From positions 1 to 36,075 of the IMG/VR virus record IMGVR_UViG_3300025012_000211: a stretch of DNA of 36,075 bases. One strand, 5' to 3'. Position numbers and translations under genes: made by a program. The notes under the pieces are model-generated. The model was not told where the DNA came from. It was given only the letters and a program-made list of their open reading frames with translations, and did no database searches. Source of the DNA: a virus. Below, piece after piece: positions 1 through 36,075 of the stretch; within the stretch, counting starts at the first letter, position 1; each line of letters opens with the position of its first letter.

Positions 1-540
1 CTGACCAGCATTCCCGAGGGCTTCAACCCGACCGTTGGCGGCTCTCTCTATCTCAGTAGCCTGACCAGCATTCCCGAGGGCTTCAACCCGACCGTTGGCG
101 GCTATCTCGATCTCAGGAGCCTGACCAGCATTCCCGAGGGCTTCAACCCGACCGTTGGCGGCTCTCTCTATCTCAGTAGCCTGACCAACATTCCCGAGGG
201 CTTCAACCCGACCGTTGGCGGCTATCTCGATCTCAGTAGCCTGACCAGCATTCCCGAGGGCTTCAACCCGACCGTTGGCGGCTCTCTCGATCTCAGGAGC
301 CTGACCAGCATTCCCGAGGGCTTCAACCCGCCCGTTGGCGGCTATCTCGATCTCAGTAGCCTGACCAGCATTCCCGAGGGCTTCAACCCGACCGTTGGCG
401 GCTCTCTCTATCTCAGTAGCCTGACCAGCATTCCCGAGGGCTTCAACCCGACCGTTGGCGGCTATCTCGATCTCAGGAGCCTGACCAACATTCCCGAGGG
501 CTTCAACCCGACCGTTGGCGGCTCTCTCGATCTCAGGAGA
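1..540 (+). repeat. Nine tandem 60-bp LRR-coding repeats
   Basis: Nine head-to-tail 60-bp units start at 1, 61, 121, 181, 241, 301, 361, 421 and 481. Only six columns vary within the unit (8, 31, 44, 49, 57, 60), and every variant changes an amino acid: S/N, T/P, S/Y, Y/D, S/R, S/R. Bases 1-120 are identical to 361-480, so two-unit blocks have been copied. The array continues to the left edge, so the true copy number is unknown. Confidence 0.97.
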
Positions 541-1005
541 AAAACAATTGAGATTGGCAAAAAGACGCCGATAATGAGATGGCAGGATGGCAGGTATTGT
601 TGTGCTGACGGCATATTTGGAGAGGTTATCTCAGAGAGGCGAGTTGACAACGCCAATATTTATAAAATTAAAAAAATCAACAAGGTCGAAGTGTTTTATT
701 TGGTGGAAAAAGACGGGAAAACAGCTCACGTAGATAGTGTCAAGACTGCCATGATTGATCTCCGATTCAAAACTGAAAATCGCGACAAATCGGATTATGA
801 GGATTTGACACCAGACAGCGAACTCAGTTTTGAAGATGCTATTGTGTGCTACCGCGTTATCACTGGTGCATGTTCATTCGGAGTATCTGACTTTCTCAAA
901 AACCGTCTCAGTGTCAATAAAGACAAATATACGGTTGGCGAGATTATTTCTCTTACGGTTGGAGAATACGGTGGTGACACATTTAGGAGATTTTTTGGTT
1001 GTTAG
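1..1005 (+). CDS. Leucine-rich-repeat protein, 5'-truncated by window edge
   Basis: The frame is open from base 1 to the TAG at 1003-1005 (334 codons visible) and the start lies upstream of the window. Residues 1-180 are nine 20-residue leucine-rich repeats of the form LTSIPEGFNPTVGGxLxLxS. Residues about 181-334 form a non-repeat C-terminal domain (GRYCCADGIFGEVIS, ITGACSFGVSDF, ending FRRFFGC). That domain looks like ones I associate with phage LRR proteins, but I know no function for it. There is no signal peptide in the visible part. LRRs are binding scaffolds, so a ligand-binding role is inferred. It lies upstream of recT with a 61-bp gap. An internal ATG at 574 would give only the C-terminal domain, but the continuous repeat frame argues against that start. 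Confidence 0.8.
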   Translation: MTSIPEGFNPTVGGSLYLSSLTSIPEGFNPTVGGYLDLRSLTSIPEGFNPTVGGSLYLSSLTNIPEGFNPTVGGYLDLSSLTSIPEGFNPTVGGSLDLRSLTSIPEGFNPPVGGYLDLSSLTSIPEGFNPTVGGSLYLSSLTSIPEGFNPTVGGYLDLRSLTNIPEGFNPTVGGSLDLRRKTIEIGKKTPIMRWQDGRYCCADGIFGEVISERRVDNANIYKIKKINKVEVFYLVEKDGKTAHVDSVKTAMIDLRFKTENRDKSDYEDLTPDSELSFEDAIVCYRVITGACSFGVSDFLKNRLSVNKDKYTVGEIISLTVGEYGGDTFRRFFGC

Positions 1006-1066
1006 ACACCGTGTGCCAGATATCAAAATAGAGTCAGTAAAAATTTCACAAAAAAGGAGAACAACC

Positions 1067-2230
1067 ATGCAAGGAAAACAACAAGACCTGCCGATTCCCG
1101 GCACTCAACAGAAAATCACCGAGTCATCAGCCAATCTCCCAGCCGCGCCGGCACAATCCATGTCCGAGCGGTTCATGGTCAAGGTAGTCAGTGAATTCGG
1201 ATCAGGAGTGGGAGAGCTTGCCCTGACCGAGCACCAGAAGCGCCTGGCGCAGAACTATTTCATGGCCCTTGATGCTGCACTAAAACTGGCCGAGGAAAAG
1301 CGCCTGAAGAAGAGCGAGCAGTACCGCGACCTGGTTCCTATAACCTGGCAGAACGTGAACATGTCATTACTGGCCCGCAATGTCGTGTCTGCAGCCCGTA
1401 TCGGCTGGGATGCCTTGGAGAAAAACCATGTTCATCTTGTCCCTTATAAAAACAACACCACCGGTCAGTATGATGTCGGTTTTCTCCCGGGGTATCGCGG
1501 CCTCGAACTGAAGGCCGAGAAGTACGCTCTTGGCGAACCGCCTGTCGTCACCTGTGAGTTGGTTTTCTCCACCGACGAGTTCAAGATCATCAAGAAGGAC
1601 CACGAGAACAAATTCGACTCCTATACCTTGAAGGTCACCAACCCTTTCGACCGCGGCGCCATCGTCGGCGGGTTCTATTATCACGCCTATAAGGACAAAA
1701 CGAGGAATAAACTCGTGGTGATGTCCATGAAGGATATCGAGAAGCGGAAACCGAAGCATGCCAGTCCTGAGTTTTGGGGCGGGGAAAAAGATGCTTGGGT
1801 GAAAGACGAGAAGACCGGAAAGAATAAGAAGTCCGGGAAAGAAAAGGTGGAAGGCTGGTTCGAGGAGATGTGCCTTAAGACCATCAAGCGGGCAGCCTAC
1901 GGCAATATCACCATCGACTCTCAGAAGATCGATGACGCTTATCAAGTCCTTCAGCAAAACGAAGTTTCGGTGCGCGAAGCTGAATCTCAGATGACCTACG
2001 AAGAGGAGGCGAACAAGGATTTCATCGATATAGAGACCGGGGAGATCACCAAAGAGGAGGAGCCGGTAACCACTCCCGAGAATACTCCCCCGCAGGGCAA
2101 CGAACCGCCGCCGGCAGATATCGGACCGGCCCCACCGGAAGCTGGTGGCATGACCTCAGAGGAAGCTGACCGGGCACTCATGGAAGAAGAGGCGAAAATT
2201 CAGCAGAGAAAAGGCCGGGCACCGTTCTGA
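1067..2230 (+). CDS. recT: RecT-family single-strand annealing recombinase
   Basis: This 387-aa protein resembles the RecT/Redbeta-type annealases that pair homologous single strands during phage recombination. The core (about residues 60-290) includes TWQNVNMSLLARNVVSAARIG, the LVPYKN...GFLPGYRGLELKA stretch and the EMCLKTIKRAA helix typical of the family. The C-terminus is acidic and proline-rich, as is common. I chose ATG 1067 because AAAAGGAGA lies just upstream. The frame is open further upstream to 830, but that overlaps the LRR gene and has no family similarity. No RecE-type exonuclease is recognisable next to it; the MBL-fold gene downstream may take a nuclease role. Confidence 0.9.
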   Translation: MQGKQQDLPIPGTQQKITESSANLPAAPAQSMSERFMVKVVSEFGSGVGELALTEHQKRLAQNYFMALDAALKLAEEKRLKKSEQYRDLVPITWQNVNMSLLARNVVSAARIGWDALEKNHVHLVPYKNNTTGQYDVGFLPGYRGLELKAEKYALGEPPVVTCELVFSTDEFKIIKKDHENKFDSYTLKVTNPFDRGAIVGGFYYHAYKDKTRNKLVVMSMKDIEKRKPKHASPEFWGGEKDAWVKDEKTGKNKKSGKEKVEGWFEEMCLKTIKRAAYGNITIDSQKIDDAYQVLQQNEVSVREAESQMTYEEEANKDFIDIETGEITKEEEPVTTPENTPPQGNEPPPADIGPAPPEAGGMTSEEADRALMEEEAKIQQRKGRAPF

Positions 2231-2250
2231 TGTCAAAAAAGGATGCTGTA

Positions 2251-2610
2251 ATGAAAACATCTGAATTCAGAAAAGAACTCAAAAAAATAATGCCTGGATA
2301 TTCCTGGACGATGCACGCCCCTTTTTCAGACATTTCTGGATACCTCTGTGCCACCGGGATACAGAGCAGCGGATTTAATAGGTTATCGACACTACAGGTT
2401 GAAAGAAGAGAAAAAGACGGTTCTGTTGAATATGAGGTAAAAAGCTCTGGTTTTGGGAAAAAATCTCCATGGCTATCAAGTGCTGCCGACAAAACCCTTG
2501 CTCGGGCGCTGAGAGCCCTACAGACCCATTACGAAAGCATGGCGAGCACATACAACTCTCATGCGAGAGCACTGGAAGACGGCCGCGAGCACTCTGGAAG
2601 ACGCCCGTAG
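2251..2610 (+). CDS. Hypothetical phage protein
   Basis: A 119-aa protein beginning MKTSEFRKELKKIMPGYSW, of unknown function. ATG 2251 is preferred because AAAAAAGGA lies about 7 bases upstream. An ATG at 2230 overlaps the recT stop by one base and would add seven residues, but has no such site. The middle contains a beta-rich stretch (STLQVERREKDGSVEYEVKSSG). The 3' end holds two near copies of GCGAGnnnnCTGGAAGACG, suggesting a small local duplication extended the C-terminus. It lies between recT and the gp49_66-like gene, so a recombination or early role is possible but unproven. Confidence 0.65.
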   Translation: MKTSEFRKELKKIMPGYSWTMHAPFSDISGYLCATGIQSSGFNRLSTLQVERREKDGSVEYEVKSSGFGKKSPWLSSAADKTLARALRALQTHYESMASTYNSHARALEDGREHSGRRP

Positions 2611-2671
2611 AATGATAATCATCAAAGATGACAACTCCCCTCCTCACCGAGGGGAGCGCAAGGAGAACAGC

Positions 2672-3157
2672 GTGAAGACATACATCGGAGTAAAGCAGGT
2701 GATGGCAGAAGAGGATGAGCGGGACGGTCAGCCGGGATACAAAGTCGTCTACCCTGACGGATATGAATCATGGTCCCCGAAAGAAGTTTTTGACCGGGCC
2801 TACCTCGAAATGCCGGAGAATATGACATCCGAGCCGAACTACGAGATGATCAACAACTTCATCTCCGTGGCTACTGTAGTTGACCGGGAAGACAACACCA
2901 TCCTGGCTACTTTGATTCTGAGATCAGGATTTGAGCAGCAGGCGCTCGGCGGATACGATCCGATCGACGGCATGACCGATGACGAAAAGGCTGATTACAT
3001 CCTCATTAAATCCAAGGAAATCATATGGGACTATCTTAAATTCGTCCATCAGTGGGCGGTTAAAGGATTAAGTCCTGTCTATGGACAGTTGGAGCCGATG
3101 ACCAAGAAAGATTTCGATCTTCTTCTTGCACCGGTGCCGATAGGAAAACCGTCATGA
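2672..3157 (+). CDS. Two-domain phage protein (KTYIG-type N-terminus plus Phage_gp49_66-like)
   Basis: A 161-aa protein. Residues 1-45 (KTYIGVKQVMAEE ... YPDGYESWSPKEVFDRAY) match an N-terminal module that many phages place in front of other small domains. Residues about 50-140 (NYEMINNFISVATVV ... TLILRSGFEQQALGGYDPID ... KSKEIIWDYLKF) resemble the N4 gp49 / Sf6 gene 66 family (Phage_gp49_66), whose function is unknown. I chose GTG 2672 because AAGGAG precedes it by 6 bases; the frame extends upstream to 2561 without a ribosome site. Its stop overlaps the ATG of the next gene (ATGA), so the two are probably translationally coupled. Confidence 0.75.
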   Translation: MKTYIGVKQVMAEEDERDGQPGYKVVYPDGYESWSPKEVFDRAYLEMPENMTSEPNYEMINNFISVATVVDREDNTILATLILRSGFEQQALGGYDPIDGMTDDEKADYILIKSKEIIWDYLKFVHQWAVKGLSPVYGQLEPMTKKDFDLLLAPVPIGKPS

Positions 3158-3865
3158 GTCTCACTATCACTTCAATTGGTTCCAGTTCTCGTGGTAATTG
3201 CTATGTGCTGGATAATGGAGAAACAAGACTATTCCTTGAAGCAGGTATTTCTCTTAAAAAAATCCAACAACAAACTGGATTTTCTGTTTCATCAGCCGTG
3301 GGTTGCCTCGTGACTCACGGCCATCTTTGACCATGCTGGACGGGTGAAAGAGTTTATGGGAATGGGAGTCGATTGCTATATGAGCGCAGGCACCGCCGAA
3401 GAAATCAGTGCGACAGGTTTCCGTCTCCATATCGTATCATCCAGGCGGCAGTTCACTATTCTAGGCGGATGGATGGTGAAACCATTCGATGTGGTCCATG
3501 ACGCGGAGGAACCGCTTGGCTTCCTTATTTCCACCGGACCTTACAAAATCCTTTTTCTCACCGATCTATCGTATTGCCGATACAAGTTTAAAGGGGTGAC
3601 GCACCTTATGGTTGAGGCGAATTTCTGTGAGAGAATCCTTGCAGAGAATATTCAATCCGGACTCGTGGATCCTGCCCGCCGGAAAAGGTTGGTGGATAGC
3701 CATATGAGCATTCAGCGGGTGGTTGATTTACTTCATAAGATGGATTTTTCTTCTCTTCAGGAGATCCACTTGATTCACCTATCTGAGCAAAACTCGGACG
3801 AAGAGTTATTCAAGAAACTTGTGGCAGGATATACCGGGAAGCCAGTTTATATCTGCGCTGCATAA
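3154..3865 (+). CDS. MBL-fold metallo-hydrolase, interrupted by a +1 frameshift
   Basis: Two frames together encode a 236-aa metallo-beta-lactamase-fold hydrolase. Frame one (3154-3330) gives MSLTITSIGSSSRGNC ... LVTHGHL and stops at TGA 3328. The rest follows in the +1 frame: DHAGRVKEFM, VHDAEEPLGF, LFLTD and IHLIHLSEQNSD, the usual metal-ligand motifs. The junction falls inside the HxHxDH motif, and the local sequence CTT-TGA-C equals the slip site of the prfB (RF2) programmed frameshift; a +1 slip gives HGHLDH. No RF2-like purine-rich SD is seen just upstream. A one-base indel or sequencing error is equally possible. MBL-fold genes beside recT are common in phages, which suggests a nucleic-acid role. 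Confidence 0.75.
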
Positions 3866-3920
3866 ATAGACCGGGATAAGATCAACTCGAAACTAGTGTC
3901 AGTCAAAGGAGATTTTTAAA

Positions 3921-4208
3921 ATGCAGCAGAAAATCGAAACAATAAAGGCAATCGAAATACCTCAGTCTCACATAAATTTTGCTAACTCTGTCGCAGAACT
4001 GGCAGAGAAAAACGGGATCACCGAGTTCGTTCTTGAGTACGAGCCACACTGGCAAGAAGGGGAGCAGTGGGACAGAAGGGTTCGCGGAAAAGCGAAGATT
4101 CACTTCAGGGCGAAAGATGGCCGGGGAAGACCGTGCCGTTATTTGGCTGTCTCGCTTGATGCGGCAATTACTCACGAAATTGAGAAAAACGAGGAAAGCA
4201 GTAACTGA
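3921..4208 (+). CDS. Hypothetical protein, 95 aa
   Basis: A 95-aa protein of unknown function, beginning MQQKIETIKAIEIPQSH. AAAGGAG lies 9 bases before ATG 3921. The predicted fold is mixed alpha/beta: a helix (INFANSVAELAEKNG) followed by strands (EFVLEYEP, AKIHFRAK) and a final helix (LDAAITHEI). No catalytic motif or membrane segment is visible. It sits between the MBL-fold gene and a small Cys-rich gene in the same direction. Confidence 0.65.
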   Translation: MQQKIETIKAIEIPQSHINFANSVAELAEKNGITEFVLEYEPHWQEGEQWDRRVRGKAKIHFRAKDGRGRPCRYLAVSLDAAITHEIEKNEESSN

Positions 4209-4253
4209 AACTAATATCAGTCTTTGGCTGGTACTGAAAATGGAGCGAAAGCC

Positions 4254-4478
4254 ATGGCGAAAAAACTTAATCCAGAATGGGTGGCAAAAATTGAGAGTGA
4301 GATTTTCCAATCACAGCGCATTGACAAGATACTCGATTCGATGGTTGCCATTAAGTGGCTTGTCGCAAAACTGGCTGGGTGCAAAATACCGTACAAAATT
4401 CACAATCTCGGCGCAGGAGTATACAGGATAACCACCAACACTGAAAGCTGTCCATGTTGTGGAGCTAGGCTTAAATGA
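4254..4478 (+). CDS. Small protein with C-terminal CPCC motif
   Basis: A 74-aa protein beginning MAKKLNPEWVAKIESEIF and ending with ESCPCCGARLK, a short two-Cys-pair motif that may bind zinc alone or as a dimer. ATG 4254 has GGAG 8 bases upstream; a TTG at 4224 in the same frame is less convincing. The stop overlaps the ATG of the methyltransferase gene (ATGA), suggesting coupled translation. Function unknown. Confidence 0.6.
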   Translation: MAKKLNPEWVAKIESEIFQSQRIDKILDSMVAIKWLVAKLAGCKIPYKIHNLGAGVYRITTNTESCPCCGARLK

Positions 4479-5218
4479 GTTTGCCAGAGCCATTTTATAA
4501 AGACAAGTTGGTGACTCTTTACTGCGGCGAGTCACTGGCCTTACTGCCATTTCTCCCGAAAGCGGATGCCATAATAACTGATCCTCCATATGGAGAAACA
4601 AGCCTCGATTGGGATAAGTGGCCAGATGGATGGCCAGAGTTGGCGGCAGGAGTGTCAAATCAAATGTGGTGTTTTGGTTCAATGAGGATGTTTCTCGAGA
4701 AAGGAAACCAGTTTTCAAAATGGAATTTCGCCCAAGATATCGTTTGGGAAAAGCATAATGGAAGTAATAGCGCGAATGATAGATTCAGGAGAGTGCACGA
4801 GTCAGCCCTCCATTTTTATCAAGGGAAGTGGGTCGATATTTTCAAAGAACCTCAATTCACCTATGACGCTGTTTCAAAAAAAGTGAAAAGAACAAAAAAC
4901 AGAACTCCACATTGGGGAGACATTGGAGACAGTAGTTATTCGAGTGTTGACGGTGGGCCTAGACTCGCAAGTAGCGTTATTTATTCGAAAAGCTGTCATG
5001 GTTATGCGGTAAACGAAACACAGAAACCAGAGGCGATTATTTTTCCGTTGGTAATGTACAGCGTTCCAGCAGGAGGGCTGCTCGTTGATTTGTTCGCCGG
5101 TTCAGGAACTATGCTCAACGTAGCAAGAAAGGCAGGGCGAATGGCTATCGGCATAGAGAAGAGAGAGTCGCAATGTCGTGAAGCGGTTAAAAGGTTTTCC
5201 CAAGGTTATCTATTTTAA
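4475..5218 (+). CDS. DNA methyltransferase, beta class (N6-adenine or N4-cytosine)
   Basis: A 247-aa S-adenosylmethionine-dependent DNA methyltransferase. The catalytic motif DPPY is at residues 36-39, and the AdoMet-binding motif DLFAGSGTML is near 205-214. This IV-before-I order defines the beta class of the N6_N4_Mtase family. Between them are IVWEKHNGSN and NETQKPEAII, both typical of the family. There is no adjacent restriction gene, so it is probably an orphan that modifies phage DNA against host restriction or for regulation; this is inference. Target specificity cannot be read from sequence. Confidence 0.88.
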   Translation: MSLPEPFYKDKLVTLYCGESLALLPFLPKADAIITDPPYGETSLDWDKWPDGWPELAAGVSNQMWCFGSMRMFLEKGNQFSKWNFAQDIVWEKHNGSNSANDRFRRVHESALHFYQGKWVDIFKEPQFTYDAVSKKVKRTKNRTPHWGDIGDSSYSSVDGGPRLASSVIYSKSCHGYAVNETQKPEAIIFPLVMYSVPAGGLLVDLFAGSGTMLNVARKAGRMAIGIEKRESQCREAVKRFSQGYLF

Positions 5219-5230
5219 GGGTTATGGAAC

Positions 5231-5434
5231 ATGAGAAATAGTCACGAGAGAGTTATCAGGGGGAAGCGTAGGGACCATCCATTTGTCACATCAAAAGGCA
5301 AGAAGTATACAGCTGAGTGGATGAAAAGCAGGATTGGCCTATGTGTTCGCATTGTTCACGATAAGGAAAACTCTATAAAATGCTTTGATCGTACAGGTTT
5401 TAACCTTATCGGAGAAGGGATGGAAATAGATTAA
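5231..5434 (+). CDS. Small basic hypothetical protein, 67 aa
   Basis: A 67-aa basic protein (MRNSHERVIRGKRRDHPFVTSKGKK...) with no recognised domain. ATG 5231 follows AAGGG by about 10 bases and lies 12 bases after the methyltransferase stop, in the same direction. The high Arg/Lys content may mean nucleic-acid binding, but nothing more can be said. The local base composition is A+T-rich, like the methyltransferase gene, suggesting the two arrived together. Confidence 0.5.
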   Translation: MRNSHERVIRGKRRDHPFVTSKGKKYTAEWMKSRIGLCVRIVHDKENSIKCFDRTGFNLIGEGMEID

Positions 5435-5473
5435 TTTTGCTCTTCGCTAAAAGCACGAGATAGGAGAATAGAG

Positions 5474-5698
5474 ATGATTGACGAGAAGCAGTTAAAATTA
5501 AAGGTGAAATTAAAATTAAAATATCTGCGCAAACAAATGGAATGTTTGGCAGGTGAAAATTTCGGCTACTATCCTAACTCGGCAGAAGCGAACGACTGTA
5601 TCTTGGAATCGGACAGATACTTAACTATGGCAAGAGATAAATTCCCCGACATTTATCAGGAATATATTAACTGTGCCCAGGAGGATTGTCAAAGATGA
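5474..5698 (+). CDS. Hypothetical alpha-helical protein, 74 aa
   Basis: A 74-aa protein of unknown function. The N-terminus is a lysine/leucine-rich amphipathic helix (KQLKLKVKLKLKYLRKQ), and the rest is also predicted helical. AGGAGA lies about 6 bases before ATG 5474. The stop overlaps the start of the next small gene (ATGA at 5695), which supports both as real genes. Confidence 0.6.
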   Translation: MIDEKQLKLKVKLKLKYLRKQMECLAGENFGYYPNSAEANDCILESDRYLTMARDKFPDIYQEYINCAQEDCQR

Positions 5699-5862
5699 GC
5701 AGAAAAGACGTTATCCGTGTCGGAGATCAATTCAGGTGGCACGGCAAAACATATAAGGTGATCTCCACCTTCCCAGGCGGAAAGATTGACTTATTCGACA
5801 AGGAAAATTGCAGGTTTGTCATGCGCCTTTGTCGGGAAGTAAAAACATGGGAACGTTGCTAG
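5695..5862 (+). CDS. Small hypothetical protein, 55 aa
   Basis: A 55-aa ORF (MSRKDVIRVGDQFRWHGKTYKVIS ... KTWERC). It overlaps the preceding stop as ATGA, and GGAGG lies 10 bases upstream of its ATG, a good ribosome site. The VGDQFRWHGKTYKVIS stretch looks like a small beta-barrel protein, which is inference. Function unknown. Confidence 0.6.
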   Translation: MSRKDVIRVGDQFRWHGKTYKVISTFPGGKIDLFDKENCRFVMRLCREVKTWERC

Positions 5863-5927
5863 GCAACATGGTTGATTACGAAATAGAAGCAGTCTTTTCA
5901 AAAACGCCGAAAGGCAAAAGGAGAAAA

Positions 5928-6161
5928 ATGGAAAAGAAAAAAGAACCGAAAATTGAAATCACCGCGGCAAAATCATCATCCATCACCGGTCACGGATACG
6001 ATGAAAAAACGTCGACAATGGCTTTGCAGTTCAAAACCGGGGTTTACCATTATCCAGGAGTCACGAAAAAGGAATATGACGAGTTGGTGGCGGCAAAGTC
6101 ACTTGGAAAGCATTTCTTCGCGAACATCAAAGGAAGATTTACGGGGAAGAAAATCAGATAA
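5928..6161 (+). CDS. KTSC-domain protein
   Basis: A 77-aa protein matching the KTSC domain: KSSSITGHGYDEKTSTMALQF followed by GVYHYPGVTKKEYDELVAAKSLGKHFFANIKG. KTSC domains are found alone or fused to lysyl-tRNA synthetase and phage proteins; their role is not established, though nucleic-acid binding has been suggested. ATG 5928 is chosen because AAAAGGAG precedes it by 4 bases. The frame is open to 5808, but that part overlaps the previous gene. Confidence 0.8.
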   Translation: MEKKKEPKIEITAAKSSSITGHGYDEKTSTMALQFKTGVYHYPGVTKKEYDELVAAKSLGKHFFANIKGRFTGKKIR

Positions 6162-6245
6162 CAGGCAATAAGCTCCGAATGGCCAGGTGATGTGTCGCTT
6201 GGCCCTAAATCTGTAGGTACGTGGGTCGAAATCAGGAAGAAAGAA

Positions 6246-7070
6246 ATGGGCACAGATATCAGAATTTCAGTCGAGTTTCTTGATCATCCGAAAACCATCA
6301 AACTTGAAAGGAGACTCGGGGTTGATGGTCTCAAAAGCCTCCTCTGTCTTTGGTTATGGAGTCGTGTTAACAGGCCCTGCGGATTACTTCATGGCATGGA
6401 TGCTGAAGATATTGAAATAGCTGCAAAATGGAAAGGATCACCCGGAGAATTCTTTAACGTGGCGTTAACGCTACGTTGGCTTGATGTCAACGCCGCGTTA
6501 ACGGGAAATTCAGAGGTTGAATATTCTCTCCATGATTGGGGTGATCACAACTCGTGGGCTGTTGGATCTGAAGCAAGAAGTGATGCATCACGATTTACCA
6601 GAATGGCAAAAACACACGCAGATTTGTACGAAAAACTAAAAAGTGAAGGTAGAAAGTCAATAACAATGGAAGAATTTCGGGAACTTACCGGCGTTAACGC
6701 AACCTTAACGCGGCGTAAACGTGACGTTAACGCGCCGTTAACCCCTTCTCCTTCTCCTTCTCCTTCTCCTTCTCCTGTTCCTTCTCCAATAGATAGGGGT
6801 AAAAAATTCACACCTCCAACTCTCCCTCAAGTAACGGCTTATTGCCAAGAAAGGAAAAACGGAATCGATCCTGAAAAGTTTATAGCCCACTACGAAACAA
6901 CAGGCTGGATGTACGGCAAGACCAAGATGAAAAATTGGAAGTCTGCAATCATCACTTGGGAGAAAAACCAGAGAGAAAGGGGCGGCAACCGTCAGCCGAA
7001 GACCTTTACGGAAATGAAAGACCAGAAAATACGGCAAGCGATAAACGAATTTGTGGAGGGTGCAGAATGA
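6246..7070 (+). CDS. Replication initiator / replisome organiser (lambda O-like)
   Basis: A 274-aa protein with the build of phage replication initiators. Residues 1-100 are a winged-helix-like N-terminal domain (DIRISVEFLDHPKTIKLERRLG...LLCLWLWSRVN). A Pro-Ser linker (PSPSPSP) spans about 167-181. The C-terminal module at about 188-245 (PPTLPQVTAYCQERKNGIDPEKFIAHYETTGWMYGKTKMKNW) is typical of phage DnaD/DnaT-like replisome organisers. ATG 6246 follows an AGGA; the frame is open to 6192 without a better site. The gene contains two arrays of 11-bp repeats coding the recurring VNAxLT peptides, so the origin may lie inside it as in lambda O. Its stop overlaps the next gene (ATGA). Confidence 0.75.
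   Translation: MGTDIRISVEFLDHPKTIKLERRLGVDGLKSLLCLWLWSRVNRPCGLLHGMDAEDIEIAAKWKGSPGEFFNVALTLRWLDVNAALTGNSEVEYSLHDWGDHNSWAVGSEARSDASRFTRMAKTHADLYEKLKSEGRKSITMEEFRELTGVNATLTRRKRDVNAPLTPSPSPSPSPSPVPSPIDRGKKFTPPTLPQVTAYCQERKNGIDPEKFIAHYETTGWMYGKTKMKNWKSAIITWEKNQRERGGNRQPKTFTEMKDQKIRQAINEFVEGAE
6453..6507 (+). repeat. 11-bp iteron array 1 in the initiator gene
   Basis: Five units at exact 11-bp spacing start at 6453 (TTTAACGTGGC), 6464 (GTTAACGCTAC), 6475 (GTTGGCTTGAT, degenerate), 6486 (GTCAACGCCGC) and 6497 (GTTAACGGGAA). The shared core is GTTAACG. The spacing places each core on the same helix face, as expected for initiator binding sites. Confidence 0.6.
6693..6747 (+). repeat. 11-bp iteron array 2 in the initiator gene
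   Basis: Five consecutive units at 11-bp spacing start at 6693 (GTTAACGCAAC), 6704 (CTTAACGCGGC), 6715 (GTAAACGTGAC), 6726 (GTTAACGCGCC) and 6737 (GTTAACCCCTT). Consensus GTTAACGCGMC. It is followed at once by a pyrimidine tract. It lies mid-gene, between the coding regions for the N- and C-terminal domains, the same place as the iterons of lambda ori in gene O. Confidence 0.65.
6742..6787 (+). other. Pyrimidine tract of CCTTCT hexamers beside the iterons
   Basis: Bases 6742-6776 contain only pyrimidines, mostly CCTTCT hexamers, and resume after one G to 6787. The tract encodes the Pro-Ser linker. A polypurine-polypyrimidine mirror repeat next to iterons could ease strand opening or form a triplex; this is inference. 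A short A+T-rich stretch follows near 6800. Confidence 0.6.
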
Positions 7071-7702
7071 AAGGGAAGAATGACAGAATGGACTTTTCAA
7101 CGGTCATGTATCCTTTTGGAAAACTTTATGACCTTGCCCTGGAAGACAGTAAAATGTTCGGCCTTTGGTGGGATGCCCTGAAGGAATACGACATCGAGGA
7201 GGTGGTCAAGGCTGTTCAAAAATTCATCAAGAGCCCTGATTTCGGCAATTATAAGCCGAAACCGGCGGATATCATCAAGATGATCGAAGGAACATCCAGC
7301 GACAGGAGTTTGCTGGCCTGGTCGAAAGTCGAAAAAGCCATTAGGCGCGTGGGCTCATATCAAACCGTGTCCTTTGATGATCCGATTATTCATCGAGTTA
7401 TAGAGGATATGGGCGGGTGGGTCGCAATGTGTGAATCCCAGGAGAATGAGATTCCATTTGTCTCCAAGGAATTTTGCACCAGGTATCGAGGTTTCTCAGT
7501 GATGCAGGAAATTCCCCAGCACCCGACAAGGTTGTTTGGGATAATCGACTGCGATAATTCAGCTAATGGCTATCGCGAGCTTTCCCGTCCGGTGTTCATT
7601 GGTGACCAGCAAAAGGCCGCCAAGGTTCTGGAAGGAGGCATGCAACCAAATGATAGCCTTCTACTGATCGAAGGAGAAAACAGTGAGCCAGGAAAAAGAT
7701 AA
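7067..7702 (+). CDS. Replication protein P-like / DUF6475-like helicase-loader candidate
   Basis: A 211-aa protein. Residues about 10-75 (MYPFGKLYDLALEDSKMFGLWWDALKEYDIEEVVKAVQKFI...NYKPKPADIIKMIEG) resemble N-termini of phage P-type proteins. Residues 85-140 (LAWSKVEKAIRRVGSYQTVSFDDPIIHRVIEDMGGWVAMC) match the DUF6475-type domain found with them. In lambda-like phages the gene after the initiator encodes the loader that brings host DnaB helicase to the origin; that role is inferred from position and partial similarity. ATG 7067 overlaps the initiator stop and follows GGAGGG. Confidence 0.7.
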   Translation: MKGKNDRMDFSTVMYPFGKLYDLALEDSKMFGLWWDALKEYDIEEVVKAVQKFIKSPDFGNYKPKPADIIKMIEGTSSDRSLLAWSKVEKAIRRVGSYQTVSFDDPIIHRVIEDMGGWVAMCESQENEIPFVSKEFCTRYRGFSVMQEIPQHPTRLFGIIDCDNSANGYRELSRPVFIGDQQKAAKVLEGGMQPNDSLLLIEGENSEPGKR

Positions 7703-7850
7703 GTGCGGGAAGTGCTACAAACTGGACCGAAAGCAGTCGTATTGCGAACGGCATAAAACAAAGATCCTCGCGACAAGTGGCGGGCAGCATGTTCGTTGCC
7801 CTGAATGTATCGAGGAAAAGACGAGAGGGCGTTATGGGACAAGGAATTGA
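7683..7850 (+). CDS. Small zinc-finger-like protein, 55 aa
   Basis: A 55-aa ORF starting at GTG 7683, with AAGGAG 6 bases upstream, overlapping the previous gene by 20 bases. It carries CGKC near the N-terminus, a CxxH in SYCERH, and CPEC near the C-terminus: enough Cys/His for one zinc site. Function unknown; a DNA- or protein-binding accessory role is inferred. Confidence 0.55.
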   Translation: MSQEKDKCGKCYKLDRKQSYCERHKTKILATSGGQHVRCPECIEEKTRGRYGTRN

Positions 7851-8064
7851 GTTGGCGAAACAGTTGGACCCGGAGAGTGTCGAACTTATCAAAGCGCTCG
7901 ACGAAATGAAGGATCAGTTGATTCTCGTGCTCGTGGAGCGGCTCGGCGGGAAAGTGGTTGTTCCTGTCATCGAGATCGACACGGCACCTCTCGGGAAAAT
8001 CCTCACGATGGGGTTCGACCAGGAGAAGGTGGAGTTCACTTTCGAGGTGAAGAAGAAAAACTGA
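7834..8064 (+). CDS. Hypothetical protein, 76 aa
   Basis: A 76-aa protein (MGQGIELAKQLDPESVELIKALDEMKDQLILVLVERLGG...). An N-terminal amphipathic helix is followed by a short beta segment (KVVVPVIEID, VEFTFEVKKK). ATG 7834 overlaps the preceding small gene by 17 bases and follows GAGGG. No known domain and no membrane segment. Confidence 0.6.
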   Translation: MGQGIELAKQLDPESVELIKALDEMKDQLILVLVERLGGKVVVPVIEIDTAPLGKILTMGFDQEKVEFTFEVKKKN

Positions 8065-8085
8065 AGGTCGAAACGGGGGAGAGTT

Positions 8086-8571
8086 GTGGAGAATCCAGTA
8101 TTTATAAATCTGCAAGACATGGTGATAAGCGCAAAAGCCAGGGCCGCGACCGGACTCTATGACGGGACCAAAGAAACATTCGACTATCTGATAGCATGCC
8201 GCAGTTTCTTTATACCAGCTGGCGCGAAAGTAATCTTCACACGCGACCAGGGGCACCACTCTTGCGGGTGGTGGAAAAATCCTGATTACGAACGCTGCTT
8301 CCACTTGTCGCTTTCTTTCGATGAAGGATATCTCGCCAGGCGGGCCGAGGTATTGGCGAAAGCATTTTTCGGTGACGATACCAGACTGTTGTGGATCGAA
8401 TCGCCACAAACACCACAAGGAAAAGCCATGGAGGTTTGGCATTACCGGTTGTTTTGTGATTATGCATGGAAAGGGATTAAGCCGACAGGTGAGGTGTATT
8501 CCCGGCGCATGCCGAAAGGATGGATGTCTTTTTCAGAAAAACATGGGAGGAGAAAAGGGTCAAGGTCATGA
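8086..8571 (+). CDS. Hypothetical phage protein, 161 aa
   Basis: A 161-aa protein starting at GTG 8086, after GGGGGAGAG. It contains GHHSCGWWKNPDYERCFHLSLSFD and several other Trp/His-rich segments, but I do not recognise the family. Its C-terminus is basic (SEKHGRRKGSRS). It overlaps the next gene by ATGA at 8568. Early accessory region; function unknown. Confidence 0.6.
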   Translation: MENPVFINLQDMVISAKARAATGLYDGTKETFDYLIACRSFFIPAGAKVIFTRDQGHHSCGWWKNPDYERCFHLSLSFDEGYLARRAEVLAKAFFGDDTRLLWIESPQTPQGKAMEVWHYRLFCDYAWKGIKPTGEVYSRRMPKGWMSFSEKHGRRKGSRS

Positions 8572-9014
8572 AAAAGGAAAATAGTCAGACAGATATTACC
8601 GGCAGGGAGATCAACGGCTTTACCGTGATCAGATTGAAGTCAAGTGGTCTCTCAAAGTGGTGGTTGTGCCGGCACACTTGCGGCCAAGAGGTCACCCTTC
8701 GCCGGGCGCACCTGGACCGCGGAAGTTCGAAACTTTGTCCAAGATGCTCCGGCAGGCTCGGGCCTGTCGATAAGCCTGCGGTCGAGCAGGAACCGGTCAA
8801 GCAGCGGAAGAAAAAAGAAGGTGGCACCTCAACCGAGCAGCTGCAGCAGCTTCGCGAAAAAAACAATGCCGAGGTGGAACTGAAAGAGTCGCCGACGATC
8901 AGGAAGACGATCAAACTTGAGGCGTGGGAGGTGGGGCGTGTGCAGGCTTACGCCTATGTTGGAGTTCCTTACAGGAGGGCTTACGATGCGGGAATTTTAT
9001 CTGGTATGGAATGA
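8568..9014 (+). CDS. Treble-clef-like zinc protein
   Basis: A 148-aa protein. Residues about 10-62 (DITGREINGFTVIRLKSSG...WWLCRHTCGQEVTLRRAHLDRGSSKLCPRC) resemble the Cys4 module placed before HNH or AP2 domains in phage endonucleases: ITGREINGFTV, then C-x3-C and C-x2-C. The remainder is a Lys/Glu-rich linker and a C-terminal segment with no nuclease motif, so only the DNA-binding module is present. ATG 8568 overlaps the previous stop. The 3' end overlaps the next gene by 29 bases. Confidence 0.6.
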   Translation: MKKENSQTDITGREINGFTVIRLKSSGLSKWWLCRHTCGQEVTLRRAHLDRGSSKLCPRCSGRLGPVDKPAVEQEPVKQRKKKEGGTSTEQLQQLREKNNAEVELKESPTIRKTIKLEAWEVGRVQAYAYVGVPYRRAYDAGILSGME

Positions 9015-9192
9015 AAGTCACGGGGCACCAACCGTCAAACATCAATCGGAAGGCATAGACAGGGGAGAAGCTGAAAGACTGGCCAGGAACCATCCAGGAG
9101 AAAATTTCCACGTTTTAAAACTGGTCGATACATGCCGGAAGAATGATGTCGTTTGGGCTTCCGGCGATAGAAAAGAGGATGTTCCTTTTTGA
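8986..9192 (+). CDS. Small conserved-looking phage protein, 68 aa
   Basis: A 68-aa protein, MREFYLVWNESHGAPTVKH...EAERLARNHPGENFHVLKLVDT. It resembles a type of small protein I associate with phages (an FYxVW strand, an AERLAR helix, then an FxVLK strand), of unknown function. ATG 8986 has AGGAGG 9 bases upstream and lies inside the end of the previous gene. Confidence 0.65.
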   Translation: MREFYLVWNESHGAPTVKHQSEGIDRGEAERLARNHPGENFHVLKLVDTCRKNDVVWASGDRKEDVPF

Positions 9193-9206
9193 AAGGCGGT
9201 GGAGAA

Positions 9207-9587
9207 ATGGCAGATACTTTCAGCCAGATGGTCGATGCTGGAATGGTGGAAGACCCTGGCTCTTGCACTCATGGTGAACCGTGGGGCGGTGAAGGTTGCA
9301 CCGAATGCGAGATCCTTCGGTTGGAACGCGAGGTAGAGGATTTACGGGAGGTTCTCAAACTTAACGAAAACGACTTCTTCGCGATAAAGGAAGCTGTGAA
9401 ACCTTTTGTCGATGCCTTCGAGGAGGTCAGGGAGTCAAATGAGGTCACCGACAAGCATCAACTTCCAAAGGAAGAATTTCAGGAATTTCTGGACAGAAAT
9501 ACCATCACTCCTAGCGGGACAAAGATGGGGGATTGGCGGAAACTGGCGGACGTTTACAAGGAAATTTTCGGGGGAGATGGAGAATGA
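9207..9587 (+). CDS. Hypothetical coiled-coil protein, 126 aa
   Basis: A 126-aa acidic protein. Two Cys (SCTHGEPWGGEGCTECE) near the N-terminus are followed by a coiled-coil-like helix (EILRLEREVEDLREVLKLNEND). ATG 9207 follows GGTGGAG; an in-frame TTG at 9189 is possible but weaker. The stop overlaps the next start (ATGA at 9584). Function unknown. Confidence 0.6.
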   Translation: MADTFSQMVDAGMVEDPGSCTHGEPWGGEGCTECEILRLEREVEDLREVLKLNENDFFAIKEAVKPFVDAFEEVRESNEVTDKHQLPKEEFQEFLDRNTITPSGTKMGDWRKLADVYKEIFGGDGE

Positions 9588-10402
9588 AACGAGCTGACGG
9601 AAAAATGGAAAGAGGGATCCTGTTCAAGGCGCCCATGGTCCTGGCGATCATCGACAACAGGAAAACGATGACGAGACGGGTGTGCGATGTTCAGCCTTTT
9701 TTCGTTGAAGATCAAGGTCTATGGCATGCCTTCTATCCTTGGGGTGATGGCGGGCATGGGATGTATGAGACCAAAGAGGAGATGATGGATGAGGCCTGGC
9801 CACTTCTTCTCGCTCGGTGCCCGTATGGGAAGGTGGGGGATATCCTGTATGTGCGGGAAACGTTTTCCGGTCCAGACTGGTTGATGGATGTTCCACCAAG
9901 TGAGTGGGGGAAAAACCAACGGATATGGTATTGGGCTGACGGAGATCCTCTCGCCGGGGATTGGACATGGCCGAAACCATCAATTCACATGCCCCGTTGG
10001 GTCAGCAGAATCGACCTGGAAATTACCGGGGTGCGTATTGAGTGGCTGCAGGATATCAGCGAGGAAGATGCGCTGGCTGAAGGTCTCCATGAGGAGTTGA
10101 ATTGCATCATAGGGTGTCATTGTAACGGCGGATATCATCAAGAAATAACCGGTGATCGGTATTTCTATGATGGTGGCAATGAAGAGGGATACTTGGACCC
10201 CGTTAACGCATTCAGTGCACTTTGGGACTCCATCAACGCCGCGCCATCGCCAGTAAAAAATAATGGCAAGATAACCAGCTATCTGTCGTATCCGTGGGAG
10301 GATGTGCGGGCGAGAAGAGAGCACCGGGGGAAGGCATGGCAGGTTTACGGCAATCCCCTGGTCTACGTAGTTGAATTCAAAAAGGTGGAGAAAGAAAGAT
10401 GA
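9584..10402 (+). CDS. ASCH/PUA-like phage protein
   Basis: A 272-aa protein of a family frequent in proteobacterial phages. Key signatures are GILFKAPMVLAIIDNRKTMTRRV near the start, CPYGKVGDILYVRETF, HMPRWVSRIDLEITGVRIEWLQDISEEDALAEG and the C-terminal NPLVYVVEF. The N-terminal KTMTRR plus GDxLYVRE pattern is that of ASCH domains, a PUA-like fold thought to bind RNA or modified bases. A specific target is not known. ATG 9584 overlaps the previous stop; ATG 9605 (MERGILF) is an alternative start. Confidence 0.7.
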   Translation: MKRADGKMERGILFKAPMVLAIIDNRKTMTRRVCDVQPFFVEDQGLWHAFYPWGDGGHGMYETKEEMMDEAWPLLLARCPYGKVGDILYVRETFSGPDWLMDVPPSEWGKNQRIWYWADGDPLAGDWTWPKPSIHMPRWVSRIDLEITGVRIEWLQDISEEDALAEGLHEELNCIIGCHCNGGYHQEITGDRYFYDGGNEEGYLDPVNAFSALWDSINAAPSPVKNNGKITSYLSYPWEDVRARREHRGKAWQVYGNPLVYVVEFKKVEKER

Positions 10403-10920
10403 TCGACAGGAAATTCGTATTCACGGCGGTAAACCCGGTAAACGGCAATCATTATACCCATGAGAATGCCGTGGTGTTCTGTGCAAAAGACAAGGCTCTT
10501 CTCCCGGCGCTAAGAGCATATGCCGGGGCCTGTGTGGCTCTTGATTGTCTTCCTGAGCATATCGAGAGTATTGATTTGTTGACCCAACGAGTAAGGGTTT
10601 ATCAGCAAAATATTGAGTCGAGAGTCCCTGATACCGTCGGCGCCGAGATCGATCGATGTGTCGGCGGGAATATGGATGTGCCGCGAAAGATGACCATGCC
10701 GCCAGTAAAAACCGATAGAAAACCTGTTGGGTATATAGCCTTCGGTGGAAACGCCAGTGGTGACCGTTTCCCTTTGCCACAATACACCGGCAAAACTGAG
10801 AGGGAAGTCGGAGATAAGATCATGATTGGCGCCAAGGCCGAAGGATGGCGCGGGACCGTCGCCGAAAGGCTGGATTATCTCGGGTGGGTCATTCTTCCCG
10901 TCTACATGATGGAGGATTGA
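10399..10920 (+). CDS. Conserved-looking phage protein, 173 aa
   Basis: A 173-aa protein starting MIDRKFVFTAVNPVNGNHYTHENAVVFCAKD. The N-terminal half resembles small proteins I associate with phages, with VNPVNGxxYT and CAKD. The C-terminal half (GYIAFGGNASGDRFPLPQYTG...) looks like a second domain. Function unknown. ATG 10399 overlaps the ASCH gene stop (ATGA) and follows GGAG. Confidence 0.6.
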   Translation: MIDRKFVFTAVNPVNGNHYTHENAVVFCAKDKALLPALRAYAGACVALDCLPEHIESIDLLTQRVRVYQQNIESRVPDTVGAEIDRCVGGNMDVPRKMTMPPVKTDRKPVGYIAFGGNASGDRFPLPQYTGKTEREVGDKIMIGAKAEGWRGTVAERLDYLGWVILPVYMMED

Positions 10921-10923
10921 GCG

Positions 10924-11706
10924 ATGGAATCATCTTTTGATAAAAAGAGGAAAGGAACAGGAACGGCCGAATGGGCCGAGGTCAACGAAAACATCTGCCG
11001 GGGTTGCCCGAATTTGTGCCTGTATTGCTATGCCGCGTACAATGCCAATCGGTTTGGGCAGAGAGATAGAGCCAACTGGAGCCGGGAGGAGCTTACCAAG
11101 CGGGCCGATATCCAGGCATACCCGGCGAAAGATGGCGTCATCATGTTCCCCAGCAGTCACGATATCACGCCTTTCAACCTTGACGCTTACATTCGAGTGG
11201 CAAAATTGATACTCGAAAAGGGCAACAGGTTGTTGATCGTCAGCAAGCCGCGTATGGAGTGCGTGGAAAAGATGGTCCGTGAATTCGAGCCATACCGGAA
11301 GCAGATTCTTTTCCGCTTCAGCATAGGCACGGTACAGGAAAGCGTCTCATTGCTGTGGGAACCAGGGGCACCTCTGCCGAGAGAGCGCAGGAAGTGCCTG
11401 GAGTTGGCATACAGCAACGGCTTTGCCACCTCTGTTTCCATTGAGCCGATGCTCGAAGGTTGCCAGATGGCGGAGATCCTGGTCGAATGGGTCCGGGAAT
11501 TCGTGACCGAAACAATCTGGATCGGCAAAATGAACAAGCCTCAGCTGAGAGTGCCGAAAAGTCACGCCCACCTGGTCGACGGTATTCTCAAACTACAGAG
11601 TGATGAGCAGATCATGGAGCTTTACACCTGGTTCGAAGATGACCGGCAAATCAGGTGGAAAGACAGTATCAAAATGGTGGTGGAAAAGAACAAAGGAGGA
11701 CTGTAG
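10924..11706 (+). CDS. Radical SAM protein
   Basis: A 260-aa protein with a Cx3Cx2C cluster (C28, C32, C35 in CPNLCLYCYA), which binds the 4Fe-4S cluster that cleaves S-adenosylmethionine. Another Cys lies at 25. Downstream are PSSHDITPFNL, ILEKGNRLLIVSKPRM and ATSVSIEPMLEG, a TIM-barrel pattern close to the SplB/DUF5131-like phage group. The substrate is unknown; DNA or nucleotide modification or repair are possibilities. ATG 10924 has GGAGGA 7 bases upstream. The stop overlaps the next start (TAGTG). Confidence 0.8.
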   Translation: MESSFDKKRKGTGTAEWAEVNENICRGCPNLCLYCYAAYNANRFGQRDRANWSREELTKRADIQAYPAKDGVIMFPSSHDITPFNLDAYIRVAKLILEKGNRLLIVSKPRMECVEKMVREFEPYRKQILFRFSIGTVQESVSLLWEPGAPLPRERRKCLELAYSNGFATSVSIEPMLEGCQMAEILVEWVREFVTETIWIGKMNKPQLRVPKSHAHLVDGILKLQSDEQIMELYTWFEDDRQIRWKDSIKMVVEKNKGGL

Positions 11707-11975
11707 TGGAAAAGAAACTTAGGTGTAAAAAGGCTGTCGCACCGTATATCGGTTGCGCCATGAAAATCGAGCATGAGGACGATATTATCCTCATCTACCT
11801 TACCGCCATGCTTCACGAGGTAAAGCGGGTGCATCTTGTTAAAGATCCTTTCCTTGATACGGCAGAGGATGCGCGGATACTCGATAGGTCGTGTTCAGAG
11901 ATCACCGCATATCTCAATGGCCGGATAGTTTCCGCCACCAAAGGACTTAGTTGTGCGGACATAAAAGGAGATTAG
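11706..11975 (+). CDS. Hypothetical protein, 89 aa
   Basis: An 89-aa protein starting at GTG 11706, which overlaps the radical SAM stop by one base and follows AAAGGAGG. It contains VEKKLRCKKAVAPYIGCAMKIEHEDDIILIYLTAMLHEV, then a helical tail. The tight spacing suggests it is expressed with the radical SAM protein and might assist it; this is inference only. Confidence 0.6.
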   Translation: MEKKLRCKKAVAPYIGCAMKIEHEDDIILIYLTAMLHEVKRVHLVKDPFLDTAEDARILDRSCSEITAYLNGRIVSATKGLSCADIKGD

Positions 11976-12006
11976 CAACTTTGCAAACCAATAGGAGGGG
12001 GAAGCA

Positions 12007-12480
12007 GTGGTAAAAATCAATCTTGACGCCGACGCGGCAGAGATCCTCACGGAGGTCGGGCGGGAATTGCAGCGGGCCTTGGCGATAAACGGCCCATTCT
12101 GTTCCGAGTTTGAGGCCTTCGGGGCTTTGACCGAGGAATTCAACGAGGTGGTGGAGGAATTCCGTAAGAGTTCGGACAAGCAGCCGGAGAAGAACACCGG
12201 TCTCCACCTGGAACTGGTGCAGTTGGCCGCGATGTGTAAAAAGTGGAAAGCCATGGTCGATGGTGAATTCGTCAATCCATTATGGGAATGGGAGTACGAA
12301 GGCAACGAGCGGGTGAGGTCGACCATGGAGGCCATGGGTAACCTGGTTTATCAATATGAATTCCTCATTGACTATTTCAAGCGGCAGAAGGGCGATGCGG
12401 TCTATAAGCAGCTGTTCGAGATTTGGAACCTGTGTGTGGCGGCCGTGGTGTCTCTTTGCACAAGGAGGGAAGAATGCTGA
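12007..12480 (+). CDS. MazG-like protein (weak similarity)
   Basis: A 157-aa all-helical protein. GPFCSEFEAFGALTEEFNEVVEEFRKSS followed by LHLELVQLAAMCKKW recalls the EExxE ... ExxD/Q pattern of MazG-type nucleotide pyrophosphohydrolases common in phages, with Q in place of the usual D. If active it would hydrolyse NTPs or dNTPs; that is uncertain. GTG 12007 follows GGAGGGGG by about 5 bases. It overlaps the next gene by 7 bases. Confidence 0.5.
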   Translation: MVKINLDADAAEILTEVGRELQRALAINGPFCSEFEAFGALTEEFNEVVEEFRKSSDKQPEKNTGLHLELVQLAAMCKKWKAMVDGEFVNPLWEWEYEGNERVRSTMEAMGNLVYQYEFLIDYFKRQKGDAVYKQLFEIWNLCVAAVVSLCTRREEC

Positions 12481-12644
12481 GAAGAATCTGGATTCCGGGG
12501 GCGCTGTATAGGGCTGTGCCGATCCTGGCGGTCATCGTCGGGATGTGGGCCTTTGGTTATGGCGGGAGTATCCTGCAAGGGATCGGCCTCACCATGGTGT
12601 TTTACGGGACAGCGGTGATATTTCGGCGGGCGGAATGCGCCTGA
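12474..12644 (+). CDS. Small two-helix membrane protein, 56 aa
   Basis: A 56-aa protein with two hydrophobic segments: about residues 13-29 (AVPILAVIVGMWAFGYG) and 33-50 (LQGIGLTMVFYGTAVIF), with basic residues at both ends. That suggests an inner-membrane hairpin. AGGAGG precedes ATG 12474. It is not in a lysis cassette, so holin function is not assumed; superinfection exclusion is another option. Function unknown. Confidence 0.6.
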   Translation: MLRRIWIPGALYRAVPILAVIVGMWAFGYGGSILQGIGLTMVFYGTAVIFRRAECA

Positions 12645-12697
12645 AACAGTAGAAACTACAATCAACCAATTTTACCCGTCATTAAAGGAGTCGAGAT

Positions 12698-13222
12698 TTG
12701 AATATCGTATCACTGTCAGGGGGAAAGGACTCATGTGCAACTGCGATAGACATGCGTATGCGAGGAATCCCTATTCATCTGTTGGTTCATGTTGATGTTG
12801 GAAGGTGGGAGTTTCCCCAAACAAAGAAAGCTGTCCAACAAGTTGCAGAACTTACCGGAGCCCCATTGGTCACTTTGCCTCCTGTTCCTTTTGATTACTG
12901 GATGATGGAAAGACTTGTCGTGCATAAAGATGGCCGCGTATCGTTTGGTGCTGGATGGCCGAGTAGGCAGCACGGAAGGTGGTGTACCCGTGAAAAGTTT
13001 GTTGTTTTCGATAAGTTCATGGGAACGCTAAATGAGCCGGTACGGTGTGTCGGTTTCGCTGCTGATGAGTCACATCGTACTGAATCGAAAGAGCAACTAA
13101 AGCGAAAATCCCAGGGACAGCAATTCAGGTATCCGCTGATAGAATCGGGAATAGACGAGGAATCGGCGCTAAAACTATGCTACGACTTTTCAAAAAAGCA
13201 AAAAGCCATGCCAGGGAGGTGA
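12698..13222 (+). CDS. PP-loop (PAPS reductase-like) protein, short form
   Basis: A 174-aa protein with the N-type PP-loop SLSGGKDS (residues 5-12), which binds ATP and activates a substrate. Later motifs are HVDVGRWEFPQT, GRWCTREK and GFAADESHRTE, all usual in phage PAPS-reductase-like proteins. The chain ends a few residues after ALKLCYDF, where relatives I know continue with an aromatic segment and a Cys pair, so it appears truncated. The start is TTG 12698, with AAAGGAG 7 bases upstream. It may act in nucleotide or tRNA thiolation or DNA modification; unknown. Confidence 0.75.
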   Translation: MNIVSLSGGKDSCATAIDMRMRGIPIHLLVHVDVGRWEFPQTKKAVQQVAELTGAPLVTLPPVPFDYWMMERLVVHKDGRVSFGAGWPSRQHGRWCTREKFVVFDKFMGTLNEPVRCVGFAADESHRTESKEQLKRKSQGQQFRYPLIESGIDEESALKLCYDFSKKQKAMPGR

Positions 13223-13227
13223 GAGCG

Positions 13228-13410
13228 ATGAAAATAACGATAGTGCCAGATGCAAGCAAGGCAACGCCTGAAGAATATGACAACGTTCAGTCGGCGGCAA
13301 AAGCCTTGGTTGAAAAATTGACAGAAGAAGAGCGGCTTGATTTGTTCGCTGAGTATTGTAGCCACTGCGGGTGCGATGATCCAACATGCCAGTGTTGGAA
13401 TGACGAGTAA
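13228..13410 (+). CDS. Small Cys-rich protein, 60 aa
   Basis: A 60-aa protein whose C-terminal 20 residues carry five Cys and one His (CSHCGCDDPTCQCWNDE), a probable metal-binding knuckle. The N-terminal part is an acidic helix. ATG 13228 is preceded by GGGAGGTGAG. It is the last gene before the terminator. Function unknown. Confidence 0.6.
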   Translation: MKITIVPDASKATPEEYDNVQSAAKALVEKLTEEERLDLFAEYCSHCGCDDPTCQCWNDE

Positions 13411-13415
13411 AAAAC

Positions 13416-13449
13416 AAAAGGCCCTACCAGTTTCCCGGCAGGGCCTTTT
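13416..13449. terminator. Bidirectional intrinsic terminator
   Basis: Left arm 13416-13428 (AAAAGGCCCTACC) pairs with right arm 13437-13449 (GGCAGGGCCTTTT) with one mismatch, and a T run follows. On the other strand the hairpin is also followed by T-rich sequence. It separates the rightward early block from the leftward block. Confidence 0.85.
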
Positions 13450-13481
13450 TTATGAGCCAAATTTGAGCTAAATTAAGCCAA

Positions 13482-13994
13482 TCAGCCTTTCACAATTCCC
13501 AGGGCCAGGGCGTAATGAAGCGCGGTTTCCATCCACGGTTTTTCCAAATCAGTTTCGAGTTCAACCTGTACCAGGCAAGCCCGGTGGACCAGTTTACCGA
13601 TTGAATGGATCGGCCAGCACCATTCCTTTTCCTCGATGTATTTCCCGCAGATCGGGCAAACCACGAGACCGGCTACATGTTGATACGGCATTTTCTCCGC
13701 AGCCCCCCGGTTTACCACTTCGTTGAATATGCTTCTAAGTAGGTCTTTCGAGGCCTCGATGTTATTTAGGTCGACCATATCAGTGGGTACGCTCGGTTTC
13801 TGGTTTTGGGGTGGTGTCCATCCGAGCGTTATCAGCGCCAGCCTGATTTGCTCTTCCTGGACATCAAAAACTCTTCGGTGTAAGAGTTCACGGAACCCCA
13901 TTATTTCCATCGAAATGTCCTGCTGGATAAACCTGTCGTTGATGATCGATGTGTCTATCTGGTATGCCTCTGCGCTTCCTATTTGCTTACTCAT
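13482..13994 (-). CDS. Hypothetical zinc-finger-like protein, 170 aa
   Basis: A 170-aa protein, the last gene of the minus-strand block. The N-terminal half is helical (MEIMGFRELLHRRVFDVQEEQIRLALITLGW); the C-terminal half carries CPICGKYIEEKEWCW...HRAC, a probable zinc site (residues about 113-141). It overlaps the stop of the upstream gene by four bases. No family recognised. Confidence 0.6.
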   Translation of the reverse strand: MSKQIGSAEAYQIDTSIINDRFIQQDISMEIMGFRELLHRRVFDVQEEQIRLALITLGWTPPQNQKPSVPTDMVDLNNIEASKDLLRSIFNEVVNRGAAEKMPYQHVAGLVVCPICGKYIEEKEWCWPIHSIGKLVHRACLVQVELETDLEKPWMETALHYALALGIVKG

Positions 13995-14248
13995 GTCAAT
14001 TCTCCGTTTGGTGATGGGGGGAGCTTATCAAGTTCGGCCCTCAGTATTGAGTTCTCGTTAAAAAGTTTCTGGTATTTCTTCATGAGGCCGTAAGTCTCGT
14101 CGTTTAGCCACCCAAGCGCTTGCCCCCTTGTTACACTTTTGTTCTCAAGTCTTATTCTTAACTCTTGGTTTTCAGTTTTAAGCTTTTCAACTTGGCTTTC
14201 AAAACTTTCCCCTCGAACACGGTGAACCTCAATACCAAAAATTATCAT
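13991..14248 (-). CDS. Coiled-coil hypothetical protein, 85 aa
   Basis: An 85-aa protein (MIIFGIEVHRVRGES...) with a heptad-rich helix (FESQVEKLKTENQELRIRLENKS) and a second helix. The ATG at 14248 has GGAG 5 bases upstream; an in-frame ATG at 14269 lacks a site. It overlaps the downstream gene by 4 bases. Function unknown. Confidence 0.55.
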   Translation of the reverse strand: MIIFGIEVHRVRGESFESQVEKLKTENQELRIRLENKSVTRGQALGWLNDETYGLMKKYQKLFNENSILRAELDKLPPSPNGELT

Positions 14249-14277
14249 CTTGTCTCCATATCCAACCATTAGTTTTG

Positions 14278-14373
14278 TTATTGGCCCAGGATTGCGGCCG
14301 CGACCGATACGCCCAGCATCGCGCCTGGTGATGATGTGCCTATCGTCAGCATGATGATGTAGATTTCGATCAT
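14278..14373 (-). CDS. Overlooked 31-aa membrane peptide
   Basis: A 31-codon ORF encoding one hydrophobic segment (MIEIYIIMLTIG ... LGVSVAAAILGQ). Its ATG overlaps the stop of the upstream gene as ATGA and follows AAAGGGGG, good signs of translation. It would make a single-span membrane peptide. Function unknown. Confidence 0.5.
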   Translation of the reverse strand: MIEIYIIMLTIGTSSPGAMLGVSVAAAILGQ

Positions 14374-14696
14374 CTTTCCCCCTTTATTGCCTGCATCATG
14401 CGATGAAACCAGTTTTGTTTCATCGCAATGGTTTCTTCGAATTTTGCCTTTGACTCGTGCCCTAATGTTATCCCCATCGCCATACCGGCAAGATGAAGTT
14501 GGCCACCGGCTGGAAGACTCATTTGGGCAATCAATATTTCATTCTGATACATAGAAGTGAATACCTTTTCGTTTCGTTCAGTGATCACGATTTCAAGGTT
14601 GGTCAAATAATAATTACCATCTTGCCCTGCCACTGCATTAACCCCACCGTCGATGACATTTCGGTAAAAATCTTCAGTAAATTCAAATTTTGCCAT
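14370..14696 (-). CDS. Hypothetical protein, 108 aa
   Basis: A 108-aa protein, MAKFEFTEDFYRNVIDGGVNAVAGQDGNYYLTNLEIVITERNEK..., mixed beta strands then helices (QLHLAGMAMGITLGHESKAKFEETIAMKQNWFHRMMQAIKG). The ATG at 14696 follows GAGGAGG by 8 bases; a TTG 18 bases upstream is less likely. It overlaps the end of the previous gene by 14 bases. Confidence 0.6.
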   Translation of the reverse strand: MAKFEFTEDFYRNVIDGGVNAVAGQDGNYYLTNLEIVITERNEKVFTSMYQNEILIAQMSLPAGGQLHLAGMAMGITLGHESKAKFEETIAMKQNWFHRMMQAIKGER

Positions 14697-14895
14697 TGCC
14701 TTTTTCCTCCTCAATAAAATGGATATTTGCCATCCGTAGAATTGCCGGAGTGTCCAGGCCGTTAGCGTGGGCGAGATGGAGTAGGTTTGTCATCGTGTCC
14801 ACGATATCGGCCTCAAGGTCATCACGACAATCCAGGGTAGTAAGCGCCCGTTCAGCCTGTTTGATCCTGCCGAAGTTTCTGTTTTTATCGGGCAT
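14683..14895 (-). CDS. Hypothetical helical protein, 70 aa
   Basis: A 70-aa helical protein, MPDKNRNFGRIKQAERALTTLDCRDDLEADIVDTMTNLLHLAHANG..., of a type I associate with phages but with no known role. The ATG at 14895 has AAGGAG upstream. The frame is open to 15033 but without a site and overlapping the neighbouring gene. Confidence 0.65.
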   Translation of the reverse strand: MPDKNRNFGRIKQAERALTTLDCRDDLEADIVDTMTNLLHLAHANGLDTPAILRMANIHFIEEEKGNGKI

Positions 14896-15286
14896 TGGAT
14901 TGCTCCTTCTCGACAAAGTTTTCAAAAACGAACCGCTCATGTGCTTCGGTCCAGGTGAAACCGGCGTCCTCAATCGCTTCCTGCGCGTAGGTGAGCCTGC
15001 CGGCGCCGATGCAATCCGCATTGAAAACGGCATCGGTGATGACGGCCAGCTCTTCGGTCGAGAGCTTTTTCTGTTTCTTGTTGAAATCTCTGATAGTCAT
15101 GTCTGGATCCCCGGATTTGATCATCTTGATGACATTGATGACGGTGATTTTCTTGTCGATCGCTCCCTCTGTTCTCTCCAATAGCGCGGCCGCTCGGTGT
15201 GGCGATATGCCCTTCTCTATCAGGTCCATCAGCCTCGTGTAATTGGCAACCGACCAAGGTTTGCCGTGTTTCTTCGGTTTCTCCAC
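14885..15286 (-). CDS. HTH-like hypothetical protein, 133 aa
   Basis: A 133-aa protein. KPWSVANYTRLMDLIEKGISPHRAAALLERTEGAIDKKI resembles a SANT/Myb- or terminase-like helix-turn-helix, so DNA binding is inferred. GTG 15286 is chosen because AAGGAG is 6 bases upstream; the ATG at 15343 would overlap the previous gene by 46 bases. It overlaps the downstream start by 11 bases. Confidence 0.6.
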   Translation of the reverse strand: MEKPKKHGKPWSVANYTRLMDLIEKGISPHRAAALLERTEGAIDKKITVINVIKMIKSGDPDMTIRDFNKKQKKLSTEELAVITDAVFNADCIGAGRLTYAQEAIEDAGFTWTEAHERFVFENFVEKEQSNAR

Positions 15287-15297
15287 CTCTCTCTCCT

Positions 15298-15516
15298 TCA
15301 AATCATGTTCAGTTTTTTGCCGATGGCCCAACATGTGGGGCACCAGCCGATAAACACCGGGATATCCTTGTCGTGCTTCGCTTCCAGGTCAGCCTGCTCT
15401 TTCGCCATCCTGGCGAGTTTCTCGTCGAAGTCCTCAACCCGGTTGATTCCTACCGATGTCAGGTGGCTCTGTTCCCACTTTGACAGGAGCCGCTTTGCCT
15501 TTCTCGTCTTCAGCAT
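15298..15516 (-). CDS. Small protein with CPTC motif, 72 aa
   Basis: A 72-aa protein starting MLKTRKAKRLLSKWEQ, with a charged helical middle (DEKLARMAKEQADLEAKHDKD) and a C-terminal GWCPTCWAIGKKL. The CPTC may bind zinc or be redox-active. AAAGGAGAAGGG lies before the ATG. It follows conserved hairpin element A in the operon. Confidence 0.6.
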   Translation of the reverse strand: MLKTRKAKRLLSKWEQSHLTSVGINRVEDFDEKLARMAKEQADLEAKHDKDIPVFIGWCPTCWAIGKKLNMI

Positions 15517-15540
15517 TCCCTTCTCCTTTTTGATATTGAT

Positions 15541-15590
15541 TTGACCTTAACCGCTCGACTGCCGCCGGGGACAGAGCCCCCGGCTTGGTC
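15541..15590 (-). other. Conserved hairpin element, copy A
   Basis: Lies between minus-strand genes 15597-16076 and 15298-15516. On the plus strand it has ACCGCTCGACTGC (15550-15562), a 7-bp GC stem GCCGGGG/CCCCGGC (15564-15570 with 15578-15584) and TGGTCC. Copy B near 17184 has the same order of parts. No T run follows on the minus strand, so a simple terminator is unlikely. Confidence 0.6.
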
Positions 15591-15596
15591 CAAAGG

Positions 15597-16076
15597 TTAA
15601 GCGTCGAGGGAATCTTCGTTTATCTCGATAATCTTGTCGCAGCGGCCGCACTTGTAGAGCAACCGATCGGTGACGGGCGTGTCCATGTCGGAAAGGTATT
15701 CGCCCTGCTCGTCGACCTGGAAGAAACCCTCGTCGTGTTTGGTATTGCCGCAATTGCAGCGGTACGTTTCGCACTCGCTTTGCTTCAGGATCTGGTAAAC
15801 CGGCTCGGCTGGTGGCTCGGCATCCATCGACCAGCCCCACGTGATTTCAGGCAAGCCACACAGGACCGCCACGAGCTCGTAGTCGCCTTGGTCGAAGGGA
15901 AGTCTGCCCTCGCACTCGTCGATTTTGTAGGCCTTGATGATGGCCAACTCGCCAGCCTGTTTCGCCGTGTCGGCCATGACCTGGAGGCCATGGTACGGCT
16001 CGGGGTAATCGTCGATGATGTAGGACGGTTTCCTGACGATGGCGGTCCAGGCGGTTTTTTCGGTGTCTTCTTTCAC
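15597..16076 (-). CDS. Hypothetical protein with C-terminal zinc ribbon, 159 aa
   Basis: A 159-aa protein. The C-terminal half has CNCGNTKHDEG and YKCGRCDKIIEI, four or more Cys that would form a zinc ribbon (residues about 108-150). The N-terminal part (AWTAIVRKPSYIIDDYPEPYHGLQVMADTAKQAGE) is unassigned. GTG 16076 overlaps the stop of the XRE gene (GTGA) and follows GGAGG. The frame is open to 16367 but that part overlaps neighbouring genes. Confidence 0.6.
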   Translation of the reverse strand: MKEDTEKTAWTAIVRKPSYIIDDYPEPYHGLQVMADTAKQAGELAIIKAYKIDECEGRLPFDQGDYELVAVLCGLPEITWGWSMDAEPPAEPVYQILKQSECETYRCNCGNTKHDEGFFQVDEQGEYLSDMDTPVTDRLLYKCGRCDKIIEINEDSLDA

Positions 16077-16294
16077 TTCCCTTCCTCCTTCAAAGATTCG
16101 ATCAACTGACCGGTAAGCCCTGCGGTATGGATCAGCGTCAATGCTCGCAGGTGCGATTTCATCTGTTTCGTTTCCTTCCTGGTCGAAGTCTCCCGCTCCC
16201 AATCGCTCACGCGGCACCTGGATGTGCCGAGTAGCACGGCCATGGATGATTGAGAGACGCCGAGCAGGGCACGGACGGCTTTTACTGTTGGCAT
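16073..16294 (-). CDS. XRE/Cro-type helix-turn-helix regulator
   Basis: A 73-aa protein: VKAVRALLGVSQSSMAVLLGTSRCRVSDWERETSTRKE is a classic XRE helix-turn-helix, followed by a helix (KSHLRALTLIH). It would bind operator DNA as a dimer. AAGGAGAGGT precedes the ATG. As the only clear regulator in the window, it may act on the palindromes in the 17580-17793 control region; that is inference. Confidence 0.8.
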   Translation of the reverse strand: MPTVKAVRALLGVSQSSMAVLLGTSRCRVSDWERETSTRKETKQMKSHLRALTLIHTAGLTGQLIESLKEEGK

Positions 16295-16302
16295 ACCTCT
16301 CC

Positions 16303-16572
16303 TTATCTGATGATTTTCCCATACCCCAACTCGGAGTAATCAAATTCCAACCGCTCACGATGTCCATTCCCGCACAGTCCGGTGATATCGCAGGTTCCGG
16401 CGAACAGCCTGATTACTGCCGCAGTCGGCACGTCGGCGGGAATATTGTTGATCTGCCGGATCTGCACCGATGCATCACGGACATCGCCCAGGGGCGCGAG
16501 TGGTGACGCGAGGGTGGTATTGACGTGGTTCTCACTGCAGGTGGTTTTGATCTTGATGCTTCTGGTCCCCAT
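16303..16572 (-). CDS. Hypothetical protein, 89 aa
   Basis: An 89-aa protein MGTRSIKIKTTCSENHVNTTLASPLAPLGD..., probably beta-rich, with CDITGLCGNGH (two Cys, one His) near the C-terminus. AAGGAGG precedes the ATG. No family recognised. Confidence 0.6.
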   Translation of the reverse strand: MGTRSIKIKTTCSENHVNTTLASPLAPLGDVRDASVQIRQINNIPADVPTAAVIRLFAGTCDITGLCGNGHRERLEFDYSELGYGKIIR

Positions 16573-16582
16573 GTTGACCTCC

Positions 16583-16696
16583 TTATATTTTCTCTATAAT
16601 TCCGACCGCCACATAGATGGCAATCAGTACCCAAGGCGCGACCATGCGCCATTTCTCCATAGCCCGTTCCTCTCTCGTGATTTTTCTGTTTCTCAT
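16583..16696 (-). CDS. Overlooked 37-aa membrane peptide
   Basis: A 37-aa ORF: a charged start (MRNRKITREERAMEKWRM) followed by one transmembrane segment (VAPWVLIAIYVAVGIIE). Its ATG overlaps the upstream stop as ATGA. The basic N-terminus predicts it faces the cytoplasm. Function unknown; it parallels the 31-aa peptide at 14278. Confidence 0.55.
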   Translation of the reverse strand: MRNRKITREERAMEKWRMVAPWVLIAIYVAVGIIEKI

Positions 16697-17154
16697 AATT
16701 CGTTCCTATCCTCCTTCGGCGGGGCCGGAAGTTTTATCTTATCTGGAATAGCACGAATACGGTCGCTTAACTCCTGAAGAACCTCATGCGGGTCAGGGTT
16801 TTTCGGTCTGAAAACCATCGTGCGCCCGTCATCTATCTTTATAGGTGCGGGGTACAGCAATGCGTGAATACTGGTTAGCAATTTGACTGCATTGTCAACC
16901 TGTGCTCGTGCGTGGTCGCGTTCAGCGAGTAACACTTCGATCAGTTCGTCGGTCATATTACAATCCAGCGCCCTTTTCAGTTCTCCTTTTTCCACGCTTA
17001 ATATAACTTGACCGGAGATTACCAAATCCACTCTCCACACTTCTCTGTTGGTGAGGTTGTACTGATTCCTCATAATGTCCGCGATGTTCCAGCCCAAACC
17101 ATAGGCAGCAAGAAATCCACCTTTGCTGTTGTACGTTTTGTATTCGTTTTCCAT
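16693..17154 (-). CDS. Hypothetical protein, 153 aa
   Basis: A 153-aa protein, MENEYKTYNSKGGFLAAYGLGWNIADIMRNQYNLTNREVWRVDLVISGQ.... The middle is helical (DELIEVLLAERDHARAQVDNAVKLLTSI) and the C-terminus Pro-rich. GAGGA precedes the ATG. It is the first gene after hairpin element B. No family recognised. Confidence 0.6.
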   Translation of the reverse strand: MENEYKTYNSKGGFLAAYGLGWNIADIMRNQYNLTNREVWRVDLVISGQVILSVEKGELKRALDCNMTDELIEVLLAERDHARAQVDNAVKLLTSIHALLYPAPIKIDDGRTMVFRPKNPDPHEVLQELSDRIRAIPDKIKLPAPPKEDRNEL

Positions 17155-17183
17155 AGGTGTCCTCAGTTGTGGTTGTGATGTTT

Positions 17184-17226
17184 GACCGCTCGACTGCGGG
17201 CGGGGCGCAAGCCCCGCCGTGGTCCT
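17184..17226 (-). other. Conserved hairpin element, copy B
   Basis: In the gap between minus-strand genes 17259-17579 and 16693-17154. On the plus strand: ACCGCTCGACTGC (17185-17197), 8-bp stem GGCGGGGC/GCCCCGCC (17199-17206 with 17211-17218, loop GCAA), then TGGTCC, with an outer GACC/GGTC pairing (17184-17187 with 17221-17224). It shares the exact 13-base block with copy A. Confidence 0.6.
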
Positions 17227-17258
17227 CCAATGATCAAGTCCTTGAGTGGGGGGTGTTA

Positions 17259-17579
17259 TTAAATACGATGCATTTGACTGGCATATTTCAGTTCACGGTT
17301 GCCAGAATATTTATTGATATAGGTTTCTCCGATGATGGCCTTTTCTACTCGGTCTCTCACTGTCTCAATCAGATGTTTTTCCTGCTCCTGCAAACTGAGG
17401 TTGTGAGATATGCTGGAGAACATTTTGAATTTTACCTCACCAATTGTCACTCTCCAATCCCCGCTCCTGAAACCATATCCGCCAATCGGTCCGCCAAATA
17501 CATCAACAGTGATTTTAGAATCTGCAGCTATTTCTCCAGATTTGATAGCCGCAAATAGATCGTCGTTGAAATTTTCCAT
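17259..17579 (-). CDS. Hypothetical protein, 106 aa
   Basis: A 106-aa protein, MENFNDDLFAAIKSGEIAADSKITVDVFGGPIGGYGFRSGDWRVTIGEVKFKMF..., the promoter-proximal gene of the minus-strand block. AAAGGAG lies before the ATG. The central part is beta-rich; the C-terminal part is helical. Function unknown. Confidence 0.65.
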   Translation of the reverse strand: MENFNDDLFAAIKSGEIAADSKITVDVFGGPIGGYGFRSGDWRVTIGEVKFKMFSSISHNLSLQEQEKHLIETVRDRVEKAIIGETYINKYSGNRELKYASQMHRI

Positions 17580-17651
17580 GGTGTTCTCCTTTGTTGTGAT
17601 TTTAACCTGTTATGTCTTTCGCCTGTAGTCCTATGGTGTACTCTTATCTCC

Positions 17652-17680
17652 TTTATACTGTTATCCATTGGCTAATGCAA
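17652..17680 (-). promoter_or_regulatory. Sigma70-type promoter for the minus-strand operon
   Basis: Read on the minus strand: -35 TTGCAT (17680-17675), 17-base spacer, -10 TATAAA (17657-17652), about 70 bases upstream of the first minus-strand start codon. A good match to the sigma70 consensus. Confidence 0.65.
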
Positions 17681-17704
17681 GAACAAAATTTCATTTTCGG
17701 TGTT

Positions 17705-17719
17705 ATAGGTTCCGCCTAT
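17705..17719. promoter_or_regulatory. Candidate operator palindrome 1
   Basis: ATAGG-TTCCG-CCTAT, an inverted repeat with 5-base arms upstream of both divergent genes. A related palindrome lies at 17759 and a weaker half-match at 17622-17636. Binding protein unknown; the XRE protein is a candidate. Confidence 0.45.
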
Positions 17720-17739
17720 GCAACCAATAAAAAAATCCA

Positions 17740-17768
17740 TTGATACTAAGGCAGGAATCCTATAGCAT
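17740..17768 (+). promoter_or_regulatory. Weak candidate promoter for the late operon
   Basis: TTGATA at 17740-17745 and TAGCAT at 17763-17768 with a 17-base spacer, upstream of the terminase small-subunit gene. The -10 match is poor, and it overlaps palindrome 2. A phage-activated promoter is possible. Confidence 0.3.
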
Positions 17769-17771
17769 AGG
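17759..17771. promoter_or_regulatory. Candidate operator palindrome 2
   Basis: CCTAT-AGC-ATAGG, an inverted repeat using the same 5-base arms as palindrome 1 in opposite order. It overlaps the candidate -10 of the rightward promoter, as repressor sites often do. Confidence 0.45.
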
Positions 17772-17793
17772 CGTAAATACGGGGGATTACAGT

Positions 17794-18480
17794 ATGGCGA
17801 CGGAGAAAAAAGGGCGAGACAGGTTCGATTGGGACGCGATCAGGCGGGAGTATTCGACTGCTCAGTTCTCAAACTCCGAACTCTGTAGACGCCATAAATG
17901 CAGCAGGACCGCGCTATACCAGAAGATAGACGAGCAGAAATGGACCCGCGATAACACCGCAGAAGTAAGGCGTATCGCCCAGGCCAAAATGATTGAAGAG
18001 GATGCTCGGGTTGCTGAAAAGTTGACATCCTCACCCGAAAACTTAACAACCGATCATACGGCGCAGGAAAGTTGTCAACCATCACTGTCAACTGTCGACC
18101 TTGAGCAACGCGAGATTGAGCTCGCCGCCCAAACAAGGGTTGGAGTTCTCCTTTCCCATAGGAAAGACCTATCGAAACTTCGCCAGCTCGAAGAGGAGTT
18201 GGTTGTCAAAATGCGGACTTCCAAAATCACGAAGGTTTTCTGTTACAAAGGGCAGATTGTTTCCAAGGATTTTGATGTGTGCGATACCGATAAAGCTGCC
18301 GCCGCCGCGCAACTCGCCAGCTGCATGCACAAGCGCCAGCTGCTTGAGCGCCTGGCCTTCAACCTCGACGATAAGAGATCCAGCGAGGACGATTTGCCGA
18401 CTGTCATCATCCACGATCCAGCATACGGCGCCTACGAAGAGGGCGGGCCGGAAGATCCGAATAAGGAGGGCGACGAGTGA
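17794..18480 (+). CDS. Terminase small subunit
   Basis: A 228-aa protein directly upstream of the terminase large subunit. Residues about 10-50 (DWDAIRREYSTAQFSNSELCRRHKCSRTALYQKIDEQKW) form the helix-turn-helix typical of small subunits that recognise the packaging site. A helical middle (RKDLSKLRQLEEELVVKM) suits oligomerisation, and the tail is acidic. ATG 17794 follows GGGGGA; the frame is open to 17740. Its stop overlaps the next start (GTGA). Assignment rests on position and the N-terminal motif. Confidence 0.75.
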   Translation: MATEKKGRDRFDWDAIRREYSTAQFSNSELCRRHKCSRTALYQKIDEQKWTRDNTAEVRRIAQAKMIEEDARVAEKLTSSPENLTTDHTAQESCQPSLSTVDLEQREIELAAQTRVGVLLSHRKDLSKLRQLEEELVVKMRTSKITKVFCYKGQIVSKDFDVCDTDKAAAAAQLASCMHKRQLLERLAFNLDDKRSSEDDLPTVIIHDPAYGAYEEGGPEDPNKEGDE

Positions 18481-19934
18481 GCACCCATCGCTACCTCTTC
18501 ACGCCTCCCGGGCCGGTCCTGCAGGCCTATTACGACGATACGACAACGAATGCGATCATCAGTGGACCTTTAGGAAGTGGTAAGACCACGACATCATGCT
18601 ATAAATCCTTCCGGTTGATGACCAAACAGGCACCCAACCGGCGCAAGATCCGGCCGACGAAGTGCATCTCCATCCGTAACACCTACGGCGAGCTCCTGTC
18701 CACCACGGCCAAGGATTTCAAAACGATCTTTGGCGATCTTGGTATTTGGAAGGAGGGGAGCAAGGAACCGCCCACATTCACCATGCGGTTCAAGCTTCCG
18801 GACGGGACGATGGTGTGGCATGAGATGATGTTTGTCGCCCTGGACCGCCCCGACCATATCCGGAAGCTGCGCGGGCAACAGGTTACATGGTTCTATCTTT
18901 CCGAGGTCAAGGAGCTGCCGAAAGAGATTGTGGATATGGCAGATCTTAGGCACGGCCGGTTTCCCTCGATGATGCTCGGCGAGGTCTTGCCCACATGGCA
19001 TGGCATGTTCGGCGACACCAACCAGTGTGATGAGGACCATTGGCTCTATCGATTCCAGGAGGAGTTGGCCCCGAAAGGTGAGCTGCCCGACTGGCGGTTC
19101 TTCACTCAGCCGGGCGGGGTAATCAAGGTTAGTGGTCAGTGGGTTATCAATCCCGCCCGGGAGAACCGGGAGAACCTCGAAAAGGCTGCTCCTCGCTACT
19201 ACGAGCGCGGCATGCAGGGCAAGAGCGAGGATTGGATCAAGGTGAATTTGGGGAATATGTACGGCTTCGTCATGGACGGTAAGCCGGTCCACCCCGAGTA
19301 CAACGACACCACCCATTGCGTGGATGATGTGGATCCGGTCATGGATGCCCCGATAATTCTCGGCTTCGACTTCGGCCGCACTCCCGCCTGCGCCATTTTG
19401 CAGCAGATCGGCCTGCAGTGGTATTGCCTGGACGAGTTTGTTTCCTCCGGCATGTCCGCGAGCAAGTTCGCCCCGAACCTGTTGACCTACCTGAACAAAG
19501 AATATCCCGGCCATTCATTCATCGGCTGGGGAGATCCGGCGGGCAAGCACCCGGGACAGGAGGTGGAGTCATCGGCTATCCAGATCCTCAATCTGAATGG
19601 TATCCCCTGCATGCCGTGCGATACCAATGATCCGCTGCAGCGCAGGGCCGCTGTTGCCAACCCCTTGACCGAACTCGCCATGAACGGCCGCCCGCGCCTG
19701 CTCATCTGCAAGAAGGCTAAGATGATCAGGAAGGGGCTCGCGGGTAAGTTCTGTTATCGGCGCCTGCAGGTGGCCGGTGACGAGAAACACATGGATGAGC
19801 CCGACAAGAACGCATGGTCTCACCCCGTCGAGGCACTTGAATACGGGCTGATGGGCGAGGGTGAAGGCCTGCAAGCACTCATTGAAGAGAAGTCGGCGGT
19901 GACCTACAAGGACCGGCCGGCTTCGCCTTATTAA
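18477..19934 (+). CDS. terL: Terminase large subunit (packaging ATPase/nuclease)
   Basis: A 485-aa motor protein that pumps and cuts phage DNA. Walker A is GPLGSGKT (residues 30-37); the Walker B-like strand is TWFYLSE (137-143) with E143 as likely catalytic carboxylate. The RNase H-like nuclease domain begins at GFDFG (D298), with acidic residues in LDEF, GWGDPAG (D353) and DKNAWSHPVEALEYGL (about 443-457). The start is GTG 18477 overlapping the small-subunit stop. The nuclease and ATPase motifs look intact, so it should be functional. Confidence 0.93.
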   Translation: MSTHRYLFTPPGPVLQAYYDDTTTNAIISGPLGSGKTTTSCYKSFRLMTKQAPNRRKIRPTKCISIRNTYGELLSTTAKDFKTIFGDLGIWKEGSKEPPTFTMRFKLPDGTMVWHEMMFVALDRPDHIRKLRGQQVTWFYLSEVKELPKEIVDMADLRHGRFPSMMLGEVLPTWHGMFGDTNQCDEDHWLYRFQEELAPKGELPDWRFFTQPGGVIKVSGQWVINPARENRENLEKAAPRYYERGMQGKSEDWIKVNLGNMYGFVMDGKPVHPEYNDTTHCVDDVDPVMDAPIILGFDFGRTPACAILQQIGLQWYCLDEFVSSGMSASKFAPNLLTYLNKEYPGHSFIGWGDPAGKHPGQEVESSAIQILNLNGIPCMPCDTNDPLQRRAAVANPLTELAMNGRPRLLICKKAKMIRKGLAGKFCYRRLQVAGDEKHMDEPDKNAWSHPVEALEYGLMGEGEGLQALIEEKSAVTYKDRPASPY

Positions 19935-19955
19935 CCAGCAGAACAGGAGAACACC

Positions 19956-20447
19956 ATGCCACCCAGGAAACAGGCACCGCAACCGTTACCCACGACGAAA
20001 TTAGACACCGAGCAGCAGGAACCTGTTGTGCAGGTCAATGATATGACCAAGACCAGTGGTGATATTCATACCTTGGCTTCAGCAGCAAGTAGTGCAAGCG
20101 AGCGCATCAGCGAGTCGATAGCGGAGAGGACTAGCGAATCGATATGTATCAGCGAGTCTCACAATTACGACGAGAACCACAGCTTCGCCGAGACCGATGA
20201 AAAAAGCCTGGCAACCGTGCATGTCTATGAAGATAATCCCGAGGGGCATCCGGTCAAGCGCAACGAGAATTGGGTAGTCGTGGAAGAGCTCTCCGACGAT
20301 GAATTCCAGGTCGAGGTGGCCAACATCGACGGCTATCAGATGCGGAAAAGCATCCTGCGGTTCCGCGTTCGCGGCGAGTTGATGCCGAATGTCGTTGTCA
20401 TGGATGGTATCCGCTACCATCCCACGCAGGGTTTCCAAAAAAGGTAA
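19956..20447 (+). CDS. Hypothetical protein between terL and portal, 163 aa
   Basis: A 163-aa protein. The N-terminal half is low complexity, with repeated Ser-Glu blocks (about residues 45-70: ASERISESIAERTSES, then SESHNYDEN). The C-terminal half looks folded (WVVVEELSDDEFQVEVANIDGY...LRFRVRGELMPNVVV). CAGGAG precedes ATG 19956. The same Ser-Glu style and a SESHxY motif recur at the C-terminus of 31273-32097. Function unknown, possibly virion-associated. Confidence 0.65.
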   Translation: MPPRKQAPQPLPTTKLDTEQQEPVVQVNDMTKTSGDIHTLASAASSASERISESIAERTSESICISESHNYDENHSFAETDEKSLATVHVYEDNPEGHPVKRNENWVVVEELSDDEFQVEVANIDGYQMRKSILRFRVRGELMPNVVVMDGIRYHPTQGFQKR

Positions 20448-20453
20448 GGACCT

Positions 20454-22628
20454 ATGGCTATCCTCAAGCTCTCAGAAGCAAATCCGATCCTCCGGAGCCT
20501 GCTCAGTGACATTTCCTCCCAGCAGCAATGGAGAGGTGAGGCCGCTAAAGATCTGGCCTGGCGGGACAATCGCCAATGGACGAAAGAGCAGATCGTCTAC
20601 CTCGAAAGTCTTGGACTCAATCCGTTGCAGATAAACCTCATCGCCCCGGCGATGGAGTCAGTCACCGGCTACGAGGCCAAGCACCGGGTTGACTGGATGA
20701 TCAGTGGCGCGTCTGAAGAGCATGAGGAGATGGCCGAGGCCGTAAACCACAAGTTGAACGATGAAATGCGGCTGGCCGATGCCAATACCGCATGCTCTGA
20801 TGCCTACGAGCTGCAGGCAGGTGTCGGGATTGGCTGGATACATGTTGCCCGCAATCCCGATCCGCTCGCCCCAGGCAAGTTGCTCATCGAGGATGTTCAT
20901 CGTGACGAAATATGGTGGGACATGCGCGGCCGGTCAATCGATCTGCGCCGCGACTGCCGATGGCTTGCCCGCCGGAAATTCTTCGATAAGGACTCAGCCA
21001 AAGGTTTTCTCGGCAAGCAGCACGAGGAGTTGATTGATTTCACGTTCAGCGACTGGAGAACGATCGATATATCGGAAGAAGGCCCCCATGTCGATTGGTT
21101 CACCTCGATGAATGAGTACACCGACCCGATGGATATGGTCCTGGACAACAACAGCGGCCGGCCGCGGGTAGCTATCTATGAGGTCTACTACAAAGTGGTC
21201 GAACCCCGCGACTTGCTCGCCACCCAGGACGGCGCGGTGATGGAATTCCGCAAAGACAATCCGATCCACCTGGACATTCTCGCCTCCGGCTTCGGCATTT
21301 TGCATCGGAAGGTCCCGATTCATGTCTGCCGGGTGGCCTGGTTTGTCGGTCCTCACCTGATATGGGACGGCCCCAGCCCCGAACCTCATAACCATTTCCC
21401 CTACGTTCCCTTTTTCGGATGCCGGGAGGATGGCAACAACTGCCCTGTCGGTCTCATCCGGCGCATGCGCGGTCCACAGGAGGAGTATAACCGGGCCGCG
21501 ATGGAGATTCAGCGTATCCTCCGCTCTCGCCGTATCGAGAAGGACCACGACGCCCTGCAGGGAATGACCGACGCCCAGGCAATATTCGAGATCAACCGCA
21601 CGGACGGCGTGATCAACAAGAAGCATGGCCGGCAGTTCGAGGTTATCCGGGAGTGGGAGAAAATCGCGGTACTGGAGGGCATATGCAAAAGGGCAAGAGA
21701 AGAAATCAACGCCGCTTCCGGTATCTACGCGACTTTCCAAGGTCAGACAGAGGCAGACCAGAGTGGAATCGCTGTCGAGTCTATCGCCGAACTCGGTGCC
21801 CAATCGCTCGGCAAGATCAATGCGAACTACCAACATGCCCGCAGGTGTGTGGGAGATCTTGCGTTTGCCCATGTCGTGACGGATATCGGAGGGCGCCGGG
21901 TGATGGTGAGCATTCCCCAGGAGATTGGCCAGCAGAAAAAACAGGTGACCCTGAACGATGGCCTGAATAATCGCGTTTCTCTTCTCCGAGCCCAGGTGGC
22001 AATGCAGGATATCCATACCTCTGCCGGGTACAAGCAGCATACCCACATGCGGCTGACCGCCATCATCGACAAGATCCCCGACGATTTCAAAGGGGTCCTC
22101 TTGCCGTTCTGGCTCGAATCATCCGAGATGCCGAAGAAAGAGCAGGCTATCAAGCTGATCAATAAAAAGCTTGGCTACGAAGAGGATGAGGGTAAGCGCG
22201 AGCAGCAGGAAGCGGCCCAGGCCGAAGAGGCTGCCCAGATGAAACAGCTGGAGATCCAGAAGTTCGTCGCAGAGGTCGAAGACCTGCAGGCAGGGGCCAA
22301 GCAAAAGAACGCCCAGGCGGCCAACGCCACGGCCGACGCGCTCAAGAAGCGCATTGAGACAGCCCAACTCATTCGAAATTTCAAGCTGATGGAACAGGGG
22401 TTAATGCCTCTCCCTGGTTCGTTAGCAGGAAGCACCCCGGCCGTCGGCAACCGCCGCATGATGGTGGCCCCCGGCCGGAACAATGGAGGGCCGCAGCCTG
22501 ATCAGCGGAAAGCCCTCCCTCCTGGTGCATCAGGAGCAGCAATACCTACCCCGGCGGGCAATGCACCTGCCCCGTCTCTCCCCGGCAGGGGGATGCAATC
22601 TCTGCCTCGTGAGGCGTCAACACCGTAA
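20454..22628 (+). CDS. Portal protein, P22 type
   Basis: A 724-aa protein, nearly the same length as P22 gp1 (725 aa). The N-terminal pattern (WRDNRQWTKEQIVYLESLGLNPLQINLIAPAMESVTGYEAKHRVDW) is that of the P22 portal family; dodecamers form the DNA channel at one capsid vertex. The C-terminus has a long Glu/Gln/Ala coiled-coil (about 570-650) and a Pro/Gly-rich tail, like the P22 barrel and tail. AAGGTAAGG precedes ATG 20454. Located between terminase and scaffold, as expected. Confidence 0.9.
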   Translation: MAILKLSEANPILRSLLSDISSQQQWRGEAAKDLAWRDNRQWTKEQIVYLESLGLNPLQINLIAPAMESVTGYEAKHRVDWMISGASEEHEEMAEAVNHKLNDEMRLADANTACSDAYELQAGVGIGWIHVARNPDPLAPGKLLIEDVHRDEIWWDMRGRSIDLRRDCRWLARRKFFDKDSAKGFLGKQHEELIDFTFSDWRTIDISEEGPHVDWFTSMNEYTDPMDMVLDNNSGRPRVAIYEVYYKVVEPRDLLATQDGAVMEFRKDNPIHLDILASGFGILHRKVPIHVCRVAWFVGPHLIWDGPSPEPHNHFPYVPFFGCREDGNNCPVGLIRRMRGPQEEYNRAAMEIQRILRSRRIEKDHDALQGMTDAQAIFEINRTDGVINKKHGRQFEVIREWEKIAVLEGICKRAREEINAASGIYATFQGQTEADQSGIAVESIAELGAQSLGKINANYQHARRCVGDLAFAHVVTDIGGRRVMVSIPQEIGQQKKQVTLNDGLNNRVSLLRAQVAMQDIHTSAGYKQHTHMRLTAIIDKIPDDFKGVLLPFWLESSEMPKKEQAIKLINKKLGYEEDEGKREQQEAAQAEEAAQMKQLEIQKFVAEVEDLQAGAKQKNAQAANATADALKKRIETAQLIRNFKLMEQGLMPLPGSLAGSTPAVGNRRMMVAPGRNNGGPQPDQRKALPPGASGAAIPTPAGNAPAPSLPGRGMQSLPREASTP

Positions 22629-22654
22629 AAACGCACAACAAAGGAGAGTTTCAA

Positions 22655-23713
22655 ATGGCAGTAGAAATCGATTCAGCAAAGATCAACGAGATGAGCCTCG
22701 AACAGATGCGGGCACTCGAAGACCAGCTTGTGGCCGAAGAGGCAGGGGCTGCGGTCGCGCAAACGCCGACCCCCCAAGAGCCAGCGGCACCACAAGCGTC
22801 AACGACGCCACTGGCCGAACCGGGAACCACCCCGGCAGAGTCCACGGCACCGGCAGCCGCCTCGCCGGCACCGGCTTCCCCCGCACCTGGAGAACAACCA
22901 GCCGCCGCACCTGCGGCCAAGGATGAGGACCTGACGAAGCATATCGCGCCGCCGAGTAAGTGGGCGGCTGAACGTCACGCGAAGAAAGAGCTTCAACGGC
23001 AACTCGAAGAGACCCAGGCGAAAGCGGCCAAGGCCGATGTACTGGAGAGCACGGTGAACCAGCTCAAAGATGAGCTGACCGCCATCAAGACCGCCATCCA
23101 GGACAAGGGTATCAAACTCCCTGGCAGCGTCAAAGATCCGGCTGCGGCTTTCACTCCCGAGAAGATGGAGGAAATCCGGACGGAATTCGGCGACGAGCTG
23201 GCCGATATGATCGAGATTCTGAAGGCGCAAGCGATCACCCCGGCGGCACAGGCCCCAACCGGCCAACCGTCACCGGCCGCGCCTGCCGCTGCCGCCGCAC
23301 CGGCTCAACCAAGTGTTGATCCTGAATTACTGAAAGCCATCGAAGCAAATGATGAGCTTTCCTACTGGCAAGAGAACAGCCCTGCCCTTTGGTCTCGTGC
23401 TGTCGCGAAGGATGGCGAGATGCTTGCCGATCCAGAGTACGCGAAACTCCCCTACGCAGATCGATTCAGCAAAGTCGTTGAATCGGTGAAAAACGATGTT
23501 ATGCAGGGCGCAACCAAAACGCCTGGAGCGCAGGACGGGAATTCACCCCCGGCCGCTTCGCTCTCTGGCGCCCCGGGTGTGCCCGTTCAATCCAACGGAA
23601 ACAATGCCCTTGCACAGATGGAAGCGATTACGGACCCCACAAAGCAGATGGCCTTCTACAATAGCCAGCCGCAAAAGGTCCGCGACGAAATCGACAAGGC
23701 ATTGGGAATCTAA
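22655..23713 (+). CDS. Scaffold-like head assembly protein
   Basis: A 352-aa protein in the scaffold position, just before the capsid gene. It is highly charged and rich in Ala/Pro (about residues 30-88), with a coiled-coil (KKELQRQLEETQAKAAKADVLESTVNQLKDELTAIKTA, about 110-148), a second Ala/Pro stretch, and a helical C-terminus (YWQENSPALWSRAVAKDGE...DRFSKVVESVKNDV). Such composition suits scaffolds, but no sequence family is recognised. AAAGGAGAG precedes the ATG. Confidence 0.75.
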   Translation: MAVEIDSAKINEMSLEQMRALEDQLVAEEAGAAVAQTPTPQEPAAPQASTTPLAEPGTTPAESTAPAAASPAPASPAPGEQPAAAPAAKDEDLTKHIAPPSKWAAERHAKKELQRQLEETQAKAAKADVLESTVNQLKDELTAIKTAIQDKGIKLPGSVKDPAAAFTPEKMEEIRTEFGDELADMIEILKAQAITPAAQAPTGQPSPAAPAAAAAPAQPSVDPELLKAIEANDELSYWQENSPALWSRAVAKDGEMLADPEYAKLPYADRFSKVVESVKNDVMQGATKTPGAQDGNSPPAASLSGAPGVPVQSNGNNALAQMEAITDPTKQMAFYNSQPQKVRDEIDKALGI

Positions 23714-23725
23714 ATAGAGGATATC

Positions 23726-24943
23726 ATGCCCGATTCAAAACAGTATTTAGCGGACCGTATCATTTTCTCGGAGTGCCATAAGCAGCACTCCCTTCCCAAC
23801 CTGCTGACCGCCAGCGCGCCGACGATGATCGACGCCCGGGACGGCAAGGTTCAAACTCCCCCGACTGCTCCGGTTGTGCAGATCAACGATCTGTCCAAGT
23901 CTCACGGTAATCTGGTGTCCGTCACCATCATCCACAAACTGTCGGGCAAGCCCTCCATGGGCATCGAGAAACGCGATGGCTATGAGGAGGATGTGAGCTC
24001 TGCCCGGTTCGAGATGAGAATCGACCAATGCCACAAGGCTGTTCGTGTGCCGCTGATGATGGAGCAGCAGAAGGTTGGCTATAACCTGAAGAAGCTCGGC
24101 CGCCCGCTGCTGACCGAGTACCACGGCGATCTGACCGACGAGGTAGCAGTCAACCTGCTCGCCGGCGCCCGCGGCACCTATGTTTCTTCCGACCGGATTC
24201 TGCCCTTGGCGAGCGATGCGGATTACGCGAAGATCATGGTCAACCCGGTAACGGCCCCAACTTTCGACCGCAAGTTCTACTGCGGTTCTGCATCGTCCAT
24301 CTCCGGCACTGACGGTCTTACAGCCATCACCGCCAACGATACTTTCGGGCCGGATGACACCAGGAAGTTCAAGGAGGCAATCGAGTTGATGCCGCACCCG
24401 CTGCAGCCGGTAAGCCTTGGTGCTTCCGACACCCAGCCTGGCACCGACCCGATGTACCTTGCATTCATCACACCCAAAATGTGGTCCAACTTCGAGAGCG
24501 CCGCGACCGATTTTCAGCTGCAGGTCGCCAATGCCCTGAAACGGACCAACGGGTTCAATCACCCGCTGTTCAAGGGTGAGATGTTCATGAAGGACAATAT
24601 CCTGTTCAAACGCTATAACAAACCGATCGGCTGGCAGGCTGGCGAGTCCGTCAAGGTTTGTGCCGACGATGACGCGGCGACTGAGAACGACCAGACCGTA
24701 CCGAACGGCGTAACTGTCGAGCGCGGTATCATTCTCGGCGGCCAGGCCCTGGCCATGGCTTACGGCTCGGTGCTGCCCGGCGGCTTCGGGAACTTCCTGA
24801 TGGACGGAGAGCTCTACAACCAGAAGGCCTGGTGGCGTCAGTGGATGGACTGGATCATGGGCTTGGCCAAGATTCGCTTTGCCGACTCTGCCGGCCGGAT
24901 CAACGACTATGGTGTCTGCGCGTTCGACGCGGCCGTGGTCTAA
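23726..24943 (+). CDS. Major capsid protein, Phage_capsid_3 (DUF4043/N4 gp56-like)
   Basis: A 405-aa protein with the family pattern: APVVQINDLSKSHGNLVSVTIIHKLSGKPSMGIEKRDGYEE..., RIDQCHKAVRVPLMMEQQKVGYNLKKLGRPLLTEY, then LLAGARGTYVSS, and a C-terminal YGSVLPGGFGNFLMDGELYNQKAWWRQ. It forms the icosahedral shell. ATG 23726 follows GAGGATATC. It is directly followed by a GC hairpin at 24958, a possible transcription attenuator. Position after scaffold supports the call. Confidence 0.88.
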   Translation: MPDSKQYLADRIIFSECHKQHSLPNLLTASAPTMIDARDGKVQTPPTAPVVQINDLSKSHGNLVSVTIIHKLSGKPSMGIEKRDGYEEDVSSARFEMRIDQCHKAVRVPLMMEQQKVGYNLKKLGRPLLTEYHGDLTDEVAVNLLAGARGTYVSSDRILPLASDADYAKIMVNPVTAPTFDRKFYCGSASSISGTDGLTAITANDTFGPDDTRKFKEAIELMPHPLQPVSLGASDTQPGTDPMYLAFITPKMWSNFESAATDFQLQVANALKRTNGFNHPLFKGEMFMKDNILFKRYNKPIGWQAGESVKVCADDDAATENDQTVPNGVTVERGIILGGQALAMAYGSVLPGGFGNFLMDGELYNQKAWWRQWMDWIMGLAKIRFADSAGRINDYGVCAFDAAVV

Positions 24944-24957
24944 TCGCTCAACAAATA

Positions 24958-24980
24958 GGGGGCGGTATTTGTACGCCCCC
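24958..24980 (+). terminator. GC-rich hairpin after capsid gene
   Basis: GGGGGCG (24958-24964) pairs with CGCCCCC (24974-24980), a 7-bp GC stem with a 9-base loop. It is followed by TTGTAAC, a poor T run, so it may be a partial terminator or RNA-stability hairpin that keeps capsid mRNA abundant. Confidence 0.5.
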
Positions 24981-25011
24981 TTGTAACTGATTAAAACTTT
25001 TGGAGGTTTTC

Positions 25012-25434
25012 ATGCCTACTATCGAAGCAGCATGCTACAAAGACCTTGCTCATCAGTCGCATTGTGGCAACGTCAACTATGAGAAACTGGAGTACACCTT
25101 CACCGGCGCAGAAGCCGATGGTACCGTGGTGAAACTCCGCAAGAAGAGCGAGTATAACACCTACTGGCGCATGCGGATTATCGCTGATGCCGATTTCAAT
25201 GCCGGTTCCGATATCGACCTTGGCTATATCAGCCGGGAAGATGGCGGTACGGATGATCCTGATAAGTTCGGCGCTGGCCACGATATCGTAGCCTCGCAGG
25301 ACATCGAGGCGTTTGCCCTGCCCTTGGAAGTTGCCGAGAAGCATGACCTGGTAATGGTCATCAACGACAACAACATCGCGAACGCTGGGAAGAAGGTGAC
25401 GATCCTGGTTGAGTCGGTTGCTACTTCCGGCTGA
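25012..25434 (+). CDS. Capsid-associated hypothetical protein, 140 aa
   Basis: A 140-aa beta-rich protein (YEKLEYTFTGAEADGTVVKLRKKSEYNTYWRMRIIADADFN...), directly after the coat gene. Decoration proteins often occupy this place, but there is no sequence proof. ATG 25012 has TGGAGG upstream; the frame is open to 25000. It contains no signal peptide. Confidence 0.65.
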   Translation: MPTIEAACYKDLAHQSHCGNVNYEKLEYTFTGAEADGTVVKLRKKSEYNTYWRMRIIADADFNAGSDIDLGYISREDGGTDDPDKFGAGHDIVASQDIEAFALPLEVAEKHDLVMVINDNNIANAGKKVTILVESVATSG

Positions 25435-25455
25435 TAAAGACCGGTAATTCAAACT

Positions 25456-25489
25456 GTGCATGCACGGCTCTTCGGGGCCGTGCATGCAC
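25456..25489 (+). other. Very stable UUCG-capped hairpin
   Basis: Arms 25456-25470 and 25475-25489 pair over 15 bp, one pair being a G-T wobble, closed by the TTCG tetraloop of cUUCGg type. The outer ten bases (GTGCATGCAC) are themselves palindromic. No T run follows. It lies 21 bases after one gene and 12 before the next. Confidence 0.85.
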
Positions 25490-25501
25490 TTGGTGAAAAG
25501 G

Positions 25502-26176
25502 ATGAACTCCAACGAACTGATAGCCAAGGTAATCGGCATCGTCAACGATCCTGATTACGACACGCCGGCTGATATCCTGAAGTTTATCAACGGTTCGAAC
25601 AAAAGAATCGCTGACCTTCTCCTCCTTCCCGACCTGAAGGACGGATTTGATACCGTTGATACCACAGTCGGCGAGATGACAGCCATACTCCCTGAGACCT
25701 ACCACAAGAACCTGTTCATGGCCAGGGTGGCCGGAAAGGATGTCGATATCTTCAAGGACACAGTTTCATTGTCGCGAGTCCGTGGAGGATTGAGCCTCGA
25801 TACTGGTGATATTGCGGCCGTGGCAACAAAGAAGGGCTCTCTCATCTACCAGAAGGTGCCAACGGCAATCACGGAAATCGAGCTTTACTTCTACCGCCTG
25901 CCGGTCCCCATGGTGATTCCAGGAGAAGGGGAAGACGAAAGCCTGCCAGATGGCGCCTACGGCAATGATGATTTCGATTGGGCGATCATCCATGACACCT
26001 GCGCCAAAATCTTTAACGAGATCGAAGACGGCATGGAGGGGGCTAAGGTCAATACTGAGAAACACGAAGCGAAGTTTCTGGAGAAGATCGAGTTGCTTGA
26101 CGATTACGCCGAGCAGCAAGGCAAGGAGTTTCCGAATAGACCGTCCACGAATCTCAGCTGGTTGGGAGTAAAATGA
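25502..26176 (+). CDS. Head-tail adaptor-like protein
   Basis: A 224-aa mainly helical protein, MNSNELIAKVIGIVNDPDYDTPADILKFINGSNKRIADLLLLPDL..., the start pattern of phage adaptor proteins (N-terminal helices, DxxDILKFIN). The middle has beta strands and the end is helical. Adaptors join portal to tail. Start is uncertain: ATG 25502 has only GGTG before it; GTG 25493 and ATG 25460 are in frame, but 25460 sits inside the hairpin. Confidence 0.6.
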   Translation: MNSNELIAKVIGIVNDPDYDTPADILKFINGSNKRIADLLLLPDLKDGFDTVDTTVGEMTAILPETYHKNLFMARVAGKDVDIFKDTVSLSRVRGGLSLDTGDIAAVATKKGSLIYQKVPTAITEIELYFYRLPVPMVIPGEGEDESLPDGAYGNDDFDWAIIHDTCAKIFNEIEDGMEGAKVNTEKHEAKFLEKIELLDDYAEQQGKEFPNRPSTNLSWLGVK

Positions 26177-26177
26177 T

Positions 26178-27095
26178 ATGACCGATCCGTGGCCATTAAT
26201 AAAGCGATCACTCGGGCTGAACAACAAGATTGATCAATATCAACCATCTTCTCATCTGTATCTCGCCGTCGCGAAGGATGTCGCGATCAGCGCGTCAGGG
26301 GTTATCGAATTGCCTCCTGGCTATTCAATTCTGAATTCAGATTTCCTTTGTCATTCGCTGTTCCGAAACAAAGGTGATGCGTTTGTGGTGCAGGACAGGA
26401 TTGTCGATTCAGCCATCATGAAGATCAATAACGACTACTCTCTTGCTGGAGTTAGATCAGGGCTTACCAAGGGTAATCGTGTGGCCTTCTGCCAGGTTGG
26501 AGAAAAGACCTACTACAGCAATGGCATTCAGAATGGCATGATAGTCGGTGGCGTGTCTGATTTCTGGCCTGACCAGACCGAACACGTTGGGGCTCCCACG
26601 GAAAGGGTTTTTTACCCGGCGCCTATCGCCACCCATCTTGAATACTGGCTCACGTCGATGTGGGTTGCCATTGGCGATATCATCTATGTCGCCGAACCTG
26701 CTTCTGTTGGAAAATTCAATTTCAGTAAGAGGCGGTTCCAGTTCGGCGCAAATGTCGTGATGATGAAGGCGGTCGAAGGCGGGATGTGGGTGAGCACGGC
26801 GGAAGAGATCGGCTTTATCGCCAAGGCCGATGATTTCAAAAGCCTGCGGTGGATTGCAAAACCAGCACGAAGACCGGCGCATGAATGGTCAGTAAGTCAC
26901 GAATTGGTCGATCTAATGAAGACAGCCCTGCAGATCCCAGGGCAATCGGCTATGTGGTCGAGCGATGACGGGTTGTGCGTCGGCACAGAGGACGGCAGGT
27001 TAGAGGTATTTTCAGAGGACAGGTTGATTTATCCTACCGGCGCAATGGGTGCCACGGTTGTCGATAAGGGGCAGTGTTTCAACACAATTTGGTAG
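26178..27095 (+). CDS. Virion neck/tail protein, possibly beta-propeller
   Basis: A 305-aa protein with recurrent short strand blocks (VVQDRIVDSAIMKINNDYSLAGVRSG, VAFCQVGEKTYYSNGIQNGMIVGG, GIMWVSTAEEIG-type, GLCVGTEDGRLEVFSEDRLIYP), reminiscent of a beta-propeller. Its position after the adaptor suggests a neck or tail role; no family is recognised. ATG 26178 lies two bases after the previous stop, with GGGAG upstream. Confidence 0.6.
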   Translation: MTDPWPLIKRSLGLNNKIDQYQPSSHLYLAVAKDVAISASGVIELPPGYSILNSDFLCHSLFRNKGDAFVVQDRIVDSAIMKINNDYSLAGVRSGLTKGNRVAFCQVGEKTYYSNGIQNGMIVGGVSDFWPDQTEHVGAPTERVFYPAPIATHLEYWLTSMWVAIGDIIYVAEPASVGKFNFSKRRFQFGANVVMMKAVEGGMWVSTAEEIGFIAKADDFKSLRWIAKPARRPAHEWSVSHELVDLMKTALQIPGQSAMWSSDDGLCVGTEDGRLEVFSEDRLIYPTGAMGATVVDKGQCFNTIW

Positions 27096-27104
27096 AGGTG
27101 CTAG

Positions 27105-27587
27105 ATGGCCGAAAAATTATCAACTGGATTTATAAATAAAGTCAATACTGTCGGCAGCGTGAAAGCTGTCATGGCAAACAGCATCCTGCGTTTTTTTGAT
27201 GGGGCACAGCCGGCGGATGCTGACGCATCAGAGGGAGACGCAAATATCCTGCTCGAGGTTACCATTAACTCTGGAGTATTCACTCCAGGGCAGGCTGATA
27301 ACGGCCTGAATATGGGGGATTCGATTGCTGGCGTTTTGGCCAAGGCTGCCGCTGAGATATGGAGTGGTCTTGGAACAGCTGCTGCTGGTCCACTTCCAGG
27401 TACGATTGCGATTTGGTTCAGGTGGTATGACAACACGGTAACCACAGGGGCAGATACATCATCTGCGAGGGTCGATGGAGCCATCGGGACATCTTCATCT
27501 TATGAGATCCAGATGAGCAACACGACTATCGTGGAGAACAATCCTGTCACAGTCAATTCGTTCAACTTCACTTTCCCGAATCAATAA
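27105..27587 (+). CDS. Small structural protein, 160 aa
   Basis: A 160-aa beta-rich protein: SILRFFDGAQPADADASEGDANILLEVTINSGVF..., then WFRWYDNTVTTGA and MSNTTIVENNPVTVNSFNFTFP. This pattern recalls small virion proteins I associate with podovirus-like phages, whose exact role is unclear. GAGGTGC precedes ATG 27105. It lies in the tail gene cluster. Confidence 0.65.
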   Translation: MAEKLSTGFINKVNTVGSVKAVMANSILRFFDGAQPADADASEGDANILLEVTINSGVFTPGQADNGLNMGDSIAGVLAKAAAEIWSGLGTAAAGPLPGTIAIWFRWYDNTVTTGADTSSARVDGAIGTSSSYEIQMSNTTIVENNPVTVNSFNFTFPNQ

Positions 27588-27597
27588 GGGGGGATGA

Positions 27598-28611
27598 ATG
27601 TCATATGCAAACTTAGTTGCCTTATCTTGTGCAAACCGCGCCGAGGTATTTAAGCGTTTCCGGGATTTTGTCTGCAAAAGAAATGGCAGTTACGACTATT
27701 CGACAGATGGTATAGGTTGGACTCTGCACGATGCGGTCTACGCAACGGACGAAGATACCATCGCGACAAACGATTATTTCGTAATTTATTCTGCGGGTGA
27801 GTCAGGCACAGAAGACCTGTATTTCAAATGCACGTACAAGGCGAACTACATCCTTATTCAGGGCTATCTGTATTGGAATAACTCAACCCATGCCGGAGTG
27901 ACCGCGTACAACGCATCAGATAACTGGAATATTCCAGATGCGGCAGTCCCGGTACTTTGGGTATACGGCGATCTCGACCAGGTCTTAGGCATTTCAAGGG
28001 AAACGTCTGTTTCGACGAATTTCTATCCTGTGGTGTTTGGGGTAGCCGTCGAGACTATGTACGACAGGGAAACAGTGACCTGCGCCGGGGCGCTGTCTTC
28101 GGGAGCTGATCAGGTTATCGATGTCGGCACAGTTCCGTCTCATTGGTGGGTTGGGCAAAAGATTTTCATCCGCGACACCGCTAATATTGCCGTTATCACA
28201 ATATCCGCCAAAACGGCTTCGACAATCACCGCGACGCTCGCAACCAACTATCTGGCCGGCGCTAAACTGGCTGCGGATGTGGTGTATTTCTGCCCGTCAG
28301 CCAACAATATGGCGAGTACTCTTTACCGGCTGATTGATCACGCAGGGGTGAAGTCTGGATTAGGCCCGGCATGGGTAGCCAATACAGGACTTGCCTCTTC
28401 CGGTTATCCGGAAGTTTTAAACTCCGAACATATCTTGACAGAGTTTTACAGTGCATCCGCTGCGCAGGGGTATCTTGGGCAGCTTAAAAACGTCTTTCTG
28501 CGCCATACGAGCGGTATAACCGCCCTCGATGTGCATCAGCTTCGTTCAGGATTAAACGGCCGGGCATTCACGCTTTATAACTCTATGCCTGTGTGGGTCA
28601 AGGAGGTTTGA
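27598..28611 (+). CDS. Tail/virion structural protein, 337 aa
   Basis: A 337-aa protein with many aromatic and small residues and no membrane segment. Sections such as ETVTCAGALSSGADQVIDVGTVPSHWWVGQKIFIRD look beta-sandwich-like. Position in the tail cluster and strong ribosome site (AAGGGGGG) support a virion role; I do not recognise a family. Confidence 0.65.
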   Translation: MSYANLVALSCANRAEVFKRFRDFVCKRNGSYDYSTDGIGWTLHDAVYATDEDTIATNDYFVIYSAGESGTEDLYFKCTYKANYILIQGYLYWNNSTHAGVTAYNASDNWNIPDAAVPVLWVYGDLDQVLGISRETSVSTNFYPVVFGVAVETMYDRETVTCAGALSSGADQVIDVGTVPSHWWVGQKIFIRDTANIAVITISAKTASTITATLATNYLAGAKLAADVVYFCPSANNMASTLYRLIDHAGVKSGLGPAWVANTGLASSGYPEVLNSEHILTEFYSASAAQGYLGQLKNVFLRHTSGITALDVHQLRSGLNGRAFTLYNSMPVWVKEV

Positions 28612-28612
28612 T

Positions 28613-28894
28613 ATGGCTGCTGCCGTTGTCAGTAACACGATTCAGCTTTCGACTGCCCGTACAATTACTGTTGCTGGCACGGTCACTGACGATGCAGCGA
28701 ATCCTTTGAGCCGGAAGGTGCTTGTATATCGAAACAGGGTAGAGACTGTGGTACACGCCTCTGCTCAATCTGTGGGAGGGTCTTTTTCCTTAAGCGTCAA
28801 CGGCAATCATCACGATGTTTTCCGTGTCGTCTGTCTCGGGCTGGAGGGGGCCGAAAACTCAATGATCTATGATCATGTTCGCGAGGCCGCTTAA
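28613..28894 (+). CDS. Carboxypeptidase-regulatory-like (transthyretin-type) beta protein
   Basis: A 93-aa protein: ITVAGTVTDDAANPLSRKVLVYRNRVETVVHASAQSVGGSFSLSVNG matches the start of a small Ig/transthyretin-like sandwich (GTVTDxxxNPL...VxVY). Such domains decorate fibres or tails and mediate attachment. AAGGAGG precedes ATG 28613. It overlaps the next gene by one base. Confidence 0.65.
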   Translation: MAAAVVSNTIQLSTARTITVAGTVTDDAANPLSRKVLVYRNRVETVVHASAQSVGGSFSLSVNGNHHDVFRVVCLGLEGAENSMIYDHVREAA

Positions 28895-29400
28895 TGGCAT
28901 ACACGCCGCCCGAAATATCTTCAGTCAATTTCGTTTTACCGGCTGATTATTCTCCACCAAACATTGGAGCAATAGCTTTCTCGGGCGCTTCAGAAATTGT
29001 AAACGGTAATGTAGTCGCTCCATCAATCACTATCTCTGGTGTTGCCACAAATCCGATTGTCTGCGCTGGCAGCATTACCGCACCGTCGATCACTATTGGA
29101 GGAACAGCATACCCTGGCGTGCTCGGCAGAATCAAACCCAAAACACCGAAAATATCAGGGGATGCCACTAATCCGATTGTTGCACTTGGAAGTATCCGCG
29201 CAAGCGTAAAAATATCAGGTGTCGCAATATCTCCTGCAGTAGCTAACGGGAATATCTGCATAGGGACAGCAAGCATATCAGGGCAGGCTTTTTCAACTGT
29301 CGAGGTGAGTGGAGGAATTACCGCAAGGGCAAAGATATCTGGCGTTGCCGACAATCCAAAGGCGCAAGAAATAATAAGGTTTCACCGTTATGCTTCGTAA
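28894..29400 (+). CDS. Repeat-containing tail/fibre-like protein, 168 aa
   Basis: A 168-aa protein. From about residue 45 it has about six imperfect repeats of about 20 residues with the pattern (I)xxxxISGxAxxPxVxxGxI, for example APSITISGVATNPIVCAGSI and KISGDATNPIVALGSI. Such repeats suit a beta-helix or beta-prism fibre. ATG 28894 overlaps the previous stop. No family named; fibre role inferred from position and repeats. Confidence 0.65.
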   Translation: MAYTPPEISSVNFVLPADYSPPNIGAIAFSGASEIVNGNVVAPSITISGVATNPIVCAGSITAPSITIGGTAYPGVLGRIKPKTPKISGDATNPIVALGSIRASVKISGVAISPAVANGNICIGTASISGQAFSTVEVSGGITARAKISGVADNPKAQEIIRFHRYAS

Positions 29401-31273
29401 TAAATTCCTGAAAAAAAAAAGTTTGATCCCTCCGGAAATTATTCGTGCACATAATTCGGCTGCAGAGGATTACTTCATAGGGTTTGCGAAGCAACAACTA
29501 AAAATCCTTGAACGGGAGATGTCTTTCCAGGAAATAAACGTAGGATATCGCACGGTATCACCGTATTCAAATGTCACCATTGAGGCATGGTCAAGTTTCT
29601 CTATCAGGATTGTAAAAATATCTGTATCTGATATATCTGGTGACGTTAAGGACAAAGGCAAAAAAACAATTGAACAATATTTCCAATGGCTCATACAGGC
29701 AAAAGGAACTCACATAACCGTGGACCTCGACAAAGAGGAAGCGAGCGCGCCGGGAGCCTATACATATGCTCCTAAGACACAGGCTATGATTCCCAACAGG
29801 ATCTACAGCGATTACAAATTCGCTTTTATTCCGTCCTATATTAGCCTCACATCAATTACCAATTTTACCCAAGTTAGATATACAAAAGAATCAAAAATTG
29901 CATCATTAAATATATTCAGGAGCGTGTCTTCCGGCGGCGATGTCATTCAACACATACAGGTGATAGGAGAGCGGAACGTCAAAGATTTTATTTTATCCAT
30001 AGAGTACATAAACGATTTGATTGTTGGCGCGGCGTTTTCCGATGACCTGAGTATTTTATATATAACGTACTCAGTAATGGCGGGGACAGTACCGGCGTCT
30101 GACACTGCAATATTTTATCAAAAATACACTACTGTTGACGGTGAGTGGAGTTTACTTTCGCAAGGACCGATAGACTACTCAGGGATGTCCTGGGCCGATA
30201 CAAGTATAGACGGAAACGGTAATGTCGGCACGTTTTATACTGTTTCTGATTTGATATACACAGGAGTCGATAACTCAAATCCTGAAGCGTATATTATGGA
30301 TGTTGAGAATAGTTCAAAATATAAATACAGCTATTCTCATTACAACATAGAATCTTCATCATTTTCGCCGAGCAATCAAAAAAGAGGATTTACCGTAGCT
30401 AAAGTTGGTAGTTCATGGGATTACTGCAATATATACTCAAGTAATACCGCCGACTATACCAACTATACAAAAAACCATGGAACAGGAACATTACAGATAT
30501 GTTCTCCAGTCCCATATCTTGCATTAGCGACTACCGATACTATTTATCGAGGCGGTCACGGCTTTGAATACTCGTGGACTATTGGTGATTCAGGTATCAC
30601 CTCAGCAGAAGAATTAACTGGACAACATTCAACCGCAATTGGAGAGTCGGAGATTTTCAATAATTGTGGAGATGGTGGAGGGCATTCTTTTGCCGAAGTA
30701 ACCAGTGAATATATGTCAGGTATTAAACAAACGAGCAATCTACACTCACATATAACTGCTTCGAAGGATGTTGAGGTACGAACCTACACGCCATATAGAG
30801 TAGATTTTTCATGGGACACCGGATTTTCTGGATTGTCTGATGGTTGGTATGGCCTGCCAGCGGGAAATCCAAATACAAGTTATACCTCTGAGTTTTTAGA
30901 CCAAGTTGACTTGGCCCATCCTATTCAAGACGAAAACGTTTCAGATATTTCAAATTCATTCATATCACACGACCAGAATTTGAATCTAACCTTTTGTGGA
31001 GTGAAGTACACGAAAGTTGGAATTGATTCGAGGTCGAAATGGAGAATTTACGCCACGGTTCCCGGCTCAGATAGTTTTACAGAAATAACAAGTCTAGTCT
31101 CGGCAGCATTCTACAATAAATTAAAGACAGAGATTCGAGACGGGCATCCTGTAGAAATGACAGAAGATGCCATTGATAGAGCGTTTGACGATGGATTCGA
31201 ATGTATATATTTCAGGGCCGGGGAAATAAGGCTGGAAGATATTCAGCAAAACACACAACATGGTGATGAATAA
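29390..31273 (+). CDS. Large tail-associated protein, 627 aa, A+T-rich gene
   Basis: A 627-aa protein. Much of it is Ser/Thr/Asn/Tyr-rich with short beta segments (FSDDLSILYITYSVMAG...), typical of tail fibre or receptor-binding proteins. The gene is visibly richer in A+T than the capsid genes around it, and its codons favour AAA/ATA, suggesting recent acquisition. ATG 29390 overlaps the previous gene by 11 bases. Fibre/receptor-binding is inferred, not proven. Confidence 0.6.
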   Translation: MLRNKFLKKKSLIPPEIIRAHNSAAEDYFIGFAKQQLKILEREMSFQEINVGYRTVSPYSNVTIEAWSSFSIRIVKISVSDISGDVKDKGKKTIEQYFQWLIQAKGTHITVDLDKEEASAPGAYTYAPKTQAMIPNRIYSDYKFAFIPSYISLTSITNFTQVRYTKESKIASLNIFRSVSSGGDVIQHIQVIGERNVKDFILSIEYINDLIVGAAFSDDLSILYITYSVMAGTVPASDTAIFYQKYTTVDGEWSLLSQGPIDYSGMSWADTSIDGNGNVGTFYTVSDLIYTGVDNSNPEAYIMDVENSSKYKYSYSHYNIESSSFSPSNQKRGFTVAKVGSSWDYCNIYSSNTADYTNYTKNHGTGTLQICSPVPYLALATTDTIYRGGHGFEYSWTIGDSGITSAEELTGQHSTAIGESEIFNNCGDGGGHSFAEVTSEYMSGIKQTSNLHSHITASKDVEVRTYTPYRVDFSWDTGFSGLSDGWYGLPAGNPNTSYTSEFLDQVDLAHPIQDENVSDISNSFISHDQNLNLTFCGVKYTKVGIDSRSKWRIYATVPGSDSFTEITSLVSAAFYNKLKTEIRDGHPVEMTEDAIDRAFDDGFECIYFRAGEIRLEDIQQNTQHGDE

Positions 31274-32097
31274 TGGGATTATTTGTTGACAAACTACCGC
31301 AGGAGCCATTTGAGGGTGAGTTTGCTTCTGGTTTTTCGGGGACTGGGTCAGATACCACAAAAAACATTGTGTCGTCGAGGTTCGATACCTCCTTGGCAAA
31401 TACCGAGGAGATGAAAGTTTTGCTATTCGGGTACCTCGAAAGCCTGAACGACATGATTGCCACCTCGATAACCTGGACGGAGCAATCATTCGATGCTTCG
31501 CTTTTCCCTACGCTTTTAGCAAGGCTTTTAACAGACCTTCAGTCGGGAGCGACAGGTCTTAGCGCAACCGTAGAACAAGAAATAATCGACAGGGCGCAGG
31601 CAAGGCAGGACGTTATAGATGATAAGCATGAGCAGGAAACCCTAGAGTTTTTCGCTTCGCGAGGATTCACCCTGCCGACCGGAGCGATGCAGGCGGCAAT
31701 TGCCGAGCTTGCCAACGAAAGGGCGCGGAACAGGGCCGATCTTAACGGAAAAACACTGATCATGCAGGCAGAACTTGCACAGAAAAACAGTCAGTTCATT
31801 ATTAATGCGGCAAAGGAAGTTGAGTCAATTCTTCGAGAGTCGGTGAACAAACTCAATGACAGACGGCTTGATCTCGCTAAGGCCATAGCTCAACTACGTG
31901 AGAAGATAGTCGAGGCTATGGCAAACATTGGCATGCAGTCTGTTGCTTCGTGGGCTGGAGCTGTGAACGTTTCTGCCGGGCTGTCTCATTCCACCGGGAG
32001 ACATGAAAGCGAATCATTCAGCCATTCTGAAAGTAGGTCTGCAGGTTTCAGTATTGGCAACAGCCTGTCTGAATCCCACGGCTATGAAGAAGCGTGA
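31273..32097 (+). CDS. Helical virion protein with Ser/His-rich tail, 274 aa
   Basis: A 274-aa protein. Residues about 95-215 are strongly helical (EQEIIDRAQARQDVIDDKHEQETLEFFASRG..., VESILRESVNKLNDRRLDLAKAIAQLREKIVEA), followed by a Gly/Ser/His/Glu-rich tail (HESESFSHSESRSAGF...SESHGYEEA). Helical, tail-region placement suggests an ejection or tail protein. ATG 31273 overlaps the previous stop by one base. Confidence 0.65.
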   Translation: MGLFVDKLPQEPFEGEFASGFSGTGSDTTKNIVSSRFDTSLANTEEMKVLLFGYLESLNDMIATSITWTEQSFDASLFPTLLARLLTDLQSGATGLSATVEQEIIDRAQARQDVIDDKHEQETLEFFASRGFTLPTGAMQAAIAELANERARNRADLNGKTLIMQAELAQKNSQFIINAAKEVESILRESVNKLNDRRLDLAKAIAQLREKIVEAMANIGMQSVASWAGAVNVSAGLSHSTGRHESESFSHSESRSAGFSIGNSLSESHGYEEA

Positions 32098-32105
32098 GGT
32101 GATCA

Positions 32106-32597
32106 ATGATAGCAACTCTCACAAACCTTGATGTCAATATTGAGGAAGGCAGAGGTATTGCCATAACCCAAATATCTTACCCATTCAATTCATTCTGCAG
32201 ATTTGGCGGAAATGTGCTGGCGGCCGGGGCCGGCGGCCTTGCCCTGGTGCGAGGTGCCGCTGATTTTGCAGGCGCTCAAATAGACGCCTTTCTCGAGACC
32301 TTTTCCTCTGAGCTGGGGTATGACGGCAACAAGCGACTGCGATTCCTTTACATGCTTGTCGAGACCGAAGGAACGCTCAAGATTATTTGCACTGCTGACA
32401 ATGTTGTGAGCAGGACGTTGACCATCGAGCCGGACAGTACCGGCCAGCAGGTAATAAAAATTCCAGTTGGCAGCAAAGCCAACGGTGCATCATGGAAGAT
32501 CAGGGTTGAAAACGTCGACGGGTGCTGGTTCGCCATAAAGTCGTTATCTGCATTGCCTATCTATCTTTCTAGGGGCAGAAAGGCGAGAAGGGTGTAA
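32106..32597 (+). CDS. Structural protein, 163 aa
   Basis: A 163-aa protein with beta-rich sequence (LRFLYMLVETEGTLKIICTADNVVSRTLTIEPD..., WKIRVENVDGCWFAIKSLSALPI). No catalytic motif. GAGGTGATC precedes ATG 32106. Likely tail or ejection cluster component; no family recognised. Confidence 0.6.
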   Translation: MIATLTNLDVNIEEGRGIAITQISYPFNSFCRFGGNVLAAGAGGLALVRGAADFAGAQIDAFLETFSSELGYDGNKRLRFLYMLVETEGTLKIICTADNVVSRTLTIEPDSTGQQVIKIPVGSKANGASWKIRVENVDGCWFAIKSLSALPIYLSRGRKARRV

Positions 32598-32648
32598 AAT
32601 ACTAAGCTAAATTTCCTATCTAATATGCCAGGCAATAAGGAGGTTCTC

Positions 32649-34874
32649 ATGGTTGCCAGTGAAAGTTTTACCGACGCATTCAAGCGAGCGAGAGAAGAAA
32701 AGCCTGGTTTTGTTGAAGGTGGACAACGCTCACAAGGACTTCCCCCAGGTGCCTCAGTTGGTTATCAGGCAGGCAATATCGCGAACCAGGCTGGTGCCGC
32801 AGTTTCTGGCCTAAAGGATCTTGTCCCGCAAAATTCTGGTCCACGGTTTCATGTCAACACATCGGCAGTATCAAAGATCGACCCGAACCTTTCTGGTGGC
32901 GCATTTGCTCCTGAGAACAGCCCTAGTCCTGCAGGTGGTGTCGGAGAGCCGATACTTGGACAAGAGGATAGAAGGCGGCGAGCATCGCCAGCACATCAGA
33001 AGGTTATGGACAGAAAACAGGGGTTGGCAATGGCGCCCGCACTTGTTCCTGCTTCGCCACCGGCCGATGTCGGCCCCGATGTGACCGGAAATACCTTGGC
33101 CGACTTCGTCAATACTCAGTCAGGACCGCAGGAAAACCTTGGTGTGACGGTAGGGAAGAGCCTTCGCGATGTGGTGCCGGCCATAAAAACTACAGGGAAA
33201 GCCGTGGCCGGCACCTTTGCCGATGTAGCGACCGTTGTCCCGCGGTCATTTGCTCATGTCGGTGGTAATGTTGTTGCCGGCTACAAAGGTGGACCAGGCA
33301 ACAACGACTTCAACGTGAATCCGGCTACCGATAGACTACTCGCCGGCCAGCCGGCCGACGCGCAGAACGATCTTATAAGACCAAACGGCACAGCCAAAGG
33401 CGCGGGCTTTCTTGGTTCAATACCGGCAGCCGGCGGCAAAACGATGACTGAGTTAACAATTGGGGTAAACATTGGCGGCAAAGAGATGGATATTCCATCT
33501 ATTGTTCCCACTCTAACACAAGCTGAAATTCAGCACCTAGCGAACGGCGGCAAGCCTACCAACGATATTGTTAACAAGGCGGTTGCTCATGCAAAAGAAA
33601 GAATGAATAATGGGCAAGGTGTTTATTTTGACAATAATTTGACGCGACAAGACGCTATAGGTGACGCTGCAACCACCTCGCCTCCTATCCAGATTCCGAA
33701 ACCGCCCGACGCAGGCACAGTCCAGCCAAACAACCAGGTAGTTTTACCTGGACAGCAACGCAAGGCCATGCCATCAATGCCAGGAGCTGCTGTTCCTCTT
33801 TCTGTGGCAAATCCTGCGAACGATCCAGCCCTTTATGATACAAACCGCACCACAGGGCCTATCATGCTTACCAATGTCGGGCCAGGGAACGCAGGAGGTA
33901 AAGCACTTGGAGATGTCGCCGCTTTCAAGACGGCCAATGCTCTTGAGGGCAGCAGGCCACCGTCCGGACCGGCTACTGAGATTCCTGCTGGCAGTCTCCG
34001 ACAGGTTGGCAACCTTGATGTCTCTTTTTCTCCGGAAACTACCCCGGAACAGCGACAGGCCTTCATGAAAGATCCTGTGCGCCCGACCGCGCAGATCAAT
34101 CGATACAACAATGCCAACAGCCTGGCCGGCTTGACCCAAGGGCAACGCGCCTCGATGAATGCAGATAAAGTTATCAATGGTGGCGTAGGACAGTCACTCG
34201 CCAGCGTTACAATGCCGGCGCAATACTCGCCGACAGGACCGAGCGCGACATGGAAGCAGGCGGCGGCCAAAGACAGTAAGGTCATCGCCAATGCCGCGGA
34301 AAGGCGCGATGCCCGTAATGCGGTGAGGACAGGCATAAAAGAAAGAGAACTTGATATCGTCGAACAGAAAGCTATCGCTGACACGGAGAACGCCGCAGCC
34401 GGCCGGGATATTCAGGGACTTTCTCTCGCAGCATCGGTTGCCAATAACCAGGCCAATCAACAATTCAACTCTGAAAGGCTGAAAAATGATAAGGCCAGGA
34501 CAGATTCACTAAACGCATTGAATCAAGGGAAACTCGCGCAGGTCGACACGATCAATAAACTGCATCAGGAATATCTCTCTACAGATGATCCGAAGAGGAA
34601 AAGCGCTATTGCCACCGAACTGAAGACATTGGCAAACAAGGATGAGAGAAAGGACAAAGGTGATGTCCCGACATATGTAAAACCTGAGTTTGACAAAAAA
34701 GGCGTTCAGCGCCCAGGGACAGGAAGGTTTGTGTACCCTCCAGGTTATATCGATGATCTTTTCGGCGATGGATTCAACAAGGACAATGCCTCGCCTAAAC
34801 AGATGTCAGTTCTCCTTGATCTTGCCAAAAACGACCCCGACACATACAAGACATTGAAAAGTAAATTCAACTAA
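32649..34874 (+). CDS. Large internal virion/ejection-type protein, 741 aa
   Basis: A 741-aa Gly/Pro/Ala/Asn-rich protein. Residues about 265-318 (MTELTIGVNIGGKEMDIPSIVPTLTQAEIQHLANGGKPT...AVAHAKERMNNGQG) match a segment found in internal proteins of podovirus-like phages. The C-terminal third is helical (KERELDIVEQKAIADTENAA...). ATG 32649 follows AAGGAGG; the frame is open to 32625. The protein probably enters the host with the DNA. Confidence 0.65.
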   Translation: MVASESFTDAFKRAREEKPGFVEGGQRSQGLPPGASVGYQAGNIANQAGAAVSGLKDLVPQNSGPRFHVNTSAVSKIDPNLSGGAFAPENSPSPAGGVGEPILGQEDRRRRASPAHQKVMDRKQGLAMAPALVPASPPADVGPDVTGNTLADFVNTQSGPQENLGVTVGKSLRDVVPAIKTTGKAVAGTFADVATVVPRSFAHVGGNVVAGYKGGPGNNDFNVNPATDRLLAGQPADAQNDLIRPNGTAKGAGFLGSIPAAGGKTMTELTIGVNIGGKEMDIPSIVPTLTQAEIQHLANGGKPTNDIVNKAVAHAKERMNNGQGVYFDNNLTRQDAIGDAATTSPPIQIPKPPDAGTVQPNNQVVLPGQQRKAMPSMPGAAVPLSVANPANDPALYDTNRTTGPIMLTNVGPGNAGGKALGDVAAFKTANALEGSRPPSGPATEIPAGSLRQVGNLDVSFSPETTPEQRQAFMKDPVRPTAQINRYNNANSLAGLTQGQRASMNADKVINGGVGQSLASVTMPAQYSPTGPSATWKQAAAKDSKVIANAAERRDARNAVRTGIKERELDIVEQKAIADTENAAAGRDIQGLSLAASVANNQANQQFNSERLKNDKARTDSLNALNQGKLAQVDTINKLHQEYLSTDDPKRKSAIATELKTLANKDERKDKGDVPTYVKPEFDKKGVQRPGTGRFVYPPGYIDDLFGDGFNKDNASPKQMSVLLDLAKNDPDTYKTLKSKFN

Positions 34875-34888
34875 TTAGGATATATTCA

Positions 34889-36075
34889 ATGGGCAACATC
34901 TTTGATGATGTAGATTCTCAAATATCCTCATCTATCGACGCTTCCGATCCTGTACCGCCTCCGGTGCAAAACGCGACAGCAGGAAAAAGCAACAGCGCAT
35001 TTGATCAGGTAGATTCTATCGCGAACACTACTCAGCCACAAGGACCGGAGAGGACAGTTCTCGGGACACTTGGCGATGTCGCCGGGGGCGTCAAGGATGT
35101 GGGGAAAATGCTTTATGATGTCCCCATCCAGACGAAAGGCGCGATAGGCGGATTGCTTGAAGACGACGACCCGGACGCGAGAGTTACCTTCGCCGATGAA
35201 TGGCAGAGAGCCGCAAAACAAAGGACCGAACAACGGGCCGCAGAGTTGTCACCCGAGGATCGCGCAAAGAAGGTTTTCCCGCTTCCTGGATTCCTTTCTG
35301 AAAGCGGGGCAATAACCAGGGGAGATATTCAAGACACCAGCGCCAGCACAGGTTTTTCCGCTGTCGCAATGGGGGCCGGTTTTGCCGGTGGTACGTTGGG
35401 TTCTGCAGTCGGTCTATGGGGAACGGCAGGAGGTGCGCTTGCCGGTGCTGGTGCGGCGGCCTACAAAATGGATAAGGCGAATATCACCAGACAGTTGATC
35501 GACGTTGCCGAAAAAACAAAGGGCGGCAGGCTTACTGATGAAGAACGTGGCGAGCTTCTTACCAGAACAGAAGCAGTCAGGGATGACCATGCTTTATGGG
35601 AGGCGGGGCCAGAGGCGGTTGGCACTGCTCTTTCTCTTACCGGCATCGGCAAGATATTCAAGGGCGCAGCAACCGGCGCGACTCAAAAAATTATTGGTGG
35701 AATAGTCACATCTCTTGGTGGAGAGCTTTCAACCGAGACAATCACCCAAATCGGACAGAACATTGCCGAAAATGAGATGGGCCTTGGCGACGGGAACCCC
35801 ATGTCGTTTTCTGACCCTGAAAGTTACAAAAAAGCCCTTCAAGAAGTTGGGCCGTCAGTTGTGACACTTTCTGGTGTCATGGGCGGCGGCGGATATGTCG
35901 CCGGGAAGGGCCGCGGTCTTATCGATGCAGCATTAGGTAAAGGTGGTAGCGAGGATGGCAACCTTGCAAGCGATATCGCCAACAGTGGTAAGGATCTAGA
36001 CAAAGACCCTCTTGGAGCGGAGGTCAATAAACTTCTCTATGAAAGCCTCAACGGTGTCCAGGAATCTCCTGATTC
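34889..36075 (+). CDS. Very large ejection-type protein, 3'-truncated by window edge
   Basis: Open from ATG 34889 (AGGA 8 bases upstream) to the end of the window without a stop: at least 395 codons. The N-terminus repeats FDDVDS and FDQVDS (residues 5-10, 38-43). A glycine/alanine-rich hydrophobic stretch (GFSAVAMGAGFAGGTLGSAVGLWGTAGGALAGAGAAA, here about 154-190) could insert in membrane, as in DNA-ejection proteins. In related phages the gene after the internal protein can be several kilobases and carry lysozyme or transglycosylase domains; none is seen yet. Confidence 0.75.
   Translation, partial: MGNIFDDVDSQISSSIDASDPVPPPVQNATAGKSNSAFDQVDSIANTTQPQGPERTVLGTLGDVAGGVKDVGKMLYDVPIQTKGAIGGLLEDDDPDARVTFADEWQRAAKQRTEQRAAELSPEDRAKKVFPLPGFLSESGAITRGDIQDTSASTGFSAVAMGAGFAGGTLGSAVGLWGTAGGALAGAGAAAYKMDKANITRQLIDVAEKTKGGRLTDEERGELLTRTEAVRDDHALWEAGPEAVGTALSLTGIGKIFKGAATGATQKIIGGIVTSLGGELSTETITQIGQNIAENEMGLGDGNPMSFSDPESYKKALQEVGPSVVTLSGVMGGGGYVAGKGRGLIDAALGKGGSEDGNLASDIANSGKDLDKDPLGAEVNKLLYESLNGVQESPD

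What the first reader, a model, noticed from the sequence alone, without database searches (positions are those of the whole stretch)
1..540. LRR array in which every difference between repeats changes an amino acid
Across nine 60-bp repeats there are six variable columns and all are nonsynonymous; no silent difference exists. Three columns (S/Y, Y/D, S/R) are the x positions of the xLxLx beta-strand, the exposed concave face that binds ligands in LRR proteins, and they are reshuffled between repeats (SYS, YDR, YDS, SDR). Bases 1-120 equal 361-480. This looks like copying by recombination plus selection for binding diversity, similar in principle to modular LRR receptors. No reverse transcriptase for a diversity-generating system is visible in the window.
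Basis: partly seen in the sequence, partly recalled or inferred. Interest (0 to 1): 0.72.

Follow-up and report, generated by a model that had tools for sequence, protein, structure and literature searches.

The report
Phage leucine-rich repeat array, selected for variety
A virus of bacteria carries the end of a gene for a binding-type repeat protein whose near-identical repeats differ only at amino acids, mostly exposed ones, and relatives with identical flanking sequence carry quite different numbers and orders of repeats, so this looks like a fast-shuffling, selection-driven molecular binder of unknown target.

Summary
In detail: nine 60-bp LRR units, six variable columns, all amino-acid changing. 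Alone it is weak (P about 0.16 by chance), and the array starts at contig base 1, so nine is a minimum. Relatives make the case. In 44 arrays of this type the three exposed xLxLx positions have pN/pS 1.83 (bootstrap 1.33-2.73) against 0.33 elsewhere; silent differences do occur in many relatives, so the title is not a general rule. Enterobacterial prophages with a sister 20-residue LRR, including complete E. coli genomes, give an allelic series: flanks identical (0/117 and 0/231 bases) but 4, 6 and 15 units; interior units show 47 changes at exposed positions, 8 elsewhere, 8 silent. The same C-terminal domain is also joined to other repeat types that behave alike. No reverse transcriptase was found in 32 records. 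Best reading: an early intracellular phage binder, diversified by recombination between repeats and kept variable by selection on its exposed face, as in fungal NLR repeats. The target is unknown.

The parts
1..540 (+). LRR array, nine units of 60 bp (20 aa: LTSIPEGFNPTVGG-x-L-x-L-x-S); exposed codons are unit bases 43-45, 49-51 and 55-57; truncated by the contig start
   Evidence: AlphaFold2 model pLDDT about 90-95 over most of this part, LRR matches by VIA-align Z 9-12
1..1005 (+). 5'-truncated gene of the LRR protein (334 aa held; stop at 1003-1005); relatives show that an N-cap of about 30 residues (KEFCKxxxITxxQFxG) and possibly further units are missing
   Evidence: ORF list; full-length relatives
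541..1005 (+). constant C-terminal domain (motif YRVITGACSFG), mixed alpha/beta, no Pfam, NCBIfam, PADLOC or PDB match; relatives in about 150 viral loci, some with other repeat types
   Evidence: dN/dS 0.25 against the nearest relative L080
1067..2230 (+). RecT-family single-strand annealing protein immediately downstream (early recombination module); candidate helper of repeat recombination
   Evidence: Pfam RecT E 1e-11, PHROG 148 E 7e-15
4475..5218 (+). putative DNA methyltransferase (DPPY motif), part of the same early DNA-metabolism stretch
   Evidence: sequence motif only; not tested with a profile

Best explanation
The array is the solenoid of an intracellular, early-expressed phage protein (N-cap, variable LRR array, constant C-terminal domain). 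Homologous recombination between the near-identical 60-bp units (unequal exchange, block duplication, conversion, within an array or between co-infecting phages) keeps the units homogeneous and rapidly changes their number and order. Selection acts against loss of diversity at the three outward-facing residues of each unit (15, 17, 19), so these stay variable, mostly toggling between a few side chains (S/Y/D/W, Y/D, R/S/E/N). Shown: homogeneity, reshuffling on identical flanks (in relatives), pN/pS above 1 at exposed positions, purifying selection elsewhere. Inferred: that the concave face binds a changing protein target of the host or of rival phages (for example a defence factor), and that the neighbouring phage annealing recombinase drives the recombination.
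For: Window array and codes. NG86 on 44 arrays, 260 units: x positions pN/pS 1.83 (bootstrap 1.33-2.73), rest 0.33 (0.25-0.40); in the 25 most homogeneous arrays 5.65 against 0.19. Sister LRR class LPDNLTVGG: 3.99 (2.44-9.56) against 0.50; ASSG 9-residue class: 20 (lower limit 5.7). Silent changes are C/T-rich, exposed changes are not, so mutation bias does not explain the exposed changes. Allelic series in enterobacterial prophages: L161, L162 and E. coli ET846 (L068) have 0/117 and 0/231 flank differences but 6, 4 and 15 units; L163 and L168 also 0 and 0, with 15 versus 2 units; ET791 has 0/231 C-flank differences and 9 units; interior units show 47 exposed, 8 other and 8 silent changes. In ET846 units 1-6 equal units 7-12 with 1 mismatch in 360, and E/R alternates as GAA/CGC, three bases apart with no intermediate, which points to recombination between existing unit types. 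L153 and L156: 5/740 C-flank differences, 20 versus 12 units. Constant parts are under purifying selection: dN/dS 0.25 and 0.10-0.22. Location next to recT, erf, exo or exoX: window, TJE1, Edno5, E. coli, EBPR podovirus 1, L002.
Against: Many relatives of the window's own class have numerous silent differences, and some arrays (L016/L021, 96.5% identical over 5.9 kb) appear static. For the window itself no relative with the same flanks and a complete array was found; its closest relatives L054/L080 and L067 also break in or after the array. Counts over related alleles are not independent, and no site model that allows for recombination was run. No ligand, expression or phenotype is known.
Confidence: 0.72

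Rival explanations
1. Neutral drift with relaxed constraint: the exposed residues are free to vary, the rest is conserved, and concerted evolution keeps the units alike.
For: Exposed positions in LRRs are generally tolerant; silent differences exist in older arrays.
Against: Homogenisation removes silent and replacement variants alike, so relaxed constraint gives pN/pS of at most about 1; observed 1.8 to 20 at exposed positions; 43 exposed against 4 silent changes in enterobacterial alleles where neutral sites predict about 24% exposed (P 2e-22, not corrected for shared descent). The alphabet is narrow (84% Y or D at position 17).
Confidence: 0.08
2. Structural reason without ligand: variation between stacked units avoids like-charge or aromatic ladders, self-association or misfolding of identical repeats.
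For: Exposed residues stack in register in solenoids; two aromatics at positions 15 and 17 of one unit are avoided (0 observed, 8.9 expected in class b; 16 against 23.6 in class a).
Against: Adjacent identical units are as common as expected (lag-1 identity 0.080 against 0.062, 0.085 against 0.086), and runs such as eight SYE units in a row exist (L158). It does not explain why alleles differ so much.
Confidence: 0.12
3. Diversity-generating retroelement or other targeted mutagenesis writes the variable codons.
For: Variable codons are confined to a few positions, as in DGR variable regions.
Against: No RVT_1 match in the window and 31 related records, while the control rang; alternatives are two or three fixed codons, not adenine-directed N; the E/R pair GAA/CGC differs at three bases. 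Records are often fragments and the host could supply the enzyme; template/variable repeat pairs were not sought.
Confidence: 0.03
4. Assembly artefact: the order and number of units in the window come from a misassembled collapse of several strains.
For: Contig starts inside the array and 39 of 61 related loci end in theirs (my count).
Against: The same pattern stands in complete E. coli chromosomes, and two isolates from different hosts and countries (LHM10-1, pig, China; CP52E, human, Thailand) have the same six-unit array.
Confidence: 0.05

Closest known systems
Fungal NLR repeats with high internal conservation (Podospora het-d/het-e/het-r WD40; ANK and TPR in fungal NLRs; PMC12222747, PMC4986451)
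   Same: Nearly identical repeats held by concerted evolution, length polymorphism, hypervariable sites under diversifying selection on the binding face, number and sequence of repeats set allele specificity (read).
   Different: Phage gene, no NACHT or effector domain, LRR and other short repeats instead of WD40/ANK/TPR, repeats only 8-20 residues, target unknown.
Bacterial LPX-type LRR effectors (SspH1, SlrP, IpaH)
   Same: 20-residue LRR solenoid; sequence match SspH1 E 4e-5, structural Z about 9.
   Different: No NEL ligase domain, phage early gene, repeats far more homogeneous, different C-terminal domain.
Diversity-generating retroelement target proteins
   Same: Phage-borne, variable residues confined to an exposed face.
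   Different: No reverse transcriptase found; tandem repeats with fixed codon alternatives instead of adenine-directed mutation.
TAL effector repeats and lamprey VLR modules (from memory)
   Same: Tandem modules identical except for a few specificity residues, reshuffled by recombination.
   Different: TALE repeats are 34-residue helical DNA readers; VLRs are assembled somatically; neither homology nor DNA binding is shown here.

Membership tests
Leucine-rich repeat (LRR) solenoid | Repeated LxxLxL-like pattern folding into a parallel beta solenoid | tested here: met
   Repeats; AlphaFold2 pLDDT 90; aligned to Toll, LGR5, SspH1 LRRs with Z 9-12 over 170-186 residues. No Pfam LRR model reached the threshold.
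NEL-type effectors (SspH/IpaH) | C-terminal NEL ubiquitin ligase domain | tested here: not met
   No Pfam or NCBIfam match for the C-terminal domain of the window protein.
High-internal-conservation repeats of fungal NLR type | Repeats over 85% identical over at least 100 residues, with length polymorphism | tested here: met
   Window units 95% matched; 1 to 17 units on near-identical flanks in relatives.
High-internal-conservation repeats of fungal NLR type | Positive selection at a few exposed repeat positions | tested here: met
   NG86 pN/pS 1.83 to 20 at exposed positions; HyPhy-type site models not run.
High-internal-conservation repeats of fungal NLR type | NACHT/NB-ARC STAND core with effector domain | tested here: not met
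   Full-length relatives consist of N-cap, array and C-terminal domain only.
Diversity-generating retroelement | Reverse transcriptase in the element | tested here: not met
   No RVT_1 in 32 records, controls positive; some records are fragments.
Diversity-generating retroelement | Template repeat/variable repeat pair with adenine-specific differences | not tested
   Not searched for directly.
Phage receptor-binding or tail protein | Gene in the tail/baseplate module | tested here: not met
   Neighbours are recT, exonuclease, helicase, DNA methyltransferase, repressor region.
Known anti-phage defence protein | Match to a PADLOC model | tested here: not met
   No match for three family members.

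The most novel reading that the evidence does not exclude
A widespread, undescribed class of phage proteins in which one constant domain is joined to interchangeable, recombination-shuffled repeat solenoids whose exposed residues follow a small per-repeat code, acting as an evolvable, reverse-transcriptase-free repertoire of intracellular binders, possibly read unit by unit against a linear or repetitive target, as in TAL effectors.
Probability: 0.3. Interest if true: 0.9.

Novelty: new variant of a known kind. Interest (0 to 1): 0.7.

Why it matters
Known programmed diversification in phages is dominated by retroelements acting on receptor-binding proteins. Here an early, cytoplasmic phage protein family appears to gain specificity by shuffling near-identical repeats, the way fungal immune receptors do. 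If true, it marks a common, unannotated counter-defence or competition factor, offers natural combinatorial binder scaffolds, and makes the question of what target drives the diversity testable with existing E. coli prophages. It also shows that metagenome assemblies of viruses often break at these genes, hiding them.

Tried and rejected
The window alone as proof of selection: 6 of 6 nonsynonymous is P about 0.16. Mutation bias towards G/T and A/C transversions: silent sites do not share it. 'Tandem gene families' suggested by 35 places in E. coli ET846: these were internal repeats of one gene. Homology of the enterobacterial and window C-terminal domains, suspected from a shared AGC-like motif: not supported by profile comparison. 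Function of the C-terminal domain from fold search: no significant PDB match; BFVD matches with low E-value are unannotated or oddly named phage proteins. Prior literature: no open paper holds the repeat peptides and no paper on such phage LRR arrays was found in the searches; subscription papers and preprints are not covered. The EBPR podovirus 1 paper says nothing of the repeats. Extending to Enterobacteriaceae genomes by the genome search failed for lack of a centre genome. D-R pairing between the second and third exposed positions is not significant.

Full report
What is there. The window is a complete 36,075-base IMG/VR contig of a phage with a P22-like portal and capsid. Bases 1-540 are nine 60-bp units coding LTSIPEGFNPTVGGxLxLxS; the reading frame runs on to a stop at 1005. 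Six columns vary and all six change the amino acid. The contig starts inside the array, so the gene is cut at its 5' end and nine units is a minimum. Full-length relatives show the missing part: a short N-cap and then the array. The order of the window's units shows two-unit blocks: position 15 alternates S and Y without exception (permutation P 0.008), and bases 1-120 repeat at 361-480.

Is it more than chance. Taken alone, no: with about a quarter of sites silent, six replacement changes out of six has P 0.16. The case rests on relatives. A search of viral contigs gave 61 loci with the same repeat. On 44 distinct arrays (260 units) the three outward positions 15, 17 and 19 have pN/pS 1.83 (bootstrap 1.33-2.73), the others (bar position 20) together 0.33 (0.25-0.40); in the 25 most homogeneous arrays the values are 5.65 and 0.19. 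The silent spectrum is dominated by C/T, while the exposed replacement spectrum has few C/T and many G/T, so the exposed changes do not simply follow the mutation spectrum.

Allelic series. A search of 5,426 complete E. coli genomes with the homologue from Edwardsiella phage Edno5 gave prophages with a sister repeat, LPDNLTVGGSLYLRGTSITA, and viral contigs gave 23 loci. Three alleles (L161, L162, E. coli ET846) share identical N-side (117 bases) and C-side (231 bases) flanks yet have 6, 4 and 15 units in different orders; L163 and L168 likewise share both flanks with 15 and 2 units; ET791 shares the C-side flank exactly and has 9. Over all alleles the interior units show 47 exposed changes, 8 other replacements and 8 silent changes, 4 of them in the distant Edno5. 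ET846 carries a six-unit block twice, 1 mismatch in 360. The exposed pair E/R is written GAA/CGC, three bases apart with no intermediate in those arrays; such a pair points to recombination between existing unit types, not to stepwise mutation inside each array. Two complete genomes from different hosts and countries carry the same six-unit allele, which speaks for the accuracy of the assemblies.

A shared constant domain with other repeats. Relatives of the C-terminal domain of the window protein are found in about 150 viral loci (152 confirmed, 78 read). Upstream of it stand LTSIPEGF-type LRRs, LPDNL-type LRRs, 9-residue ASSGDYAKV repeats, 8-residue SxVEAWGN repeats and several others. In the 9-residue class the changes sit at three columns (D/Y/N, Y/S, K/Q/T; 27 of 30 replacement steps, 5 silent in all) and pN/pS there is 20 with a lower limit of 5.7. 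L153 and L156 differ at 5 of 740 bases after the array but have 20 and 12 units. The 8-residue class rests on three arrays only. Different scaffolds thus show one behaviour. The enterobacterial C-terminal domain could not be shown to be homologous to the window's.

Structure and place. AlphaFold2 gives a confident LRR solenoid followed by a mixed alpha/beta domain (mean pLDDT 90); the LRR part aligns to Toll, LGR5 and SspH1 with Z 9-12. The variable residues are the x of xLxLx, whose leucines point inward, so they lie on the outer side of the strand (from LRR knowledge). The C-terminal domain has no significant PDB match. The gene lies next to annealing recombinases or exonucleases in unrelated phages: RecT in the window, Erf and exonuclease in TJE1, exonuclease VIII and RecT in Edno5, exoX and an ATPase in E. 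coli prophages beside the repressor region, RecT and exo in EBPR podovirus 1. Among 76 downstream neighbours elsewhere the commonest named families are helicases and methyltransferases, with nucleases and annealing proteins among the rest. This argues for an early cytoplasmic protein, not a virion receptor-binding protein.

How it probably works. Recombination between units, perhaps promoted by the adjacent phage recombinase, adds, removes and mixes units and wipes out silent differences. Selection keeps the outward residues different. The simplest reason is binding of a changing partner. Candidates are host defence proteins or proteins of competing phages; nothing here identifies one. A weak hint at packing rules is that two aromatics at the first two exposed positions of a unit are avoided (0 against 8.9 expected in class b), though shared descent of units may contribute.

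Compared with what is known. The nearest match in behaviour is the WD40, ANK and TPR repeats of fungal NLRs, with high internal conservation, length polymorphism and diversifying selection at exposed sites (PMC12222747; PMC4986451). The phage proteins lack the NACHT core and are not members. They are LRR proteins by fold, not NEL effectors, and no retroelement was found. Pfam, NCBIfam, PADLOC and PHROGs give no function. In open literature the repeat peptides are not mentioned.

Limits. Pairs and alleles share ancestry, so the P values are effect sizes rather than exact tests. The window's own array has no complete sister allele. No function has been measured.

Noticed in passing
L080-L157: One C-terminal domain (YRVITGAC motif) is attached to several different tandem-repeat scaffolds in phages, a swap of variable solenoids on a constant domain.
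   Followed up: partly
L181 1-740 (EBPR podovirus 1, JF412294.1): The 36,122-base record starts inside an unannotated LRR-type array (TGITLPTSIGGSLYLSGCDL, Y/D/N variable) upstream of RecT and exo, just like the window.
   Followed up: partly
L065 (PP511318.1, Dulem virus 31): A 35.8-kb genome with tailed-phage-like genes is filed under Microviridae; the taxonomy line looks wrong.
   Followed up: no
L005, L009, L010/L032, L016, L022: Several phages carry two or three paralogues of the LRR gene, tandem or kilobases apart.
   Followed up: no
Xanthomonas plasmids, e.g. CP077786.1: Up to 13 places on one plasmid match the LRR at about 33% identity.
   Followed up: no
L089 array: One unit holds a TAA where neighbours have GAA or AGA, so this copy is broken in mid-array.
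   Followed up: no
window 6689-6787: Short tandem repeats (period 11/22 and 6) inside ORF 6192-7070, coding an SPSPSPSP stretch.
   Followed up: no
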